Program-made: the position numbers and the translations under genes
Assembly: GCF_900100335.1 (NCBI RefSeq)
Contig: NZ_FNFE01000003.1
Coordinates: 186,001 to 250,000 of the forward strand
Length of the DNA stretch: 64,000 nt
Origin: Natronorubrum texcoconense
GTDB taxonomy: Archaea > Halobacteriota > Halobacteria > Halobacteriales > Natrialbaceae
Direction: 5' to 3'
Shown: positions 1 through 64,000 of the stretch, piece after piece
How the letters are laid out: each line of letters begins with the position of its first letter
Position numbering within the stretch: the first letter of the stretch is position 1
The notes under the pieces: model-generated
Told to the model about the DNA's origin: nothing
Database searches by the model: none
Seen by the model: only the letters and a program-made list of their open reading frames with translations

Positions 1-85
1 CGCACGTGCATATTTGGTATGTATAAATGCGGATTCTGAGCACGAACCCGAGGGTTGATTAGCCTCGCGGCCGCCCACTCGAACA

Positions 86-979
86 ATGACGGAGATCATC
101 GACGGCAACGCGGTCGCGAGCCAGATTCGTGACGATCTGACGGACGCAATCGAGACGCTCGCCGACGCGGGCGCGCGACCGGGACTGGCCACCGTCCTGA
201 TGGGCGACGATCCGGCCAGTCAGACCTACGTGAACATGAAACAGCGCGACTGCGAGGAGGTCGGCATCGAGAGTATTCACGTCGATGTCGACGGGGACGC
301 ACCGCCCGAGGAGCTGTACGAAACGATCGCCGATCTCAACGACGATCCGGAGGTCCACGGCTACATCGTCCAGGCGCCCGTTCCGGATCACGTCGACTAC
401 CGCGAGGTTATCCGTCGCGTCGATCCCGCGAAGGACGTCGACGGCTTCCACCCAGAGAACGTCGGCCGCGTCGTCGCCGGCGACGCACGGTTCCGACCCT
501 GTACGCCCCACGGCGTCCAGAAGTTGCTCGAGAGCGCCGACGTCGAGACCGAGGGGAAAGACGTGACGATCGTCGGTCGCTCGGATATCGTCGGCAAGCC
601 GCTGGCGAACCTGTTGATCCAGAAGGCCGACGACGGCAACGCGACGGTGACGATCTGTCACTCCCGAACCGAGAACCTCGCCGAGAAGACCCGCAACGCG
701 GACATCGTCGTCGCCGCCGCCGGGGTTCCCGAACTGGTCGATGGCTCGATGATCGGCGAGGGGAGCGTCGTGATCGACGTCGGCGTCAATCGCGTCGATG
801 CCGACACCGAGAAGGGGTACGAACTCGTCGGCGACGTCGAGTTCGAGAGCGCGAAAGAACAGGCCAGCGCGATCACGCCCGTTCCCGGCGGCGTCGGTCC
901 CATGACGCGCGCAATGTTACTTTATAACACGGTCGAGGCCGCGAGCCAGCAGGCGGACGTCGACGTCGAGTTACCCTGA
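86..979 (+). CDS. folD: Bifunctional methylene-THF dehydrogenase/cyclohydrolase FolD
   Basis: This cytoplasmic enzyme oxidises 5,10-methylene-tetrahydrofolate to the methenyl form and hydrolyses it to 10-formyl-tetrahydrofolate. The 297-residue length is normal for the family. Y48 and K52 of the YVNMK motif are the expected catalytic pair. The substrate loop DGFHPEN (about 119-125), the nucleotide-binding GRSDIVGKP stretch (about 180) and the C-terminal PGGVGPMT motif (about 267) are all present. The ATG has a weak AT-rich box (ATTAG, 57-61) about 27 bases upstream, which fits a leaderless transcript. The TGA stop forms the first bases of a long palindromic element at 976-1063. Identification is secure. 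Confidence 0.97.
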   Translation: MTEIIDGNAVASQIRDDLTDAIETLADAGARPGLATVLMGDDPASQTYVNMKQRDCEEVGIESIHVDVDGDAPPEELYETIADLNDDPEVHGYIVQAPVPDHVDYREVIRRVDPAKDVDGFHPENVGRVVAGDARFRPCTPHGVQKLLESADVETEGKDVTIVGRSDIVGKPLANLLIQKADDGNATVTICHSRTENLAEKTRNADIVVAAAGVPELVDGSMIGEGSVVIDVGVNRVDADTEKGYELVGDVEFESAKEQASAITPVPGGVGPMTRAMLLYNTVEAASQQADVDVELP

Positions 980-1063
980 TACGGATTGCTGTAACGATTT
1001 ACCGGTGCAACCGCAGGACGGTTCGCGGTTGTGCCGGAAATGACTTACAGTAAACCGTATGAG
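976..1063 (+). repeat. 88-base imperfect palindromic element, copy 1
   Basis: The sequence from the folD stop codon to base 1063 folds back on itself. Its left half, reading CTGATACGG then CTGTAA, ATTT, CCGG and CAACCGC, is matched in order by the reverse complement of its right half (CTCATACGG, CTGTAA, CATTT, CCGG, CAACCGC). A second copy lies at 27017-27105, and there too the element begins at the TGA of a gene. It separates two convergent genes here, so it may act as a bidirectional terminator or as a mobile palindrome. Function is inferred; the symmetry and the second copy are seen directly. Confidence 0.8.
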
Positions 1064-1088
1064 ACGCGGACTATTCGGCTCGCTTCTC

Positions 1089-1616
1089 TTACTCGCTTCC
1101 AGTTCGCCGCATTCCGGCTTCGATCGCCTCCCGGAGTTCGTGTGGCCGCTCCGTGCCCAGAAAGATCGCCGGCCCCGCCGCGCGATAGATCTCGACGCCT
1201 TCCGTCGAGTTCGGCCGGTACTCCCAGCCCCACCGCGTGCGCTTGAGTCCGAAGTTGTACGCGCGGCGCTCGCTCCGACGGACGTCCTCGATTTCCTCGA
1301 ACGGGACGTGACGATCGGACAGGTGAAACGGACTGAACCGGAAGAAGACGCCGTCGGCGCGGACCTCGGTCCGCAGCGCGGACCGGAAAAGCAGCGGTAA
1401 CGGGCCGAGGACGACGAGTGCGAGCAGGACGCCAAGTGCGAGCGATTCACGGGTGGCCCCCTCCGCTTCGAACACGACGACGACAGTGACCGCGAGCGTC
1501 GGCACCGAGAGGACGACGACCGCCGGTCCGAACCACGAGGGAAGCGTCTGGCGCTCCTCGAACGTCACCCTTCTCGCGGTGGATTCTCCGCCTTCGTCGT
1601 CGCGTGTGCGTACCAT
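1089..1616 (-). CDS. Membrane protein with two N-terminal TM segments (DUF6141-like)
   Basis: The 175-residue product has a charged N-terminus, two closely spaced hydrophobic segments (about residues 28-48 and 58-78) and a soluble C-terminal half. That half reads like a PH-type strand-rich domain (VRADGVFFRF, VPFEEIEDVR, GVEIYRAAGPAIFLGTERP). This layout resembles haloarchaeal DUF6141 proteins, although the family name is from memory. No catalytic motif is visible. The gene lies 9 bases after the zinc-ribbon gene that ends at 1626, on the same strand, so the two are probably co-transcribed. It converges on folD across a long palindrome. Function unknown. Confidence 0.7.
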   Translation of the reverse strand: MVRTRDDEGGESTARRVTFEERQTLPSWFGPAVVVLSVPTLAVTVVVVFEAEGATRESLALGVLLALVVLGPLPLLFRSALRTEVRADGVFFRFSPFHLSDRHVPFEEIEDVRRSERRAYNFGLKRTRWGWEYRPNSTEGVEIYRAAGPAIFLGTERPHELREAIEAGMRRTGSE

Positions 1617-1625
1617 CGTCGTCGT

Positions 1626-2345
1626 TCAGTCGTCGAACTCGAGCGCCTCCAGTCGGTCCTGTGCCTGCGAGAACGCCACCTCGTCGCCGCGCAACCCGTT
1701 CGCGAGGTCGCGAGTCGCCTCGACTAGACGGTCGGCCGTCCGCGGGTCGACGTCGCCCTCGAGCATCCGAATTCGGGTGACGTGTTCGCCGAGGGTCTCG
1801 AGGGCGGTGCGCTCGGCCGTTGTCAGCTCGCGGTCCTCGACCCAGGTCCGGACGTCGCGCCGGTACTCGCGGACGGCGTTCGCGTACGCGAGCCCGCGGG
1901 CCGCGCGGAGAGAGTGTGGGACCTCCGCTGCGGGCGGGCGTTCACCAGCGTCGGCGTCGCGAAGCAGGGAGAGAAAGTAGAGCTCCTCGCGTTCCTCGAG
2001 ACGCATATCTCGGGCGACGATATCGGCGACGTGGAGCAGTTCGCCGGCAGCCAGGTAGCTGTCGTCGAGGTCCCGGAGGTCGCCGGCGTTGACGAATCCG
2101 CGGCGGCGGATGTACTCGCGACACGCGTCACGGGCGCGACCCGCGAGGTCGTCGTTCGAGACCTCGTCGATGGCGTTGCGGACCGCCGTAAGGTCGAACG
2201 CCACCGGCATGTCGGTGTGTTCGGTTCGGTCGTCGACGCCGACGCTGCGGAGGCTCCCACAGGCCGGACAGCCGACGCTGCCCGTCTCGTAGTACGACCA
2301 GCGAGTCTCACACTCCGTACACTCTCGCTCGCCCCGTATTTTCAT
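1626..2345 (-). CDS. Zinc-ribbon protein with helical domain (DUF7117-like)
   Basis: The protein (239 residues from the ATG at 2345) opens with two Cys pairs, CTEC near residue 10 and CPAC near residue 27, which form a TFIIB-like zinc ribbon. The remainder is a long, mostly helical, acidic region containing a repeated ELL/VAD/ARD pattern. I prefer the internal ATG because the residues before it are arginine-rich and unlike the rest, and the family normally starts with MKIRGERECTEC. It probably forms an operon with the membrane protein at 1089. Its role is unknown; nucleic-acid or protein binding through the ribbon is the most that can be inferred. Confidence 0.7.
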   Translation of the reverse strand: MKIRGERECTECETRWSYYETGSVGCPACGSLRSVGVDDRTEHTDMPVAFDLTAVRNAIDEVSNDDLAGRARDACREYIRRRGFVNAGDLRDLDDSYLAAGELLHVADIVARDMRLEEREELYFLSLLRDADAGERPPAAEVPHSLRAARGLAYANAVREYRRDVRTWVEDRELTTAERTALETLGEHVTRIRMLEGDVDPRTADRLVEATRDLANGLRGDEVAFSQAQDRLEALEFDD

Positions 2346-2455
2346 GCGTGACCGTACGGACAGGACACCAAAAACCACACCGGAGTCGAGCGCCCGGACT
2401 TACAGCGCGCTGGTGTGTGCCCGACGGCCCGAGCCGAGCACCGCTCTCGAGGGAT

Positions 2456-3466
2456 CTACGGCTTCCTGACGAACAATCCGGCCGCGGAGATGCCGCCGAT
2501 CCCGATCGTGAGCCAGTACGTACTGAGCCGATAGATGAGCGCGACCGTCAGGGCGGCGGCTGGCTCGAGCGAGCCGAGCGTGGTGAGTCCGGCCGTCACG
2601 ACCGCTTCGACACCGCCGGTTCCGCCGGGAGAGGGGACGACCGATCCGAGTTTCCCGAGCGCGACGACGATAGCGACGACTGGAAGGGTGAGGTGATAGC
2701 CCAGCGCGATCGCGCCGATGTACACCGGGAGCATCAGGAAGGCCATGCCGAGATGGGCGTAGACGGACGCGATTACGAGGGTCCGTTTGTCCGCCGTTAT
2801 CGTCTCGACCGTCGTATAGAACCCGTCCAGTCGCGACCGAACGGCACCGGCGGAGAGCTGTTGATCGAACCGATCGGTAAATCGACCGACGATACGGCGA
2901 CCGACTCCGGCGATTCCGAGAACGAGTCTGTAGACGACGATCGGTCGACGGACGCCGACGAATACGAGCGAGGCGACGACGACGAACAGAACACCGAACG
3001 CGGCGAGCTGAGTGCTCATTCCGGTACCGATTGCGCCACCGGCGGCGATCATCCCGAGGGCCAGAAAGCCGAACGTGTAGTAGGGGATGTAGTTCAGTAG
3101 ATCGGCGGAGATGATGCTCGCGAGTCCGTCTTCGTAGGCCATCTCACCGTCGCGCGAGACCAGATAGGCCACGAACGGCTCCGTCGCGAGCTGGCCGTAC
3201 GGCGTCGCGTACTTGACGAACATCGCCGTCAGAAAGATCCCGGCGATCCGACTGCGTGGCATCGTGTCGTCCACCAGCGAGACGAATCGGTCCCAGACCA
3301 GGCCGCGAAAGGTCAGTGCGAGCAGTCCGGAGAGAACTCCCAGACCTAACAACCGAAGGTTAGCCTTCGACAGCTCCGCGACGATGTCCTGACTACCGAC
3401 GGCGCGAACGAGGAGGGCGAGGAGGGCGACGGCGAACACGAAGCCGAGGGCGATCCGACGCTTCAC
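2456..3466 (-). CDS. Lysylphosphatidylglycerol synthase TM-region/YbhN-family membrane protein (UPF0104)
   Basis: This 336-residue polytopic membrane protein has about eight hydrophobic segments spread over its whole length. It carries the family hallmark PSPGGTGGVEA near residue 280 and the FLTAMFVKYATPYGQ stretch near residue 100. The family (YbhN, and the membrane half of MprF) is linked to lipid or lipid-linked sugar translocation. Archaeal members such as AglD-associated proteins take part in glycolipid or N-glycan metabolism, but no glycosyltransferase partner is present here. The gene stands alone between a zinc-ribbon gene and a secreted acidic protein. Family membership is clear, substrate is not. 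Confidence 0.85.
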   Translation of the reverse strand: MKRRIALGFVFAVALLALLVRAVGSQDIVAELSKANLRLLGLGVLSGLLALTFRGLVWDRFVSLVDDTMPRSRIAGIFLTAMFVKYATPYGQLATEPFVAYLVSRDGEMAYEDGLASIISADLLNYIPYYTFGFLALGMIAAGGAIGTGMSTQLAAFGVLFVVVASLVFVGVRRPIVVYRLVLGIAGVGRRIVGRFTDRFDQQLSAGAVRSRLDGFYTTVETITADKRTLVIASVYAHLGMAFLMLPVYIGAIALGYHLTLPVVAIVVALGKLGSVVPSPGGTGGVEAVVTAGLTTLGSLEPAAALTVALIYRLSTYWLTIGIGGISAAGLFVRKP

Positions 3467-3753
3467 GACCCGAACATTGCACTGACCCTACAACTATGTT
3501 ATGAATCCGTCGGCGTGCGTACTCTCTGTCCACGGCCGACAACCAATCGACAGACGGCTTCGACGGTAGCCCACGAACGGACGGCTCGCGAACGTTGTTT
3601 CAGACCGACGATTTCACCGGTCCAGCCGGAGTTACCCGCCGAACGATTCTCAGCCGATGACGGTCACACGTTCTGTGGTTACGTTCAACACGTCATTAAC
3701 GGGCGGCAGTTGCAGGCCGCACTGAAACCAACGGAAAGGTCCTATCCAGAGAT

Positions 3754-4533
3754 ATGTCCGATTCAGAACTGAACCGACGTAAGTTCGTTGCCGCAGCAGG
3801 TACCGCAAGTGCACTCGTCCTCGCTGGCTGTGCCGATGAGGGCCCCGGTGACGAAGAGGAAGAAGAAGATCCGGAGATGGACGAAGAGGATCCTGAGGAA
3901 GAAGAGCCGGAAGACGAAGAAGAGGATCCGATGGAGGATGAGGAAGACGAAGAAGAAGACGACGACGAGACCTACACGCTGACAGTCACCGTCGAAGATC
4001 AGGACGGCGAGCCCGCTGAAGGTGCGACCGTCGAACTCGACGAGGCCGACGACGACCTCCTGGACGACGAAGACGACGAGGACGACGAGGAAGACGACGA
4101 CCTGATGGACGACGACGAGGACGACGAGAACGACGACGAAGAAGCCGAAACCGACGCATCCATCCAGGACGACGACGAGGATGACGAGAACGGCCTCGAC
4201 GACGATGAAGACGAAGACGAGAACGGCCTCGACGACGACGAAGACGACGAAGAAGACGATGACTTGATGGACGATGACGAGGAACACGACTTCCCGCTCG
4301 AAGAGGAGACCGACGAAAACGGGGAAGTCGAGTTCGAGGACCTCGAGGACGGCGAGTACACGGTCACCGCCGAACACGACGGCGAGGAAGCCGAAGACGA
4401 CGTCGAGATCGACGGCGACGACGAAGAACTGACGCTGACGCTCGGCGAAGACGAAGCTGACGAGGAAGACGACGATCTGATGGACGACGATGACGACGAT
4501 GACGAGGACGACGACGAAGACGACGGACTCTGA
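3754..4533 (+). CDS. Extremely acidic secreted lipoprotein with carboxypeptidase-regulatory-like domain
   Basis: The 259-residue product begins with a Tat-like leader (NRRKFVAAAG) and a lipobox (LAGC, Cys at about 26), so it is predicted to be exported and lipid-anchored. Two short ordered segments, YTLTVTVEDQDGEPAEGATVEL (split here as YTLTVTVEDQDGEPAE and GATVEL) and GEVEFEDLEDGEYTVTAEHDG (GEVEFEDLEDG and EYTVTAEHDG), resemble the beta-sandwich fold of carboxypeptidase-regulatory or Ig-like repeats. They are separated by long Asp/Glu tracts with a recurring DDDLMDDDED unit. The domain appears split by the acidic insertion. A T6 tract at 4622-4627 probably ends transcription. The role is probably at the cell surface; ligand unknown. 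Confidence 0.75.
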   Translation: MSDSELNRRKFVAAAGTASALVLAGCADEGPGDEEEEEDPEMDEEDPEEEEPEDEEEDPMEDEEDEEEDDDETYTLTVTVEDQDGEPAEGATVELDEADDDLLDDEDDEDDEEDDDLMDDDEDDENDDEEAETDASIQDDDEDDENGLDDDEDEDENGLDDDEDDEEDDDLMDDDEEHDFPLEEETDENGEVEFEDLEDGEYTVTAEHDGEEAEDDVEIDGDDEELTLTLGEDEADEEDDDLMDDDDDDDEDDDEDDGL

Positions 4534-5013
4534 TCGGTAGAGCCGTCGACTCTCGAGCATCCGTCGCGGAACCACACGAATTCGGGCGGCCGATCGACTG
4601 ATCGGCTGCCGTCTCCCACCGTTTTTTCGCACGATAGACCGACCAGCGGCTGCTGTCGGCGTCGCTCCTCGGAACGGACTGCTAGGTCAGACCGTGAGTG
4701 AGCCTCACGACGTTCGGTCGGGGGCGTCAGTCGTGGGCCAGCCTCCGTGGAACAGTTCCCGTGAACTGTTCGTACAACTGTTGTCGGTTCGAAACCGGCG
4801 GCTTCACGCTGAAATCGACGGAAACAGTCTCGAGGAACGATCCTAATCCGGTGTTGGCCCTTCGACACCCGCTGTTACTCCCCCTCTCGAACGAACGATG
4901 CTCGTCACCGGAGACAGCTGTCGAACCGTCGTCGAACGACTGCCGGTGGATTCCGGCCCAGCAAGCCCGATCACGGCGACCTTTTTTCCGTTCCGCACGC
5001 GTACCGACCACCC
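4534..5013. other. Gene-free interval with a T6 terminator and a perfect hairpin
   Basis: I see no credible coding sequence here: the open frames lack haloarchaeal acidic composition. It holds a T6 run (4622-4627) suited to ending the acidic lipoprotein transcript. It also holds a perfect 9-base inverted repeat, GAACAGTTC-ccgt-GAACTGTTC, at 4750-4771. A T-rich stretch near 4982 may belong to the promoter of the short gene at 5014. Confidence 0.6.
4622..4627 (+). terminator. T6 tract after acidic lipoprotein gene
   Basis: Six consecutive T residues lie about 90 bases after the stop codon at 4533. U-rich tracts are the usual archaeal termination signal. Confidence 0.45.
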
Positions 5014-5160
5014 ATGCGAGACGAAGAAGAGATCCGCGAGCAGTACGAGTTCCTCACCGAGCACCTCGAGAGCGAGGAGATGCGCCACGACGGCGTCAAA
5101 GAGATGTTCACCTACTACAAACGCGCGATCGGCTGGGTCCTCGAGGAAGAACACATCTGA
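5014..5160 (+). CDS. 48-residue conserved-looking acidic protein
   Basis: An ATG at 5014 opens a 48-residue frame ending in TGA at 5160. The product starts MRDEEEIREQYEFLTEHLES and ends WVLEEEHI. It is strongly acidic, has the GC-rich third positions typical of real haloarchaeal genes and is predicted to be one or two amphipathic helices. It contains a central KEMFTYYKRAIGW segment that could mediate packing. I recognise it only as the type of short helical protein that recurs in haloarchaeal genomes; no function is known. Codon usage argues that it is translated. Confidence 0.65.
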   Translation: MRDEEEIREQYEFLTEHLESEEMRHDGVKEMFTYYKRAIGWVLEEEHI

Positions 5161-5614
5161 CTGTCCGGAGAACGGACGTATCATCAGTCCGGTCGGTGTC
5201 GTTACCTTTAAGTATACTCGGCAAAATCGTTCACCTGACGCTTCGCTTGGAGGGCCGAAGCGTCAGCGGGGACCAATTCAGGGCGGCAAGCGATCGCGTG
5301 GCATTTTTCCGCCACGCGATTTGCTTTCCTGTTTCGACGACTACGAACCGAACAGCGCCAGCTACGTTCGATGGCGAATCCAGAGAGTTCGAGCGGCGGC
5401 CTTCGCGTCCCACTATTATAATAATACCGAACTTATTTGCCTGGACTGTAAACATGAACCGCACGTTACCTAACTCCACCCGAAAACTCATCATGGACGT
5501 TATCATTCGGTTTTGCTCCAGAAATCGATTCTCGACGGTAATATCCCGGTTTCGATCGAAACAACCCGATAGCCTTATTAAAATTCGACAGTAAGTGCAA
5601 TTGGTACTTTCCCA
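5161..5614. other. AT-richer gene-free interval with two strong hairpins
   Basis: This interval is markedly AT-richer than its surroundings, for example TATTATAATAATA near 5414. It contains a perfect 11-base inverted repeat (5235-5245 with 5256-5266, CTGACGCTTCG/CGAAGCGTCAG). A second stem is formed by ATCGCGTGGC near 5293 and GCCACGCGAT at 5311-5320, with a T-rich loop. No gene is supported. The AT-rich end (CTTATTAAAATT, 5574-5585) probably holds the promoter of the PadR gene at 5615. Confidence 0.6.
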
Positions 5615-5890
5615 ATGTACGACCTGACAGGATTCCAGCGTGACCTGCTGTACGTTATCGCTGGCGAGGAGGAACCCCACGGACTGGCAATCAAAGAGGA
5701 ACTCGAGCAGTACTACGAGAAGGAGATCCACCACGGCCGGCTCTATCCGAACCTCGATACGCTCGTCGACAAGGGGCTCGTCGAGAAGGGGCGGCGCGAT
5801 CGCCGGACCAACTTCTACACGCTCACGCGTCGCGGCCGACGCGAACTCGAGGCCCGCCGCGACTGGGAAGGACAGTACGTCGAACTCTAG
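5615..5890 (+). CDS. PadR-family winged-helix transcriptional regulator
   Basis: The 91-residue protein is almost entirely a PadR winged-helix domain. The N-terminal helix is FQRDLLYVIAG, the PHGLAIKEELEQYY segment is helix 2, HHGRLYPNLDTLVDKGLVEK is the recognition helix, and DRRTNFYTLTRRGRREL forms the wing. The YPxLxxLxxKGLVEK pattern is the family signature. It lacks a long C-terminal dimerisation arm, like many haloarchaeal PadR proteins. An AT-rich promoter-like region lies just upstream. The next gene starts 3 bases after its stop, so the two are probably co-transcribed. Confidence 0.9.
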   Translation: MYDLTGFQRDLLYVIAGEEEPHGLAIKEELEQYYEKEIHHGRLYPNLDTLVDKGLVEKGRRDRRTNFYTLTRRGRRELEARRDWEGQYVEL

Positions 5891-5893
5891 GCC

Positions 5894-6166
5894 GTGGTTC
5901 GGTCACGAACGATCACCGCGATCGTCGGACTGCTGTGCGGACTGGTAGTGAGCGTCGCTGCCTGGGTGTACTTCGAGACAATTCTGTTCTTTCTGTTCCT
6001 CCCGTTCGTTCCGTTCGTCTTCGGGTGGGGCCGGTCGAACGGAACGGACGAACGAAGCCGCCAGCGGGCGGCGAAACGGTGTCCGGCGGGTTCGTTCCGA
6101 ACCACGGACTCGTCGTTCGAGTACTGTCCGCGGGACGGGCGACGACTGCGCGAGGAGTCTGCGTAG
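5894..6166 (+). CDS. Small membrane protein with C-terminal CP..CP tail
   Basis: This 90-residue protein starts at a GTG three bases after the PadR stop. It has two hydrophobic segments (about residues 8-25 and 28-45) followed by a cytosolic-looking basic tail with RCPAGSF and YCPRDGRRL. Those resemble half of a zinc ribbon of the type seen in haloarchaeal RING-like tails. The tight spacing suggests translational coupling to the PadR gene. Only two Cys are present, so metal binding would need a dimer or another ligand. Function unknown. Confidence 0.65.
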   Translation: MVRSRTITAIVGLLCGLVVSVAAWVYFETILFFLFLPFVPFVFGWGRSNGTDERSRQRAAKRCPAGSFRTTDSSFEYCPRDGRRLREESA

Positions 6167-6310
6167 CGCCCGCGCGATCCTGCACGTGATCGCTGGCGCA
6201 GTGCGACGACGACCGACCGTCACTATCGCTGCCGTCGATTTTCAGCGAGAGTCGTCCACACCGACGACTCCGGCAGGTCGCTTATGTGTGCTCGTGGTGA
6301 ACGTTCGGGA

Positions 6311-7606
6311 GTGAACGAGGTTACGTTGCAGCTCGCGGACGCGCCGCTGGACGAGACCGTCGTCCGGCTCGCCCTCGCCGGAGCGCTCGGGATGTTTCTC
6401 GGCCTCGAGCGCGAGTGGTCCCAGAAATCGGCCGGCATCCGGACGTTCTCGCTGATCAGTCTCCTCGGGGCCGTCTTCACCCTGCTGGCGTCCGAGACCG
6501 ATATCGGCGAAGGACTGCTCGTACTCGGCGGACTCCTCGTTATCGTTCAGGGCGTGTTGCTGGCCGTCCAGGGGTTGTTGGACGACGACGGCGAAACCGG
6601 ACTTTCGCTGACGACCTCGGTGTCGATGCTCGTCGCCTACGGAATCGGCGCGCTGGTCGCCGCCGGCTTCATCCTCGAGGGCGTCACTGTCGCCGTGCTC
6701 TCGTCGCTGCTGCTCGTCCTCAAGCGCGAACTCCATGAGTTCGCCTGGGGACTCTCCCGCGAGGAGATGCGCTCGACGACCGAGTTCGCCATTCTGGCGT
6801 TCGTCGTCTATCCGCTGTTGCCCGCCGAGTGGAACCCCGAGGTCGCCGGAATCGTCATCCCGCTCGAGCCACAGGTGATCTGGCTGATGGTCGTCGCCGT
6901 CGCCGGAATCGGGATCGTCAACTACGCGATCGTCTCGACCTACGGCGGCCGGGGGATCGCGGTGACCGGCTTCTTCGGCGGGCTGGCCTCCTCGACGGCC
7001 GTCGTCGGGACGATGCTCGATCACGTCCGTCAGCGCCCCGAAGCGGCGTCGTACGCCGTCGCCGCGATCCTCCTCGCGAACGCGGCGATGGCCGCGCGCA
7101 ACCTCGCCATCGCGGTCGGCTTTACCGTGGGCAGCGGCACCGATGTCCTTCTCGAGGCGATCATCCCGCTCGGGGCGGTCATCGTGATCGCGTTCGCCAT
7201 CGCGGCCACGACCGCCGACTGGGGCGAGTCCGGACCGATCGAACTCGAGAGTCCGTTCTCGATGAAGAACGCGCTCGCGTTCGGGGCGGTCTTCCTCGTC
7301 GTGCTCGTCTTCGGGTCGCTCGCCGAGACCTGGTTCGGAACGCTCGGCTTCTACGCAACCGCCATCGCGAGCGGCTTCGTCTCGAGCGCGGGCGCGACCA
7401 CCTCGGCCGTCGTCCTCTACCGCGGCGGGCAACTGGGCGCGGCGGAGGCGACGATCGCAATCTTGCTCGCGACGGTCTCGAGCATCCTGGTCAAGACGCT
7501 CCTCGCGTCGACGTCGTCGAACCACGACTTTCGAAAACAGGTCGCAGCCTACAGCGGACTGCTCCTGCTCGGTGGCGCGCTGGCGTCGGTTATCGTCGTC
7601 ATCTAG
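6311..7606 (+). CDS. MgtC/SapB-family membrane protein with DUF4010 domain
   Basis: The 431-residue protein from the GTG at 6311 is a polytopic membrane protein of about twelve segments. The N-terminal third carries the MgtC signature ALAGALGMFLGLEREW and GIRTFSLISLLGAVF. The rest matches the DUF4010 extension, including the GGRGIAVTGFFGGLASSTA stretch. The ATG nine codons upstream is possible, but its residues (MCARGERSG) do not look conserved. MgtC proteins are linked to magnesium or pH homeostasis in bacteria; the role of the long DUF4010 type is unproven. It appears to be a single-gene unit. Confidence 0.85.
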   Translation: MNEVTLQLADAPLDETVVRLALAGALGMFLGLEREWSQKSAGIRTFSLISLLGAVFTLLASETDIGEGLLVLGGLLVIVQGVLLAVQGLLDDDGETGLSLTTSVSMLVAYGIGALVAAGFILEGVTVAVLSSLLLVLKRELHEFAWGLSREEMRSTTEFAILAFVVYPLLPAEWNPEVAGIVIPLEPQVIWLMVVAVAGIGIVNYAIVSTYGGRGIAVTGFFGGLASSTAVVGTMLDHVRQRPEAASYAVAAILLANAAMAARNLAIAVGFTVGSGTDVLLEAIIPLGAVIVIAFAIAATTADWGESGPIELESPFSMKNALAFGAVFLVVLVFGSLAETWFGTLGFYATAIASGFVSSAGATTSAVVLYRGGQLGAAEATIAILLATVSSILVKTLLASTSSNHDFRKQVAAYSGLLLLGGALASVIVVI

Positions 7607-7684
7607 GGCTCGAGTCCCGCTTTACTCCCGGTCGTCGTACGAAAGCCCCGGCCTCTTTTCGTTCCCGTGTGAACGCGTGGTACG

Positions 7685-8056
7685 ATGCTCGGAGCACTCT
7701 CGGTCGGCAAAAAGGCGGTGTCGTTCGGCTACAAACGCTACGGCGTCCCGGGAGCGGTCGCCTCCGGCGGGGCCGTCCTGATCGGCTACGTCGTCGTTCG
7801 GCGCGCCCTGCAGGCGGCGACGGAGGCGGACGAGGGCTCGATCGGGGCGGCTATCGACGCCGAATCGCTCGAGGCAGCGATCGACCAGAACGGGCTGCAA
7901 GCCGTCACGAACGTCGGAACCATCGACGAGGCGATCGATCGGGAACAACTGCGCTCGAACGTCGACATCGGTACCGTCCAGTCGGACGTCGAGTCGTCGA
8001 TCGAAGAGACGGACGAGTTCGACGGTGAGTACGAACAGGGGCCGGGTGCGGCATAG
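7685..8056 (+). CDS. Hypothetical membrane-anchored haloarchaeal protein
   Basis: The 123-residue product has a basic N-terminus, one predicted transmembrane segment (about residues 22-40, PGAVASGGAVLIGYVVV) and an acidic soluble tail. The tail has repeated pseudo-similar phrases, SLEAAIDQNGLQAV, TIDEAIDREQL and TVQSDVESSIEETDEF, that look like three short helical or strand repeats. No enzyme motif is present and I do not recognise a named family. It converges on purD, whose stop lies 41 bases beyond. Confidence 0.65.
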   Translation: MLGALSVGKKAVSFGYKRYGVPGAVASGGAVLIGYVVVRRALQAATEADEGSIGAAIDAESLEAAIDQNGLQAVTNVGTIDEAIDREQLRSNVDIGTVQSDVESSIEETDEFDGEYEQGPGAA

Positions 8057-8097
8057 TACGACCCGTCCCGACGAAACGCCGGTACCGGCCGGTCGAG

Positions 8098-9390
8098 CTA
8101 TTCTCCGCGGAGTTCGTTCATGTGATCGATTCGCTGCTGGACGAGATCGGGTTTGCCGATGTCGTGGCGCATGTGCAGTCCCTCGTCGCCGGCAACCGCG
8201 AGCGCGTCCTCGGCGATCTCCTCGGCATCGGTGATCGACTCCGCGAGACCGACGACGGCGAACGAACGCGAGGTGGTCGTGTAGATACCGTCGTCGCGTT
8301 CGTCGACACTGGCGTAGTAGAGTAAGGCGTCTCCAGCACTCTCTTCATCGACCTGCACCTTCGCTCCCGCCTCGGGATCCGTCGGATACCCCTCCGGCAC
8401 GGCGTACTTACAGACCGTCGCCTGCTCGGCGAACTCCAGTTCGGGCGGGGCTTCGCCGTCTCGAGCGGCCGTCAGCACGTCGAGGAAATCCGTCTCGAGG
8501 ACGGGCAGCGTGTTCATCGCCTCGGGGTCGCCGAAGCGGGCGTTGAACTCGATGACCTTCGGGCCCTCGCTCGTGAGCATGAACTGACCGTACAGAATCC
8601 CGCGATAATCGTCGAGAGCGTCGACGGTGGCCTCGATGATCGAGACGCCCTCCTCGTAGTCCGCTTCGGTCATGAAGGGCAACTCGTTGGTCACGTCGGA
8701 GTAACTCCCCATCCCGCCCGTGTTCGGTCCCTCGTCGCCCTCGTAGGCGCGTTTGTGATCCTGCACCGCGGGTGCGGTCTCGAAGCCCCCGTTGGCGACG
8801 AGCGCCTGAATGGTGATCTCCTCGCCGATCAGTCGTTCCTCTAAGACGATCCGGTCGTAGTCCGACTCCCGGATGTACGCCTTGCCCTCCTCGGGCGTGA
8901 CCTGATCGCCGATGACTTTGACGCCTTTCCCGCCGGTGAGTCCGGCCGGTTTGATAACCAGATCGCCGTCGTAGTCGTCGATGAAGTCACACGCGGCCTC
9001 CATATCGTCGAAGGTCTCGAAGTCGGGACAGCCCGGAATGTCGTGTTCTTCCATGAACCGGCGCTGAAAGGCCTTGTCCGTCTCGATCCGGGCGTCGGCC
9101 TCCTTCGGGCCGAACGGATAGACCCCTGCGGCCTCGAGCTCGTCCGCGACGCCGGCCTCGAGCGGTGCCTCGGGACCGATGACGGCGATCGTCGCGTCGA
9201 CGTCCTCGGCGTATTCGACGACCGCCTTGGGGTTGGTCGTCTCGAGCGTCTCGAACTCGGTCGCGATCCGGGCGATCCCCGGGTTTCGGTTCCCCGCGCA
9301 GGCGTAGAGGTCGGCCTCGCTGTCCTCGAGCGCGCGAGCGATAGCGTGTTCGCGGCCACCGCCGCCGATCAGGAGCACGTGCTCTCGCAT
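8098..9390 (-). CDS. purD: Phosphoribosylamine-glycine ligase PurD
   Basis: PurD ligates glycine to phosphoribosylamine with ATP in the second step of purine synthesis in the cytoplasm. The 430-residue length is typical. The N-domain begins VLLIGGGGREHAIA. The ATP-grasp domain has KPAGLTGGKGVKV (about 147) and GPNTGGMGSYSD (about 220). The metal-binding strand KVIEFNARFGDPEAMNTLP (about 285) is intact. The start has a CTTACA box about 26 bases upstream, consistent with leaderless expression. It is a single gene followed upstream by a separate stress-protein gene. Secure. Confidence 0.97.
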   Translation of the reverse strand: MREHVLLIGGGGREHAIARALEDSEADLYACAGNRNPGIARIATEFETLETTNPKAVVEYAEDVDATIAVIGPEAPLEAGVADELEAAGVYPFGPKEADARIETDKAFQRRFMEEHDIPGCPDFETFDDMEAACDFIDDYDGDLVIKPAGLTGGKGVKVIGDQVTPEEGKAYIRESDYDRIVLEERLIGEEITIQALVANGGFETAPAVQDHKRAYEGDEGPNTGGMGSYSDVTNELPFMTEADYEEGVSIIEATVDALDDYRGILYGQFMLTSEGPKVIEFNARFGDPEAMNTLPVLETDFLDVLTAARDGEAPPELEFAEQATVCKYAVPEGYPTDPEAGAKVQVDEESAGDALLYYASVDERDDGIYTTTSRSFAVVGLAESITDAEEIAEDALAVAGDEGLHMRHDIGKPDLVQQRIDHMNELRGE

Positions 9391-9465
9391 GATCGATAGC
9401 GGAACGCACGAACCTGTAAGCGTTGCTCTTTCTACGAGCGAATTGTATCCACACCCGTGTATATC

Positions 9466-9885
9466 TTAGACGACGGTCACCGGAACGGGTGACCCGCGGA
9501 CGACGTCGTCCGCGAGGGGGCGCTCGAATAGCTGGCTCGCACCGTTTCGGTCGCCGACGATGATGTGGTCGATGTCGTGTTCGGCGGCGTACTCGTGGAC
9601 CGCCTGTGGTGGATCGCCGGTCGCTTTCGCCGTCGACAGCTCTCGGTCCTGTTCGATCGCTCGTTTTCGTGCCCGTACGAGGACCGAGTCATCGTCCCCG
9701 CCGGAGGTCGTGTTCTCCAATTCGTCGTCGGTGACGACCGCCGTGTTCGTCCCGCCGTAGCCGTCCGCCGGTTCGATCAGGTAGAGGACCGTAATCGCTC
9801 CCGCCGAGTACTCGTTCAACGCGTACTCGAGCGCGGCGTGGGCGAACTCCGAGTCGTCGTACGGAACGAGAACGTGAGTGGACAT
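9466..9885 (-). CDS. Universal stress protein (UspA family)
   Basis: The 139-residue protein is a single UspA domain. It starts with the typical strand-loop HVLVPYDDSEFAHAAL and has the ATP-binding-type C-terminal motif IIVGDRNGASQLFERPLADDVV and SPVPVTVV (given in parts: GDRNGASQLFERPLADD, then SPVPVTVV). The usual G-2x-G-9x-G(S/T) motif is altered (GDRNGAS...GSP), so nucleotide binding is uncertain. Haloarchaea carry many such genes, which respond to stress. It stands alone between purD and the helicase gene. Confidence 0.9.
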   Translation of the reverse strand: MSTHVLVPYDDSEFAHAALEYALNEYSAGAITVLYLIEPADGYGGTNTAVVTDDELENTTSGGDDDSVLVRARKRAIEQDRELSTAKATGDPPQAVHEYAAEHDIDHIIVGDRNGASQLFERPLADDVVRGSPVPVTVV

Positions 9886-9963
9886 ACGTTCTCTACCGAC
9901 AGGATCGGCAAGGCCGTACGCGTTGCAGTGGCTGGTGACAGGCTACTGGTGAGTGCGGCCCGG

Positions 9964-12747
9964 TCAGGCGTAGAACAGCGGCGGCCGTCGGTCGCCACCG
10001 TACTCCTCGTCGGGGAGATACGCCTCGAGCGCGTCCACGTCCTCGTTCTCGAGCAACTGGTCCAGTACGTCCACCGCAGCCCCGCGGTGCAGCGGCTGAT
10101 TGTCGTTGCCACACTGCTCGTCCATCACGCAGGCCGGACAGCCGCCGACGTTCCCGCAGTCGCAGTCCGCGATGAGGTCCCGCGCGCGCTCGGCAACGGC
10201 CTCGTAGTTCTCGTAGATCGCCCGCGCGAAGCCTAGCCCGCCCTCGATCCCGTCGTAGATGAACCAGCCGCTCGCGGGGGTTCGCTCGAGATCCATCGCG
10301 ATCTCCCGCACCGTCGCCTCGGCGGCGGCGATGTTCTGCGGTGCGTCGTCCTCGCCTGCTGCAGTGCTGGCTTCGACCCCCGGCCCCATCCTAGTATCTG
10401 TCTCGTCAGCGACGGCCGCCTCCTGATCGAGGTGCGAATCGATCGTCAGCGTCGCCAGCCCGCCCAGGTCTCGTTTGTCGACCATCAACTCGAGGGGAGC
10501 GACGCCGATCGTCGCGTGCTCGGCGGCGTGGAGTCCGCCCGCGTAACCGAGGTGGGCGGTTCCCGCAAGACCGTCCTCGAGTTCCGGCACCGAGAACTCT
10601 CGATACTTTTCGATAAGCGCGTCTTCGACGGCCTGGGGCACCTCGAGCCAGCACAGTTGTGTCTCCATCGACAGCGGCGGATTCTCGGTCGGGATCCCCT
10701 GTTCTCGCTTGTTCCCGCCGTGGATCGCGACCTTGTCGTAGGTGCCGTGGTAAACCAGCACCCGCCCGCGCCCGAAGTGCAGCGTGAAGTTACCGATGTC
10801 ACGGGACTCCTCTGAAATCGCGTCGAGCACGGTCACGTCGGTCCGCGTGCGCGTGTAGTAGTCCGCGTTCGTCGGCCGGAGCGTGACCGAGGGTCGGGGC
10901 GAGCGGTGGTCGACCTCGATAATTTCGTACTGTTGTCCCTGATGAAGCCGCACTGCGCCCTCGTGGAAGTCCCGCAGGACGCGTTCTCTCGCGAGCGGTT
11001 CCATCTCCGGATCCGCCTCCGAGTCGACGCCGTCGGCGAGTTCCACCTCGTACTCCTCGCCCGCCGTCGCGTACAGCGAGATGGACTGCTGGGGTCGCGG
11101 CGGCCCGACGTAGGAGACGCCGGTCTCGAGCGCCCCCGTCAACTGCCCCGCGCGCCGCCACATCTCGACGGCGCGCTCGAGGCGTTCCCGGTCGGCGAAC
11201 CCGCCAGCGTCGGACTCGTCGAGCGCGAGTTCGTCGGCCGCACAGCGCAGGTGCTGGGCGAAGACGGCGTCGTTGTCGATGTCCACGACGGCGTCCTCGA
11301 CGTCGTTCTCGAGGAGGTAGTCCGGATTGTTCACGACGTACTGATCGAGCGTGCGGTGTTCGGCGACGAGCACCGAGAGCGCCCGCCTCGCGCCCCGTCC
11401 CGCGCGGCCGATCTGTTGCCAAAACGACTGGCGCTGGCCGGGGTAGCCCAGCTGGACCGTCGCGTCCATCGCGCCGATGTCGATCCCCAACTCGAGGGCG
11501 TTCGTCGAGGCGACGCCGTCCAGAACCCCCGTCTTGAGCTGGTGTTCGGTGCCGTGGCGCTTCTTTCGCGAGTGGCCGGCGTGGTACGGTTCGATCGCGC
11601 TCCCGCGGTCGGGGTTCGTGTAGTAGTGGTTGTCGTCGCGATGTTTCGACGCGCGCTTGACGGAGAGTTCAGCGAGCTTCCTCGAGGGGGTAAACAGCAG
11701 CGTCTGGGCGTCCTGATAGGTCAGATGCGAGAGCAGCCGCGGGGCCTCGACGGTAGCAGGGACGCGCTCGAGGACGGCGTCCTCGGCTTCCCTCTCGTCG
11801 TCCGCGTCCTCGTCACGCCACTCGTCTCGGTCGTCACTCGAGTCGTCGCGGCTCACGTGTCGCTCGGTCCGCGTCGCTCCCGTTCGCGTATCCGAGGACT
11901 CGCTTCGCTCGTCCTCGCGAGCCCGAGGCGGCGGATTCCAGAGCACCAGATCCCGCGGCCCCGCCGGGGAACCGTCCTCGTCGACCACGGTGACGGGTTC
12001 GTCGATCAGTGCGGCGGAGTGTTCGCCGGGGTTGCCGATCGTCGCGCTCGTCAGAACGTACTGGGGATCGGCGTCGTAGTACGAAAGGACGCGCTTCAGC
12101 CGCCGGACGATCCAGGCGACGTGCATGCCGTGGACGCCGGTGTAGGTGTGGGACTCGTCGATCACCAGTAGATCACAGGCCGAGAGGAATCGCGCCCAGC
12201 GGTCGTGGTCGTGTAAGTAGGTGTTCACGCCCGCAAAATTCGTGATGATGACGTCGGCCTCCTCGCGGATCCGCTTGCGATTCTGCCCGCGTTCGGTGTC
12301 CCCGTCGTAGACCCGGACCGTGATCTCGAGGCCCAGTTCGTCGAAGAGGTCGTTCAGGCTCCGTTCCTGATCCCGGGAGAGTGCTTTGGTGGGATAGAGT
12401 AGGTACGCGGTCGACTCCTCGCCTCGAGCCCGCGCCTCGAGGTAGTTCCGCGCGATCTGGAGCGCGTAGACGCGGGTCTTTCCGGAGGAGGTACTCGTCG
12501 CAACGCAGACGTGCTCGTCGCGTGCGAGGGCCTCGAGTGCGTCGGCCTGGTGGGTGTAGCAGTCGTGCTCGAGCGGCCCCGCGAGTTCGGGCCGGAGGAC
12601 GTCCGCACTCGGCACCGTCTCGGCGGGTCGACCGGGCCGCTCGAGGAGTGAAATATCCTCGGGGTTCCGATAGCCGGGGAAAGTGTCGACCAGTTCGTCG
12701 CCGGTGACCGGAACGTTCGCCGCTTCGTCGGGATGTTGTTCGCTCAT
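9964..12747 (-). CDS. MrfA/YprA-like superfamily 2 DEAD/DEAH helicase with DUF1998 zinc-binding C-terminus
   Basis: The 927-residue protein has motif I TSTSSGKT (about 83-91), motif II DESH (197-200) and LTSATIGNP as motif III. Helicase motifs V/VI are ALELGIDIGAMD and QQIGRAGRGAR. The C-terminal region ends with four clustered Cys (CDC, CPAC, QCG) typical of DUF1998/MrfA zinc sites. An Asp/Glu/Arg-rich insertion lies between the two RecA lobes. Bacterial MrfA (YprA) is a 3'-5' helicase that repairs mitomycin damage together with the exonuclease MrfB. Here the exonuclease gene ends 3 bases before this start, so the two form one operon. Family is secure; the DNA-repair role is inferred. Confidence 0.9.
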   Translation of the reverse strand: MSEQHPDEAANVPVTGDELVDTFPGYRNPEDISLLERPGRPAETVPSADVLRPELAGPLEHDCYTHQADALEALARDEHVCVATSTSSGKTRVYALQIARNYLEARARGEESTAYLLYPTKALSRDQERSLNDLFDELGLEITVRVYDGDTERGQNRKRIREEADVIITNFAGVNTYLHDHDRWARFLSACDLLVIDESHTYTGVHGMHVAWIVRRLKRVLSYYDADPQYVLTSATIGNPGEHSAALIDEPVTVVDEDGSPAGPRDLVLWNPPPRAREDERSESSDTRTGATRTERHVSRDDSSDDRDEWRDEDADDEREAEDAVLERVPATVEAPRLLSHLTYQDAQTLLFTPSRKLAELSVKRASKHRDDNHYYTNPDRGSAIEPYHAGHSRKKRHGTEHQLKTGVLDGVASTNALELGIDIGAMDATVQLGYPGQRQSFWQQIGRAGRGARRALSVLVAEHRTLDQYVVNNPDYLLENDVEDAVVDIDNDAVFAQHLRCAADELALDESDAGGFADRERLERAVEMWRRAGQLTGALETGVSYVGPPRPQQSISLYATAGEEYEVELADGVDSEADPEMEPLARERVLRDFHEGAVRLHQGQQYEIIEVDHRSPRPSVTLRPTNADYYTRTRTDVTVLDAISEESRDIGNFTLHFGRGRVLVYHGTYDKVAIHGGNKREQGIPTENPPLSMETQLCWLEVPQAVEDALIEKYREFSVPELEDGLAGTAHLGYAGGLHAAEHATIGVAPLELMVDKRDLGGLATLTIDSHLDQEAAVADETDTRMGPGVEASTAAGEDDAPQNIAAAEATVREIAMDLERTPASGWFIYDGIEGGLGFARAIYENYEAVAERARDLIADCDCGNVGGCPACVMDEQCGNDNQPLHRGAAVDVLDQLLENEDVDALEAYLPDEEYGGDRRPPLFYA

Positions 12748-12750
12748 GGG

Positions 12751-14367
12751 TTAGAAATCACTCAGTCCGGTTTGTTCGCCGCCATTCGCGTCGCTCGAGG
12801 GTTTCGGGTTCGACGTTCGGTCCGTGGAATCTACGCGAGAGTCGTTTGTCCCCGTCCGACTCGAGTCCCCGCCGTTCGAGACTGAGACCGAATCGGATTC
12901 GGCCTGCGGCGCATCTAGAAGTCGCTCGTAGACGTGCCACAGTGCTCGGCAGTCGTCCTCGCAGTAGTCCTCGTGGCGACCCCACTCGAGTGGGTCACCC
13001 GTTCGCATGAATCGCTGGTAGGCTGCCGCGGTCTGCGCACCGTCGAGACCGGTGCCGGCACCGTCGTAGCCGAGCGCGTCCGAGACGGTCTCGAGTTTGT
13101 TCGTTCGTCCGGGCAGGAGCGCGTTGTCATTGCCGACGGTCCAGAGGTAGAGATCGAACTTGGGGATCGACTCCCACTCGTCGACGTAGTACGGGACGTG
13201 ACGGGCGATAAAGGCCCCGAGGTGTCGGTAGTCGAAGCGCCAGCCGTTCCACGTGAGTAGTGCACGGTTGGGGTGGACGCCGAGCAGCCAGTCGCAAAAG
13301 GCCTCGAGCACCGAGCCCGGATCGGACGGGGCGTCGCGCTCGACGAACGCGCGGTACTCGTCCGTCGCGGGATCGTAGACGCCGACCTGCCAGATGATCG
13401 TCGGCGAGAGCCCGTCGGTCTCGATGTCGATGCAAAGCGGTGGCGTATGCCAGTTCTCGCCGGGCAGAGACTCGTCCGTGAGCCGTCGTGGCTCGCCGGT
13501 CTCGAGCACGTTCGCGTGCTGGTGCATCGTTCGCGCCCCTGTCTGGCCCACGTTCGGGAGGTCGGCCAGCGTCTGGACGGGGGTCTCGAGGAGTTCCGCG
13601 CGGGTCGTCACTCCGCGCTCGGCGAGTCGCTCGGCCGTCTTCGGGCCGATTCCGGAGACGGCCTCGAGACCGAAGTTGGTGATTTTGTGCGTCTCGACGC
13701 GCTCGATCCCGTCGGCGGTGAGCGTCAGGCTCGCGATCGACTGTCGTTGGTTGTAGCCCTCGACGGGGCCTGCCCCCTGGACGCGGACGGAGACGCAGTT
13801 CTCGTCGAGTGGCTCGAAGCCGCCGATCTGGTCGTGGTCGACGGCGCGGACCGCGCCCGTTTCCGCCTCGAGGTGCCACAACTCCTCGTACCCCGCGGGC
13901 TCGCTGCCGGTCAGGGCGGTCGTGACCCGTCCGGTCGGAAGTGCGCTGGCGAGCGTGTCCGCGCCCTCGAGGGTCGTCTCGAGAGCGGTCGGACGAACGG
14001 TCGTCGTCACGTCGTCGCAGACGAGCGCGGCGAAAGCCGAGTTCGGATCATCGAGTTCACTCGAGACAGCGTTGGGATTTACGCGGAGGGATCTAATTCC
14101 TGCGCTCACGGCGATTTCCAGGTCCCCATTGCCGATCACTTGCCGACGAAGTGACCCGTCACCGTCCGTCTCGAGCGGCGGATGAAACGCCGGCGCGTCG
14201 AACGTGCGCCGAGCCCGGGCGCACGCCTGCGGTTCTCGAGACGGGCCGAGCACCCAAACGGCATCGGGCTCGAGGGTCGTCTCGAGATCCTCGAGCGTCG
14301 CGACGGGCCGGTCGGCGATCGCCGAGGGTGGGAGGGCGAGGAGGGTGGCGCCGTCTCGAGCGGTCAT
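12751..14367 (-). CDS. MrfB/YprB-like DEDD exonuclease with helix-hairpin-helix repeats
   Basis: The 538-residue protein has a haloarchaeal-specific N-terminal region (about 1-230). Two helix-hairpin-helix units follow (SGIGPKTAERLAERGV and LPNVGQTGARTM). Then comes an RNase H-like nuclease with the acidic residues of LCIDIETDG, the WNGWRFDYRHLGA motif and YCEDDCRALWHVY. A disordered Ser-rich tail closes it. I chose the ATG at 14367 because a TATA-like box (14389-14396) sits 25 bases before it and lies downstream of the longer alternative start at 14409. Spacing of 3 bases to the helicase start implies coupled translation. The pairing matches bacterial YprB/YprA. Confidence 0.85.
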   Translation of the reverse strand: MTARDGATLLALPPSAIADRPVATLEDLETTLEPDAVWVLGPSREPQACARARRTFDAPAFHPPLETDGDGSLRRQVIGNGDLEIAVSAGIRSLRVNPNAVSSELDDPNSAFAALVCDDVTTTVRPTALETTLEGADTLASALPTGRVTTALTGSEPAGYEELWHLEAETGAVRAVDHDQIGGFEPLDENCVSVRVQGAGPVEGYNQRQSIASLTLTADGIERVETHKITNFGLEAVSGIGPKTAERLAERGVTTRAELLETPVQTLADLPNVGQTGARTMHQHANVLETGEPRRLTDESLPGENWHTPPLCIDIETDGLSPTIIWQVGVYDPATDEYRAFVERDAPSDPGSVLEAFCDWLLGVHPNRALLTWNGWRFDYRHLGAFIARHVPYYVDEWESIPKFDLYLWTVGNDNALLPGRTNKLETVSDALGYDGAGTGLDGAQTAAAYQRFMRTGDPLEWGRHEDYCEDDCRALWHVYERLLDAPQAESDSVSVSNGGDSSRTGTNDSRVDSTDRTSNPKPSSDANGGEQTGLSDF

Positions 14368-14388
14368 CGCTCGTCGGAACGCGCGGCG

Positions 14389-14396
14389 TAATAAAG
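14389..14396 (-). promoter_or_regulatory. TATA-like box for the mrfB-like/helicase operon
   Basis: CTTTATTA on the minus strand is centred about 25 bases before the ATG at 14367, the spacing of a leaderless haloarchaeal promoter. It decides the start of the exonuclease gene. Confidence 0.65.
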
Positions 14397-14464
14397 AGGG
14401 TTTGGACACCGGGGTGAAAGTGAAATCGGCTGTGGACTGACGAATCGATAGTCAACCACCGCAA

Positions 14465-14495
14465 CAATTAAGCAGATTCTGCACACACATGTGTG
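14465..14495 (+). promoter_or_regulatory. Promoter and 12-base palindromic operator of the VapBC operon
   Basis: CAATTAAG (14465-14472) is a TATA-like box 28 bases before the vapB ATG. A perfect palindrome CACACATGTGTG (14484-14495) ends one base before that ATG. Toxin-antitoxin operons are usually autoregulated by the antitoxin binding such palindromes, so this is a good operator candidate. Confidence 0.6.
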
Positions 14496-14496
14496 C

Positions 14497-14742
14497 ATGG
14501 GCGACACTGAGTATCGGAACGTTCGGCTCACCGAGGACGCGTATCAAAGACTCAAAAGTCGTAAACAGGCAGGTGAATCGTTTTCCGATACCGTCGAGCG
14601 AATCGCTGGCGAACGGTCGTTGCTTGATCTCGCGGGGATTATTTCCGATGACGAAGCCGAAGAGATGCGCGAAGCGATTCGCGAGCAGGAGGATCGATCG
14701 CGCGACGAGCTAGACCGACTTGCTGACCGAATGGACTCATGA
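14497..14742 (+). CDS. vapB: VapB-type antitoxin
   Basis: The 81-residue protein has a ribbon-helix-helix-like N-terminus (EYRNVRLTEDAYQRLKSRK, then ESFSDTVERIAGE) followed by an acidic helical tail that would bind the toxin. The pattern is the common haloarchaeal antitoxin paired with PIN toxins. I chose the ATG at 14497 rather than the GTG two codons before it because the GTG lies inside the palindrome and the promoter spacing fits the ATG. It overlaps the toxin gene by 4 bases (ATGA), so the two are translated together. Confidence 0.85.
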   Translation: MGDTEYRNVRLTEDAYQRLKSRKQAGESFSDTVERIAGERSLLDLAGIISDDEAEEMREAIREQEDRSRDELDRLADRMDS

Positions 14743-15131
14743 TTGTCGACACAGACGTTCTCATCGACGTGATGCAGGACAACGACAGAGCTATGCGAAA
14801 GATACGCGAGTTCGAGGATCAGCACGTCCCGCTTCGCATCTCAGCAGTATCAGAATTCGAACTGTATCACAGCGTCGAACGTGTCGATAATTTCGGGACG
14901 CGGCGTCGACGTATCGAAAACGTACTCGAGACGAAGCCAGCGTATCCTGCTGATAGCACTGTGATGAAGAAGGCTGGGCGAATCGATGGCCGGCTTACCT
15001 CAGACGGGAAAGCGATCGGAATTGCAGATACAATCATCGGTGCAACGGCGCTCGTTCACGAAGAGCCAATCCTCACGCGGAACGTCGATCACTTCGAACG
15101 AATCGACGGTCTCGATGTCGAGTCGTACTGA
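14739..15131 (+). CDS. vapC: VapC-type PIN-domain toxin ribonuclease
   Basis: The 130-residue product is a PIN domain. It starts MIVDTDVLIDVMQDN with the first acidic residue, has the second in SAVSEFELYHSV, and closes with KAIGIADTIIGATAL and ILTRNVDHFERI, which supply the remaining acidic residues. VapC toxins cleave RNA, often initiator tRNA, when the antitoxin is lost. The four-base overlap with the antitoxin gene is typical. All catalytic acids look intact, so the toxin is probably active. It lies between the MrfAB-like operon and thyA. Confidence 0.9.
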   Translation: MIVDTDVLIDVMQDNDRAMRKIREFEDQHVPLRISAVSEFELYHSVERVDNFGTRRRRIENVLETKPAYPADSTVMKKAGRIDGRLTSDGKAIGIADTIIGATALVHEEPILTRNVDHFERIDGLDVESY

Positions 15132-15179
15132 GTGGGGAAAACTCAACGCTAAAGGGAGAGCACGCGAAACGGGGCCACA

Positions 15180-16196
15180 ATGCAACAGTACCTCGATCTC
15201 GTCGAGTCGGCTCTGAGCGGGGGCGCGTACAAGCCCAACCGGACCGGCGTCGACACGATTTCCTCGTTCAGCGAGCACTACGAGGTGGACCTCCAAAAGG
15301 GATATCCCCTGCTGACGACCAAACGGATGGACGGCTACCGCTGGAACTCGATGCTCCACGAAGTCTGCTGGTATCTCTCCGGCGAGGAGCACATTCGAAC
15401 CCTGCGCGAGGAGACCAAAATCTGGGACGCGTGGGCCGACGAGGACGGGAAGCTCGACACCGCCTACGGCCGCTTCTGGCGACGGTATCCGGTTCCGGAG
15501 CAGGGCGCACAACTCGAGGGCGAGTCCTGGCCCGACGACTCTCACCGATGGGTCACCGAGGAGGACGACGGCAGAAGGACCTTCGACCAACTGCAGTACA
15601 TCGTCGACACGCTCTCCGACTCGCCGAACTCGCGCCGTCTGGTGGTCAACGCCTGGCATCCCGCCAACGCGGCCGTCTCGACGCTGCCGCCCTGCCATTA
15701 TTCGTTCGTCTTCAACGTGCAGGGCGACCAACTGAACTGTCACCTCACGCAGCGCTCGGGCGACATCGCACTCGGCGTGCCGTTCAATATCGCGGCCTAC
15801 GCACTCCTGACGAAGGTCGTCGCCCAGCAGACCGGATTCGAGCCCGGCTCCTTCGCTCACACCGTCGTCGACGCACACGTCTACTGCGGTCGCGGCGCGC
15901 GCGGGGAGTGGTACGCGGACAACCTCGAGGCGCTCCAGTCTCGGCTGGCCGACGCCGACGCCCGCGAGGACTACCTCGCGGTTCGTGAGTGGCTCGAGTC
16001 CGAAGCCCCCGCCGAAGCCGACGGCGATGAACGACTCGACCACGTCCCCGGCCTGCTCGAGCAACTGTCCCGAGAGCCGCTCGAACGGCCGACGCTCGAG
16101 GTCGCGGAGACGTCGATCGACGACCTTCGCTACGAGGACGTCCAGCTCGAGGAGTACGAGTCACACGACGGACTCGAGTTCGCGGTCGCAGAATGA
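15180..16196 (+). CDS. thyA: Thymidylate synthase ThyA
   Basis: ThyA methylates dUMP to dTMP using methylene-tetrahydrofolate and yields dihydrofolate. The 338-residue protein has the active-site Cys in LPPCHYSFVFNV, the dUMP-binding QRSGDIALGVPFNIAAYALL and the C-terminal DAHVYCG segment. It is longer than the bacterial enzyme because of an acidic insertion around residues 105-130 and a C-terminal extension. The stop overlaps the dihydrofolate reductase start by 4 bases. The pairing makes sense because the reductase recycles the dihydrofolate that ThyA makes. Secure. Confidence 0.97.
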   Translation: MQQYLDLVESALSGGAYKPNRTGVDTISSFSEHYEVDLQKGYPLLTTKRMDGYRWNSMLHEVCWYLSGEEHIRTLREETKIWDAWADEDGKLDTAYGRFWRRYPVPEQGAQLEGESWPDDSHRWVTEEDDGRRTFDQLQYIVDTLSDSPNSRRLVVNAWHPANAAVSTLPPCHYSFVFNVQGDQLNCHLTQRSGDIALGVPFNIAAYALLTKVVAQQTGFEPGSFAHTVVDAHVYCGRGARGEWYADNLEALQSRLADADAREDYLAVREWLESEAPAEADGDERLDHVPGLLEQLSREPLERPTLEVAETSIDDLRYEDVQLEEYESHDGLEFAVAE

Positions 16197-16732
16197 GCGA
16201 GAGTAACCACCCGTCTCTGGAGACCGACCGCGAACTCGTCGGCATCGTCGCGGTCGCCGAGAACGGCGTCATCGGGAAGGATGGGGACATGCCCTGGCAC
16301 ATCCCCGCGGATCTCCAGCACTTCAAGAAGACGACGATGGATCATCCGATCATCATGGGTCGAGTGACCTACGAGGGCATCCTCGAGACCCTCGGCGAAC
16401 CCTTACCGGGCCGGACGACGATCGTGTTGACGAGCCGCGATCTCGAGACGCCCGAGAACGCCGTCGCCGCGGGGAGTCTCGAGGACGCGCTCGAAAAAGC
16501 CGACGCCGCCGCGCGCGAACACCACGACGACGCAGACCGACTCTTCGTCGCCGGCGGTGCGACCGTCTACGAGCAGTTCCTCCCCGCGCTGGATCGGTTG
16601 GTCGTGACCGAGATTGACGACGATCCCGACGGCGACACGCGGTTCCCCGACTGGGATCGAGATGCGTTCGAGACCGTCTCTCGAGACGAACGCGACGGGT
16701 TCGCGTTCCTCGAATACGTCCGTCGTGAGTGA
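16193..16732 (+). CDS. folA: Dihydrofolate reductase
   Basis: The 179-residue protein is a classical dihydrofolate reductase. It has the N-terminal strand VGIVAVAENGVIGKDGDMPWHIPADL containing the WHIPAD substrate loop (shown as GVIGKDGDMPWHIP). IIMGRVTYEGI is the NADPH-binding helix and LFVAGGATVYEQFLP the third conserved block. The protein N-terminus carries about 15 extra residues. It overlaps thyA by ATGA, so expression is coupled and the two enzymes form the dTMP cycle. Haloarchaeal DHFRs of this type were among the first studied in halophiles. Confidence 0.96.
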   Translation: MSESNHPSLETDRELVGIVAVAENGVIGKDGDMPWHIPADLQHFKKTTMDHPIIMGRVTYEGILETLGEPLPGRTTIVLTSRDLETPENAVAAGSLEDALEKADAAAREHHDDADRLFVAGGATVYEQFLPALDRLVVTEIDDDPDGDTRFPDWDRDAFETVSRDERDGFAFLEYVRRE

Positions 16733-16927
16733 CACCGCGTCCTGCGTCGACGCTGAACGGGTGGGGCACTCGTCCGAGTTCTTCGCTCCGATCGGGCGAT
16801 CGGTTCCAGGACCATAATAGAATATTAAGAATACAACCACACACCAATACCGTCAAATACGGGGGTATTAGTATGCGTTACAGCGGGTTCTCGGGAGATT
16901 CAAAACCCCCCGGTCCGAACTCCTCCT

Positions 16928-19654
16928 ATGGCAACTGATGAGTTCTCGGACGCAATCCGGGAGTTCGAACACGATGGCGAGACGTACAAGATGGCAGATC
17001 TCACGGTACTCGAGGAGCAGGGACTCTGTGACCTCGAGAAACTACCGGTGAGCATCCGCGTGCTGCTCGAGGCGGTTCTCCGAAACGCGGACGGCGACAT
17101 GATCTCGGCGCAGGACGTCAAAAACGCGGCCTCCTGGGAGCCGGACGTCCCGGACGTCGAAGTTCCCTTCCAGCCGTCCCGCGTGGTTCTTCAGGACCTG
17201 ACCGGCGTTCCGGCGGTCGTCGACCTCGCGGCGCTCCGATCAGCCGCGGACCGCGCGGATAAGGACCCCTCGATCGTCGAACCCGAAGTTCCCTGTGACC
17301 TCGTGATCGACCACAGTGTACAGGTCGACTACTTCGGCAGCGAGGACGCCTACGAACAGAACGTCGAACTCGAGTACGAGCGAAACGAAGAGAGATATCG
17401 CGCGATCAAGTGGGCCGAGCAGGCGTTCGAGGACTTCAACGTCGTCCCGCCGGGAACCGGGATCGTCCACCAGGTCAACTTAGAGCACCTCGGTCGCGTC
17501 GTCCACGCCCGCGAGCAAGACGGCGAACAGTGGCTCCTGCCCGACACCCTCGTCGGCACGGACAGCCACACCCCGATGATCAACGGTATCGGCGTCGTCG
17601 GCTGGGGCGTCGGCGGGATCGAGGCCGAAGCGGCCCTTCTGGGCCAGCCGATCACGATGACCCTCCCCGAGGTCGTCGGCGTCGAACTCACCGGCGAACT
17701 CCCCGAGGGCGCAACCGCGACGGACCTCGTGCTCCACATCACGGAGAAGCTCCGGCAGGTCGGCGTCGTCGACAAGTTCGTCGAGTTCTACGGCGACGGG
17801 GTCTCTCAGCTTTCGGTCGCCGACCGCGCGACCATTTCGAACATGTCCCCCGAGCACGGCTGTACGATCTCGATGTTCCCCGTCGACGACGCGACGCTCG
17901 ACTACCTCGAGCTGACCGGTCGCGACGAGGACCACATCGAACTCGTCCGGGAGTACTTGGAAGCGCAGGGCCTGTTCGGCGACCACGACCCGGAGTTCAC
18001 CGAGACGGTCGAGTTCGACCTCGGCACCGTCGAACCCAGCCTCGCGGGCCACAAGAAGCCCCACGCCCGCATCCCGATGGGCGATCTGGACGAGCACTTC
18101 CCGACGCTGCTCGCCGAAGAGGGCGTCATCGACTCCGGAGCCGCCGAGAGCGACGGCGGACTCGTCGCCAAGGAACAGCCCGGACTCGACGAGAAGATCC
18201 CCGTCACGCTCGAGGACGGCACCGAGGTCGAGATCGGCCACGGCTCCGTTCTCGTCAGCGCGATCACGTCCTGTACGAACACCTCGAACCCGTCGGTGAT
18301 GGTCGCCGCGGGCCTGCTCGCACGGAACGCGCTCGAGCAGGGACTCGACGTCCCCGAGTACGTCAAGACCAGCCTCGCACCCGGCAGCAAGGTCGTCACC
18401 GAGTACCTCAAGCAGGCCGACCTGCTCGACGACCTCGAGGGCCTCGGCTACCACGTCGTCGGCTACGGCTGTACGACCTGTATCGGTAACGCCGGCCCGC
18501 TCGCCGAACCGATCGAGGCCGCCATCGACGAGCACGACCTCTGGACGACCAGCGTCCTCTCGGGCAACCGCAACTTCGAGGCGCGTATCCACCCGAAGAT
18601 CCGCGCGAACTACCTCGCCAGCCCGCCGCTGGTCGTCGCGTACGGTCTCGCCGGTAAGATGGACATCGACCTCGAGAACGAACCGATCGGCACGAACGAC
18701 GACGGCGAGGAAATTTTCCTCGAGGACATCTGGCCGGATCCACAGGAGGTCAAAGAGACGATTCACGAGAACGTCTCCGCCGAACTGTTCAAGGACAAGT
18801 ACGCGAGCGTCTTCGAAGGCGACGACCGCTGGGAGGCGCTCGACGCACCGACGGGAGACGTCTACGAGTGGGATTCGGAGTCGACCTACATCCGCGAGCC
18901 GCCGTTCTTCCAGGAGTTCCCGCTCGAGGAACCCGGCGTCGAAGACATCGCGGACGCCCGCTGTCTGCTCACGCTCGGCGATACGGTCACGACCGACCAC
19001 ATCAGCCCGGCCGGACCGTTCAGCGAGGATCTGCCGGCCGGTCAGTGGCTCTCCGAGCGCGGCGTCGAACCGTACGAGTTCAACACCTACGGCTCCCGCC
19101 GCGGGAACCACGAGGTCATGATGCGCGGCACGTTCGCGAACGTCCGCATCGAGAACCAGCTGCTGGACGGGAAGGAAGGCGGCTACACGATTCACCACCC
19201 AACGGGTGAGGAAACGACGGTCTTCGACGCCTCCGAACGCTATCGCGACGAGGACACGCCGCTCATCGTCATGGCCGGCGAAGAGCTCGGGACCGGCTCG
19301 AGCCGCGACTGGGCCGCGAAAGGGACCGACCTGCTCGGCATCCGCGCGACCATCGGTCAGAGCTACGAGCGGATCTACCGCGACAACCTCCTCGGCATGG
19401 GCGTCCTGCCCCTGCAGTTCGAGGACGGTGAGGGCTGGGAAGAACTCGGCCTCGACGGCTCCGAGTACTTCGACATCAAGGGACTCGACGACGGCCTCGA
19501 GCCAAACGCCGAACTCACCGTCGTCGCCGAGGACGACGACGGCGAGACGACCGAGTTCGACGTCACCGCACAGGTCGGCACGCCCGCGGCCGTGAAGTAC
19601 GTCGAAAACGGCGGCGTACTCCACCTCGTGCTCCGGCGGATGTTGACGGAGTAA
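16928..19654 (+). CDS. acnA: Aconitate hydratase AcnA
   Basis: Aconitase isomerises citrate to isocitrate in the citric acid cycle. The 908-residue protein has the full AcnA/IRP layout. Cluster ligands are the Cys of TSCTNTSNPSVM (about 455) and the Cys pair in YGCTTCIGNAG (about 520). DSHTPMINGIGVVGWGVGG (about 217), NSRGNHEVMMRG-like residues (SRRGNHEVMMRGTF, about 720) and GSSRDWAAKG (about 795) complete the active site. The upstream 195 bases contain AT-rich boxes (AATATTAAGAATAC near 16823), suggesting a leader. A T6 tract at 19684-19689 follows. Secure. Confidence 0.97.
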   Translation: MATDEFSDAIREFEHDGETYKMADLTVLEEQGLCDLEKLPVSIRVLLEAVLRNADGDMISAQDVKNAASWEPDVPDVEVPFQPSRVVLQDLTGVPAVVDLAALRSAADRADKDPSIVEPEVPCDLVIDHSVQVDYFGSEDAYEQNVELEYERNEERYRAIKWAEQAFEDFNVVPPGTGIVHQVNLEHLGRVVHAREQDGEQWLLPDTLVGTDSHTPMINGIGVVGWGVGGIEAEAALLGQPITMTLPEVVGVELTGELPEGATATDLVLHITEKLRQVGVVDKFVEFYGDGVSQLSVADRATISNMSPEHGCTISMFPVDDATLDYLELTGRDEDHIELVREYLEAQGLFGDHDPEFTETVEFDLGTVEPSLAGHKKPHARIPMGDLDEHFPTLLAEEGVIDSGAAESDGGLVAKEQPGLDEKIPVTLEDGTEVEIGHGSVLVSAITSCTNTSNPSVMVAAGLLARNALEQGLDVPEYVKTSLAPGSKVVTEYLKQADLLDDLEGLGYHVVGYGCTTCIGNAGPLAEPIEAAIDEHDLWTTSVLSGNRNFEARIHPKIRANYLASPPLVVAYGLAGKMDIDLENEPIGTNDDGEEIFLEDIWPDPQEVKETIHENVSAELFKDKYASVFEGDDRWEALDAPTGDVYEWDSESTYIREPPFFQEFPLEEPGVEDIADARCLLTLGDTVTTDHISPAGPFSEDLPAGQWLSERGVEPYEFNTYGSRRGNHEVMMRGTFANVRIENQLLDGKEGGYTIHHPTGEETTVFDASERYRDEDTPLIVMAGEELGTGSSRDWAAKGTDLLGIRATIGQSYERIYRDNLLGMGVLPLQFEDGEGWEELGLDGSEYFDIKGLDDGLEPNAELTVVAEDDDGETTEFDVTAQVGTPAAVKYVENGGVLHLVLRRMLTE

Positions 19655-19683
19655 GGGACTCGAGTCTCGGCGTTTCGGGTTCG

Positions 19684-19689
19684 TTTTTT
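19684..19689 (+). terminator. T6 tract after aconitase gene
   Basis: Six T residues lie 30 bases after the acnA stop codon, as expected for an archaeal U-tract terminator. Confidence 0.5.
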
Positions 19690-19751
19690 GCCGATCGATC
19701 GTCGCGGTACCGTACCGGTCCGATTCCTGATTTATTACTAAATAGTGAGTG

Positions 19752-19760
19752 TAGTATATA
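19752..19760 (+). promoter_or_regulatory. TATA-like box of the DUF308 gene
   Basis: TAGTATATA is centred 38 bases before the ATG at 19794, implying a leader of roughly 10 bases with a GAGG just before the start. Confidence 0.5.
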
Positions 19761-19793
19761 TCCTCTGGAAGCGTCCGTACTACCTGAGGAATA

Positions 19794-20393
19794 ATGTCAA
19801 CAGAAACTACTGAGGACTCGTACGCCGAGTTCCCGCTCGATGTCGACTGGCAATTGATCGGGATCACCGGCGGTATCGTCGCACTGATCGGAGTACTTGC
19901 AATCGCGTTTCCCCTTGCGACGGGACTTTCCGTCACGTACGCACTGAGCGCACTCCTCATCGTAAGTGGGATCGTCCACGGGGCGACCGCATTCTCGAAC
20001 CGCGGCTGGAGTGGCACAGTCTGGCAACTCGTACTCGCCGTCGTCGCCATTCTCGCGGGGATCGTGCTTCTTGCGAACCCCGTCGTTGGGCTCGCCTCCC
20101 TCACCGTCCTCGTGATCGCCTACCTGCTCGTCGACGGACTGGTGGAGCTCGCCGCGAGCATCCGGATGGACGGTCAGGAGGGGAGAGGCTACATCGCAGC
20201 TAGCGGAGTCCTCTCGCTCGTCCTCGCCGGACTGCTCTGGGCCGGATTCCCCGCCGACTCGGCCTGGGTCGTCGGACTACTCGTTGGCGTGAGTCTGCTG
20301 ATGACCGGGTTCTCGATGGTCCTCGTCTCCATGTCCGGTCGCCGGATCGAGAAAGACCTCGATGCGGGCGTGGTCGAATCGCGAAAGGCGTGA
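19794..20393 (+). CDS. DUF308 (HdeD-like) membrane protein
   Basis: The 199-residue protein has a short acidic N-terminus and six hydrophobic segments arranged as three hairpins. This is typical of the HdeD/DUF308 family, with each hairpin built as a glycine-rich pair (for example GGIVALIGVLAIAFPLATGL and GAAFSNRGWSG-like turns). In enteric bacteria HdeD is an acid-resistance membrane protein; in haloarchaea the role is unknown. A T6 tract directly follows the stop at 20401-20406, so it is a single-gene transcript. Confidence 0.88.
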   Translation: MSTETTEDSYAEFPLDVDWQLIGITGGIVALIGVLAIAFPLATGLSVTYALSALLIVSGIVHGATAFSNRGWSGTVWQLVLAVVAILAGIVLLANPVVGLASLTVLVIAYLLVDGLVELAASIRMDGQEGRGYIAASGVLSLVLAGLLWAGFPADSAWVVGLLVGVSLLMTGFSMVLVSMSGRRIEKDLDAGVVESRKA

Positions 20394-20400
20394 ATCGCCA

Positions 20401-20406
20401 TTTTTT
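20401..20406 (+). terminator. T6 tract after DUF308 gene
   Basis: Six T residues begin 7 bases after the stop codon at 20393, a likely U-tract terminator. Confidence 0.5.
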
Positions 20407-20550
20407 CGTCGAACCGATTTCGACGTACCGTCTCGGTTGCTCGTCAGCCGGACCGTTGTCGGAGGCCGACCGACCCCAAAACCAGCGTCACGCTTCGTGA
20501 CGGCGCTCGCGTACCTTGTGTTTTTACAACCACCGTTCGTATAAGACCCT

Positions 20551-22725
20551 ATGACCGCCCCGACCCAGCGCAATCGGCTCGACGAGGAGGAGAGCCCCTA
20601 TCTGCGCCAGCACGCGGACAACCCCGTCAACTGGCAGCCGTGGGACGAGCAGGCCCTCGAGGAAGCCAGGGAACGCGACGTGCCGATCTTCCTCTCGATC
20701 GGCTACTCGGCGTGTCACTGGTGTCACGTCATGGAGGACGAGAGCTTCGCGGACGAGGAGGTCGCCGAGGTGCTCAACGAGAACTTCGTCCCGATCAAGG
20801 TCGACCGCGAGGAGCGCCCGGACGTCGACAGCATCTACATGACCGTCGCCCAACTCGTCACCGGTCGGGGCGGCTGGCCGCTCTCCGCGTGGCTCACGCC
20901 CCAGGGCAAGCCGTTCTACGTCGGGACCTACTTCCCGAAAGAGGCAAAGCGAGGCCAGCCCGGCTTCCTCGACGTCCTCGACCAACTCACGAACTCCTGG
21001 GAGCAGGACCGAGACGAGGTCGAGAACCGCGCCCAGCAGTGGACCGACGCGGCGAAAGACCGACTCGAGGAGACGCCCGACTCCGTGGCCCAGGCGGAGC
21101 CGCCCTCGAGCGAGGTGCTCGAAACCGCGGCCGACGCCGCGCTCCGGAGCGCGGACCGCCAGCACGGCGGCTTCGGTTCCGGCGGGCCGAAGTTTCCCCA
21201 GCCCTCGAGACTCCACGTCCTCGCCCGCGCGTACGACCGGACGGGCCGCGAGCAGTTCCGGGAGGTGCTCGAGGAGTCCTTAGACGCGATGGCGGCGGGC
21301 GGGCTGTACGACCACGTGGGCGGCGGCTTCCACCGCTACTGCGTCGATGCCGACTGGACGGTCCCGCACTTCGAGAAGATGCTGTACGACAACGCGGAGA
21401 TTCCGCGGGCCTTTGTCGCGGGCTATCAGCTGACGGGCGACGACAGATACGCCGAAGTCACCGAGGAGACCCTCGAGTTCGTCGACCGAGAGCTGACCCA
21501 CGACGAGGGGGGCTTCTTCAGTACGCTCGACGCCCAGAGCAAGACGAAAGACGGCGAGAAGGAGGAGGGCGTCTTCTACGTCTGGACGCCGGACGAAGTG
21601 AGCGAGGTGCTCGCAGACGAGACGAACGCGGACCTGTTCTGTGCCCGCTACGACGTCACCGAATCGGGCAACTTCGAGGGGACGAACCAACCAAACCGCG
21701 TCCGTTCGATTTCGGACCTCGCCGGCGAGTTCGACCTCGCGGAAGACGATGTCGAACAGCGACTCGAGTCCGCCCGCGAGGAACTGTTCGAAGCCCGAGA
21801 ACAGCGCTCGCGACCGAACCGCGACGAGAAGGTGCTCGCGAGCTGGAACGGGTTGATGATCAACACCTGCGCCGAAGCGGCGCTCGTTCTGGGCGAGGAC
21901 GACTACGCCGAGATGGGCGTCGATGCGCTCGAGTTCGTTCGAGATCGGCTCTGGAACGAAGACGATCAGCGGCTCTCGCGCCGGTACAAAGACGGGGACG
22001 TCGCCGTTCAGGGCTACCTCGAGGACTACGCCTTCCTCGCACGCGGCGCCCTCCGGTGTTACGAGGCGACCGGCGAGGTCGACCACCTCGCATTCGCGCT
22101 CGACCTCGCACGTACTATCGAGACGGAGTTCTGGGACGAGGAACGCGGAACGCTCTACTTTACGCCCGAGAGCGGCGAGTCGCTCGTCACCCGACCGCAG
22201 GAATTGGACGACCAGTCGACGCCCTCCGCAACCGGCGTCGCGCTCGAGACGCTGCTCGCGCTCGACGGGTTCGCCGAGGAGGACTTCGAGCAGATCGCGT
22301 CGACCGTCCTCGAAACCCACGCCAACCGGATCGAGGCGAACTCGCTCCAGCACGCCTCGCTCTGTCTCGCCGCGGATCGACTCGAGGCGGGCGCTCTCGA
22401 GATCACCGTGGCCGCGGACGAACTCCCCGCGGCGTGGCGCGACCGCTTTGCAGCGGAGTACCGTCCCGACCGGCTGTTCGCCGTTCGGCCGCCGACCGCG
22501 GAGGGACTCGAGTCCTGGCTCGAGCAATTAGGACTCGCGGAGGCACCCGCGATCTGGGCCGGTCGCGAGGCCCGCGACGGTGAGCCGACGCTGTACGTCT
22601 GCCGGGATCGGACGTGTTCGCCGCCGACGCAGGATATCGAGGATGCACTCGAGTGGCTGGGTGAGCAAGCCGAGCGTGGCGACGGTGACGGCACGTCCCT
22701 CGACGAGCCGGAGAGTCCGTTCTAA
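20551..22725 (+). CDS. YyaL/SPATA20-like protein: thioredoxin domain (DUF255) fused to an (alpha/alpha)6 barrel
   Basis: The 724-residue protein begins RLDEEESPYLRQHADNPVNW, the family hallmark. A thioredoxin-fold domain follows with SACHWCHVMEDESF (CHWC near residue 55) and later GGWPLSAWLTP. The remaining two-thirds is an alpha/alpha barrel with GGFHRYCVDADWTVPHFEKMLYDNA (given in part: DWTVPHFEKMLYDNA) and WNGLMINTCAEAALVL. The family is widespread in archaea, bacteria and animals (SPATA20), and its biochemical activity is not established. The CHWC pair suggests redox chemistry. It converges on a thioredoxin gene at 22811. Confidence 0.93.
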   Translation: MTAPTQRNRLDEEESPYLRQHADNPVNWQPWDEQALEEARERDVPIFLSIGYSACHWCHVMEDESFADEEVAEVLNENFVPIKVDREERPDVDSIYMTVAQLVTGRGGWPLSAWLTPQGKPFYVGTYFPKEAKRGQPGFLDVLDQLTNSWEQDRDEVENRAQQWTDAAKDRLEETPDSVAQAEPPSSEVLETAADAALRSADRQHGGFGSGGPKFPQPSRLHVLARAYDRTGREQFREVLEESLDAMAAGGLYDHVGGGFHRYCVDADWTVPHFEKMLYDNAEIPRAFVAGYQLTGDDRYAEVTEETLEFVDRELTHDEGGFFSTLDAQSKTKDGEKEEGVFYVWTPDEVSEVLADETNADLFCARYDVTESGNFEGTNQPNRVRSISDLAGEFDLAEDDVEQRLESAREELFEAREQRSRPNRDEKVLASWNGLMINTCAEAALVLGEDDYAEMGVDALEFVRDRLWNEDDQRLSRRYKDGDVAVQGYLEDYAFLARGALRCYEATGEVDHLAFALDLARTIETEFWDEERGTLYFTPESGESLVTRPQELDDQSTPSATGVALETLLALDGFAEEDFEQIASTVLETHANRIEANSLQHASLCLAADRLEAGALEITVAADELPAAWRDRFAAEYRPDRLFAVRPPTAEGLESWLEQLGLAEAPAIWAGREARDGEPTLYVCRDRTCSPPTQDIEDALEWLGEQAERGDGDGTSLDEPESPF

Positions 22726-22810
22726 CGGCACTCGCCGAACATCCGTTGCTACTGCTGTCACTCGAGAGGAGACGGAACGACGGTACCGAAACGTCGATAT
22801 CGAGTCGAGT

Positions 22811-23182
22811 CTACAGCGCTTCCTCGAGTTGCTTCGCTAACCAGATCGCCGGCGGGAGGTCCTCCGACTCGACGAATCGGATGATCTCCTCGCCGTCGTC
22901 GGTCTCTACGACGACGGTCGGGATGTACTCGATGTCGTACTCGGAGACGCCGGGGCCCTGCTTGTCCTCGTCGAGGGCGTACTCCTCGATGCGGTCGTCT
23001 GGGACGCCGGCGGCCTCGAGTGCGGCCCCCAGATCCGGCAGGAGTTTCCGACAGTCCTTACACCAGTCGCCGCCCCATACCTTGTACACCAGTTCGTCGT
23101 CGTGCGCTGCGAGCGTGTCGACAGCCTCCTGGTAGGACGCCTCGTCCCACGTGGGGTTCGGCTGCATGGTCTCGAGACTCAT
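22811..23182 (-). CDS. Thioredoxin-family protein
   Basis: The 123-residue protein from the ATG at 23182 has a thioredoxin fold. It shows the active-site-type motif GGDWCKDCRKLLPDL (C-K-D-C, about residue 40) and the cis-proline strand IEYIPTVVVETDDGEEI. The CKDC sequence differs from the classical CGPC and resembles thioredoxins with a modified redox potential. I chose 23182 because a TTAAG box lies about 25 bases upstream and the longer frame is basic and unconserved. It converges on the YyaL-like gene, and a divergent start 160 bases away reads the dehydrogenase. Confidence 0.88.
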   Translation of the reverse strand: MSLETMQPNPTWDEASYQEAVDTLAAHDDELVYKVWGGDWCKDCRKLLPDLGAALEAAGVPDDRIEEYALDEDKQGPGVSEYDIEYIPTVVVETDDGEEIIRFVESEDLPPAIWLAKQLEEAL

Positions 23183-23342
23183 AGCTGGGGGTAGTGAGTC
23201 CGGGGGCTTAACGACGGTGTTTGTGGCAGGCGTTTCGCTCGGAACGACGGCGCTCGTCCGAGATATCGTACCGGAAGAGACAGGTTGAAACCGCGATCGA
23301 CAGTCCGAAGCAATTTTCACACTAACCGCAAGTATTATACCT

Positions 23343-24395
23343 ATGGTATTCGACTCGAGCGATCACTCGGATCACGAACAAGTATCGTACTTCACTGACC
23401 CCGAAACCGGGCTACAGGCGATCGTCGCGATCCACGACACGACGCTCGGACCGAGCCTCGGCGGGACGCGAATGCTCGATTACGCCTCTGAAGATGCCGC
23501 TCTCGAGGACGTGCTCCGTCTCTCCCACGCGATGACGTACAAGGCGGCCGCAGCCGACCTCCCGCTGGGCGGCGGAAAAGCGGTAATTCTCGGCGATCCC
23601 GACGAGATCGATCGCGAGTCCCTGTTCGAGGCCTACGGCCGGGCCGTCGACTGTCTCGCGGGCCGATACATCACGTCGGTCGACGTCAACTCGGGCGTCG
23701 AGGATATGGACGTCATCGCTCGAGAGACCGACCACGTCGTCGGGACGAGCGACGGGTTGGGCGATCCGTCGCCGATCACGGCCCACGGCGTCTTTCACGG
23801 CGTCCGAGCCTGCGCGGAGTCCGTCTACGGAACGCGGTCGATGGACGGCCGCGACGTCGTGATTCAGGGGCTCGGCAAAGTCGGCCGATCGCTGGCCGAG
23901 GAACTGCTCGCCGACGGAGCCTCGGTGACGGTCTCCGACGTCAACGACGATGCCGTCGAGGCGTTCGCCGAGGAGTACGACGTCGAAACCGTCGAGCCAG
24001 AATCGGTCTACGGCCAGTCCTGCGACGTCTTCGCCCCCTGTGCCGTCGGCGGCGTGGTCAACGACGAGACGATCCCGCAACTCGACTGCGACATCGTCGC
24101 GGGCGGGGCGAACAACATCCTCGCCGAACGGCGACACGCGGCCGTGCTTCGGGAGCAGGACATCCTGTACGCGCCGGATTACGTGATCAACGGCGCCGGA
24201 CTGATCACGGTCGCAAAGGAGTATCTCGGGGGTACCCGCGAGGAAGCCTACGAGGAGGCGGCCGCGCTCGGAGATCGACTGCTCGAGATGATCGAACTCG
24301 CCGACGAGCGGGACACGACGGTGCTCGACGCGGCCGACGCGTACGCCAAAAACCGAATCGAAGGCGGCGAACGGACGCCGACGATTCTTTCGTAA
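23343..24395 (+). CDS. Leucine-dehydrogenase-type Glu/Leu/Phe/Val dehydrogenase
   Basis: The 350-residue enzyme reversibly deaminates a branched-chain or aromatic amino acid with NAD(P). Its N-domain contains GPSLGGTRMLDY and the catalytic lysine region MTYKAAAADLPLGGGKAVI. The NAD-binding domain starts DVVIQGLGKVGRSLAEEL and shows the C-terminal APDYVINGAGLITVAKEY (in part APDYVINGAGL). Length and the LGGGKAVI motif favour the leucine/valine/phenylalanine branch over glutamate dehydrogenase, which is about 420 residues. The substrate cannot be fixed from sequence alone. It is a single gene with an AT-rich stretch (AAGTATTATAC) just upstream. Confidence 0.9.
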   Translation: MVFDSSDHSDHEQVSYFTDPETGLQAIVAIHDTTLGPSLGGTRMLDYASEDAALEDVLRLSHAMTYKAAAADLPLGGGKAVILGDPDEIDRESLFEAYGRAVDCLAGRYITSVDVNSGVEDMDVIARETDHVVGTSDGLGDPSPITAHGVFHGVRACAESVYGTRSMDGRDVVIQGLGKVGRSLAEELLADGASVTVSDVNDDAVEAFAEEYDVETVEPESVYGQSCDVFAPCAVGGVVNDETIPQLDCDIVAGGANNILAERRHAAVLREQDILYAPDYVINGAGLITVAKEYLGGTREEAYEEAAALGDRLLEMIELADERDTTVLDAADAYAKNRIEGGERTPTILS

Positions 24396-24512
24396 CTCGA
24401 CTTCATTTCGTCGATCGCGTCTCGAGACCGTATCGACGGGGGCGTCCGATACACCGGCACGTCCTGCCAGTGTCCAGCATCGGTTTATGGCTCGACTTCC
24501 TAGGGGTTGCCA

Positions 24513-25490
<978 letters not shown>

Positions 25491-25601
25491 GAGCCCCTCG
25501 AGCGGGGCGACAACCCCTGGCTGACCGACCGACGAAACCGCGAGCCCCAACGCCAAAATCGCTCTTTCACCTTAGCCAACGTACTTTACCCGTCTCCGTC
25601 T

Positions 25602-26264
25602 ATGTCTCCAGTGATGACAGAATCCTCCAGACGAACGCTGCTGTGTGCCGGCGCCGGCCTACTCTCCCTCTCAGCCGGCTGTCTCGACGAATTCGGCAGT
25701 TCGACGAGCGAAGACACCCCGACGGACGACGACGATTCCGATGGGAACGACCCGGAATCCGGTGATAATGAGACCGAATCCACCGCGACTGGGGATCTCG
25801 AGACTACGGCCAACGTGCGCTTCGACCACGCGGACGTGCCGATGGAGCCCGAAGCGACGCTCGTCACCAGCGCGGACCGCGCCGACAGATGGCTCGACGA
25901 CCACGAGTTCGTCGACGACGTGATCCCCGAGTTCGTCGAGGAGACGTTGTTCGAGGAGTCGGTACTGCTCGCCCTCGAGAGCGACGCGCCGAACCTCTGT
26001 TACAAGATGGCACTCGAGGACGTGACGCTCGAGGAGACCGACGACTCGGACGACGGCGACGCGCAACTGTCGCTCGAAGCAGCGGTGATCGACGAATCGG
26101 AAGACGACGAACTGTGCGGACAGCAGATGATCGCCGTCGGCCAACTCGTCCGCGCGACGTTCGACGGCGAGCCCGCGACCAGCGCGTCGGTGACGATCGA
26201 CGATGCTGACGGCGAGACACACGAATTGAGTATCGACGTCGAGAGCGATAGCGACGAGTCCTGA
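25602..26264 (+). CDS. Tat-type lipoprotein of unknown function
   Basis: The 220-residue product has an SRRTLLCAGAGLLSLSAGC leader: an Arg pair, a hydrophobic stretch and a lipobox SAGC, with the modified Cys near residue 27. A Thr/Asp/Glu-rich linker (about 28-70) precedes a folded domain with two spaced Cys (NLCYKM and ELCGQQM). That resembles haloarchaeal exported beta-rich proteins. A second ATG four codons in is an equally plausible start. It is predicted to sit outside the membrane, anchored by lipid. It converges on the DUF5804-like gene. Function unknown. Confidence 0.75.
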   Translation: MSPVMTESSRRTLLCAGAGLLSLSAGCLDEFGSSTSEDTPTDDDDSDGNDPESGDNETESTATGDLETTANVRFDHADVPMEPEATLVTSADRADRWLDDHEFVDDVIPEFVEETLFEESVLLALESDAPNLCYKMALEDVTLEETDDSDDGDAQLSLEAAVIDESEDDELCGQQMIAVGQLVRATFDGEPATSASVTIDDADGETHELSIDVESDSDES

Positions 26265-26297
26265 TCGGGCGTACTATTTCTGGACCGACAGGGCAGT

Positions 26298-26942
26298 TCA
26301 GGGCGCGTGTTCGGCTTCGGTGAGTCGAACGACCAGCGTCTCCTCGACGTCGCGGAGGTCGTACTCCGGGAGATCACCGTCGGTTCGGCGCACGTACAGC
26401 GGTTCGACGAGACGCCACTGCGAGCCGACGAACCCCGCAGTATCGCTCGAGTCGGGTTCCCCGTTGGCACTGGCGTCGGAGTCGTCGGTGCTCGAGTCGC
26501 TCGTTCCGTCAGGATCGCTCGGTTCGGCCGATGCCGTCGCCGCCCCGGCCGGGGTCCCACCGTCGCTCGCCGCGCTCGACTGTTCCGTCCCGTCCGGCTC
26601 CGGTCCGACTCGCTCGAGCCCGTAGATCTTGCAGAATTCGGCCGTCTCGGCTGATTCGACGGCCCCGTTGCGGAGCTCCGTAGCGAGCGGCCGCGAGAGC
26701 CACTCGTCGTCGCTGACGCTGGGCTCTTGGACGAGCGCTTCGTCGACGAAGCGGGTGAGATACCAGTTCAGGTCGTTCAACAGCGAGACGGCGGCGCCGA
26801 CGCTGACCGTCCGGAGGGCGATCGAGTTCTCGAAGGGGCGCTCGAGGTCGTACGTCGAGAGCGCCTCGCGGGACGTCTCCCGGGAGAGGAGTTCGTACTG
26901 GAGGTTGCAGTCGGGCGTCCCGATGAGACAGACGCGCGTCAC
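26298..26942 (-). CDS. DUF5804-like haloarchaeal protein
   Basis: The 214-residue protein read from the GTG at 26942 starts MTRVCLIGTPDCNLQYELLS. It continues with a conserved-looking block TVSVGAAVSLLNDLNWYLTRFVDEAL (in part SLLNDLNWYLTRFV), then VSDDEWLSRPLATELRNG and EFCKIYGLERV. A Ser/Asp-rich low-complexity region of about 45 residues is inserted before the final WRLVEPLYVRRT and LVVRLTEAEH segment. The upstream frame extension is arginine-rich and implausible. A CATTAC box lies about 28 bases before the GTG. It resembles the haloarchaea-only DUF5804 family, named here from memory. Function unknown. Confidence 0.65.
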   Translation of the reverse strand: MTRVCLIGTPDCNLQYELLSRETSREALSTYDLERPFENSIALRTVSVGAAVSLLNDLNWYLTRFVDEALVQEPSVSDDEWLSRPLATELRNGAVESAETAEFCKIYGLERVGPEPDGTEQSSAASDGGTPAGAATASAEPSDPDGTSDSSTDDSDASANGEPDSSDTAGFVGSQWRLVEPLYVRRTDGDLPEYDLRDVEETLVVRLTEAEHAP

Positions 26943-27016
26943 TGGTCTTCCCTCGGTGCGTCGGTGTAATGTGGGTTTCGCTCTCCGCCAGCCCCTTGGT
27001 CTCCGAATCGCGGTCA

Positions 27017-27105
27017 CTCGTACGGAGTACTGTCAGTCATCTCCGACGCAACCGTGATCCGTCTGCGGTTGCACCGGTATATCGGTACAGCGCAATCCGT
27101 CTCAG
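27017..27105 (-). repeat. 89-base imperfect palindromic element, copy 2
   Basis: Read on the minus strand it starts CTGAGACGGATTGCG and shares its blocks, in order, with the element at 976-1063: ACGGATTGC, CTGTA, ACCGGTGCAACCGCAG, GACGG, CGGTTG, GATGACT, ACAGTA and CCGTA. Both copies begin at the TGA stop of the gene just upstream in the same orientation. This copy lies between the zinc-ribbon gene (stop at 27102) and the DUF5804-like gene. Its conservation across non-homologous neighbours shows it is a dispersed element. Confidence 0.8.
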
Positions 27106-27308
27106 TCGTCGGTCGCGAACCTGGCGATGTGATCGACGTTGAGGTTGCTGACCGGAACGTCCTGTCCAATCGTGAACTCAGAAGTTGCGCCGCAGTCGTA
27201 GCATTCGATGACGATATCGGTCTCGTGGGCGAGAATCCCGGCGTCCGTGTCTCCACTACAAGCCGGACACGAAAGCCAGTCCTGAAATCGGTGATCGGCG
27301 TCCTTCAT
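27102..27308 (-). CDS. Small C4 zinc-ribbon protein
   Basis: The 68-residue protein has two CxxC knuckles, LSCPACSGD (about 14) and ECYDCGATSEF (about 36), separated by 20 residues. A short acidic tail VPVSNLNVDHIARFATDD follows. That is a complete four-Cys zinc ribbon without any other domain. Such mini-ribbons in haloarchaea have no assigned function; nucleic-acid or protein contact is usual for the fold. Its TGA stop lies inside the second copy of the 88-base palindromic element. A Bat-like regulator gene starts 745 bases upstream on the same strand. Confidence 0.78.
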   Translation of the reverse strand: MKDADHRFQDWLSCPACSGDTDAGILAHETDIVIECYDCGATSEFTIGQDVPVSNLNVDHIARFATDD

Positions 27309-27390
27309 GCGCTTCTATCGAGCGGGTAGTCACTGGAGAACGGAATAGTCGGTCGTTGACCGGTCAATTCGCTTTAGTGGGGTGGGTTAC

Positions 27391-28053
27391 TTAGTCGAAA
27401 TCCGCGACAGACGATAACAAGACCCGCCGGAGGACCTTCTCGTTGCCCCGGCGAATCCGATCGGAAAGCGCTTGACGGGTGATGTCGAGCTCCACGGCCA
27501 GTTCGTCGAGATTGGCCTCGCTCGGCGTCTCGAAGTAGCCGTTTCGGAGTGCGAGGACGAGCGCCTCGCGCTGTTCTTCGGAGAGGCCAAAGCGGTGGCC
27601 GCGATCCGAGTCCTCGGTCAGCGTGTACGTTCGTTCGACGTGGACGGTGATCTCGTGATCCGTCAGATAGTTGTACAGCGTCGTGAGTTTCTCGTGATCG
27701 TTGAACCGCAGGCGAAACATCCAGACGCCGTTCGCGCGGCCCTCGAGGACGGTCGCCTCCGTGGCGGCGATGCCCGCCAGCAGGTCGTCGTTGTCGTGAT
27801 CCTCCCACTCGATCCGGTAGAGGCCGCTCTCGCCGACCTTGTCGACGGCGTACAGCTCCTTGACGTGCTCGCTCTCTCGAACCGTCGCCTCGAACGACGG
27901 CAGGTCGTCGCCGGTCGCCCAGACGAACGGCATGACGTCGTTCTCGGTCGGGACGATGCGCTCGAGTTCGAGGAAGACATTGGGCGTGCTCGACAGGGCC
28001 TGCCCGAGGACGAACTCCTCCGGTTCGATGGAAAACTCCAGAATGACGCTCAT
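27391..28053 (-). CDS. Bat-like (bacterio-opsin activator family) HTH_10 transcriptional regulator
   Basis: The 220-residue protein has an N-terminal Bat-type sensor fold (about 1-150), starting SVILEFSIEPEEFVLGQAL. A C-terminal HTH_10 domain follows, with GLSEEQREALVLALRNGYFETP, LDELAVELDITRQALSDRIRRG (in part ELDITRQALSDRIRRG) and ending LRRVLLSS. No GAF or PAS domain precedes it, as in the short haloarchaeal Bat paralogues. The layout is shared with the regulator at 46872-47540. Target genes are not visible; it stands between the zinc-ribbon gene and thiI. Confidence 0.92.
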   Translation of the reverse strand: MSVILEFSIEPEEFVLGQALSSTPNVFLELERIVPTENDVMPFVWATGDDLPSFEATVRESEHVKELYAVDKVGESGLYRIEWEDHDNDDLLAGIAATEATVLEGRANGVWMFRLRFNDHEKLTTLYNYLTDHEITVHVERTYTLTEDSDRGHRFGLSEEQREALVLALRNGYFETPSEANLDELAVELDITRQALSDRIRRGNEKVLRRVLLSSVADFD

Positions 28054-28108
28054 ACCGATTCAATCCGCGCCACCACCGTAGCCGTTGCTATCGTGGCGAC
28101 AAGCGGGA

Positions 28109-29287
28109 CTACGGCTCGACCAGTTCGGCGTTTCGCGCGGCTTCTTCGGCGCGCTCGAGTACGTCGTCGGGCTCCGCTTCCAAGAGTGGTTCCAGCCGGG
28201 CGTTCGTCTCGACGCGGTCGGGAGCGACCCGGTTACAGCCGGCGTTGATCGTCGAGTCGGTGTAAGTGTCGATTTCGCGGGCCTTCGCGACGATATCCTG
28301 CTTGTCCAGCGTGAGCAGCGGTCGGTGAATCGGCAGGCGAGCGGCGCGACTTGTCACGCCGAGGTTCCGGACGGTCTGGCTGGACTTCTGGCCGACGGCC
28401 TCGCCGGTGACGATCCCGTTCGCGTCGACGAGTTCGGCCAGCGTCTCGGCGGCCCGGTAGAAAAAGCGACGGAGTGAGAGCATTCGGCCCTGTTCCATCT
28501 CTCGGACCAGTAGATCGACGGTCTCGCCGCCCGGAATCTTGTACACCTGCGTGTCGAAGTTGGGTGCGTACTGCGAGAGCTTTCGGACAGTCTCCATCGC
28601 GCGCGCCTCGTGGTCGATACCGCCGTAGGCGCCGAGATCGACGTACGCCGGCACGATGGGACAGCCGCGTTTCATCATCTCGTAGGCCGCGACGGGCGAG
28701 TCGATGCCGCCGCTGACCAGCGCGATCACCGGCTCTTGGGCACCGAGCGGGAGCCCGCCGGGTCCCGGGACGTGCTCGAGGTAGACGAACGCCAACTCTT
28801 CGCGTACCTCGACGCCGAAGGTGATGTCCGGATCGTCGAGATCGACTTCGGGTTGGAACTCGTCCTCGACGGCGTTCCAGATAGCCGTCCCGCCTTCGCG
28901 GGCCAGATCCTCGCTGTCGTAGGGGAGCGTCTTGTCGGCCCGTCGGGCGTCGACCGCGAAGGTTCCGCCGGTGTACCGTTCGCGAGCCGTCTCGACGAGG
29001 GCCTCGAGGATGCGCTCCTTTTCGGTCCCGACGGTCAGCGCGGGGCTCGCGGAGACGACCCCGAACGCGTCCGTTGCAGCGGCAGTCGCCGCCGCGACGG
29101 ACTCCTCGGTGGTGTGGATCAGCGGTCGGTTCCACCGCCGTTCGACGTCGCCGGGAATCGAGCGGTCGGCCAGCAGGGCCTCGAGGTTCTCGACGAGGAT
29201 CTCCTCCATGTACCGCTTGACGGTGTTGCTCTTGGTGTTGACGTCACCGTGACGAAGGAGGACGGTGTCGGCTCCCGGCGGGTGCAT
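28109..29287 (-). CDS. thiI: tRNA 4-thiouridine sulfurtransferase ThiI
   Basis: ThiI adenylates and thiolates U8 of tRNA. The 392-residue protein has an N-terminal ferredoxin-like plus THUMP region (about 1-165, with TFAVDARRADKTLPYDSEDL) and a PP-loop ATPase with LVSGGIDSPVAAYEMMKRG (about 190). A C-terminal half contains GEAVGQKSSQTVRNL and RPLLTLDKQDIV. There is no rhodanese domain, which is usual for archaeal ThiI. The first codons (MHPPGADTVLLRHGDVNTKS) fit the family start. It is followed at 29390 by a SnoaL-like gene on the same strand, about 100 bases away. Confidence 0.95.
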   Translation of the reverse strand: MHPPGADTVLLRHGDVNTKSNTVKRYMEEILVENLEALLADRSIPGDVERRWNRPLIHTTEESVAAATAAATDAFGVVSASPALTVGTEKERILEALVETARERYTGGTFAVDARRADKTLPYDSEDLAREGGTAIWNAVEDEFQPEVDLDDPDITFGVEVREELAFVYLEHVPGPGGLPLGAQEPVIALVSGGIDSPVAAYEMMKRGCPIVPAYVDLGAYGGIDHEARAMETVRKLSQYAPNFDTQVYKIPGGETVDLLVREMEQGRMLSLRRFFYRAAETLAELVDANGIVTGEAVGQKSSQTVRNLGVTSRAARLPIHRPLLTLDKQDIVAKAREIDTYTDSTINAGCNRVAPDRVETNARLEPLLEAEPDDVLERAEEAARNAELVEP

Positions 29288-29389
29288 AGGCGGAATAGAC
29301 GGGCGGGGCTATAAGGGGATTACGAGGGACGGACGCGAGCCGTGTCGCGGGGTTGAGTCAGCTCGCGTCTCGAACGGACGCTCCGCGAG

Positions 29390-29875
29390 CTACCGCCGAC
29401 CGGTGAGCTTTCGGTAGGCCAGCTTCGGGAGCTGCCCGACGACCGCCGGGAACGCGAGTCCCAGCTGGGCGTTTCCGTCCGCCGTATCCCAGTACGTTCG
29501 GCCGGTAGTCAGCTTGCCATCCTCGAGTCGGACGGTCGACATTCCCCTGAGGATCAGCTGGCGGCCCGTCGGCGGAATGCCCTCGAGCGGCCCGTCGTGG
29601 GTCCCCGTGAGCGTCCACTCTACCAGCACGACGTCGTCGTCGGCGACGACCGACTCGGGGAGGACGTGAAAGTCCGGGAACGCCGTCTCGGTCTCCCGGA
29701 GATACTCGCGGAATTCGCGGGGCCCGCGAACTGGTTCCGAGAGGATTGGATCCGTGTACGTGAACGCGTCGTCGACGAACTCCGAGACCCTCTCGAACTC
29801 GTGGTCCTGCCAGAGTGCGGTCACGTAATCGCGGACGATGCGTTCGTTCTGCTGGGGGATGGCTTCTACTTCCAT
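29390..29875 (-). CDS. SnoaL-like ester cyclase-family protein
   Basis: The 161-residue product has the alpha+beta cone-fold pattern of SnoaL-like polyketide-cyclase relatives. It starts NERIVRDYVTALWQDHEFERV, continues FREYLRETETAFPDFHVLPESV (in part RETETAFPDFHV), and has VEWTLTGTHDGPLEGIPPTGRQL and a C-terminal tail. The PDF-H and TGTHDG motifs are typical of the family. Substrate cannot be predicted; many members are stand-alone proteins of unknown role. It lies in the same direction as thiI without an obvious joint promoter. Confidence 0.85.
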   Translation of the reverse strand: MEVEAIPQQNERIVRDYVTALWQDHEFERVSEFVDDAFTYTDPILSEPVRGPREFREYLRETETAFPDFHVLPESVVADDDVVLVEWTLTGTHDGPLEGIPPTGRQLILRGMSTVRLEDGKLTTGRTYWDTADGNAQLGLAFPAVVGQLPKLAYRKLTGRR

Positions 29876-30024
29876 GATGTTTATTCAGTGCTCGTCCAGG
29901 TTGGTCGCGGGCTCTTGAGGGAGGATAGTCGCTCGAGTGCACCACGAAGTGACGAGAACGTACACGCCTAGAAGCGCTTCGAAGCGTTAACCCTTCCCAC
30001 CGTGATCTGCCCCCGTCGTGCCGG

Positions 30025-31254
30025 CTAGCTGACCGATTCGCTGATCGTCGGACTCAGACGGCCGGTGTGGGAGTAGATCCCGACGAGCAGGACCACGCCA
30101 GCGAGCATCGGGACGACCGCGCTGACGCCGTAGATAATCTCGAAGCCGACGACGTCGACCAGCGGGAGCGAGACGAGCGGGCCGAGTCCGCCTCCGACGT
30201 CGCCGAGGACGTTGTTCGTCCCCATCGCGCGACCGACGCGCTCCTCCGGCGTCAGATCCGCGAGCAACGCCGTCAGCGGCCCGCCGACGCCGCCCTGTCC
30301 GGCGCCGATCAGGAGACACGCGAGGACCAGCACCTCGAAACTCGAGCCGAACGCCAGGATCGCGAAGCCGATACAGGAGGTAACTAGAAAGCCGATCATG
30401 ACGGGAACGCGTGCGCCGACCGAGTCGCTCAGGTAACCGCCGCCCAGCGTGAACACCGCGCCGGCTAGCACCGTCAGTCCCATCAGCATCCCCGACGACC
30501 CCTGCGCGTCGAGTCCGAAGATGGAGATCGCGCGGGCGTCGAGCAGCAACACGAGCGTCGAGAAGAGTACGCCGATGTACGCGAAGTAGAGCCCGAAGTT
30601 GACGAGCCCGATCGTCAGCGCCGGGACGCTCACGTCGACGTCCCAGGGCTTGACCGACGTCTGTTCCTCCTCGACGTGGGTTTCAGGGACGATCAGGTAG
30701 GCGATGATGCTCGCGAGGCCGGCGAACGACGCGGCGAGCACGAACGCCTCGACGTTTCCCCAGACGTCGCTGACGACGCCACCGAGGACGAGTCCGGCGG
30801 GGAAACCGAAGGTGATGCCCGCTCGGACGATGCCCATGCTGGTCCCCCTCGAGTCGGCCTCGCTCACGTCGGCGGTGATCGTGTACGCGGTCGCGAAGAC
30901 GAGCGCGCTGCCGATCCCCCAGAGGATGCGGGCGACCATGAACCAGAACTCGGGCATCGGCGAGAGGATCGCGACGACGTACATGAACGTCGCGACGCCC
31001 TCGATCGCCAGCCCCGCGACGAACGGTTTTCGGGTGCCGATCCGGTCGACGAGCACTCCGGCGGGCGCGTTGGCTACGAGGCGTGTAAACCGGTTCGCGC
31101 TCAGAATGAGTCCAACCATGAACGCCGAGATACCCAGCACCTCGCCCAGATTCGGCAGGATCGGGAAGATGACGCCGCCGCCGAAGCCGACGAAGAAGGT
31201 ACTCGCGACGACGGCGAGGACGATCCGGTTCGAACTGGCAGAGGGGAGGTTCAC
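30025..31254 (-). CDS. Major facilitator superfamily transporter
   Basis: The 409-residue protein has twelve predicted transmembrane segments with the MFS loop 2-3 motif GVLVDRIGTRKPFVAG (about 62-77) and a central cytoplasmic loop (ETHVEEEQTSVKPWD, about 190). The second half contains GGYLSDSVGARVPVM, the matching motif. That supports a drug/metabolite exporter-type fold. No substrate is evident. It is divergent from the MBL-like gene at 31483; the 228-base gap holds the promoters. Confidence 0.93.
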   Translation of the reverse strand: MNLPSASSNRIVLAVVASTFFVGFGGGVIFPILPNLGEVLGISAFMVGLILSANRFTRLVANAPAGVLVDRIGTRKPFVAGLAIEGVATFMYVVAILSPMPEFWFMVARILWGIGSALVFATAYTITADVSEADSRGTSMGIVRAGITFGFPAGLVLGGVVSDVWGNVEAFVLAASFAGLASIIAYLIVPETHVEEEQTSVKPWDVDVSVPALTIGLVNFGLYFAYIGVLFSTLVLLLDARAISIFGLDAQGSSGMLMGLTVLAGAVFTLGGGYLSDSVGARVPVMIGFLVTSCIGFAILAFGSSFEVLVLACLLIGAGQGGVGGPLTALLADLTPEERVGRAMGTNNVLGDVGGGLGPLVSLPLVDVVGFEIIYGVSAVVPMLAGVVLLVGIYSHTGRLSPTISESVS

Positions 31255-31448
31255 TGGCGTTCGCTCTCGAATGTTGTTTCGATCCGTAACTCGCTCGGTT
31301 GAGCGAACGGGGCTTTGGCTAAAGGGCCTATCGAAACCGGTGATCTATCGTGGCGCAATCGACCCGCTCGGGACGCTCTCGAGAGTTTACCGACTGTGGT
31401 GCAGAATCGGCAGCCGCCCGGTCCCAGTCGCTCGGAGTCGCCTATCCA

Positions 31449-31455
31449 TTATATA
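31449..31455 (+). promoter_or_regulatory. TATA box of the DUF4336-like gene
   Basis: TTATATA lies about 31 bases before the ATG at 31483, a near-consensus archaeal TATA box with the spacing of a leaderless transcript. It supports 31483 over the longer upstream frame. Confidence 0.7.
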
Positions 31456-31482
31456 CGTTGTCTCGGTGACAGAACAGACACG

Positions 31483-32166
31483 ATGCTCACACAGCGCGGA
31501 GACCGGTTCTGGACCTACGAGGAATCGCTCCGATTCTTCGGCGTCGAACTCGGCCGAATCATGTCCGTGATGAAGCTCTCGAGCGGCGGCCTCTTCGTCC
31601 AGTCACCGGCCGAGTTAACCCCCGAACTGAAAGCGACGCTCGACGACCTCGGCGAGGTGCGGTTCGTCGCGCCGGCGAGTAAACTCCACGGTCACCTCTA
31701 CATGGAGCAGTACCGGGCTGCGTATCCGAACGCGGAACTGCTGGCCGCCCCCGGACTTCCCGCACGGCGGTCCGATCTGCGGTTCGATCACCTACTCGGC
31801 GACACGCCGGATCCGCGGTGGGGAACCGACATCGATCAGGTGGCCGTCGTCGGTCATCGGTGGCTCACCGAAATCGCCTACTTCCACCGGCCGAGCCGGA
31901 CGCTCATCCTCGGCGACGTCGGCTTCCACATCGGCGAGCGCAGCCCGCTGAAGACCCGCCTCGTCGCTCGTGCCCTACGTATCTACCAGCGGATCGGTCC
32001 GCCGATCGAATTCCGGCTCACGATCGAAAACGAGGATTCGTTTCGACGGTCGATTCGTGACGTCCTCGCGTGGGACTTCGACCGCGTCGTGCCTGGTCAC
32101 GGCGAGATACTCGAGACCGGCGGAAAACGCGCGGTTCTCGAGGGCTACGACTGGCTGTTCGAGTAA
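31483..32166 (+). CDS. DUF4336-like protein with metallo-beta-lactamase-type fold
   Basis: The 227-residue protein from the ATG at 31483 shows the fold pattern of the DUF4336 group. It reads SSGGLFVQSPAELTPELKATL, VAPASKLHGHLYMEQYRAAY (H at about 70 and 72), LGDVGFHIG and RVVPGHGEILE. The HxH, D and PGHG residues match zinc-ligand positions of metallo-beta-lactamases, although the canonical HxHxDH is missing. Function unknown. A TATA box at 31449-31455 fixes the start. It converges on the S-adenosylmethionine synthetase gene 33 bases beyond its stop. Confidence 0.8.
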   Translation: MLTQRGDRFWTYEESLRFFGVELGRIMSVMKLSSGGLFVQSPAELTPELKATLDDLGEVRFVAPASKLHGHLYMEQYRAAYPNAELLAAPGLPARRSDLRFDHLLGDTPDPRWGTDIDQVAVVGHRWLTEIAYFHRPSRTLILGDVGFHIGERSPLKTRLVARALRIYQRIGPPIEFRLTIENEDSFRRSIRDVLAWDFDRVVPGHGEILETGGKRAVLEGYDWLFE

Positions 32167-32199
32167 CGGCTGGAAAAACGCGACTCCCAGCGCCGACGC

Positions 32200-33405
32200 T
32201 TAGAACGTGGTGAGTTCGCCGTCGATCACGCTGCGCGTAATTCCGGTGACGTCGGCGAGTTCGGCGTCGACGATAGCTCTGACCTCGTCCTCGACGTCGC
32301 CGAGCGCGACGCCGTCTTCGGTGACGACGTGGACGTCGGCGACGTGTGGCTGGTCGATCGGGCGGCCGATCTGGGAGAGCAGTCGGACGCGCAGGTCGCG
32401 GATACCGTCGACCTCGCCGACGACCTCCTCGGCGATTTCGGTCGAGAGTAAGTTGTAGATCTTCCCGATGTGGTTGACCGGGTTCTTCCCGCTCGTGGCT
32501 TCCATCGACATCGAGCGGTTGGGCGTGATGAGGCCGTTCGCGCGGTTACCGCGGCCGACGGAGCCGTCGTCGCCCTGCTCGGCGGAGGTGCCCGTCACCG
32601 TGAGATAGATCGAACCCTCGTCGTAGTCGTCGGCCGTGTTGACGTGGACGTCGACCGTGCGGTCGGTGTGTTCGTTCGCGACCTCCTCGACGAACTCGCG
32701 GACGGACTCGACGGCGTCGATATAGGCGTCCAGGTCAGCGATGTGCTCGTCGACCATCGCCGCGGCGACCGTGACGTCGATCTCGTCGCCCTCGCGTTTG
32801 CCCATGATTTTGACGTCCGAGCCGACGTACGGATTCTTCTCGGCGAACTCGCCGTTGAGTCGGTGTTCGGCCTCGAGGACGATCTGTTCGGTCTCGGTCA
32901 GGGGCGCGTGGCCGACGCCGAAACTCGTGTCGTTGGCCATCGGGACACTCACTTCGTCCTCGCCGAAGACTTCCTGCAGGTCGCCGCTACCCTCGCCGAG
33001 CTTGACGTCGACGACGATATCTTCGCCGAACGTGAGCTGTGGGATCGTCTCCGCTAAGTACTCGCGTGCAGCGCGCAGCGCGATGGTTTCGGCGGGGATA
33101 GCCTGTCCCTCGTAGTGTTTGGTCGCGCGGCCGACGATCAGCAGATAGATGGGATCGACGACTTCGCCGCCGCCGAAGGCAGGTGCGGCCTCGCCGGCGA
33201 CGAGCTGTGTCTCGTCGGTGTTGAAGTGCAACACTTCGCCCACGCGGTCGATGTACTCGCGGGCCAGTGCGCCGGCGACGGCCTCGGCGATTCCGTCACA
33301 GATCGAGTCCGGGTGGCCGATCCCCTTCCGCTCGACGATCTCGACTTCCTGATCCTCTACTGCCTGACGGTCGATCGGCTCGACCCGAATGTTCCGCTCA
33401 CTCAT
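32200..33405 (-). CDS. mat: Archaeal S-adenosylmethionine synthetase
   Basis: The enzyme condenses methionine with ATP into S-adenosylmethionine in the cytoplasm. The 401-residue sequence is the archaeal type, unlike bacterial MetK. It has [20 protein letters not shown] at the start, [21 protein letters not shown] with the active-site acidic residues, [20 protein letters not shown] (in part [16 protein letters not shown]) and [16 protein letters not shown]. The length and motifs are typical. It converges on the DUF4336-like gene; no operon partner is evident. Confidence 0.97.
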
Positions 33406-33530
33406 TACCGGGAATTGGGGGACAGGCGTTCTATAACTTGCGGAAACAAAACCGAAACGAAAATGTCTGGAGGTAATACGGGTCGGGCGTTCGAACGTCG
33501 GATACGTCCGTGGAACGTGACCCGGCGACG

Positions 33531-34088
33531 TCAGGACTCGAGCAACAGCCCCAGATACGACGTTCGAAGCTGCTCGTCAGGATCGAGATCGAGTCGCTCG
33601 AGGACGCCGTACGCCCCGTCGCGCGCCGACTCGAGGTCGGCTTCCGTCTCCACCTCGGTCTCGACCTCGACGTACTCGCCGACGTCGTCGACCGAGTCGA
33701 GGGTAACCGTGTAGCTGTACTCGTCGTTCTCGAGGGCGAAGCGCTCGCGTTCCTTGCGGACCGTCGCGGCGGGCTCGAAGCCGAGGTTCCGCAACACAGT
33801 GTCCATCGTCTCGCCGTCGCCGACCGCCGTCTCGTGCTCTTCGCGGCTCTTGGACTCCTCGTCCAGCAGGGGTCCCTTATACGTGATACGCGTCTCGTCG
33901 CTGCCAGCTTCGGGATTCGACTCCCGACGAATCCGCAGCGCCTCGTCGGTCTCGACGAACGAGCGGTGGGGCGCGTCGTAGTACGTGTCCTCCTGGACGA
34001 TGGCCCGCTCGCGGGTTCCATCGTGGGCCTCGAGCCGACTCCTGACCGCCTCGAGGTCGGCGGGGACCTTCACTTCGACTTCGTACAT
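33531..34088 (-). CDS. CYTH-domain protein, class IV adenylate cyclase/CyaB type
   Basis: The 185-residue protein read from the ATG at 34088 starts with the CYTH hallmark MYEVEVKVPADLEAVRSRLE (ExExK). It continues with QEDTYYDAP, RIRRES, RITYKGPLLDE and a C-terminal VEVETEVE-type acidic run that lines the tunnel. Class IV enzymes of this size (CyaB-like) make cyclic AMP in bacteria, whereas archaeal relatives often hydrolyse triphosphates, so the reaction is unsettled. The gene start faces the FKBP gene (divergent), sharing a 94-base promoter region. Confidence 0.9.
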   Translation of the reverse strand: MYEVEVKVPADLEAVRSRLEAHDGTRERAIVQEDTYYDAPHRSFVETDEALRIRRESNPEAGSDETRITYKGPLLDEESKSREEHETAVGDGETMDTVLRNLGFEPAATVRKERERFALENDEYSYTVTLDSVDDVGEYVEVETEVETEADLESARDGAYGVLERLDLDPDEQLRTSYLGLLLES

Positions 34089-34152
34089 GGCTGAAGCCAC
34101 GAAAGGGGGTCGTAAGTATCGGTCGCTCTCCGTCTCGCGTGAAAACGTGTAC

Positions 34153-34159
34153 CTTAAAT
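34153..34159 (+). promoter_or_regulatory. TATA-like box of the FKBP gene
   Basis: CTTAAAT lies 27 bases before the ATG at 34183. It supports that start over a longer frame beginning at 33985 and fits a leaderless transcript. Confidence 0.6.
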
Positions 34160-34182
34160 GTAGACGGCGGGACGTACAACGT

Positions 34183-35145
34183 ATGACCGAGGAACAGGAG
34201 GCCGAGCTCGAGGAGCAGGCCGATGACGCCGACGCAGAAGGAGACGAGAGCGCCGAGGAAGCCGAGGGGCTTCAACACGGCGACTTCGTCGAGATCGATT
34301 ACACCGCCTACACCGCGGAGGGTGACCAGCTGGTCGACACGACCGACCCCGACGTCGCCGAGGAGGAGGGTGTCGACGACCAAGGTCAGGAGTTCAAGCC
34401 GCGAACGATCGTCCTGGGCGAGGGTCACATCTTCGAGGGCGTCGAAGACGCGCTCGTCGGCAGCGAACCCGGCGACTCCGGTAGCGTGACGATCCCCGCC
34501 GAAGCGGCCTTCGGCGAGCACGACCCCGACGACGTCCAGACCGTCAGCGCCGAGAAGATCGACGAGGACGACCGCTACCCCGGTGCGAACGTGCAGGTCG
34601 ACGGCCAGCAGGGCTACATCAGCACGATCATCGGCGGCCGCGCCCGCGTCGACTTCAACCACCCGCTGGCCGGCGAGGACGTCGAGTACGAGTACGAGAT
34701 TCTCGAGGAAGTCGACGACCGCGAACAGCAGGCCGCCGGCCTGTTCGAGATGTACCTCGGGATGGAGCCCGAACTCTGGATCCAGACGGACGAAGTCGAG
34801 GAGGAGGTTCCCGTCGAACCCGACGAGGACGACGAGGACGCCGAACCCGAGTTCGAGACCGAGACCGTCGAGAAGGAGACGGTCTACCTCGAGGCCACGC
34901 CCCAGATGACCATGAACCAGCAGTGGATGATGGGCAAACAGCAGATCGGCCAGCAGATCATCGACCAGATCGGTGTCGACCGCGTCATCGTCCAAGAGAC
35001 CATCGACGGGATGGGCATGGGCGGTATGGGCGGCATGATGGGCGGTATGGGCGGCATGGGCGGCGGCGACATCGAGGAGGCCCTCGAGGACGCCGACGTC
35101 GACGCCGACGAAATCGTCGAAGAGCTCGAAGGCGCCGAAGAGTAA
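34183..35145 (+). CDS. SlyD-like FKBP-type peptidyl-prolyl isomerase
   Basis: The 320-residue protein has an acidic N-terminal tail (about 1-28) and then an FKBP domain with VEIDYTAYTAEGDQLVDTTD and FKPRTIVLGEGHIFEGVEDAL (in part GEGHIFEGVEDALVG). An IF (insert-in-flap) chaperone domain follows with TIPAEAAFGEHDPDDVQT and LAGEDVEYEYEI. A long acidic C-terminal region ends in a Met/Gly-rich stretch (GMGMGGMGGMMGG) that may bind metals or act as a chaperone tail. The longer upstream frame is rejected in favour of the ATG preceded by the TATA box. Confidence 0.93.
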   Translation: MTEEQEAELEEQADDADAEGDESAEEAEGLQHGDFVEIDYTAYTAEGDQLVDTTDPDVAEEEGVDDQGQEFKPRTIVLGEGHIFEGVEDALVGSEPGDSGSVTIPAEAAFGEHDPDDVQTVSAEKIDEDDRYPGANVQVDGQQGYISTIIGGRARVDFNHPLAGEDVEYEYEILEEVDDREQQAAGLFEMYLGMEPELWIQTDEVEEEVPVEPDEDDEDAEPEFETETVEKETVYLEATPQMTMNQQWMMGKQQIGQQIIDQIGVDRVIVQETIDGMGMGGMGGMMGGMGGMGGGDIEEALEDADVDADEIVEELEGAEE

Positions 35146-35478
35146 ATTCGCCCGTTCGGTTCGATTCTCGTATTTTTCGCTGCTCGAGCACTGGCGCTCC
35201 CGATCCAATCGGCGTTCGGGCCGCAGAATCGGATCGGCTCGCGTCCCAGTTCCCGCGGCCAGCGGACCCCATTACGACCTGTAAGCGCTGGTTACTCGGT
35301 AGCCGACCGTAATGTCGTTCGGTTAGATCGCACAACCCGGCGGACCTACTGAAGTAATCCTCTTTCGTTCACGGAATAAACACTAAGTTGTTTCACCGGT
35401 ACGTGTAAGGTCTAATTACTTCGGTGCCATATACCTTGAGTTAATTATATTATCTCCCTCGATCAAGGAACGGTCGCA
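35146..35478. other. Gene-free AT-richer interval upstream of the 44-residue membrane peptide
   Basis: No credible coding sequence is seen. The right-hand end is AT-rich (TAATTATATTATC, 35442-35454), acting as promoter for the small gene at 35479. The rest has no repeats that I can detect. Confidence 0.6.
35442..35454 (+). promoter_or_regulatory. TATA-rich promoter of the small membrane protein gene
   Basis: TAATTATATTATC is centred about 31 bases before the ATG at 35479. It is the strongest AT-box of this neighbourhood. Confidence 0.6.
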
Positions 35479-35613
35479 ATGTCCGAAAGCAAATCCCAGA
35501 TCCGAGCGTTCTTCGCCGAGCATCCCCGACTGATGGGCGTCCTGTTCGCCGCGTGCGTGTTACTCTCACAGGCCGGCACCGCCGTCGCCGGAAACGGTGG
35601 CGGAACGTACTGA
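35479..35613 (+). CDS. 44-residue membrane peptide of the haloarchaeal DUF7503 type
   Basis: The 44-residue product begins MSESKSQIRAFFAEHPRLMG. It has a single hydrophobic helix (GVLFAACVLLSQAGTAVA) and ends GNGGGTY, with a likely cleavage-type AVAG junction. It fits small haloarchaeal proteins filed as DUF7503 (name from memory), a type that often lies near regulator genes. A strong TATA-like box precedes the ATG. It converges on the CHAT-peptidase gene, with its stop 21 bases away from that gene's stop. It may be a signal-like or secreted peptide; function unknown. Confidence 0.7.
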   Translation: MSESKSQIRAFFAEHPRLMGVLFAACVLLSQAGTAVAGNGGGTY

Positions 35614-35634
35614 GAGTCGAAACGAATTTTGTTC

Positions 35635-37722
35635 TTATAACAGCGTGAACCGATCGTCAGTCGACCAGCAGTGTTCACCGTCGAACTCGACCGCGATCTC
35701 CTCGAGTCCTAAAAACCGAGCGAGTGCGTCTCCGGGGAGGTCGATCGGGGGCAGTTCCTTGCCCGCGAGATAGTGTCGATCGATGCCGTCGAGGTAGGGG
35801 ATGTACTGCGCGCCGACGCCGCTGTCGACGTGGTAGAGCTGGACGAAGAGCCGATAACGCTCGTCGTCGATCGACTCGATACGGCAACTGTTCGGAACGA
35901 TGCTCCCGGATTGACCGACGGCCAGCCCACCGTCGCCGACGACGATGTACTGGTTGCCGACGAGTCGGTACGATCGCGCCATCGCGACCGCGGATCGAAG
36001 CGTGAACCCGTTGTTCAGGAGTCGGGCGACGAACTGTCCCACGGCGATCGCGTCCTGATTCCCGACCTCGCTAAGCGTGACGATGCCTCCAACGCCGCCG
36101 CTCTCGATCACTCGCGCTCCGATCTCGTACGAGCGACAGCCGTTGATGAGGAAGGCGTCGACGCCGACGTCCGCGAGCGTACTCGGGTCGAGCGCGCCGT
36201 CGCGACAGACGAACGCGTCGTCCTCGACGTGGCCGACATAGTGGAGGAAGTCGACGTCCGCGGCGAAGAGCCGCCGCAGTTCGTCGCCGCTGACGTCCCG
36301 ATGGACGGTGGCGTCGAAGGGGAGTTCCTCGCGGTCGCCGTACAGCCCGTCGTCGGTCGCCTCGAGTTCGGCGGCCATTCGCTCGTCGTTACAGACGATA
36401 GTTACCTCGACGCCGTCGCCTGAGGGGGTGCCCTCGAGTCCGTTCTCGAAGCCGGCCTGGAGGAGTTTGTTCGCACCGATCGGAACGCCGTCGCCGAGCC
36501 ACGCCCGTTCGAAAGCGTCGACCTCGGGGATCGAGACGTACGAATCGATGCCTCGGTCGACCGACGACTCGCCGCTGCCGGAACGGGGCGTCGATCTGGT
36601 GAACGCCTCGATCTCGCTCGGAATCGTCGGCGGCGTGGCCGGCTCCGGGGTCGCTGGCAGCGACCGAACGCTCGCGAGTTCGTACGCCAGATACGGGAGC
36701 GCGGCCGCGTTCTCGGGAGCCGACGTCGTGTACGTGACCAGCCGCCACCGGGGAACGAGATCCGCGACGGCGTCGAACGGGATCGAGAGCGCGGTGGCGA
36801 GTCGATCGGCCAGCGACTGCTCGTAGAGCTCGTCGAACGCCAATTCGAGGCGGTCCGCGACCTGCTGGCGCTCGTACAGTTCGACCGGATAGAGCCCCTC
36901 CGTTCGGGTCACGCAGTCGATAAAGAAGACGTGCTTGAGAACGCGGTCGACCAGCCCATCGAACGTGTACGCGGAGTGATCCAACGAGTACTCGAAGCCG
37001 CGGTCGGTCTCGACACGCGGCCGACTCCCCGTCTCGACCGTCGCGCCGAGGTAGTAGGCGAGCGGGCAGATCGTATAGAGGGCCGCCCGCTCCGGTGGAA
37101 CGACGATTCTGACGCCGGTGTCGGGGGTCTCGAGCCCGTCGGGAATTCGAACGTCGTCGGCCAGCGCGAGGCGGGGCGGGTGTCCCCGAAACGACGGCAG
37201 CGAGCGTTCGGGACTCGTCGTCTTTAGCGCGGAGCCGAAGGTCGACACGGCACGAGCCAGATCGTTCGGATCGGCGGTCGTCTCGACCGTGGTCGCCGGC
37301 CGTTCGTGGCGCGACCGCGCACCCAGTCGGACGGTCGTCGCCTCGCCGAAGTAAAACGCCAAGCGATCGTCGGACGACGCGATGGTCAACTCGCCGTGGA
37401 CGCGGATGTAGAGTTTGATCGGCGCCATCAACTCGACGAGGTACGTCCCGTCGGGCAGCGTCTCGTAGGCGTAGTGTTCGGCTTCGAGCAGCATCTCTCC
37501 CTCCGGATCGCGAACGTAGGTCGGGACGACGAAGGGGAGGACCAGTCGTTCGGTCGTCACCGCGACGGCAGCGTCGACCGGGAAGGAGAAGTCGTCCGTT
37601 TCGACCGCGGTCGGCGTAACCCGTCCCGACGTCTGAATCGGGCACTGTCGGTTCTCGATCGGGTCGACGACCGTGAGCCCCGGTCTGTCGTCGGCCGGCT
37701 GGAACGTGGGTGTCAGTGTCAT
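35635..37722 (-). CDS. CHAT-domain (caspase-fold) peptidase with haloarchaeal N-terminal region
   Basis: The 695-residue protein has an N-terminal region (about 1-430) of strand-rich sequence with a jelly-roll-like start (VDAAVAVTTERLVLPFVV) and no recognised domain. The C-terminal region (about 440-610) has the CHAT peptidase dyad. The His is in FLHYVGHVEDDAF (H498), the Cys in DAFLINGCRSYEIG (C529), and GGVGGIVTLSEVGNQDAIAV follows as expected. CHAT proteases act in controlled proteolysis, including bacterial immunity and cell death. The HalOD1/KaiC-like gene sits 87 bases upstream on the same strand, so the two are probably one transcript. The domain call rests on motifs, not a search. Confidence 0.8.
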   Translation of the reverse strand: MTLTPTFQPADDRPGLTVVDPIENRQCPIQTSGRVTPTAVETDDFSFPVDAAVAVTTERLVLPFVVPTYVRDPEGEMLLEAEHYAYETLPDGTYLVELMAPIKLYIRVHGELTIASSDDRLAFYFGEATTVRLGARSRHERPATTVETTADPNDLARAVSTFGSALKTTSPERSLPSFRGHPPRLALADDVRIPDGLETPDTGVRIVVPPERAALYTICPLAYYLGATVETGSRPRVETDRGFEYSLDHSAYTFDGLVDRVLKHVFFIDCVTRTEGLYPVELYERQQVADRLELAFDELYEQSLADRLATALSIPFDAVADLVPRWRLVTYTTSAPENAAALPYLAYELASVRSLPATPEPATPPTIPSEIEAFTRSTPRSGSGESSVDRGIDSYVSIPEVDAFERAWLGDGVPIGANKLLQAGFENGLEGTPSGDGVEVTIVCNDERMAAELEATDDGLYGDREELPFDATVHRDVSGDELRRLFAADVDFLHYVGHVEDDAFVCRDGALDPSTLADVGVDAFLINGCRSYEIGARVIESGGVGGIVTLSEVGNQDAIAVGQFVARLLNNGFTLRSAVAMARSYRLVGNQYIVVGDGGLAVGQSGSIVPNSCRIESIDDERYRLFVQLYHVDSGVGAQYIPYLDGIDRHYLAGKELPPIDLPGDALARFLGLEEIAVEFDGEHCWSTDDRFTLL

Positions 37723-37809
37723 TCGTCGAGGATCGTCGTCTCGTCGGCTTCGGATCGTTCGCTCCCGTCGATCAGCGACCGTCGACGGGCCGGTCGGGTC
37801 GTCACGGTG

Positions 37810-39078
37810 CTACCGCGAGTCGCGGAGCGCGAACCAGTCGGTCGTGTAGTTGCTCTCGTGGAGGTGCCAGCGCTGTTCGGCGCCGGACTCCCCGACGCGG
37901 AGTTCGACCGTCGCGTCGAACGACGCCTCGAGTCGCCGGACGGCGTCCGACGACCGCTCGATCGGAAGGACGTAATGTCCCAGCGCCGAGGCCGCTTTGA
38001 CCGACCCGCAGACGGACTCGAGAAACCGCTCGACGACCTCGATGTCTCGGTCTTCGATGATCGGGCGCAACGAGTCGACGCAGAGACGGGTTGTCGCTGG
38101 GCCGGACTCCGTTTCGTCTGCCGTGATCGTTCGGAGCGTCGAATCGATGGCCTCCTCGAGACCGTCGATGTCGTCGGGCTCGGCGACGATACTGGGCGTC
38201 GTATCGGTATCGATGCTGGGTTGGGCGCTCGCGGCAGACCGTGCGGTTGCCGCGTAGTCGACGACGTGTGCGTTTGACGCGTCGCCGGGGGATAACCGCG
38301 TCCAGACGGCGTCGATATCGCGGTCGAGTAAGGCGAAGAGGTGGTGGCGATCGCGCCCCCGGTCGCCCAGGAGTCTGGTGCTCGCGACGTCGACGAGATC
38401 GTCCGGGACGGCACCGACGACCAGCACGTTGCCGCCGACCCGTTTCAGTCGCCTGAGCGTCGAGCCGGCGGCGATCGTTCCGTCCGGTCGCACGACGATG
38501 TCGTATCCGAGCGTCGAGAACGCGACGGTCGCACCCGATCGCGGTACGCCGTTCCGTCGGTGTGCGTTGAGTCGCACGACAGCGTCGAGATCGATGGTGT
38601 CCGCAATCGCCGACCGGACGTACGCCCGATCGTGGTCGGTGTGCACGGCAATCGCCGAGACGATTCGGACCGTTGCGTCGTTCTCGCGGGCGACGTCGAC
38701 GTCGGAGACGTGGGACCAGTCGCCGATCGCCGACGGCTCGTCCGGGTCGGAGAGAGTCACTCGGCCGTCGGCGGTCAGCCGAACGCGCCGGTTCGCATAG
38801 GAAAACGTGACGACCGGCCACGCGCCGCGATTCGATCGCTCGACGCTGTCGAGGAGTGCGTCGAGCGCGTCAGGATCGACGGTCTCGTTCAACTGTGGGA
38901 GTTCCATCGGTGAGACGCCGGTTTCGTCCGCGATCCGTTTCACCACCGCCACACCGGACCGCATCTGCACTCCCCCGTCCATCACTCGGCGACGGGAGAA
39001 TTGGTCCCTCCCGTCCCGAGAGGTATCCTTCGTCATCTGGACCTGCGTAGGCGTGGCGCGTACGAATAGTTCGCGCAT
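37810..39078 (-). CDS. HalOD1 domain fused to a KaiC-like (DUF7504-type) domain
   Basis: The 422-residue protein begins with a HalOD1 output domain (about residues 25-100: VVKRIADETGVSPMELPQLN, then PVVTFSYANRRVRLTADGRV). A central region of about 70 residues follows (about 100-190). The C-terminal part (about 200-415) has a RecA/KaiC-like strand layout, GGNVLVVGAVPDDLVDVAST, LCVDSLRPIIEDRDIEVVERFL (in part LCVDSLRPIIED) and HYVLPIERSS. No Walker A lysine is visible. I chose the ATG at 39078 because a TAATTATC box lies about 30 bases upstream. It precedes the CHAT gene in one direction and is divergent from the winged-helix gene at 39225. Confidence 0.7.
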   Translation of the reverse strand: MRELFVRATPTQVQMTKDTSRDGRDQFSRRRVMDGGVQMRSGVAVVKRIADETGVSPMELPQLNETVDPDALDALLDSVERSNRGAWPVVTFSYANRRVRLTADGRVTLSDPDEPSAIGDWSHVSDVDVARENDATVRIVSAIAVHTDHDRAYVRSAIADTIDLDAVVRLNAHRRNGVPRSGATVAFSTLGYDIVVRPDGTIAAGSTLRRLKRVGGNVLVVGAVPDDLVDVASTRLLGDRGRDRHHLFALLDRDIDAVWTRLSPGDASNAHVVDYAATARSAASAQPSIDTDTTPSIVAEPDDIDGLEEAIDSTLRTITADETESGPATTRLCVDSLRPIIEDRDIEVVERFLESVCGSVKAASALGHYVLPIERSSDAVRRLEASFDATVELRVGESGAEQRWHLHESNYTTDWFALRDSR

Positions 39079-39192
39079 AGTTTCATGGCAGACACACACA
39101 GTGATAATTACAAATCGGACAGAAACACTGTACGTCGTGTCGGCTCGTCTCTCTTCCTTTCGGATACGCCGATCCGGTATTCTCCTAGTACG

Positions 39193-39199
39193 TTTATTG
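39193..39199 (+). promoter_or_regulatory. TATA-like box of the winged-helix gene
   Basis: TTTATTG lies about 29 bases before the ATG at 39225, suggesting a leaderless transcript. Confidence 0.55.
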
Positions 39200-39224
39200 C
39201 CGTCCCGCGACTGGCTACGAATAT

Positions 39225-39674
39225 ATGGTCGATTTCAGCCCGGAGGATACGGGCGGGCGATCCTCGACGCCTGACCGCCGCTTCGACCCCCCAACCCGAT
39301 CCGAACGCGAGTCTCCGATCGACGAGTTGCTCGTCCTCCTCAGTCACCAGCGCCGGCGCGACGTGCTGTACTACCTCAGCGATCACGAGGTCGCCAGCCT
39401 CGAGTCGTTAGCGGCGACGATCGCCGCCAACGAAGCGGGGGTGTCTGCGGAACGAATCTCCGCCGAACGGCGCGAGTCCGTCCTCATCGATCTCTACCAC
39501 AACCACCTGCCGAAACTGACGGATCGAAAGCTGGTCGAGTACGACCACCGGAGCGGGGCGATCAGGTGGTCTTCGCCCCCGGCGCTGTTCGACGAACTCC
39601 TCGAGTGCTGTCACTCCCTGGAGTCGATCGACGGGTCGGCCACGGACGACGAGTCCGAGACGAACGGAACCTGA
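39225..39674 (+). CDS. DUF7344-type winged-helix protein
   Basis: The 149-residue protein has a disordered, Asp/Pro-rich start (about 1-30). A winged-helix region of the haloarchaeal DUF7344 style follows: IDELLVLLSHQRRRDVLYYLS, HEVASLESLAATIAANEAG, RRESVLIDLYHNHLPKLTDR and KLVEYDHRSGAIRW (the wing). The LYHNHLPKLxDxxLVxYD block is characteristic. It is probably a transcription factor. It is divergent from the HalOD1/KaiC-like gene and converges on the KaiC-like gene ending at 39742, so it may regulate both units. Confidence 0.82.
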   Translation: MVDFSPEDTGGRSSTPDRRFDPPTRSERESPIDELLVLLSHQRRRDVLYYLSDHEVASLESLAATIAANEAGVSAERISAERRESVLIDLYHNHLPKLTDRKLVEYDHRSGAIRWSSPPALFDELLECCHSLESIDGSATDDESETNGT

Positions 39675-39741
39675 CGACCGCCGTCGTTGGCCCGCTCGCC
39701 CGGCAGATGCGGGCAAGTGGCACCCAGGCTGTCGGGTTCGG

Positions 39742-40368
39742 TTAGGCGATGTCCCGACTCGTGTCGATCGCCACCTCTTCGGTCAACTCGAGTTTGATCG
39801 CCTCGGTCGGCTGTGCGCCGCCGCGGAACTTGGGGATCGTCAAGTGGTTCTCGAGTTCGCTGCCGGCGGTCTTGGTCCGGAGATCGAAGACCGCGTCGGC
39901 GGCGTGGATCGTCCGCGTCCGCCCGGCGGGTACGTCGTCGCCTTCCAGACAGTGTAATACCGCGATCGAACCGGTCTCGAGCATCTGCGACTTGAGTTCG
40001 TTGAGAAACGTGACGTACTCGTCGGTGTCGGCGTGTTCCAGGACGTCCATCGTGTCGATGATGAGGTTAGCCCCGTCGGGGAGGGCCCCGATGAGACGGG
40101 TCGCCTCCTCGAGCGGGTCGTCGCTGGTGACGTGGCGGACGGTCGGACTGCCGACCTCGGACGGCGAGGCCTCGATCGCGTGACGGACGGCGTCGTCGGA
40201 GCGCTCGGTCGAGAGATACAGGGTGCCGCGGGCGGCCGTGAGTTCGTACAGGAGAAGTTCCGACTGGCTGGCCGGCTGGGCGGTGTACGCGACGATACAC
40301 CCCGGCGGTAACCCGCCGTCGAGTTTCCGATCCAGCACGTCGATCCCGGTATCCAGTCGACCGACCAT
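39742..40368 (-). CDS. KaiC/RecA-like protein with degenerate P-loop (DUF7504-type)
   Basis: The 208-residue protein read from the ATG at 40368 has the KaiC layout: TGIDVLDRKLDGGLPPGCIVAY, a P-loop position occupied by TAQPASQSE, and TLYLSTERSDDAV. LIIDTMDVLEHADTDEYVTFLNELKS (in part ANLIIDTMDVLEH) is the Walker B strand, and the end is ENHLTIPKFRGGAQPTEAIKL. The Walker A lysine of normal KaiC (GxxGSGKT) is missing, so ATP hydrolysis is doubtful. The upstream frame is ignored because AGTTATG (about 40396) gives leaderless spacing. It shares its family style with the C-terminal half of the protein at 37810-39078. Confidence 0.78.
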   Translation of the reverse strand: MVGRLDTGIDVLDRKLDGGLPPGCIVAYTAQPASQSELLLYELTAARGTLYLSTERSDDAVRHAIEASPSEVGSPTVRHVTSDDPLEEATRLIGALPDGANLIIDTMDVLEHADTDEYVTFLNELKSQMLETGSIAVLHCLEGDDVPAGRTRTIHAADAVFDLRTKTAGSELENHLTIPKFRGGAQPTEAIKLELTEEVAIDTSRDIA

Positions 40369-40643
40369 ACAATTGTGATCAGTAGCCACACCGCCCGCAT
40401 AACTCTTTGGCTTCGAATCAATTCTTAGAAACAAGTCAGTTTGCGCTGTAAATATACCGGTGGACAGCTCTTTGCTGACGTCCGAGCGCGGCGATGCGGG
40501 CGCGGCCACCAATGGGCTCTGCGGGGTCACGGTGTACGCCGAACCGATCGTCGGCTGGTTCTGAGAGAAGCTGGTCCTACCGGGGTCTGCCGGCGACGCC
40601 GAATGGAGAGATTCAAGGGGGCGCCAAGAGCTAACACGAACGA

Positions 40644-41573
40644 ATGCGTCACGATCACCTCATCACGAGTAAACAACTTTCGCGGGCGGACATCGAGACC
40701 GTCCTCGACCGGGCGGCCGAGATCGACGCCGATCCGTCGGCCGTCGCCGACCGTCACGCGAACCGGTTGCTCGGCCTGCTCTTTTTCGAACCGAGCACGC
40801 GGACGAAGATGAGCTTCGAAACCGCGATGAAACGCCTCGGCGGCGACGTCGTCGACATGGGTTCGGTCGAATCCTCGAGCGTCAAGAAAGGCGAGACGCT
40901 CGCCGACACCGTCCGTGTCATCGAAGGGTACGCCGACGCGCTCGTCTTGCGCCACCCCAAACAGGGCGCAGCGACGATGGCCAGCGAGTTCGTCGACGTC
41001 CCGTTGCTGAACGCCGGCGACGGCGCGGGCCACCACCCCACGCAGACGCTGCTCGATCTCTACACGATCCGCGAGAACGCCGGTCTCGACGACCTCACCA
41101 TCGGAATCATGGGCGACTTGAAGTACGGCCGGACCGTCCACTCGCTGGCGTACGCGCTGACGAACTTCGACGCGCGCCAGCACTTCGTCAGCCCCGAGAG
41201 CCTCCAGTTGCCCCGCGAGGTCGTCTACGACCTCCATCAGGCCGACGGCGCCGGCATCCGCGAACACGACTCGCTCGAGGAGGTGCTCCCCTCGCTCGAC
41301 GTGCTCTACGTCACCCGCATCCAGCGCGAGCGGTTCCCGGACGAGCAGGAGTACCAGAAGGTCGCCGGCGAGTACCAGATCGACATGGAGACGCTCGAGG
41401 CCGCGAGCGACGACCTAACGATCATGCATCCGCTGCCGCGGGTCGACGAGATCGCGCCGGCGATCGACGAGACCGAGTACGCGGCCTACTTCGAGCAGGC
41501 GCACAACGGGGTGCCGGTGCGGATGGCGCTGCTCGACCTGTTCTTGCAGGAGGGAGGTGATGGCGATGAGTGA
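40644..41573 (+). CDS. pyrB: Aspartate carbamoyltransferase catalytic subunit PyrB
   Basis: PyrB makes carbamoyl-aspartate, the first committed step of pyrimidine synthesis. The 309-residue protein has the carbamoyl-phosphate loop [15 protein letters not shown] (about 50), [14 protein letters not shown] (about 132), [10 protein letters not shown] and HPLPRVDEI (about 264). All catalytic residues are in place. It overlaps pyrI by 8 bases, so the two subunits are made together. The ATG is close to AT-poor upstream DNA, and there is no clear SD. Secure. Confidence 0.97.
41552..41559 (+). promoter_or_regulatory. Shine-Dalgarno site deciding the pyrI start
   Basis: GGAGGTGA lies 6 bases before the ATG at 41566, inside the end of pyrB. 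Nearby GTG (41557) and ATG (41560) codons are rejected because they overlap or directly follow this site. Confidence 0.8.
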
Positions 41574-42072
41574 CGGACGCGACGAGCCCGCGAACGGCGG
41601 CGATTCCCAGGGCGGCGACGACCACCAGTTGCGCGTCAGCAAGATCCGCAGCGGCACCGTGATCGACCACGTTCGCGGGGGGCAGGCGCTGAACGTGCTG
41701 GCGATTCTCGGCATCGACGGCAGCGAGGGTGAGGAGCTCTCGGTCGGGATGAACGTCCCGTCGGATCGACTCGCACGCAAGGACATCGTGAAGGTCGAAG
41801 GGCGAGAGCTCAGCCAAGACGAGGTCGACGTGCTCTCGCTGATCGCGCCGGACGCGACGATCAACATCGTCCGCGACTACGAGGTGATCGAGAAACACCG
41901 CGTCGACCGCCCCGAAATCGTCGACGACGTGCTATCCTGTCCCAACACGGGCTGTATCACGACCGGCGACGAACCGGTCACGTCCCAGTTCGAGGTGCTC
42001 GACGACGGCGTGCGCTGTGCGTACTGCGGAACGATCGTTCGCGAGGAGATCGCGTCACTGATCGACACCTGA
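41566..42072 (+). CDS. pyrI: Aspartate carbamoyltransferase regulatory subunit PyrI
   Basis: PyrI binds nucleotides and zinc and regulates PyrB. The 168-residue protein starts with an acidic leader and then [22 protein letters not shown] (in part [15 protein letters not shown]), the allosteric domain. The zinc domain has four Cys, in [11 protein letters not shown] (two) and [10 protein letters not shown] (two). I prefer the ATG at 41566 because a GGAGGTGA site lies 6 bases upstream; it overlaps the pyrB stop by 8 bases. The pyrBI arrangement is the usual haloarchaeal one. Confidence 0.96.
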
Positions 42073-42173
42073 GGGGAGTACAGCGTCGGCGACTGGAACC
42101 CGTGAACCGTTCTTCATTTCTAGAAAACTATCCAGAATATCTAAGTGGGTTGCAATGTAGTGTCTAGCTGTAC

Positions 42174-42293
42174 ATGTCTCGTACAGTCAAAGTCCTGGTC
42201 GCCCTGTTCGTTATCGCCGTCCTCTGGAAAGTCGTACTCAGCGGCTCCTCCGACGTCGATATCGAAGAGGTCGAGTACGACCCAGTCGAGTAA
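42174..42293 (+). CDS. 39-residue single-pass membrane peptide
   Basis: An ATG at 42174 opens 39 codons ending in TAA. The product MSRTVKVLVALFVIAVLWKV begins with a single hydrophobic helix (about residues 4-20) and ends in an acidic tail DVDIEEVEYDPVE. Codon usage (GTC, GAC, GAG) is typical of translated haloarchaeal genes, which supports it despite its size. It lies 101 bases after pyrI with an AT-rich stretch (AGAAAACTATCCAGAATATC) between. Function unknown. Confidence 0.6.
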   Translation: MSRTVKVLVALFVIAVLWKVVLSGSSDVDIEEVEYDPVE

Positions 42294-42318
42294 GATATAG
42301 TAACCACTGAAAGTCAAT

Positions 42319-42426
42319 GCGCACCTGATCGCACGAGGGCAGCGCGGTTCGAAGCGAACGAAGTGAGCGAGAACCGCGGCAAAGCAAGCGGGGAGGAACG
42401 ATCCGCGAACTGTGCGATCAGTGTGT
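42319..42426. repeat. Nested inverted repeat element of about 108 bases
   Basis: An outer pair CTGATCGCAC (42325-42334) and GTGCGATCAG (42412-42421) encloses an inner pair CGCGGTTC (42343-42350) and GAACCGCG (42371-42378). The innermost loop, AAGCGAACGAAGTGAGCGA, carries a motif (CGAACGAAGTGAGCGAG) that is common in haloarchaeal intergenic DNA. It lies between the small membrane peptide and the protein at 42502. It may be an RNA stem structure or a degenerate mobile palindrome. Confidence 0.7.
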
Positions 42427-42501
42427 AAATCGTTTCAGTTGTTACTACCGAGAACCGTTCGATTCCGAACGGCTTACGGATGCGGCGCCGTACCCGACAG
42501 T

Positions 42502-43341
42502 ATGTACGGCGTCGTCACGCGTAACGCAGAAGAAGTCCGCTGGCCGGAGTTCGACCGCGGCTTTTACGAGGTCAAAGACGTCACCGGCCGGTCCGCCGAA
42601 CCGATCGAAGACGGCGTGAACATGGTGTCCTGTTTCGGCGACAACGCCGCCGCGGACGCCGACCCGTCGCTGGTCGCCGTCGACGACCTCGGACGTCCGG
42701 CCACGCGCGATCGGACGTACTTCGACTGGGCGTACATCTGCCCCTCCAGGCAGGACTACCGCGAGGGCCTGTTCGATATCATCGACGACTGCGTCGCGGC
42801 CAACGAAGACGTTCGTCTCGACGACATCGGCTTCCCGCGCGCCGAGTACTGTCGCTGCGGCGTCTGCGAGGAGTCGTTCAAAGCGAGCGAGTTCGACGAC
42901 CGATTCGAGTGGCGCGCGAGCGTTATCACCGAATTCGTCGAGGAAGCCGTCGACCGCATCCCCGGCACCGTCTACATGACACTTTACCCCGATCCCTATC
43001 CAGGCCACCTCTACGAGCGAGCGGGAATCGACCTCGAGGCCCTCGAAGAACACGTCGACGAGTTCGTCGTCCCGCTGTACGACATGGCCTACGAGACGAC
43101 GTACTGGCTCGAGACGATCGCCCGGGGCTTCGAGAGCGCGCTCGAGACGCCCTTTAATATCGAATTGTACGCGGTAAACATCGATATCGACAACCTGATC
43201 CACGCCACCGAGGTCGCCGACGCCTACGGGAAGGACGTCTTTTTCGGCTACGAGGCGAGCAACGCCCGGGGAGCGCTGCGACGCATGCGTGCCGACGAAC
43301 GCGACGGCGTCACCCACGGCGATCCGGAGTCGGACTCCTGA
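42502..43341 (+). CDS. Uncharacterised haloarchaeal protein, TIM-barrel/glycoside-hydrolase-like
   Basis: The 279-residue protein from the ATG at 42502 starts MYGVVTRNAEEVRWPEFDRGF. It contains barrel-like motifs: NMVSCFGDNAA, YICPSRQDYREGLFDII, LDDIGFPRAEYCRCGVCEESF, VYMTLYPDPYPGHLYERAGI (in part TLYPDPYPGHLYER), EFVVPLYDMAYETTYWL and FFGYEASNARGALRRMR. The CRCGVC motif resembles the short Cys insert of some hypothetical glycoside-hydrolase (GHL) proteins. The catalytic role is not shown. I did not recognise a named family. A 108-base inverted repeat precedes it. Confidence 0.7.
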   Translation: MYGVVTRNAEEVRWPEFDRGFYEVKDVTGRSAEPIEDGVNMVSCFGDNAAADADPSLVAVDDLGRPATRDRTYFDWAYICPSRQDYREGLFDIIDDCVAANEDVRLDDIGFPRAEYCRCGVCEESFKASEFDDRFEWRASVITEFVEEAVDRIPGTVYMTLYPDPYPGHLYERAGIDLEALEEHVDEFVVPLYDMAYETTYWLETIARGFESALETPFNIELYAVNIDIDNLIHATEVADAYGKDVFFGYEASNARGALRRMRADERDGVTHGDPESDS

Positions 43342-43621
43342 ACGGTCACTCGAGCGTCGTCAACCAGCTATTACTCCGCCGAACACCATCACCGCACGGA
43401 GCGATACGCGATGTCCCCCGCGATCGCGCGGGACCCGTACACCTCGAAAGCGAGTCTCACGATTCTCGATCGTTGTGCGTCGTTTCGAACCGTCGCTCGA
43501 GCGGTGGGCGTCGTTTCAGAAGTTGGTGTCGCTCTTCTCCGTGGAACTGACGGCGACCTTTATTGGAGCCTCCGTCTCCCTGCTGGGTGAGCGAGGATCG
43601 ACGATCCTCGAGTGATTTCCG

Positions 43622-44794
43622 ATGAGAGACAACCAGCAATCCCAACAGTCCCGGCACGAACCGACCGAACAGCTCCAGCAGTCGACGATGAATCAGGGGC
43701 AGGCGACCATCGAACAAGCGATCGATCTTCAGCGGAACATCGCGCGAATGACCCTGAGCGCGATGCAGTGGCAGGACACGGCCCAGAGACAGGGTGTCGA
43801 AATCACGAAGTCGATGATGCAGGGGTTCCCGGGCCAGCGGTTCACCCAATCGATGATGGAGAGCTATCTGCAGGGGCTCGAGGCCGTCGCGCCGGAGATG
43901 GAACGCGCGATGGAGAAGGGAATGCAGGCGGCTACGCAGCCCCAGTCGGGACAGGGTCAGCAGATGGGCAGCCAGCACCAGTCCGAGCAACAGATGGGGC
44001 AGTCGGGCCAGCAGCGGATTGGTGGTCAGTATCGATCCGGACAACAGGGTCAACAGCAGTTCAGCGGCCAGATGGGTGACCAGCGGTCGATCGGTCAGAT
44101 GAGCGACCAGCAGCCGGGCGGACAACAGCAATCGGATCAGCAGATGGGCGGCCAGCCACAGTCCAGCCAGCAGATGGGACAGCACACCCACCAGCCGAGC
44201 CAGCAGTACCCGCAGACGGGCGAGTGGGTCTCACAGGAAGAGACGTACGGCGGCGAAGCGTCTGGATCGATCGGCCAGCAACGGTCCCAGCAGATGGGCC
44301 CCGGCAGCCAGTCCGACCGGCAACCCCAGTCTCACGCTGGACGTCAGTCTCAGCCCCAGCACCGCGAAGCTCAGTCTCAGCCGACCGACGCGGGCACCCA
44401 GCAGGGCCAGTTCGGCCACGAGACACACCAAGAATCACAGCCACAGCAACACGGCGACCGACCGACTCGAGGACGCGAGCAAGAACACCGCCATCGGGGT
44501 CGGGAGTTCGACCAGTCGACGCCGCGACGGCAGCCGTCGCAGCCTCGCAACGAACGAGGGCAGTACTCACAGCGAATCGAGACGGACCAACATGAGTCCG
44601 AACGGGGTCGGCAGCGACAGCCGATCGCTCAGAGACAGCACGACGGTGGCTCGTCTTCGGGCGAGTTCGACTCGTCAGACGAGGCGATCGACCGCGACTT
44701 CGACCAGGAGGAGATGCCACAGGACGACATGGAGGGCGCTGCCGAGCGAGGACGGGACGACACCGACGACGAGGACGACGAACAGGAAGAGTAG
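43622..44794 (+). CDS. Gln-rich low-complexity protein with phasin-like N-terminus
   Basis: The 390-residue product has an N-terminal helical part (about 1-100). NQGQATIEQAIDLQRNIARM, ITKSMMQGFPGQRFTQSMMESY (in part MMQGFPGQRFTQSMM) and EAVAPEMERAMEKGMQAAT resemble the amphipathic helices of phasins or granule-associated proteins. A disordered tail of about 280 residues follows, dominated by Gln, Ser, Gly, Pro and His with recurring QQMGQ and SQQ motifs, and ends in an acidic tail (DDTDDEDDEQEE). This Gln-rich make-up is unusual for a halophile. Phasin-like identity is a guess; an intrinsically disordered or condensate-forming role is possible. Confidence 0.7.
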   Translation: MRDNQQSQQSRHEPTEQLQQSTMNQGQATIEQAIDLQRNIARMTLSAMQWQDTAQRQGVEITKSMMQGFPGQRFTQSMMESYLQGLEAVAPEMERAMEKGMQAATQPQSGQGQQMGSQHQSEQQMGQSGQQRIGGQYRSGQQGQQQFSGQMGDQRSIGQMSDQQPGGQQQSDQQMGGQPQSSQQMGQHTHQPSQQYPQTGEWVSQEETYGGEASGSIGQQRSQQMGPGSQSDRQPQSHAGRQSQPQHREAQSQPTDAGTQQGQFGHETHQESQPQQHGDRPTRGREQEHRHRGREFDQSTPRRQPSQPRNERGQYSQRIETDQHESERGRQRQPIAQRQHDGGSSSGEFDSSDEAIDRDFDQEEMPQDDMEGAAERGRDDTDDEDDEQEE

Positions 44795-45019
44795 CGACGC
44801 TCGCGACTGACCTCACACGCCGGGTGACAACGTGCCGCCAGCAGTTTCAGATATCGATTGTTTTTGATGCGATCGACCGATCGAGACGTCGGAACGTACG
44901 AGATCTCGTGAGACGGGAGTCTCCTCGAGCAGCTGGTCAGCAGTCGTGGTCCGGTCGACCAAAAAGAACTGGTTCGACGACAGATCCTGGCGGTGGCTCG
45001 AGACGATGCGGGGTCGGGA

Positions 45020-45793
45020 CTACCGGGTATCTCGGTCGTCGAGAACGTCGTCATCATCGTCGTCGCCGATCAGATCGTCGTCGTCGTCAGTGAGTCCGTC
45101 GTCATCGTCACCGATCAGATCATCATCACTGTCGTCGGTGAGTCCGTCGTCGTCGTCGCCGATCAGATCGTCATCACTGTCGTCGGTGAGTCCATCATCA
45201 TCATCGCCCATCAAGCCATCATCGTCGTCGGTCAGGCCATCGTCATCATCGCCGATCAAGCCGTCATCGTCGTCGGTAAGACCATCGTCGTCATCGCCGA
45301 TGAGGTCGTCATCGTCGGTCAGGCCGTCGTCATCGTCACCGATCAGATCGTCATCGTCGTCGCCGATGAGGTCGTCGTCACTCGTCCCAGTTCCGCGATC
45401 CGTATCGGTACCGGCGCCCGCCGCGCCAGCACCAGTTCCGGTGCCGGTGTCCGTACCGGGCGTTCCCGCGTCCGTGTCGGCCGATCTAGTTGAGCCGGCG
45501 TCCAGGTCCGAGGCGCCGCCGGTACTGGTCGAGCCGCCGCCGGAGCTTCCGGCGAGATCGCTCTCGAGGTGGACCTCGTCGTCCGTCACCTGGGCTACCG
45601 AGCCCTCCTGGAGCGGGTAGGAGTCTTCGTCGGTGCCACCCCAGCCGAGTTTCGCCTTGATCGTGTCGGCGATTCCGGGGTCGGGTTCGACGTGGGCTGT
45701 GCCGTGTTCGACGTCCGTTACGAGACCGACCTCTTCGCCGTTCGCGTTCACGACGGTCTTGCCGATGTCGTCGTCGGTAAACTCTGGAGACAT
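45020..45793 (-). CDS. PRC-barrel-like protein with tandem Asp-rich repeats
   Basis: The 257-residue protein starts with a PRC-barrel-like domain (about 1-75): DIGKTVVNANGEEVGLVTDV, LGWGGTDEDSYPLQEGSVA and DDEVHLESDL. A Gly/Ser/Thr-rich linker (about 80-140) leads to about a hundred residues made of repeated units DDDDGLTD, DDDLIGDD and DDGLMGDD, a run of nearly pure Asp with hydrophobic spacers. At DNA level the tail is a tandem repeat (45054-45378). Such tracts suggest calcium or salt binding, or a flexible surface. Length of the tract may vary between strains. Confidence 0.75.
   Translation of the reverse strand: MSPEFTDDDIGKTVVNANGEEVGLVTDVEHGTAHVEPDPGIADTIKAKLGWGGTDEDSYPLQEGSVAQVTDDEVHLESDLAGSSGGGSTSTGGASDLDAGSTRSADTDAGTPGTDTGTGTGAGAAGAGTDTDRGTGTSDDDLIGDDDDDLIGDDDDGLTDDDDLIGDDDDGLTDDDDGLIGDDDDGLTDDDDGLMGDDDDGLTDDSDDDLIGDDDDGLTDDSDDDLIGDDDDGLTDDDDDLIGDDDDDDVLDDRDTR
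45054..45378 (-). repeat. Tandem repeat tract encoding Asp-rich units
   Basis: Short units such as GATCAGATCGTCATCACTG and GTCGTCGGTGAGTCCGTC recur with a period of about 48-51 bases on the plus strand, encoding DDDLIGDDDD(G)LTDD-type repeats on the minus strand. This is a coding microsatellite or minisatellite, not a CRISPR array: units overlap without unique spacers. Confidence 0.75.
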
Positions 45794-45914
45794 TACACTG
45801 TACTAGACGGCGAACCCGTGGAAGTTGGTGGTGCTTGCGGTGGCTTGCGGTTCGAGTAGTGACACGTTCCGTATCGGATCCGATCGCAGTCTGGATCCGA
45901 CGCCGCCGGCCCAG

Positions 45915-46682
45915 TTACGTATCGAATTCGGGATCTCGGCCCTCGAGGAACGCCGAGACGCCTTCCTCGTGCGCCTCGGAGGTTCGGGCCTGCACCTGCA
46001 GGAGGTTCTCGTAGTCGAGGGCCTCCGACCAGTGTCGACCCATGTTCTCGTGCATCGCCTGTTTCATCATGCCGACGATCTCGGTCGGCCGGTTTCGCAG
46101 TTGCTCGACGGTCTCCTCGACGTGGTCGTCCAGTTCGGCGGCGGCCACCGTCTCGTTGACCAACTCGAGGTCGGCTGCCCGCTCGGCACCGAAGAACTCG
46201 CCGGTGAACGCGAGCTTCTTCGCGGCGCGCAGGCCGATGATGTGTGGCAACATGAACGTCCCGCCGGTGTCGGGAATGAGACCGACGCGGACGAACGCAC
46301 AGGAGAACGTCGCGTCCTCGGCGGCGTAGGCGATGTCCGCGAGCGCGACGACCGCCAGTCCGGCGCCGATAGCGTCGCCGTTGACCTTCGCGACGATCGG
46401 CACCGTGGACTCGAGCATCGCTTCGACGACCCGTCCGAAGCTGTCGGTGACCGATTCGTAGGCGTCCCGCGCCGAGGCTGGGCTCTCAGACAGCGCCTGG
46501 AGGTCGCCGCCGGCGCTGAACGCGTCGCCCTCGCCCGTGAGGATGATCGCGTGGTGTTCGTCCGGCGAGGCGTCCTCGATCGTGTCGGCGAGCGTGACGG
46601 CGGTCTCTCTCGTCATGGCGTTGAGCGCACCCGGTCGGTCGAACGCGATCCGAAGGATTCCGTCGTCGGTATCGACGTGCAT
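45915..46682 (-). CDS. Enoyl-CoA hydratase/isomerase family protein
   Basis: The 255-residue enzyme, read from the ATG at 46682 (CATTATG about 29 bases upstream), is a crotonase. Hallmarks are FDRPGALNAMTRE, LTGEGDAFSAGGDLQAL, KVNGDAIGAGLAVVALADIAYAAE (in part VNGDAIGAGLAVVAL) and GLIPDTGGTFMLPHIIG. It hydrates or isomerises unsaturated acyl-CoA in fatty acid degradation. The oxyanion-hole Gly residues are present, but the catalytic Glu pair is not clearly assignable, so the exact reaction is open. The gene is alone, followed on the same side by the Asp-repeat gene. Confidence 0.9.
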   Translation of the reverse strand: MHVDTDDGILRIAFDRPGALNAMTRETAVTLADTIEDASPDEHHAIILTGEGDAFSAGGDLQALSESPASARDAYESVTDSFGRVVEAMLESTVPIVAKVNGDAIGAGLAVVALADIAYAAEDATFSCAFVRVGLIPDTGGTFMLPHIIGLRAAKKLAFTGEFFGAERAADLELVNETVAAAELDDHVEETVEQLRNRPTEIVGMMKQAMHENMGRHWSEALDYENLLQVQARTSEAHEEGVSAFLEGRDPEFDT

Positions 46683-46871
46683 GGCTCGACAGTGACTGGC
46701 GCGCGACATAATGGTACCCGTTCGCAGCCACGAGAGCCGCTACTCCGGCGCAGGCGCTCGACGCATTGTCGCTGGGAACGATCTACCGTGAAAACATCGA
46801 CTGCCGGAATGCCGGGTGGCGACCGGCGTCGTGCAGTCTCGAGCGATGGCTGTCGGCTACTCGGGGTCGGT

Positions 46872-47540
46872 TCAGTCGGACGGCATCGGCGGGGCGACGG
46901 TCTCGTCTTCGGAGACGTTCAGCTCCGATGTGACGAGGGCCCGGTAGGCGCGGCGGAGTCGCTCCGAGAGCGCCTGGTGGGAGATTCCCAGCTCCTCGGA
47001 AAGCTCCTGCATCGATACCTCGCGCGGGATCTCGAAGTAGCCGTGGTCGATCGCCGCGACGAGCGTCTCGTACTGGCGAGCGGTGAGCCCACACTGGGAG
47101 TGGCTCTCCTCCGCCAGATCGAACAGGCGAACGATCGTCGGCGCGACGTCCTCCTCGTCGAGGCGGTCGTAGAGCGAGCTCACGCTCTCCCGGTCGGTGA
47201 ACCGGATGCTCAGCAGCCACGTGCCGCTCGAGGCCGACGCGCTCAGGACCGTCCCCTTCTCTTCGATGACCAGATCGAAGACGTCGACGGTGTCCGGCTC
47301 GAACTCGATGTCGTACAGCCACCGATCATCGTCGCTGTTGATCAACGCGTAGTCACCGATCGCGGTGGCGTCGTTCAGTGCCTCCTCGACGGCGTCCTGT
47401 GACGGACCCGACAGCCAGAGACCGTGACCGCTCGAGGCGATCACTCGCTCCATCTCGCAGGTGAGCGATGGGACGGCCTCGAACAGCTCGCCGGCGCCAG
47501 TTCCCTCCGCGGGAATCTCGATGTCTGCAATCGATGTCAT
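46872..47540 (-). CDS. Bat-like (HTH_10) transcriptional regulator
   Basis: The 222-residue protein has the short Bat layout: an N-terminal sensor-like domain (about 1-150; GAGELFEAVPSLTCEMERVI (split), SGTWLLSIRFTDRESV) and a C-terminal HTH_10 domain. That domain has CGLTARQYETLVAAIDHGYF, IPREVSMQELSEELGISHQAL (in part MQELSEELGISHQAL) and SERLRRAYRALVT. It lies on the same strand as mobB and the molybdenum enzyme genes, 324 bases beyond mobB. Because DMSO reductase operons in Halobacterium have a Bat-like regulator (DmsR), this is a candidate regulator of the cluster, but direct evidence is lacking. Confidence 0.9.
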   Translation of the reverse strand: MTSIADIEIPAEGTGAGELFEAVPSLTCEMERVIASSGHGLWLSGPSQDAVEEALNDATAIGDYALINSDDDRWLYDIEFEPDTVDVFDLVIEEKGTVLSASASSGTWLLSIRFTDRESVSSLYDRLDEEDVAPTIVRLFDLAEESHSQCGLTARQYETLVAAIDHGYFEIPREVSMQELSEELGISHQALSERLRRAYRALVTSELNVSEDETVAPPMPSD

Positions 47541-47863
47541 GATTCTCAATCAATGCTACGACGACGAACCCAATAACCCCACTTCCAAAGGGATTAGCCG
47601 CGACGAAGACGAATTACAGTTTGAATTATTGGTTCCGAACGACAGGCGTTCGCGGATTATCGTCAGAATACTGTCAGTGGTGTCGTGACGGTCCGTAGCG
47701 GGGTATCTGAGGGACGTCGGACTGGCAGCGAGTCCCCAGTCGACCGATCCGATACTCGATCGGTCGTACCAGGACGGTCCCCCAGGCTGCCGGCCCGATC
47801 GACGCGTTTCCCGTCCCAGGAGGTGCGTCGTCGACCGACAGTCGCGTCCTGAACGGACTGTCG
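47541..47863. other. Gene-free interval between mobB and the Bat-like regulator
   Basis: No credible gene is seen. It carries the promoter region for the regulator, near 47564-47632, which is AT-richer (AATTACAGTTTGAATTATTGG). The remainder shows no clear repeats. Confidence 0.5.
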
Positions 47864-48433
47864 TTACTGATCGTCGCTTTCGAGCGACTCGTCTCCGAGT
47901 CCGCCGTCTCCGGGACGGGCGAGGACGGAAACGGACTCGAGCGAGCGGATCGTTGCCACGAGGTCGTCGACACTGTCCGTTCCGCGGCCGACGATCTCGC
48001 CGCCCACAGCGGACGGATCGCGGTCGCCGACGAGGATCGTCGGCAGTGGGGCCGCCGAGAAGCCCTCGACGACGACGAACGCGTAGCCTCGGCGCTCGAG
48101 GCGTGCGAGCGTGCTCGCGAGCGCTTGCAGTTCGGAATCGTTCGCGTCGGCATCGTCGGTGCCGAAGACGTCGCTCGCGTCGGGCGCGTCGGGTGGATCG
48201 CGTTTCCCGCGCGTGCTGATGTCGAAGGTGAGTTCGGGGGTCACGCCGACGACCGTTTCGGCGCCCGCGGTTCGATGGCGGTGCGTGTCGGTGCCGGGCG
48301 TATCGATCTCGATATCGTGATGAATCGATTTGACGGTCGCGACGCGGCCGTGGTCGGCCAGTTCCGGGACGAGGGCCTCGGCGAGCGTGGTTTTGCCCGA
48401 GTCGCTCGCTCCGGCGAGACAGACGACTTTCAT
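47864..48433 (-). CDS. mobB: Molybdopterin-guanine dinucleotide biosynthesis protein MobB
   Basis: The 189-residue GTP-binding protein helps attach guanine nucleotide to molybdopterin for DMSO-reductase-family enzymes. It starts MKVVCLAGASDSGKTTLAEA with the P-loop (ASDSGKT). It continues VATVKSIHHDIEIDTPGTDTHRHRTAGAE (in part TDTHRHRTAGAE), and has YAFVVVEGFSAAPLPTILVG (in part VVVEGFSAAPLPTI). An acidic Asp-rich insertion lies in the middle. I chose the ATG at 48433 because the P-loop strand starts there; the long frame upstream is a shadow. It lies 160 bases beyond the torD-like gene on the same strand, which suits supply of cofactor to the molybdenum enzyme next door. Confidence 0.9.
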   Translation of the reverse strand: MKVVCLAGASDSGKTTLAEALVPELADHGRVATVKSIHHDIEIDTPGTDTHRHRTAGAETVVGVTPELTFDISTRGKRDPPDAPDASDVFGTDDADANDSELQALASTLARLERRGYAFVVVEGFSAAPLPTILVGDRDPSAVGGEIVGRGTDSVDDLVATIRSLESVSVLARPGDGGLGDESLESDDQ

Positions 48434-48593
48434 CTGCGTCCTCGCCGATCGGACGAACGCTGGGGTGTCGGTCTCGAGAACTGCGCGGCTGGGTCGGTCA
48501 CACACGGTCGTTCGGCGAGTCCAGCAATAGTCGTTCGGTCTCGGACGAATGGGAGCAACTGAAATCGGTTGATCGAATCGGGAGGTCCGTAGC

Positions 48594-49409
48594 TCAGTTC
48601 GGCCCGTCGCGGTTCCGTCCCGGTCCGCCGGGAGCGTTCGGCATCGTCGGGTTCTGGCCGGGCATGTTGTCGATGCCGCAGCCGTTACACCGGAAGTCGC
48701 CCTCCTCGTCGCCGCCGATGAAGTTCTCGGTCGGCGACGGCGGCGTCTCGGGGAACACCTTCGGCTCGGTGCCGAACCGGTCGGCGTCGGTTGCCACCAA
48801 TTCGTCGAGCAGGCCGGCGAGTTCCCGGTAGAACGCGACCTCGGTCTCCTCCTCGACGGTCTCGCGGAACCGCGGAATCCAGCGGCCGAGGTGGTCCTCG
48901 AGGAAGTCCGCCTGAGCGTTCTCGAGGACGCCGATCCCCGTCTCGTCACCGGTCTGTCGAAGGTAGGCCGTCTGTAAGGCCAGGTGCGAGCAGAACTCGA
49001 GTTCCAGACAGAGGTGATCCGAACGGTCGCGGGCGCCGTCGACCGTCGAGAGGTTGAACGCCCGGTAGAAGCCCGAGAGGTCGGCCAGCGTGTCGGTGCT
49101 GGTCAGGATCGTCCCCGGGCTGTACTCGATCTCGTACTGCGAGAGCTCGCCGCCGTTCTCGAAGCCGAAGAGGTCGGCGTACTTGCCCTCGAGCGTCTCG
49201 ATACCGGCTTCGTCCGACGGGCTGTGGTCGGCCACGAATTCGGCGTGGTCGGCGAGCGCGTCGCTTTCGAGTGCGCGGGCCGATTCGACCAGCTGGTCGG
49301 CGAACTCGCCGCTCTCGAGTGCCGCGGTCAGTTCGTCGCCGGGGCGGTCGAACGCGAGCGACGCGAGTTTGTACAGGCGTGCGCGGTGAACGTGAGTTTC
49401 CGGATTCAT
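48594..49409 (-). CDS. TorD/NarJ-family chaperone for the molybdenum enzyme
   Basis: The 271-residue protein is a TorD/DmsD-like all-helical chaperone. It has LYKLASLAFDRPGDELTAAL, LEGKYADLFGFENGGELSQY (in part YADLFGFENGGELSQYEIEY) and the hallmark LSGFYRAFNL and DHLCLELEFCSHLALQTAYL. It would bind the Tat signal of the catalytic subunit until the cofactor is loaded. An odd C-terminal extension carries RCNGCGIDNMPGQ, with two Cys (CNGC). It is the third gene of a tight operon, 15 bases after the beta subunit, with GAGG close before the ATG. Confidence 0.92.
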   Translation of the reverse strand: MNPETHVHRARLYKLASLAFDRPGDELTAALESGEFADQLVESARALESDALADHAEFVADHSPSDEAGIETLEGKYADLFGFENGGELSQYEIEYSPGTILTSTDTLADLSGFYRAFNLSTVDGARDRSDHLCLELEFCSHLALQTAYLRQTGDETGIGVLENAQADFLEDHLGRWIPRFRETVEEETEVAFYRELAGLLDELVATDADRFGTEPKVFPETPPSPTENFIGGDEEGDFRCNGCGIDNMPGQNPTMPNAPGGPGRNRDGPN

Positions 49410-49424
49410 TGGTGTATTCCTCGA

Positions 49425-50627
49425 TCAGGTGACGTCGAGCCGGTAGACGTCGTTGGCTTCGTCGAACGTCTCGCGTTCGTACTGCGGTTCCTCCATCGGG
49501 ACGCGAGCGACCGTCGAGCCGTCGCCGTCGTAGCCGATGGCCTCCTCGTCGGTGACCTCGAACTGCTCGACGCGCCACTCGGTCGACCCCATCAGGTGGA
49601 GCAGGCCGCGCAGCTTGCGGTGTTCCTCGTCGCCGTTCATCGCGGCGCGGTAGGTCTCGATGGCGTCCTCAACGCGCGGCCCGAACATCTGGAACAGGTA
49701 GTCGGTCGGGACGTTGATCGGCGGAACGTAGTAGACGTTGGGCTCGAGTCCGAGCTGTGGGTACAGCGGGAGCGCGACTTCGGCCTCGTGGACGAGGAAG
49801 TCGATCGGGTTGTCCGGATCGGCGTCTTCCGGCTTGTTGATCCAGCCGTGCTGGCGGATCTTGCCCAGACAGTTCTCGAAACACTGCGGGACGAGCCCCT
49901 CCTCGATTTTGGGGTAGCAGCCGACGCACTTCTGGGAGACGGACTTCTCGGGGTTGTAGATCGATTTCCCGTAGGGACAGGCCCGCACACATTCCTGTGC
50001 CGCCTGACAGCTGTCCTCGTCGATGAGGACGATCCCGTCTTCCGTACGCTTGTAGGCGGCCTGGACCGGACAGCTTCCCGCGCAGGCGGCGAACGTGCAG
50101 TGGTTGCAGATCCGCGGCAGGTAGAAGAACCACATCGGGTGGGTCTCCTCTTGGATGTGCGTGTCGGACTCGACGCCCTCGCCGGCGGGTTCGTCCTCGC
50201 CGAGGTTCGGGTAGGCCCAGTCCTCGCTGTCGGGACGGTAGCCCTCGATGTCCTCGCCGTGCATGTTACTGAGGTCGTCGTCGATCAGCATGTCGTCCCA
50301 GTCGACGTCGTTGGCCTCGAAGATCGTGTCGCCCTGGTAGACGTGCTCGCCGTCCTCCTCGCCCCACTCCTGGTATCCCAGTCTGTCCAGGATCTCGACG
50401 TCCCAGCCGACGGGGTGGGAGCCGTAGGGCTTGGTCTCGACGTTGTTCCAGAACATGTGTTCCTGGCCCTCGCCGTGGGTCCAGGTCGTCTTGCACGACA
50501 GCGTACACGTCTGACACGCGATACACTTGTTGATGTCGAACACTGCGCCCCACTGCTTTTCCGGTCGGGACTCAGCGTACGGGAATTCCATCTCGCGTCC
50601 GATCTGCCAGTTGTAAACTTCTGCCAT
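49425..50627 (-). CDS. NarH/DdhB-like Fe-S electron transfer subunit of a type II molybdenum enzyme
   Basis: The 400-residue protein carries four clusters and belongs to the type II DMSO reductase family. Motifs are CIACQTCTLSC (about 35), CNHCTFAACAGSCP (about 180), CQAAQECVRACPYG (about 208) and CVGCYPKIEEGLVPQCFENC (about 233). In the third motif a Cys is replaced (C-x5-C-x3-CP), as in NarH where one cluster is 3Fe-4S. There is no signal peptide, so it is expected to travel with the alpha subunit. An SD site (GAGGTGA, 50634-50640) precedes the ATG. It lies 17 bases after the catalytic gene. Confidence 0.92.
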   Translation of the reverse strand: MAEVYNWQIGREMEFPYAESRPEKQWGAVFDINKCIACQTCTLSCKTTWTHGEGQEHMFWNNVETKPYGSHPVGWDVEILDRLGYQEWGEEDGEHVYQGDTIFEANDVDWDDMLIDDDLSNMHGEDIEGYRPDSEDWAYPNLGEDEPAGEGVESDTHIQEETHPMWFFYLPRICNHCTFAACAGSCPVQAAYKRTEDGIVLIDEDSCQAAQECVRACPYGKSIYNPEKSVSQKCVGCYPKIEEGLVPQCFENCLGKIRQHGWINKPEDADPDNPIDFLVHEAEVALPLYPQLGLEPNVYYVPPINVPTDYLFQMFGPRVEDAIETYRAAMNGDEEHRKLRGLLHLMGSTEWRVEQFEVTDEEAIGYDGDGSTVARVPMEEPQYERETFDEANDVYRLDVT

Positions 50628-50644
50628 TGGTGGTCACCTCGTAG

Positions 50645-53600
50645 TTAGTCGTCAGATTCGCTCGCGTAGCCGCCGCTCAGGTACTCCTGCATCCGGTCGT
50701 TCTCGCCGCCGGGGCGCAGCCCCTTCCGATCGGGCATCCACTGTTCCTCGTCGTCCTCGTGAGCCGCGTCTTCGGCCTTCTCGATCTTGACGAACGACTC
50801 CTTGGGCGCGCCGTTGGCGACGTGGACGTCGGCCTCGAAGCCGACGTCGATGTTCTGGCCGCCGTAGTTCTTGCGCGCCATGTCGTCGGTCAGCAGGGTC
50901 GGACGGAACCAGGTGCGAGTCGCGCTCTGGTGGCTTCCCTGCCGGTAGAGCGAGGCGTAATCGGTGTCCTCGTTGACCGCCAGTCCGTCGCCCTCCTCGC
51001 CGTCGGGGTCGTGGGCCTCGACGGTGCCGTGGGAGGCCCCGTTTAGGTTCATCCAGCTTCGCGTGACGCCGTGGGGCATCGACGGCTGGTAGCGAACGCG
51101 CATCTTCGCGCGGGCGTAGCTGTCCTCGTCGTCAGGGTCCGCGCCGCGGTACGGTCGGTCCTGCGGGTCGGCGTCGACCCACACGTAGTCGCCGTCGTTG
51201 AACCCCTCCTCGCGGGCGTCCTCGGGATTCATCTCGATGTACCCCTCGCCGTAATAGGGTTTGCGCTCGTCGTGGCGCTCCATGTCGCCGAAGGGACCCC
51301 ACCAGACCGCGATGTTCGGCAGCGAGTTCGCGAAGGTGTGGGTGCCGTGGCGGTACTTCGGCGTCATGTAGCTGTAGTCGAAGCCGGCGTCGAGCGCCTT
51401 GAGCGGGTGCTCGGTGTCGGTGAGCTCCTGTGGCGTGTAGATCCGATTGCGGACCTGTCGCGCCTCGCTGTCGGCCCCGCTGATGTTGTCCTCGTCCTCC
51501 CACTCGAGGTCGTCAGGCGTGTCGGGATCGATCACCGGGTGGTCGGCCCCCGAGACGATGGCGTTTGGCTCGTAGAACGTGCCATCCATCGGCTCGCGGT
51601 GCAGCGGGATGTTCTCCCCCGCCTCCGCGAACATGTCCTCCTCGCGGTAGAACTCCATCCGCCCGGTCTTGGTGTACCACGGATCGCCGTCCTCGGCCTG
51701 ACGGCCGCCGACCTTCTTCGGGTAGGTCTGGGTCTGGATGATCTTCGGAATGCCCTCCTCGGCCTCCTCGAGCATCTCCTCGATGTCGTAGCCCTTGACC
51801 GTGTTCGAGTGGTCGATGATCCGCTGGAGGTAGGTCTTCGCTCGATCCTCCTCGTTGATGAACTCCCAGTAGTCCGCGAACCGATCGTCGCCGGTGAGTT
51901 CGGCGAGTTTCTCAGCGACGCCGGCGTAGATCTCGGCGTCGTTGCGGGTGTCGTAGATCCGTTCGTCGAGGCCCGTTGTAGGCATCGCCATCACGAAGGG
52001 GTTCGTCACCGCGGCCGTGATGTCGTGCATGTGGTGTTCGGCCCACGAGTCGGCCGGGAAGACGATGTCGGAGTACTCGCAGGTTCCCGTCCACCACCAC
52101 TCGTTGGTGAAGAACGCCTCGATCCGGCCGGTCCGGAGCATGTTCTCGATGATGTCGTAGCTCCCCTTCGCGTTGCCCAGAATCGAGTTCGAGCCGGAGA
52201 CCCACAGCGACTTCGTCGGGGTGAACATGTGCGAGTCGCCCATGTGGTACTCGCCTTCGATCTTTAGCGGCCGGTCGCCGTGGGAGTACCAGTGAGCCGA
52301 CTGCATCGTCTTCGTGTTCTTCACGTTCGCCGGCTCGTCCGGATCGAGCTCGATGTCGAACGGATCCTCCGAGGACCACTGTCCGCGGCCGTTGAAGTAC
52401 GAGCCGCGGTAGTTGCCCGCGTAGCTGCCGACGTTCCCGCTGTGACGGCCGACGTTCTTCGTCAGCGACGCCAGCAGGAAGACCGCGCGGTCCTTCTGGT
52501 CCTGATTCGTGTAGTGGTTCGGCCCCATCCCGGTGAGGATGAGCGTCTGTTCCTGGTTGTCCGCGACGTCCGCGGCCAGGTTCTCGACCGCTTCGGGTGA
52601 GGAGCCGGTGACCTCCGCGACCGACTCCGCGTCCCAGGTGTCGATCAGGTGCTGTTTGATCAGGTCGAAGACGGGACGGACCTCGACGGTCTCACCGTCG
52701 ACGGTCTCGACGGTGAACGAGCCCTCGAGGCTCGCCGGAACATCGAAGTCGTCGCCGATCTCGTCTCGAGTGACGGCCTCGAGGTCGCCGGTCTCCTCGT
52801 TGCGGACGACGAAGTCGCCCCACTCGTCGCGGAGGTCCTCGGTGAGGATGTTCTCCCAGACGTCGGTGGTGTGTTCGGGCGGGCGCTCGTCGTCGTTCTC
52901 GACGACCATCGACTTCTCGAGGTCCCCCGGCTCGTAGTCCTCGACGACGTCGCTGGCTCGCAGGAGCTTCTTGTCGTCCATCCGGACGAGCATCGGGAGG
53001 TCGGTAAAGCGACGGACGTAGTCCTCGTCGTACTGTTCTTCCTCCATGATGATCTTCGCGGCACCGAGGAAGAGCGCGGAGTCCGTCGCGGGCCGGAGAA
53101 TGACCAGTTCGTCGCACTTCGAGGAAGTCGCGTTGTAGTCCGTGAAGACGCCGGTGACCTTCGTGCCTTTCAGTCGGGCCTCGGTCAGCCAGTGGCAGTC
53201 GGCCATCTTCGTCGTCAGGTAGTTGATCCCCGCGAGCACGACGTGGTCGGCGTACTCGACGTTCACGAGATCGAAGTCCACCGTCTGCTGGCCGGTGACC
53301 ATCGTGTGCCCCGGCGGCAGGTCGGTGTGCCAGGAGTAGTTGTCCAGACCGACGCCGCCGACGGCCTCGTCGTCGTCGACGTCGCGGATGTCCTGGTCGA
53401 GCAGCGCCATCTGGTTCGCGACGCGGTACATCCCCTGCAGGCGAATCATGCCTAAAAGCGGCATCCCGCCGCGGAATTTCAGGGTCTGGGTGCCGACGCC
53501 GCCGGTTTCCTCGACGACGCGCTCGTCGTACTCCTGCTCGAGTAAGTCCTGGACGCCCGATTCGCCGGTGTAGTGGTCGGCGATCTCGTACATCGCCTGT

Positions 53601-54196
53601 GCGGCCAGCTCGTAGGCCTCGTCGAACTCGACTTCCTCCCAGCCGTCCTCGCCGCGGGTAGCGTACTCTTCGGGCATCGAGCCGTCATCTTCCCGCGGGA
53701 AGCCGTCCTCGACCCACTGCTTGAAGCCCTCGCGAACCATCGGCGCTTTGACCCGCTGATCGCTGTAGAAGCGCTCGATCATCGCGAGACCCTTGTTGCA
53801 GACGCGCGGATCCCAGCGCTGGGTCGCCTGCTCGCCCTCGAGCCCCTCGGCCTCGCCGTAGTTCATGCTCGGCCCGAGACGCGTGATCTCGTCGTTCTTG
53901 ACGGAGGCCTCGAGGTAGCAGTTGTGGGTGTCGTTGGGCGTACACGTGAGGATGAAGGAGTCGTCGGGCTCCCACACGTCGCGGTAGTGCTCTTCCCATC
54001 CCTGGTTGGGGTACTCCTCGAAGGGATTCATCGGCCCGTCCTCGTCCTCTGCGGTCTCGCTGGCGAACCGCCGGAAGCCGAGCAGTCCGAGGCCGGACGC
54101 GCCGGCGATCCCCGCCGCGGCCGCACCGAGCTCTCGGCGGGTCAGGTCGAGCCCGCCGTCATCCGCACCGCTCGCGGCGTCGTCCGCGTCGCTCAT
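50645..54196 (-). CDS. Tat-exported type II molybdopterin oxidoreductase, catalytic subunit (NarG-like)
   Basis: The 1183-residue protein carries a Tat leader (LTRRELGAAAAGIAG, residues 18-32), so it faces outside. The N-terminal cluster residues are C85, D89, C93 and C133 (TCTPNDTHNC, RVCNKG), with Asp where most relatives have Cys. The pterin motif is DNYSWHTDLPPGHTMVTGQQ (D292 is the predicted Mo ligand, as in NarG). Haloarchaeal nitrate reductases are usually around 980 residues, so about 200 extra residues are present. Substrate could be nitrate, chlorate, selenate, DMSO or related. An SD (GGAGGTGG, about 54201-54208) precedes the ATG at 54196. No membrane anchor gene is nearby. Confidence 0.92.
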   Translation of the reverse strand: MSDADDAASGADDGGLDLTRRELGAAAAGIAGASGLGLLGFRRFASETAEDEDGPMNPFEEYPNQGWEEHYRDVWEPDDSFILTCTPNDTHNCYLEASVKNDEITRLGPSMNYGEAEGLEGEQATQRWDPRVCNKGLAMIERFYSDQRVKAPMVREGFKQWVEDGFPREDDGSMPEEYATRGEDGWEEVEFDEAYELAAQAMYEIADHYTGESGVQDLLEQEYDERVVEETGGVGTQTLKFRGGMPLLGMIRLQGMYRVANQMALLDQDIRDVDDDEAVGGVGLDNYSWHTDLPPGHTMVTGQQTVDFDLVNVEYADHVVLAGINYLTTKMADCHWLTEARLKGTKVTGVFTDYNATSSKCDELVILRPATDSALFLGAAKIIMEEEQYDEDYVRRFTDLPMLVRMDDKKLLRASDVVEDYEPGDLEKSMVVENDDERPPEHTTDVWENILTEDLRDEWGDFVVRNEETGDLEAVTRDEIGDDFDVPASLEGSFTVETVDGETVEVRPVFDLIKQHLIDTWDAESVAEVTGSSPEAVENLAADVADNQEQTLILTGMGPNHYTNQDQKDRAVFLLASLTKNVGRHSGNVGSYAGNYRGSYFNGRGQWSSEDPFDIELDPDEPANVKNTKTMQSAHWYSHGDRPLKIEGEYHMGDSHMFTPTKSLWVSGSNSILGNAKGSYDIIENMLRTGRIEAFFTNEWWWTGTCEYSDIVFPADSWAEHHMHDITAAVTNPFVMAMPTTGLDERIYDTRNDAEIYAGVAEKLAELTGDDRFADYWEFINEEDRAKTYLQRIIDHSNTVKGYDIEEMLEEAEEGIPKIIQTQTYPKKVGGRQAEDGDPWYTKTGRMEFYREEDMFAEAGENIPLHREPMDGTFYEPNAIVSGADHPVIDPDTPDDLEWEDEDNISGADSEARQVRNRIYTPQELTDTEHPLKALDAGFDYSYMTPKYRHGTHTFANSLPNIAVWWGPFGDMERHDERKPYYGEGYIEMNPEDAREEGFNDGDYVWVDADPQDRPYRGADPDDEDSYARAKMRVRYQPSMPHGVTRSWMNLNGASHGTVEAHDPDGEEGDGLAVNEDTDYASLYRQGSHQSATRTWFRPTLLTDDMARKNYGGQNIDVGFEADVHVANGAPKESFVKIEKAEDAAHEDDEEQWMPDRKGLRPGGENDRMQEYLSGGYASESDD

Positions 54197-54543
54197 CGTC
54201 CCACCTCCACGCACGCGGCGTGGCGATAGTCGGCGGGCGATGTCGTCGCTCGCGAGCACTGACAGCGCCGATCAGTTGTGGGTAGTCCGTGTGCCATCAC
54301 ATGCGGCACTGTGATCCCGATCGCTTTACTAAAAGCGCCTGTTCCCACGCGCTGGGGACGTCTCGCCCGAAATCCTGCCAATAGGGGGTCTTTATTACAG
54401 GGTAGATTCCGCCGTCGATTCGATCGAGACCGACGGCGGAGCGCGACCGCCGAACTCACCGGTCGACCGAGCGAGTATCGGGTTCGGCACATCCAACCGA
54501 AAAACAATCGACTACCCCCGAGGCCGTTCGACAGCCCAACCGC
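54197..54543. other. Promoter interval upstream of the molybdenum enzyme operon
   Basis: No gene is seen. It contains an SD next to the narG-like start and AT-rich boxes about 130 bases upstream (CTTTTAGTAAAGC, about 54325 on the minus strand). A leader of about 100 bases is suggested, unlike the leaderless genes around it. TTTATTACAGG near 54389 is another possible box. Confidence 0.5.
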
Positions 54544-55863
54544 TTACGCCGTCGGCTCGGACGTCGACGGCGTCGAGGAGTCGGCCGCCGGTTCGAACTC
54601 GACGAGCCACCCTTCGCGGCCGAGGTCGTCGATCGTCGTCCGCGCGAGCGACCGGTCGTCGCGCTCGAGCGTCCCCTCGATGACATCGACGAACTCCCGT
54701 GGTTCGCCGCGCACCAGCATCGACACCGGCGCGTCTCCCGTGACGCCGAACTCCGAGAGGGCCTGTCGCTGGCTCGCGGCTGGCGGCAGTCCACGAAGGT
54801 CGACCGCGTCCGCGGGCGCTTCGGGGCCGGCGGCGTCCGCCAGGAACGCCTCGAGCGTCTCCGTGATCGATGCGACGGCGGTCTCTCCCGGCGTCGACGG
54901 CTCGTCGAAGGTACACGTCTGAAGCTCTCGAAGCGCCGGATCGAACGGAATCGGCTCGAGGGCGTCCTCGAGCACCTCGACCGACTCGATCTCCGCGGCC
55001 AGCGAGCGCCCGTCGCCCTCGTACGGCGACGCGACGTCCGCCTCGTCGGTCGCGACCATGTTGGCGACCGCGCCGATCACGGGGACCCCGTAGGAGTCGA
55101 GTAACGCGCCCGTACGCTCGCTCGCGCGGACGCCTTCGTCGGTCGGCGTGCTGACGAGCAGGCTCCCGTCGATGGGTGCTTGTTGAACGAGGGTGGTGAC
55201 CGCCTCGCCGATCCCCGGCGGGAGATCGAGTAAAAGGACGTCTCGGTCCGTCCAATCGGCGTTTCCGAGCAGGTCGGTGACGACGTCGTGGACCATCGCC
55301 CCGCGCCAGGCGACCGGCCCGTCCTCGGCGATCAGTTCGACGCTCATGACCTCGATCCCGTCGGCGTCGACGGGGATCGGGCTCCCCGACGGCGTCGATC
55401 GAACCGGCCCCTCGGCGCCGAGGAGATCCGGCGCGTCGGGCGCGTGGACGTTCGCGTCGAAGACGGCGACCTCGAGTCCCGCCGCGTCGAGCGCCTTCGC
55501 GAGCGCGACGGTGACGGTCGACTTCCCGACGCCCCCCTTCGCGCTTCCGATGGCGATGATCGACTCGACGCCGGTGACCGGCAGCCCCGTCTCGGGCGCT
55601 GCGGCATCGACGGCGGCGACGCGGGCGTGTTCGACGCCGGGGGTTGCAAGGCCCGCACCCTGTAACTGGTCGGTGATGCGGTCCGCCATCGACTGATCGA
55701 GCCGTTTGAAGTTCACGACGAACGTGACGACACCGCTCTCGACGGTAACGTCTTCGACCAACTGTTCGCTGATCGGGTCGCCGCCGGGGATCTGGACCGC
55801 TCGCAGGCGATCGACGACCGCTCGCTTGATTTCGTCGTCGGTCTGAGGTGGCTCGGCTGGCAT
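54544..55863 (-). CDS. Mrp/NBP35-family Fe-S carrier ATPase
   Basis: The 439-residue protein has an N-terminal DUF59 domain (about 1-85: IKRAVVDRLRAVQIPGGDPI). A P-loop ATPase with the deviant Walker A GSAKGGVGKSTVTVALAKAL (about 102) follows, with VFDANVHAPDAPDLLG and LLLDLPPGIGEAVTTLV (Walker B). A C-terminal extension (about 350-439) ends in an acidic tail. Such proteins assemble or carry Fe-S clusters. The ATG at 55863 is the usual family start. It lies 347 bases upstream of the molybdenum enzyme operon in the same direction, so it may serve it, but could equally be a housekeeping copy. Confidence 0.92.
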   Translation of the reverse strand: MPAEPPQTDDEIKRAVVDRLRAVQIPGGDPISEQLVEDVTVESGVVTFVVNFKRLDQSMADRITDQLQGAGLATPGVEHARVAAVDAAAPETGLPVTGVESIIAIGSAKGGVGKSTVTVALAKALDAAGLEVAVFDANVHAPDAPDLLGAEGPVRSTPSGSPIPVDADGIEVMSVELIAEDGPVAWRGAMVHDVVTDLLGNADWTDRDVLLLDLPPGIGEAVTTLVQQAPIDGSLLVSTPTDEGVRASERTGALLDSYGVPVIGAVANMVATDEADVASPYEGDGRSLAAEIESVEVLEDALEPIPFDPALRELQTCTFDEPSTPGETAVASITETLEAFLADAAGPEAPADAVDLRGLPPAASQRQALSEFGVTGDAPVSMLVRGEPREFVDVIEGTLERDDRSLARTTIDDLGREGWLVEFEPAADSSTPSTSEPTA

Positions 55864-56112
55864 AGTTGAGCGTTCGATCCAGAGCGGTATTTCACCCGTC
55901 GGGAGTTCCCAGGCCGCGGGAAGTCTGCACCCCGGTGTATCGACGAGCGCCGACGACTCGTTCGTCGGCATGACGGTTCGATCTCCGAAGAATAGACGGA
56001 AGTAACCGACGGGAGCGGCCGGTCCACGCCCAATCGCTCGGATAGCCGCGTTCGGTCCCACCGATCGCTCAGCGGCAACGGTTGAACGATTCGGTAGAGT
56101 CGTGAACGCACC

Positions 56113-56421
56113 CTACGTCGGTGCGAGGTGATCATCGGTACGAACACAGACGCAGTCGCGGTGGGTGACGACGACTGTGTGATCGTCGGTCGTGAACTCG
56201 ACGCTGACAGTACTCTCAGTTCCCTCTGCATGGGTGAGGAGACTGTCCAACGCTTCGGTCTCGACCTGTTCGTAGAGCGGATCGAGTTCCCTGATCGGGA
56301 CGTTCTTTACCACAGACAACCCCCGCAAGATCATGCGTGTGACCGACTCCGATTCCTCACGCACGGTCCGAATCTCCACACGGTCGTCGTCCGGCCGACG
56401 GCTGTGGTTGTGATGGACCAT
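56113..56421 (-). CDS. Stand-alone HalOD1 output-domain protein
   Basis: The 102-residue protein consists of a basic/acidic N-terminus and a HalOD1 domain: VTRMILRGLSVVKNVPIREL, DPLYEQVETEALDSLLTHAE (in part YEQVETEALDSLL) and VSVEFTTDDHTVVVTHRDCVCV. HalOD1 is found at the C-terminus of haloarchaeal response regulators and as single-domain proteins; its output is not established. It is a monocistronic unit between the Mrp ATPase and the MBL hydrolase. Confidence 0.85.
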   Translation of the reverse strand: MVHHNHSRRPDDDRVEIRTVREESESVTRMILRGLSVVKNVPIRELDPLYEQVETEALDSLLTHAEGTESTVSVEFTTDDHTVVVTHRDCVCVRTDDHLAPT

Positions 56422-56550
56422 ATCACTGCTCGTGACCGTTCGGAAAAGAGGCTTGTCCCAAATTGAGAGGGTATCGGCTGGCCCCTTCTCGAACGCCGAG
56501 ATCGACGGGAAAATCGCCGAAAATGCCCGTGCGCTAGTACTGTGGTACGG

Positions 56551-57216
56551 TTAGAACAGTTCGACGCGGATGTCGTCGGACTCGAGTTCCTCGGCGAACG
56601 CCTCGGCGTCGGTTTCGATCGGCTCGAAGGTATCGTAGTGTTCCGGAAGCACCAGCTCTGGCTCGACGCTGCGAGCGAAGTCGGCGGCCTCGTGGCGATC
56701 CATCGTGAAGTGACCGCCGATTGGGGGCACGAACACGTCCGCCGTGATCGAGCCGTGGTGGTCGAGGAAGTCCGTGTCCGACGGGAAGAAGATTGTCGTT
56801 CCCTCGAGCGTCAGGAGGAGCCCGATCACTTCGCCCTCCGCGTGGAACGGGGAGCCGTCCTCGTCGACGTGCTCGCCGTCCGGATCGTTGTAGGCCGGAA
56901 CGGTCCGGACCTCGATGCCGTCCACGGTCAGATCGCCCTCGTGGGGGAGGTCGACGACGTCGTACGAGAGATCGCTCGTGTCGACGGCCTCGAAGACCGC
57001 GATCGTCGCGTCGTCGCCGGCGACGGCCTCGATCGCCTCGGGATCGTAGTGGTCGAAGTCGTCGTGCGTGACGAAGACGACGTCGCCGTCGCCCGGTTCG
57101 TCGTCTACGACCTCGCTCCACGGATCGATGTAGATGATTCGTCCGTCGCCGGTCTCGAGTCGCTTGCTCGCGTGGCCGATCCGCTCGAACGTGAGTCCCT
57201 CGTAGGTGGTGGACAT
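56551..57216 (-). CDS. MBL-fold metallo-hydrolase (UlaG-like)
   Basis: The 221-residue protein from the ATG at 57216 has a metallo-beta-lactamase fold. It has GHASKRLETGDGRIIYIDPW, VVFVTHDDFDHYDPEAI (HxxxDH-like zinc site) and EVIGLLLTLEGTTIFFPSDTDFLD (in part TTIFFPSDTDFLD). The C-terminal part has GHFTMDRHEAADFARSVEPE (in part GGHFTMDRHEAADFA). The first motif reads HDDFDH rather than HxHxDH, as in the L-ascorbate-6-P lactonase-like subgroup. CTATAAGG (about 57243) gives a TATA box 30 bases upstream. Substrate unknown. Confidence 0.9.
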   Translation of the reverse strand: MSTTYEGLTFERIGHASKRLETGDGRIIYIDPWSEVVDDEPGDGDVVFVTHDDFDHYDPEAIEAVAGDDATIAVFEAVDTSDLSYDVVDLPHEGDLTVDGIEVRTVPAYNDPDGEHVDEDGSPFHAEGEVIGLLLTLEGTTIFFPSDTDFLDHHGSITADVFVPPIGGHFTMDRHEAADFARSVEPELVLPEHYDTFEPIETDAEAFAEELESDDIRVELF

Positions 57217-57359
57217 GGTCGCTCGAGTGTACGCGGGTTTCGGCCTTATAGGTCGGTGGCTCCGGCAGAAGAATGCGTCCGTATGAGGATCGGTTATCCC
57301 GCCGATTGTCACTCGACAGCTAATTCGTGTGTCGAACCGTAAAAAACGAAACTCGGGTA

Positions 57360-57755
57360 TCAGTCGTTGCAGTCGTTCTGGTCGGTGACGATGCATCCGC
57401 TTGCGTTGCCGCCTACGGTCGTGTCGGCGTCGTCATCGTCGCCGTTACCACCGCCGATCGGTGGTCCACTGCCAGTGTCGTCGCCATCTTTTTGGTCTTT
57501 TTCGTCTTCGTCACCGTCGTCTTCGCCTTTCTCATCGTCGTCCTTCTTGTCGTCTTCGTCCGGCGTGGAGTCGTCGTCCTTCTCACCATCCGTCGGCTCA
57601 ACCGTACCATCCGAGTCCGATTCGTCGTCTCCCTCTGGGACGTCATCCATCTCCGGTTCCGGATCATCGGAACCTGTGAGGGTGGTGTAGACGACGGCAC
57701 CAGATATCGTGACTAAGACCACGACGAGCCCGACTATCAGGCTCTGTCGTTGCAT
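57360..57755 (-). CDS. Single-pass acidic surface protein
   Basis: The 131-residue protein starts with one hydrophobic helix (LIVGLVVVLVTISGAVVYTT, about 5-24), then a long Asp/Glu/Lys-rich tail with recurring DDD, KDD and DEDD blocks. It closes with GGNASGCIVTDQNDCND, which has two Cys. It reads as a membrane-anchored extracellular tail. Its ATG sits immediately next to the stop of the Tat-exported gene at 57756, so it is the downstream member of a two-gene unit. Function unknown. Confidence 0.65.
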   Translation of the reverse strand: MQRQSLIVGLVVVLVTISGAVVYTTLTGSDDPEPEMDDVPEGDDESDSDGTVEPTDGEKDDDSTPDEDDKKDDDEKGEDDGDEDEKDQKDGDDTGSGPPIGGGNGDDDDADTTVGGNASGCIVTDQNDCND

Positions 57756-58868
57756 CTATTCCTCGTAGCTCACGGATGTCTGGTAGAAGTTCTCCCCATC
57801 GCTCCAGTCTGGGTAGTCACCGTCTGCCGTGATGAAGTGCTCTTCACCATCGGGATCACCACCATCGCTGGCGTAACCCGCGAAGGTGTAGGACTCACCG
57901 TCTCCTGGGAGGTTGTCTCCGATGATATCTGCGTCATCATCGATGTTCACGATGAACTCGCTGATGCTACGCTTCTCACCACTGAATCCGTCTACCTCGT
58001 CCTCGTGGTGTGCGTTGTCTCCGCGATCCCCCGACGCTGCATCGATAAGGGCGAATCCAGCGTCAGTGCGATCTCCGCTCGCGTGCCAGACGAGTTGATA
58101 GTCTTCACCGTTATCGTTCTCTTCGTCAACGCCGAAGTCGAGGTTGATGTTGAAGTTCGCTTCGGAGTCGTTAGCTGGCCAGCCTTCGCGATCGATCTCG
58201 ACCTTGTAGCTGTAGCCGTCTGGTGTATACCGAGCACCGATTGTAACGACCTCGTCATCGCTCTCACCGATCGTGGTGTACGTGGTTGCTTCTGCACCGG
58301 CGTCTCCACCAGAGTTGGCACCCTCGGCGCGGTTCGTCATCGCGACTTCGAGGTTTGTGTCACGGCTACCAGTGGCCTCTGAGTCACCGTTGGATTCGAC
58401 CGTCACGACGAGCTCGAGCGTAACATCCTCTTTGCGCTTGTTGTCTTCATCGCCGTCCTCGCTGGCCTCGAAGTCGTCTGCGCTGATGTGCTCGTTGCCG
58501 TGTATTATGCTCCCTTCGAGATCGCGGTCTCCATCGCCTATCTCGATGTTACTGTTGCTTGTTCCACTGACGCTCTGGGTGATCGTATCGACAGTGTACG
58601 CGTTCTCCTCTTCTCCGTCGTGATATACCTGGAGCTCGACTGTCGCTTCTGTTGCCGAGCTGTTGAGGCCTTCCCAAGATATCTCGAGATCGTCGACCCA
58701 GACCTGAATATCGTCGAGAGAACCGTCGTCGGTCGTTTCGCTGATTTCAGTTCCGCTAAAGGTGTGTTCGCCGACTTTTGCGACGGCACTCCCCGACATG
58801 AGGACCGCGCCACCGATTGCTGCTGCGCCAATACTCCCCGTTCCGATCATGAATTTGCGTCTATTCAT
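57756..58868 (-). CDS. Tat-exported acidic protein of unknown function
   Basis: The 370-residue protein from the ATG at 58868 starts MNRRKFMIGTGSIGAAAIGG with a twin-arginine leader (RRKFMIG) and a likely AVA-K cleavage site near residue 30. The remainder is beta-rich and acidic (ISETTDDGSLDDIQVWVDDL and many DG/ND turns), with three-stranded blocks such as VELQVYHDGEE and LELVVTVESNGDSEAT. It has the general look of haloarchaeal exported TasA/camelysin-like surface proteins. I do not assign a family. It is the first gene of a pair with the 131-residue acidic protein, zero bases apart. Confidence 0.7.
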   Translation of the reverse strand: MNRRKFMIGTGSIGAAAIGGAVLMSGSAVAKVGEHTFSGTEISETTDDGSLDDIQVWVDDLEISWEGLNSSATEATVELQVYHDGEEENAYTVDTITQSVSGTSNSNIEIGDGDRDLEGSIIHGNEHISADDFEASEDGDEDNKRKEDVTLELVVTVESNGDSEATGSRDTNLEVAMTNRAEGANSGGDAGAEATTYTTIGESDDEVVTIGARYTPDGYSYKVEIDREGWPANDSEANFNINLDFGVDEENDNGEDYQLVWHASGDRTDAGFALIDAASGDRGDNAHHEDEVDGFSGEKRSISEFIVNIDDDADIIGDNLPGDGESYTFAGYASDGGDPDGEEHFITADGDYPDWSDGENFYQTSVSYEE

Positions 58869-59484
58869 TGTGCGTTCGGTATTTGTGTCATCGCGCCCCC
58901 CAGCGCTCGACAACTCGAGTCCTGCGTGACCAGGGTGGAGTCGAAACCCGCTCGAGCCCATTGCAGCCCTGATAGTCAGATAGTATGACTGTCTACCCTA
59001 TGTGATTACCATCGGCGACTAGCAATGGTCTGTGTCCATACTTATCACTCGGCCTGTAGTTCTGCTGCTGACATTCAAGAAAAGATATTAATATAATCAG
59101 TAATGTGCGGGTGCGTCTCTACTCACGAGCCAGCGCGAATCACCAACGGCCGTGACATCCTCGACGGCCAGCGGTTTGTATCACCGATCGACACCTGGAG
59201 CTGGTTCGCCAGTGATGCCTGTCGCCCGATCACAATTTCTCGGTGAGGATGGATTGGGGCGCGATTTCCGCCGAATCGGCCCTCCACGTTAGCACAACTG
59301 TTTCGTCCACCGCGTTAGTCGATAATTCGGTTAGTTCTGGGCTAACTGCTCGAGCAGCCGAGGCGTCGATACCGCTTCAATCGCTCGCAATCCGGCCAGA
59401 GACCGTTGTTCGACCCGTTCGAAAACTGCGACAGTTTTGGGAGGAATTACCGCGAATATACGTAAGAACCCTCGGTGTGGACCG
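58869..59484. other. Long intergenic region between divergent exported-protein genes
   Basis: No gene is supported in these 616 bases. A very AT-rich stretch (AAAAGATATTAATATAATCAG, 59080-59100; shown in part as GATATTAATATAATC) is a likely promoter core. A perfect 12-base palindrome CTGCTCGAGCAG is at 59346-59357. The genes on either side both make exported proteins and face away from each other. Confidence 0.6.
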
Positions 59485-61092
59485 ATGGACGTGACTTCAG
59501 ACGATTCACACAGTCGGAGGGTTGGAAGACGATCGTATCTACGAGGAACTCTCATCGGGCTCGGGACGCTATCGGTCACCGGTGTTGCGGCCGCGGACCA
59601 GTCAGACGAGCAGTGCTTTATCGAGGAGTCGAACGAAACCGAAGAACGGGATGAAACGGAGGACCAGGAGGAGACCGAGGAGTTGGACGAAACCGAAGAC
59701 CAAGAGGAGATCGAGGAGCAGTACGAGACTGTTATCGACGTCGTCGAAGCGGGTGCGGATCCCGAGGGGAACGAATCGATCACGGCCGTGTTACGGGAGG
59801 TCGTCGATGACGATACGCTCCTCACGTTCCCGGCGGGGCGATACTATATGGACGAGCAACTGCGGTTTACCGGGTTCGAGAACGTCGGGTTCGTCGGCGA
59901 GAACGCGACGCTGGTTCCGGCGCCGTACCACGAGTTCGACGGGCCGCAGTATCGCCTGTTCCGACTAGGGACGAGCGACGTCCCCGGCCGCGACCTCCGG
60001 TTCGAGGGCTTCGACGTCGATCAGACCGCGGACGAGACGGGGATTCGGGTCATCAACGCCGAAGTCGAAGACGGACTCCTCGTCCGGGATGTCACCGTCC
60101 ACGGCGTCCACGACAGCGGAACCTGGGGGCCGGGACTGTTCAACGTAACCGACCCCGACGGCGAAGGGGTGGTCACCCGGTTCCGCGCGGAGGACGGTGC
60201 CGTCCACGTCGACGAGACGCCGAACGCGGGGAACAGGTGGCGCGGTGCGACCGGCATCATCGTCAACCCGGCACACCGCGGAACGCTCGTCTTCGAGGAC
60301 TGCAGCCTGGGCGGGTTCCCCGACAACGGACTGTACTCGTCGAACGAGACCGGGCGCGTCGGCATCGACGGCGGCCGGTTCCGAAACAGCGCCACCGCGT
60401 CGATCCGACTCAATGGAACGACGGGTGCGATTAGGGACGCGACCGTCGCCGTCGACGACGATCCGCACGACTCGGACGGCCAACACGCGATCCGCCTCGA
60501 CGGCGGGGATCACTCCCTCGAGAACGTCACCGTCGACGTCCCACAGCCCAACGGCGACGCGATCAGAATCATGAACGACGTCGACAGCGCCTCGATCTCG
60601 AGTTCCGAACTCACCGTCGGCGGCCGGCCGAACACCGGAGTTCGGATCGATCCCGCGGCTGGGGCGACGACCCTCGAGGACGTCACGATCGACATCGACG
60701 GCAGCGCCAACGCGGTTCGAATACTCGGCGGGGACGCCGAACCGGTCGTCCTCGAGGACGTCCAAATCACCGGCGACGCGGTGGGAACCCGAAATCGTCA
60801 CGCGATCTTCTGTGAGCGATCCGGCTGCCGGTTCGTCGGTCTCGACGTCGAACAGGTGGGCGGCGACAGCCGGCGCGGCCTCGATCTGCGGGGATCGGAC
60901 TACGTCGTCGCCGACAGCGAGTTCGTGACGACGCACACGCCGATCGTCGTCAACGGCGGGGACGACGTCACGATCGAGAACACCGTCGCGCGCTCCGTCG
61001 ACGACGGGTACTCCCTCCGCATCACCGGTGATTCCGGGACCGTCGGTCTCGAGGGTAACGAGTTCCCCGACGGCGTTCGAGACGATCGGTGA
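59485..61092 (+). CDS. Tat-exported right-handed beta-helix (pectate-lyase-like) protein
   Basis: The 535-residue protein has a Tat leader (RRVGRRSYLRGTLIG, residues about 11-25) with an AAA-D-like cleavage site. A Glu/Asp/Thr-rich linker of about 45 residues (ETEERDETEDQEETEE) follows. Then comes a beta-helix with YYMDEQLRFTGFENVGFVGE, DVTVHGVHDSG, EDCSLGGFPDNGLYSSNETG (in part GGFPDNGLYSSN) and repeated VxLEDVxxxG turns. Such folds occur in polysaccharide lyases and adhesins. No catalytic residues are recognised, so an extracellular glycan-binding or lyase role remains open. It is a single gene. Confidence 0.8.
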   Translation: MDVTSDDSHSRRVGRRSYLRGTLIGLGTLSVTGVAAADQSDEQCFIEESNETEERDETEDQEETEELDETEDQEEIEEQYETVIDVVEAGADPEGNESITAVLREVVDDDTLLTFPAGRYYMDEQLRFTGFENVGFVGENATLVPAPYHEFDGPQYRLFRLGTSDVPGRDLRFEGFDVDQTADETGIRVINAEVEDGLLVRDVTVHGVHDSGTWGPGLFNVTDPDGEGVVTRFRAEDGAVHVDETPNAGNRWRGATGIIVNPAHRGTLVFEDCSLGGFPDNGLYSSNETGRVGIDGGRFRNSATASIRLNGTTGAIRDATVAVDDDPHDSDGQHAIRLDGGDHSLENVTVDVPQPNGDAIRIMNDVDSASISSSELTVGGRPNTGVRIDPAAGATTLEDVTIDIDGSANAVRILGGDAEPVVLEDVQITGDAVGTRNRHAIFCERSGCRFVGLDVEQVGGDSRRGLDLRGSDYVVADSEFVTTHTPIVVNGGDDVTIENTVARSVDDGYSLRITGDSGTVGLEGNEFPDGVRDDR

Positions 61093-61344
61093 TGGTGGCC
61101 TGAATCGCCGACGCACGCTGTTCCGAGTTGGTACGTTGCAGTCCGGTTCGGTTCCGCTCTCGAGCGACACGCGGTTGAAGGGAGGCGAATATATCGATCG
61201 GGAGACAGTGACTGTGTCGTTGACACTCATTTTTAGCTGCTATTCGAGGATAATCGCATCCATACACGCCTGTTTGATTATGTAAACGCCGAGGAATTGG
61301 ACACGCTTTTATAGAAGAACAATGGCGTTTGAACAAGTAGTTTC

Positions 61345-61647
61345 ATGGAGCCAGAACCACGCCTCAATGCTACCGCCGGGAGTAGCTCACCGACCAGCGT
61401 CCACCACGATTTCTCGGGGAGCCAAACGGCTTCTCTCGCCGTTATCGAGACCGTTGCGGCCGTATCGAGGATGGATCCGATCGAGCTCCCACCTCTCTAC
61501 GACGTCATCAATCCGGACGCGCTCAACACCCTTTTCGAACCCCACGAGCGTCGAACCGACTCCGAGCTTCGCATCGAGTTTTCGTACAACGGATTCGATA
61601 TCGTCGTTCGCGAGGGTCCGGAGGTTGTCGTTCGACTCGAGGACTGA
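61345..61647 (+). CDS. Stand-alone HalOD1 output-domain protein
   Basis: The 100-residue protein consists of a disordered start (about 1-30) and a HalOD1 domain: ASLAVIETVAAVSRMDPIEL, PPLYDVINPDALNTLFEPHE (in part LYDVINPDALNTLF), ELRIEFSYNGFDIVVREGPE (in part EFSYNGFDIVVREG) and VVVRLED. It is the best-matching HalOD1 sequence of the window (PPLYDVIxPDAL). CTTTTATAG (about 61309) upstream may be its promoter. Confidence 0.88.
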   Translation: MEPEPRLNATAGSSSPTSVHHDFSGSQTASLAVIETVAAVSRMDPIELPPLYDVINPDALNTLFEPHERRTDSELRIEFSYNGFDIVVREGPEVVVRLED

Positions 61648-62015
61648 ATAGTTCCCGGTAGGTACTATAGAGGTCCCGCTTCTCGCGTAAGTGCCTGAAA
61701 CAGAATCGCGGGCCGGGCGCGATTATGAACTACGCCCAGAAATGCTCGTGGTTCGAGAGAGCTATGCTCTCTCGTCATCACGAAACGGCGAAGCCGTTTC
61801 GAACGACTTCGCTGCGCCTTTCTGGTCTACTTCAAATCGCGCGAGCCGCTCTGCTCCTCGCGTGATTGCTCGGAGCAAAAGCGGGCCGGGCGCGATTATG
61901 AACACACGGTCGATCGCTTCCTCGCTCACTCCGTTCAGGAGACTGCGCTCTCCCTGCGTTCAAATCGCGCCGGTTCCGTTACCTGTCGCTCACGAAGGTG
62001 TTCGCGACAGGAAAG
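61648..62015 (-). repeat. Two degenerate tRNA-Lys 3'-end copies with hairpins (tRNA-derived repeat array)
   Basis: The 23-base sequence GCGGGCCGGGCGCGATTATG+AAC occurs at 61708-61730 and 61881-61903, and again (without one A) at 62015-62036 within the tRNA itself. Inverted partners, TTCAAATCGCGC at 61831-61842 and GTTCAAATCGCGCC at 61958-61971, face copies 1 and 2. Perfect 9-base hairpins lie at 61754-61774 and 61781-61801. An 8-base hairpin lies at 61982-62011 just past the tRNA. No protein gene is seen. This points to repeated duplication or integration at a tRNA 3' end. Confidence 0.75.
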
Positions 62016-62089
62016 CGGGCCGGGCGCGATTTGAACACGCGACCGTCTGATTAAGAGTCAGACGCTCTCCCTAACTGAGCTACCGGCCC
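62016..62089 (-). tRNA. tRNA-Lys (anticodon CUU)
   Basis: The minus strand folds as a complete cloverleaf: acceptor GGGCCGG/CCGGCCC, D arm with TAGCTCAGTTAGGGAGAGCG, anticodon stem TCTGA/TCAGA with loop CTCTTAA (anticodon CTT, Lys), and T arm GCGTG/CGCGC-type stem with GTTCAAATC. No CCA is encoded; the discriminator is G. A short intron is not present. Its 3' end is repeated twice in the next 300 bases downstream. Confidence 0.95.
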
Positions 62090-62277
62090 TGTACCTGCGA
62101 CTTTTTCGTGGGCAGGGATATACGTTTCCCTTAGACGGCGTTGTGGCAGGCGTAACCATACGTCAACCGACTCACAGCGTACGTACCCGCCGTACGACGG
62201 CGTTCCGACACGAACGCACATTCGCTACGTAACAATCTTCGGGAGCGTTAAGTGCGGTCGGTCCGACCACACGTTCA

Positions 62278-63729
62278 ATGAGTACGGGGGTTACGATCTC
62301 GTCGATCTCTGACTACGCGATCTTGGGCTGTGGGAGCGTCGGCTACGCCGTCGCGGAGGAACTCGTCGAACAGGGCAAGGACGTCCTGATCATCGACCGC
62401 GACGAGAGCCGCGTCGAATCGCTCCGCGATCAGGACTTAGACGCCCGTACGGCCGACATCCGCGAGCCGGAAACCGCCGACCTCGTCGCCGACCGTGACG
62501 TCGTCCTCATCCTCGCCTCCGATGTCGAATCCAACAAACAGGCCGTCGAACACGTCCGCGCCGTCGACGACACCCAGTTCCTCGTCGCCCGCGCGAGCGA
62601 TCCCGTCTCCGGCGACGAACTGGAGGAGCTCGGCGCCGACATCGTCATCAACCCCTCTTCGGTGATCGCCGAGTCCGCGCTTCGGGCCCTCGAGTCCGGC
62701 GAACTCGAGTACAACGCGGGGAAACTCGCCCAGCTGTTAGAGCAGACCTCCGAGCGGCTGGCGATCGTCACGCAGGACAGTCCGGACCCGGACTCGATTG
62801 CGAGCGCAGCGGCCTTACAGGCCATCGCTTCCCATCTCGGCATCGAGTCGGACATCATCTATCTGGGTGACGTCGGTCACCAGGAGAACCGCGCGTTCGT
62901 CAACCTGCTGGGTATCGATCTGGTCCAGTGGGACGAGGTCGAGGACCACACGGTGTACGACACCGTCGCGCTGGTCGACCACGCGACGTCCTCCGAGATG
63001 GATCTCTCGGTCGACATCATCGTCGACCACCACGAACCCGAGGAGGAGTACGAACCCGAGTTCGTCGACATCCGGCCCAACATGTCCTCCACGTCGACGA
63101 TCATGACGAAGTACATCCAGGAGTTCGACATGAACGTCTCCGAGGAGGTCGCGACCGCGCTCCTCTACGGCATTCGGGCTGAGACGCTGGATTTCAAACG
63201 CGACACTACCCCCGCCGATCTCACCGCCGCGGCCTATCTCTACCCCTTCGCGAACCACGACACGTTAGAGCAGGTCGAGTCGCCGTCGATGTCCCCCGAG
63301 ACGTTGGACGTTCTCGCCGAAGCGATCACCAACCGGGACGTCCAGGGCAGCCACCTGGTCTCGAACGCCGGACTGGTTCGCGACCGCGAGGCGCTGACCC
63401 AGGCCGCCAGCCACCTGCTGGATCTCGAGGGCGTCACGACGACGGCGGTCTTCGGCATCGCCGACGAGACCATCTTCCTCGCCGGCCGCTCGAAGGACAT
63501 CCGCATCAACATCGGCAAAGTGCTCGAGGACGCCTACGGCGAGATGGGCGAGACCGCGGGCCACTCGACGCAGGCCAGCGCGGAGATTCCGCTGGGCATC
63601 TTCACCGGCATCGAAATCTCGGATGATACGCGGGATACGTTGCTCGAGTTGACCGAGGAAGCGGTCAAACGGACGCTGTTCGACGCGATGGGTGTCGAAG
63701 GCACCAGCGAAGGGTCGAACGGAAACTGA
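62278..63729 (+). CDS. TrkA-N/DHH-DHHA1 phosphoesterase fusion
   Basis: The 483-residue protein has an N-terminal Rossmann (TrkA-N/RCK) domain: YAILGCGSVGYAVAEELVEQG (in part AILGCGSVGYAVAEEL) and DVLIIDRDESRVESL. A DHH phosphoesterase domain follows with IVTQDSPDPDSIASA, DVGHQENRAF, LVDHATSSE and IIVDHHEPEEE (the DHH motif). A DHHA1-type C-terminus ends in ELTEEAVKRTLFDAMG. Fusions of this type occur in Euryarchaea. DHH-DHHA1 proteins cleave cyclic dinucleotides or nanoRNAs, so this could degrade cyclic di-AMP with the RCK part sensing a ligand. The reaction is not proven. Confidence 0.9.
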   Translation: MSTGVTISSISDYAILGCGSVGYAVAEELVEQGKDVLIIDRDESRVESLRDQDLDARTADIREPETADLVADRDVVLILASDVESNKQAVEHVRAVDDTQFLVARASDPVSGDELEELGADIVINPSSVIAESALRALESGELEYNAGKLAQLLEQTSERLAIVTQDSPDPDSIASAAALQAIASHLGIESDIIYLGDVGHQENRAFVNLLGIDLVQWDEVEDHTVYDTVALVDHATSSEMDLSVDIIVDHHEPEEEYEPEFVDIRPNMSSTSTIMTKYIQEFDMNVSEEVATALLYGIRAETLDFKRDTTPADLTAAAYLYPFANHDTLEQVESPSMSPETLDVLAEAITNRDVQGSHLVSNAGLVRDREALTQAASHLLDLEGVTTTAVFGIADETIFLAGRSKDIRINIGKVLEDAYGEMGETAGHSTQASAEIPLGIFTGIEISDDTRDTLLELTEEAVKRTLFDAMGVEGTSEGSNGN

Positions 63730-63846
63730 CGAGTCGGTTCCAGTTGCGGTACCCGTTCTCCGATCTCGCATCGTCGACAGCGGACACGAAACGGATGCGA
63801 GTCGCTCATCGCGCTATCGACGGGCAACGAACAGTGTGAACCGCGC

Positions 63847-64000
63847 TTAAGCGATCAGTTCGTCCTCTTCCTCGTCGGGCTGGCGGACGCGCTCGACGAC
63901 GTCGTTGATCAGAATCACGTCGCCGACGGCGCGAACCCAGCGGTACGGCACGATAACGCCCTGTCCGCCGTGGGCTGTGCTCGTGAATAGTTCGGAGTTC
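63847..64000 (-). CDS. PRC-barrel-domain protein, partial (C-terminal end only)
   Basis: The frame enters from the right edge and ends with TAA at 63847-63849. The 51 visible residues include ELFTSTAHGGQGVIVPYRWV and RAVGDVILINDVVERVRQPD, the strands of a PRC-barrel domain, and an acidic end EEEDELIA. The N-terminal part lies outside the window. Haloarchaeal PRC-barrel proteins of this length are small and their function is unknown. Confidence 0.85.
   Translation of the reverse strand, partial: NSELFTSTAHGGQGVIVPYRWVRAVGDVILINDVVERVRQPDEEEDELIA

Follow-up and report, generated by a model that had tools for sequence, protein, structure and literature searches.

CHAT peptidases and the haloarchaeal locus

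CHAT proteases operate in Craspase, SAVED-CHAT and gasdermin systems, and in the bacterial gasdermin and SAVED-CHAT systems the protease and its substrate are co-transcribed as a pair. They belong to clan CD, a group in which the P1 residue of the substrate is often read where the first strand ends, and which includes Arg/Lys-specific enzymes such as the gingipains and separase. For haloarchaeal CHAT proteins or orthocaspases, a literature search that covered few subscription papers returned nothing relevant, and it found no paper naming DUF7503, DUF7504, DUF7344 or DUF7125, or linking a CHAT domain with H. volcanii.

We analyzed a 64,000-nucleotide stretch of the Natronorubrum texcoconense genome (hereafter the window), in which an earlier note had proposed a signal-driven protease module of five genes. 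All five open reading frames were found where that note had placed them. Their central member, a 695-residue protein encoded on the minus strand (35635..37722), belongs to the clan-CD (CHAT/caspase-fold) peptidase family, and proteolysis is its predicted activity. It shares with the CHAT peptidases of PF12770 (TPR-CHAT/Csx29 of Craspase, SAVED-CHAT) the clan-CD fold, a catalytic region of two subdomains, and a His/Cys dyad in HxxGH and NxC contexts. In contrast to TPR-CHAT and SAVED-CHAT, it has no TPR or SAVED match and its N-terminus is predicted to be β-rich; unlike Craspase and SAVED-CHAT, it is a core gene paired with a gene for a 44-residue peptide, and no CRISPR or CBASS partners were seen. 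A "SAVED/TPR-CHAT defence" label was rejected, as no domain or PADLOC match supports it.

A clan-CD peptidase family near-universal in Halobacteria

The window protein has no match in Pfam (PF12770 included), NCBIfam or PADLOC, and a PDB sequence search with the family profile gave chance hits only; fold and profile–profile comparisons were therefore used. The AlphaFold (AF2) model (pLDDT 89.9) comprises a β-rich N-terminal domain (about residues 1–150), a middle region, a segment at 326–604 holding a first α/β subdomain and the catalytic subdomain, and a C-terminal β domain. Residues 326–604 match gingipain (Z 18.8), SAVED-CHAT (Z 17.1), separase (Z 16.8) and TPR-CHAT (Z 14.4) in the PDB, and caspase-7/8 are also among the top matches, as befits a caspase-like α/β fold. 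Gingipain (C25) and separase (C50) are thus among the best structural matches, although sequence identity to them is only about 10–15% and the haloarchaeal enzyme is an intracellular archaeal protein. Alignment of the family profile with known CHATs by hhalign (E 2.6e-8) superimposes H498 (codon 36231-36229) and C529 (codon 36138-36136) on their catalytic dyad. Both residues are kept in 67/67 relatives, and the dyad is present in divergent paralogs as well, so that the clan assignment and the invariance of the dyad, both anticipated in the earlier note, are borne out. Acidic residues where the first strand of the family ends (D/E446 and E/D452) are also conserved.

Standard profiles mostly miss this family. 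Among close relatives, PF12770 matches are weak (17/67 at E up to 0.1, best 7.7e-5), while in a divergent branch one member exceeds the curated PF12770 cut-off and a member also matches Peptidase_C25 (E 0.0014). The family is present in 271 of 292 sampled haloarchaeal genomes, often as paralogs, and is near-universal in Halobacteria rather than a sporadic defence module; it is a caspase-like protease of nearly all haloarchaea that had previously gone unnamed. In Haloferax the gene is single-copy, as seen in two genomes looked up by name and in each of the 14 sampled from the genus, which opens a single-gene test of caspase-like activity. The phages searched gave no match to the family and the viral contigs searched no confirmed relative, and a phage or viral origin was accordingly rejected. 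In plasmid records, members are mostly annotated as "hypothetical protein".

The convergent DUF7503 peptide

The strongest partner of the CHAT gene is the 44-residue DUF7503 peptide (35479..35613, plus strand; PF24335 5.5e-17, 61.5 bits where the cut-off is 27). The two genes converge, and the peptide stop lies 21 nt from the CHAT stop, as first noticed in the earlier note. This arrangement recurs in 72 of the 73 DUF7503 peptides of the named loci, with a median stop-to-stop gap of 5.5 nt, and in all 35 peptides of a subset of the genome-wide search, each no more than 300 nt from the CHAT gene; in most loci the two frames end on overlapping stop codons or on stops only a few nucleotides apart. 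Among genomes listed by both searches, the 13 that lack CHAT also lack the peptide. An adjacent peptide is absent for 11/81 CHAT genes, some of them near contig ends, and the divergent paralog branch typified by locus L032 has no adjacent DUF7503 peptide. The gene set recurs across genomes and, as a paralogous copy, within N. texcoconense itself, which places it far beyond chance; the CHAT–peptide pair is duplicated in the N. texcoconense genome, and locus L049 carries a tandem duplication of CHAT with its peptide. The frequent tail-to-tail arrangement suggests that the two genes work as a pair, and this linkage makes a conserved export-type peptide a candidate substrate or regulator of the protease and offers a first functional lead for both DUF7503 and DUF7504.

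The peptide genes have a conserved promoter element of their own. In the window a TATA-box-like sequence (taattatatt, 35442..35451, plus strand) lies 28–37 nt before the peptide ATG, and upstream of 73 peptide genes the A/T fraction rises to 0.99 at −30 and falls to 0.26 at −19.

The earlier note had described a single-helix membrane peptide, a description that the alignment does not favor. P16 and K/R17 are each present in 73/73 peptides, residues 18–37 are otherwise almost uncharged, and small residues occupy positions 35 and 37 (−3/−1) in 71/73. Together these give a basic n-region, an uncharged h-region and a small-residue site of the kind found in signal peptides, and export is predicted. 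The window peptide has this leader (residues 11–37, with P16, K/R17, Q31, G33 and small residues at 35/37), followed by a variable tail of seven residues, GNGGGTY. Across the family the tails span 7–12 residues in 65 distinct versions, 45/73 ending in GP, and entropy is about 1.1 bits in the leader versus 2.5 in the tail; paralogous peptides within one genome bear different tails. Judged by these sequence features, a cleavable export signal followed by a short tail of variable sequence seems to describe DUF7503 better than a simple membrane helix does.

The HalOD1-DUF7504 protein and other neighbors

Upstream of the CHAT gene and on the same strand, the earlier note had recognized a HalOD1-KaiC-like protein (37810..38982, minus strand; PF18545 and PF24336). 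Its stop at 37810 falls 87 nt before the CHAT start, as reported there, and longer alternative starts are possible, up to 39099. Two HalOD1-type repeats precede a KaiC/RecA-fold domain (AF2 pLDDT 91.5; KaiC fold match Z 16.6 over 178 residues). Unlike KaiC-like ATPases, DUF7504 lacks the Walker A motif (GxxxxGK[ST] in 0/43 sequences), and within the window's clade it carries fused HalOD1 domains; it is, on the predicted model, a degenerate KaiC-fold protein. A DUF7504 gene, with or without HalOD1 domains, lies directly upstream of CHAT on the same strand in 44–46 of 81 loci (about 55%). The HalOD1-DUF7504 protein of the window matches the NCBIfam model of DdfA, the HalOD1 protein of the shape and quorum response in Haloferax (PMC10869688, PMC12240190), but the match is confined to the HalOD1 part, a DUF7504 domain and a CHAT neighbor come in addition, and the likeness is one of a shared domain only.

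The remaining two genes fare less well. The putative winged-helix regulator DUF7344 (39225..39674, plus strand; PF24035 3.8e-23) is divergent from the HalOD1-DUF7504 gene, as the earlier note held, but this arrangement is found in 16/81 loci and in the window's clade only. Its link to the operon is supported by a DUF7504-DUF7344 fusion in locus L116, and we regard it as an optional member. The second KaiC-like frame (39742-40368, minus strand; DUF7125 PF23442 and KaiC PF06745) does lack the Walker A lysine motif GxxxxGK[ST] as described, but it adjoins CHAT in 1/81 loci, that of the window, and was rejected as a member. Gene order is conserved for CHAT with its peptide, and also for the HalOD1/KaiC-like gene in about 55% of loci, but not for DUF7125. 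What a generic co-neighbor search returned was for the most part local synteny and shadow ORFs read out of frame, with no general partner beyond DUF7504 and DUF7344.

Proposed function and alternative explanations

We tentatively favor, with somewhat less than even confidence, a haloarchaea-wide regulated protease–peptide pair in which the CHAT enzyme processes, or is gated by, the DUF7503 peptide. The HalOD1/DUF7504 protein would pass a signal on through binding instead of ATP hydrolysis, given its lack of a Walker A motif. The DUF7503 leader would direct the peptide to the membrane or the Sec pathway, and the CHAT enzyme would act on the leader or be controlled by it. By analogy with the Arg/Lys-specific clan-CD enzymes, a cut could fall on the C-terminal side of residue 17, which is invariably basic ([N/H]P[R/K]), although this residue could serve membrane topology only. 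The variable tail of 7–12 residues, following a signal-peptidase-like AxA, may be the released or displayed product. Whereas bacterial gasdermin and SAVED-CHAT pairs share a transcript, DUF7503 has a promoter of its own that points toward the protease gene, which counts against the favored explanation.

Strong caspase-like (LEVDase/VEIDase/IETDase) activity was described in 2010–2012 in Haloferax, whose genome encodes no caspase homologue (PMC3615174). The CHAT family is a concrete candidate for this activity, which had no gene in 2012: it is nearly universal in haloarchaea and single-copy in sampled Haloferax, and H. volcanii has DUF7503 and DUF7504 and presumably a CHAT gene. The C14 caspase profile (PF00656) matches neither the CHAT protein nor anything else in the N. 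texcoconense genome, ruling out a C14 caspase gene as another source there, and has no match in the control H. volcanii. However, the published activity is Asp-P1 specific, while the acids D/E446 and E/D452 may suit a basic P1, and similar activity is reported in Pyrococcus and Sulfolobus, beyond the family's known range. That CHAT is the housekeeping or stress protease behind the Haloferax activity, with the peptide as a membrane anchor or inhibitor rather than a substrate, seems to us rather unlikely.

The tails invite a comparison with AgrD/AgrB and Phr, in which DUF7503 would be an exported pre-peptide with a pheromone-like tail that CHAT matures or senses. The conserved leader with its −3/−1 residues and the diversity of tails, even among paralogs of one genome, are consistent with such peptide signaling. 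Plain drift could explain tail divergence, however, no receptor was identified, and the density signal described for H. volcanii is a small molecule that resists proteinase K rather than a large peptide (PMC12240190); we consider this explanation doubtful. Of similarly low probability is a wider regulated-proteolysis scheme, in which a HalOD1/KaiC-like-controlled caspase-fold protease generates a short variable product from a dedicated exported pre-peptide and also accounts for the gene-less caspase-like activity of haloarchaea.

The earlier note had pointed to CHAT roles in defence and regulated cell death; in a module of that kind, a triggered CHAT effector would cut or free a membrane-active toxic peptide. 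The roles of CHAT proteases in Craspase, SAVED-CHAT and gasdermin systems, the fold matches to SAVED-CHAT and TPR-CHAT and the hydrophobic core of DUF7503 would fit, but a core distribution, the absence of PADLOC and phage matches and of confirmed viral-contig relatives, and a gene set in which Pfam finds no sensor of the usual kinds for nucleic acids or cyclic nucleotides do not indicate such a role, and we judge it quite improbable. Least likely is an RNA-level link without protein–protein action, in which the convergent transcripts would overlap and the peptide mRNA would regulate CHAT expression as an antisense transcript: overlapping or nearly abutting stops and a strong promoter element ahead of the peptide gene would suit it, but the leader is conserved as an amino-acid sequence across families, which antisense regulation would not need.

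Fold and Catalytic Residues of the CHAT Protein

All five ORFs of the earlier note were found where it had placed them. The HalOD1 ORF ends 87 nt ahead of the CHAT gene, and the stop codons of CHAT and the peptide are 21 nt apart. Pfam assigns the neighbors of the CHAT gene (window 35635–37722, minus strand; 695 aa) to HalOD1 plus DUF7504, DUF7344, DUF7125, and DUF7503, while the window CHAT protein itself has no match in Pfam, NCBIfam, or PADLOC. Its claimed membership of the CHAT clan was borne out by a profile–profile alignment of 67 relatives against seven CHAT proteins from other genomes in the phylum (probability 95.2, E 2.6e-8), in which both catalytic residues align with those of the seven, and by fold matches in the PDB. 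CHAT was also the most frequent family match in single-sequence Pfam scans (17 of 67 relatives, best 7.7e-5), and one divergent-branch member scored above the Pfam cut-off. In an AlphaFold model built from the 67-sequence alignment (pLDDT 89.9, pTM 0.90), residues 326–604 match gingipain (Z 18.8), SAVED-CHAT (17.1), DdvA (16.9), separase (16.8), TPR-CHAT (14.4), and caspases (about 11), and like separase and TPR-CHAT, this span comprises two alpha/beta subdomains. The proposed dyad, H498 and C529, proved invariant in 67/67 relatives and is also kept in paralogs. We infer that the protein is a putative protease.

Positions 446 and 452 are D or E in all 67 relatives. Clan-CD enzymes with an acidic S1 pocket cleave after Arg or Lys. 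Judged from sequence, these acids would be compatible with such cleavage, as would the DUF7503 peptide, whose residue 17 is invariably basic.

A Convergent Peptide Gene Accompanies CHAT

The most likely reading is a putative protease with a dedicated partner peptide, DUF7503 (44 aa; window 35479–35613, plus strand), and HalOD1/DUF7504 would act as a signal relay. The gene order that the earlier note proposed to check is conserved for CHAT and the peptide. Across 81 loci (the window plus the 80 best matches to its subfamily, L043–L122, the set that the neighborhood proportions describe), 73 DUF7503 genes were detected, of which 72 are oriented convergently with CHAT; in 70 loci the peptide gene is within 200 nt of CHAT. 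The median stop-to-stop gap is 5.5 nt, and the stops often overlap. Because this search was restricted to CHAT neighborhoods, the peptide was additionally searched genome-wide: all 35 peptide matches compared, being those listed from genomes G000–G042, are convergent with a CHAT match no more than 300 nt away. Of the genomes up to G099 that appear in the lists of both searches, 13 lack CHAT, and the peptide is also absent from all 13. Conserved convergent pairs with near-touching stops would be uncommon except under functional linkage.

The pair recurs elsewhere in the window's own genome, where C10:274282–280066 carries a paralogous DUF7503–CHAT–DUF7504 set alongside a second, diverged CHAT gene. 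At locus L049, tandem CHAT genes (7935–10067 and about 2.6 kb further) are each followed by their own convergent DUF7503, so the pair duplicates as a unit. A third CHAT paralog (C4:178972–181083) lies some 5 kb to the left of the window; the deep branch to which it belongs lacks the peptide and is widespread as well.

Ahead of the 73 peptide genes, positions -37 to -28 relative to the ATG are strongly A/T-rich, and this is the expected TATA box position for a short-leader haloarchaeal mRNA. P16 is invariant, residue 17 is basic in 73/73, Q31 occurs in 72, the core is almost without charge, and positions 35/37 are small in 71. Mean column entropy is 1.1–1.2 bits in the leader vs 2.5 in the tail, with 65 distinct tails of 7–12 residues and a Gly-Pro C-terminus in 45 peptides. 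By these features DUF7503 looks like an export signal plus a short product. An ordinary signal peptide would not usually have an invariant Pro-Arg/Lys, which suggests that this motif is specifically recognized.

Upstream and Divergent Neighbors

DUF7504 (window 37810–38982, minus strand, fused to HalOD1) has a KaiC/RecA fold (model pLDDT 91.5; structural match Z 16.6). An ATP-driven switch would be an unlikely role for it, because the Walker A motif is absent from 43/43 members. The proposed HalOD1/KaiC-like neighbor holds for DUF7504, which is the adjacent same-strand gene upstream of CHAT in 44–46 of the 81 loci; the HalOD1 fusion is confined to the window's clade in the tree, other clades having DUF7504 alone or no recognized member. 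At 11 loci (e.g., L096:7136–7903), an unrelated ORF of ~240 aa occupies this position on the same strand, perhaps as a replacement.

The winged-helix DUF7344 (window 39225–39674, plus strand) stands as a module member only in part: it is divergent in 16/81 loci, although L116:10860–11774 encodes a natural fusion of DUF7504 with DUF7344, domains whose genes in the window are separate and divergent. The second KaiC-like gene, DUF7125, was not borne out, lying beside CHAT in 1/81 loci. This gene (window 39742–40368), whose product lacks Walker A, adjoins a pyrB-like gene and has no CHAT link in related loci.

Relation to Haloarchaeal Caspase-Like Activity

Caspase-like activity in extracts of Haloferax is very strong and sensitive to zVAD, and no caspase homologue was then known to account for it (PMC3615174). 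The CHAT family is a natural candidate for its source: each of two named Haloferax genomes (one coinciding by coordinates with sampled genome G076) has a single CHAT copy, and all 14 Haloferax genomes in our 292-genome sample have one match each. However, the activity prefers Asp at P1, and caspase-like activity is also reported in archaea beyond the family's known range. DUF7503 and DUF7504 are present in the control genome, H. volcanii. We do not equate the DUF7503 tail with the H. volcanii density signal, because that signal resists proteinase K and is no larger than 3 kDa (PMC12240190).

Distribution of the CHAT Family

The suggested defense module fared poorly, since the distribution is that of a core gene family and not a mobile defense island: CHAT relatives occur in 271/292 sampled genomes of the class Halobacteria and 68/77 genera, with one to five matches per genome, while the phages searched gave no match and the viral contigs searched no confirmed relative. 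Elsewhere in the phylum, more distant CHAT relatives (E 1e-75 to 1e-84) were found only in four non-haloarchaeal genomes (G299, G308, G317, and G326), all from a single taxonomic family. A plasmid search placed the CHAT family on 25 large replicons from haloarchaea, each with a non-mobilizable rating, where the CHAT genes are mostly annotated as "hypothetical protein."
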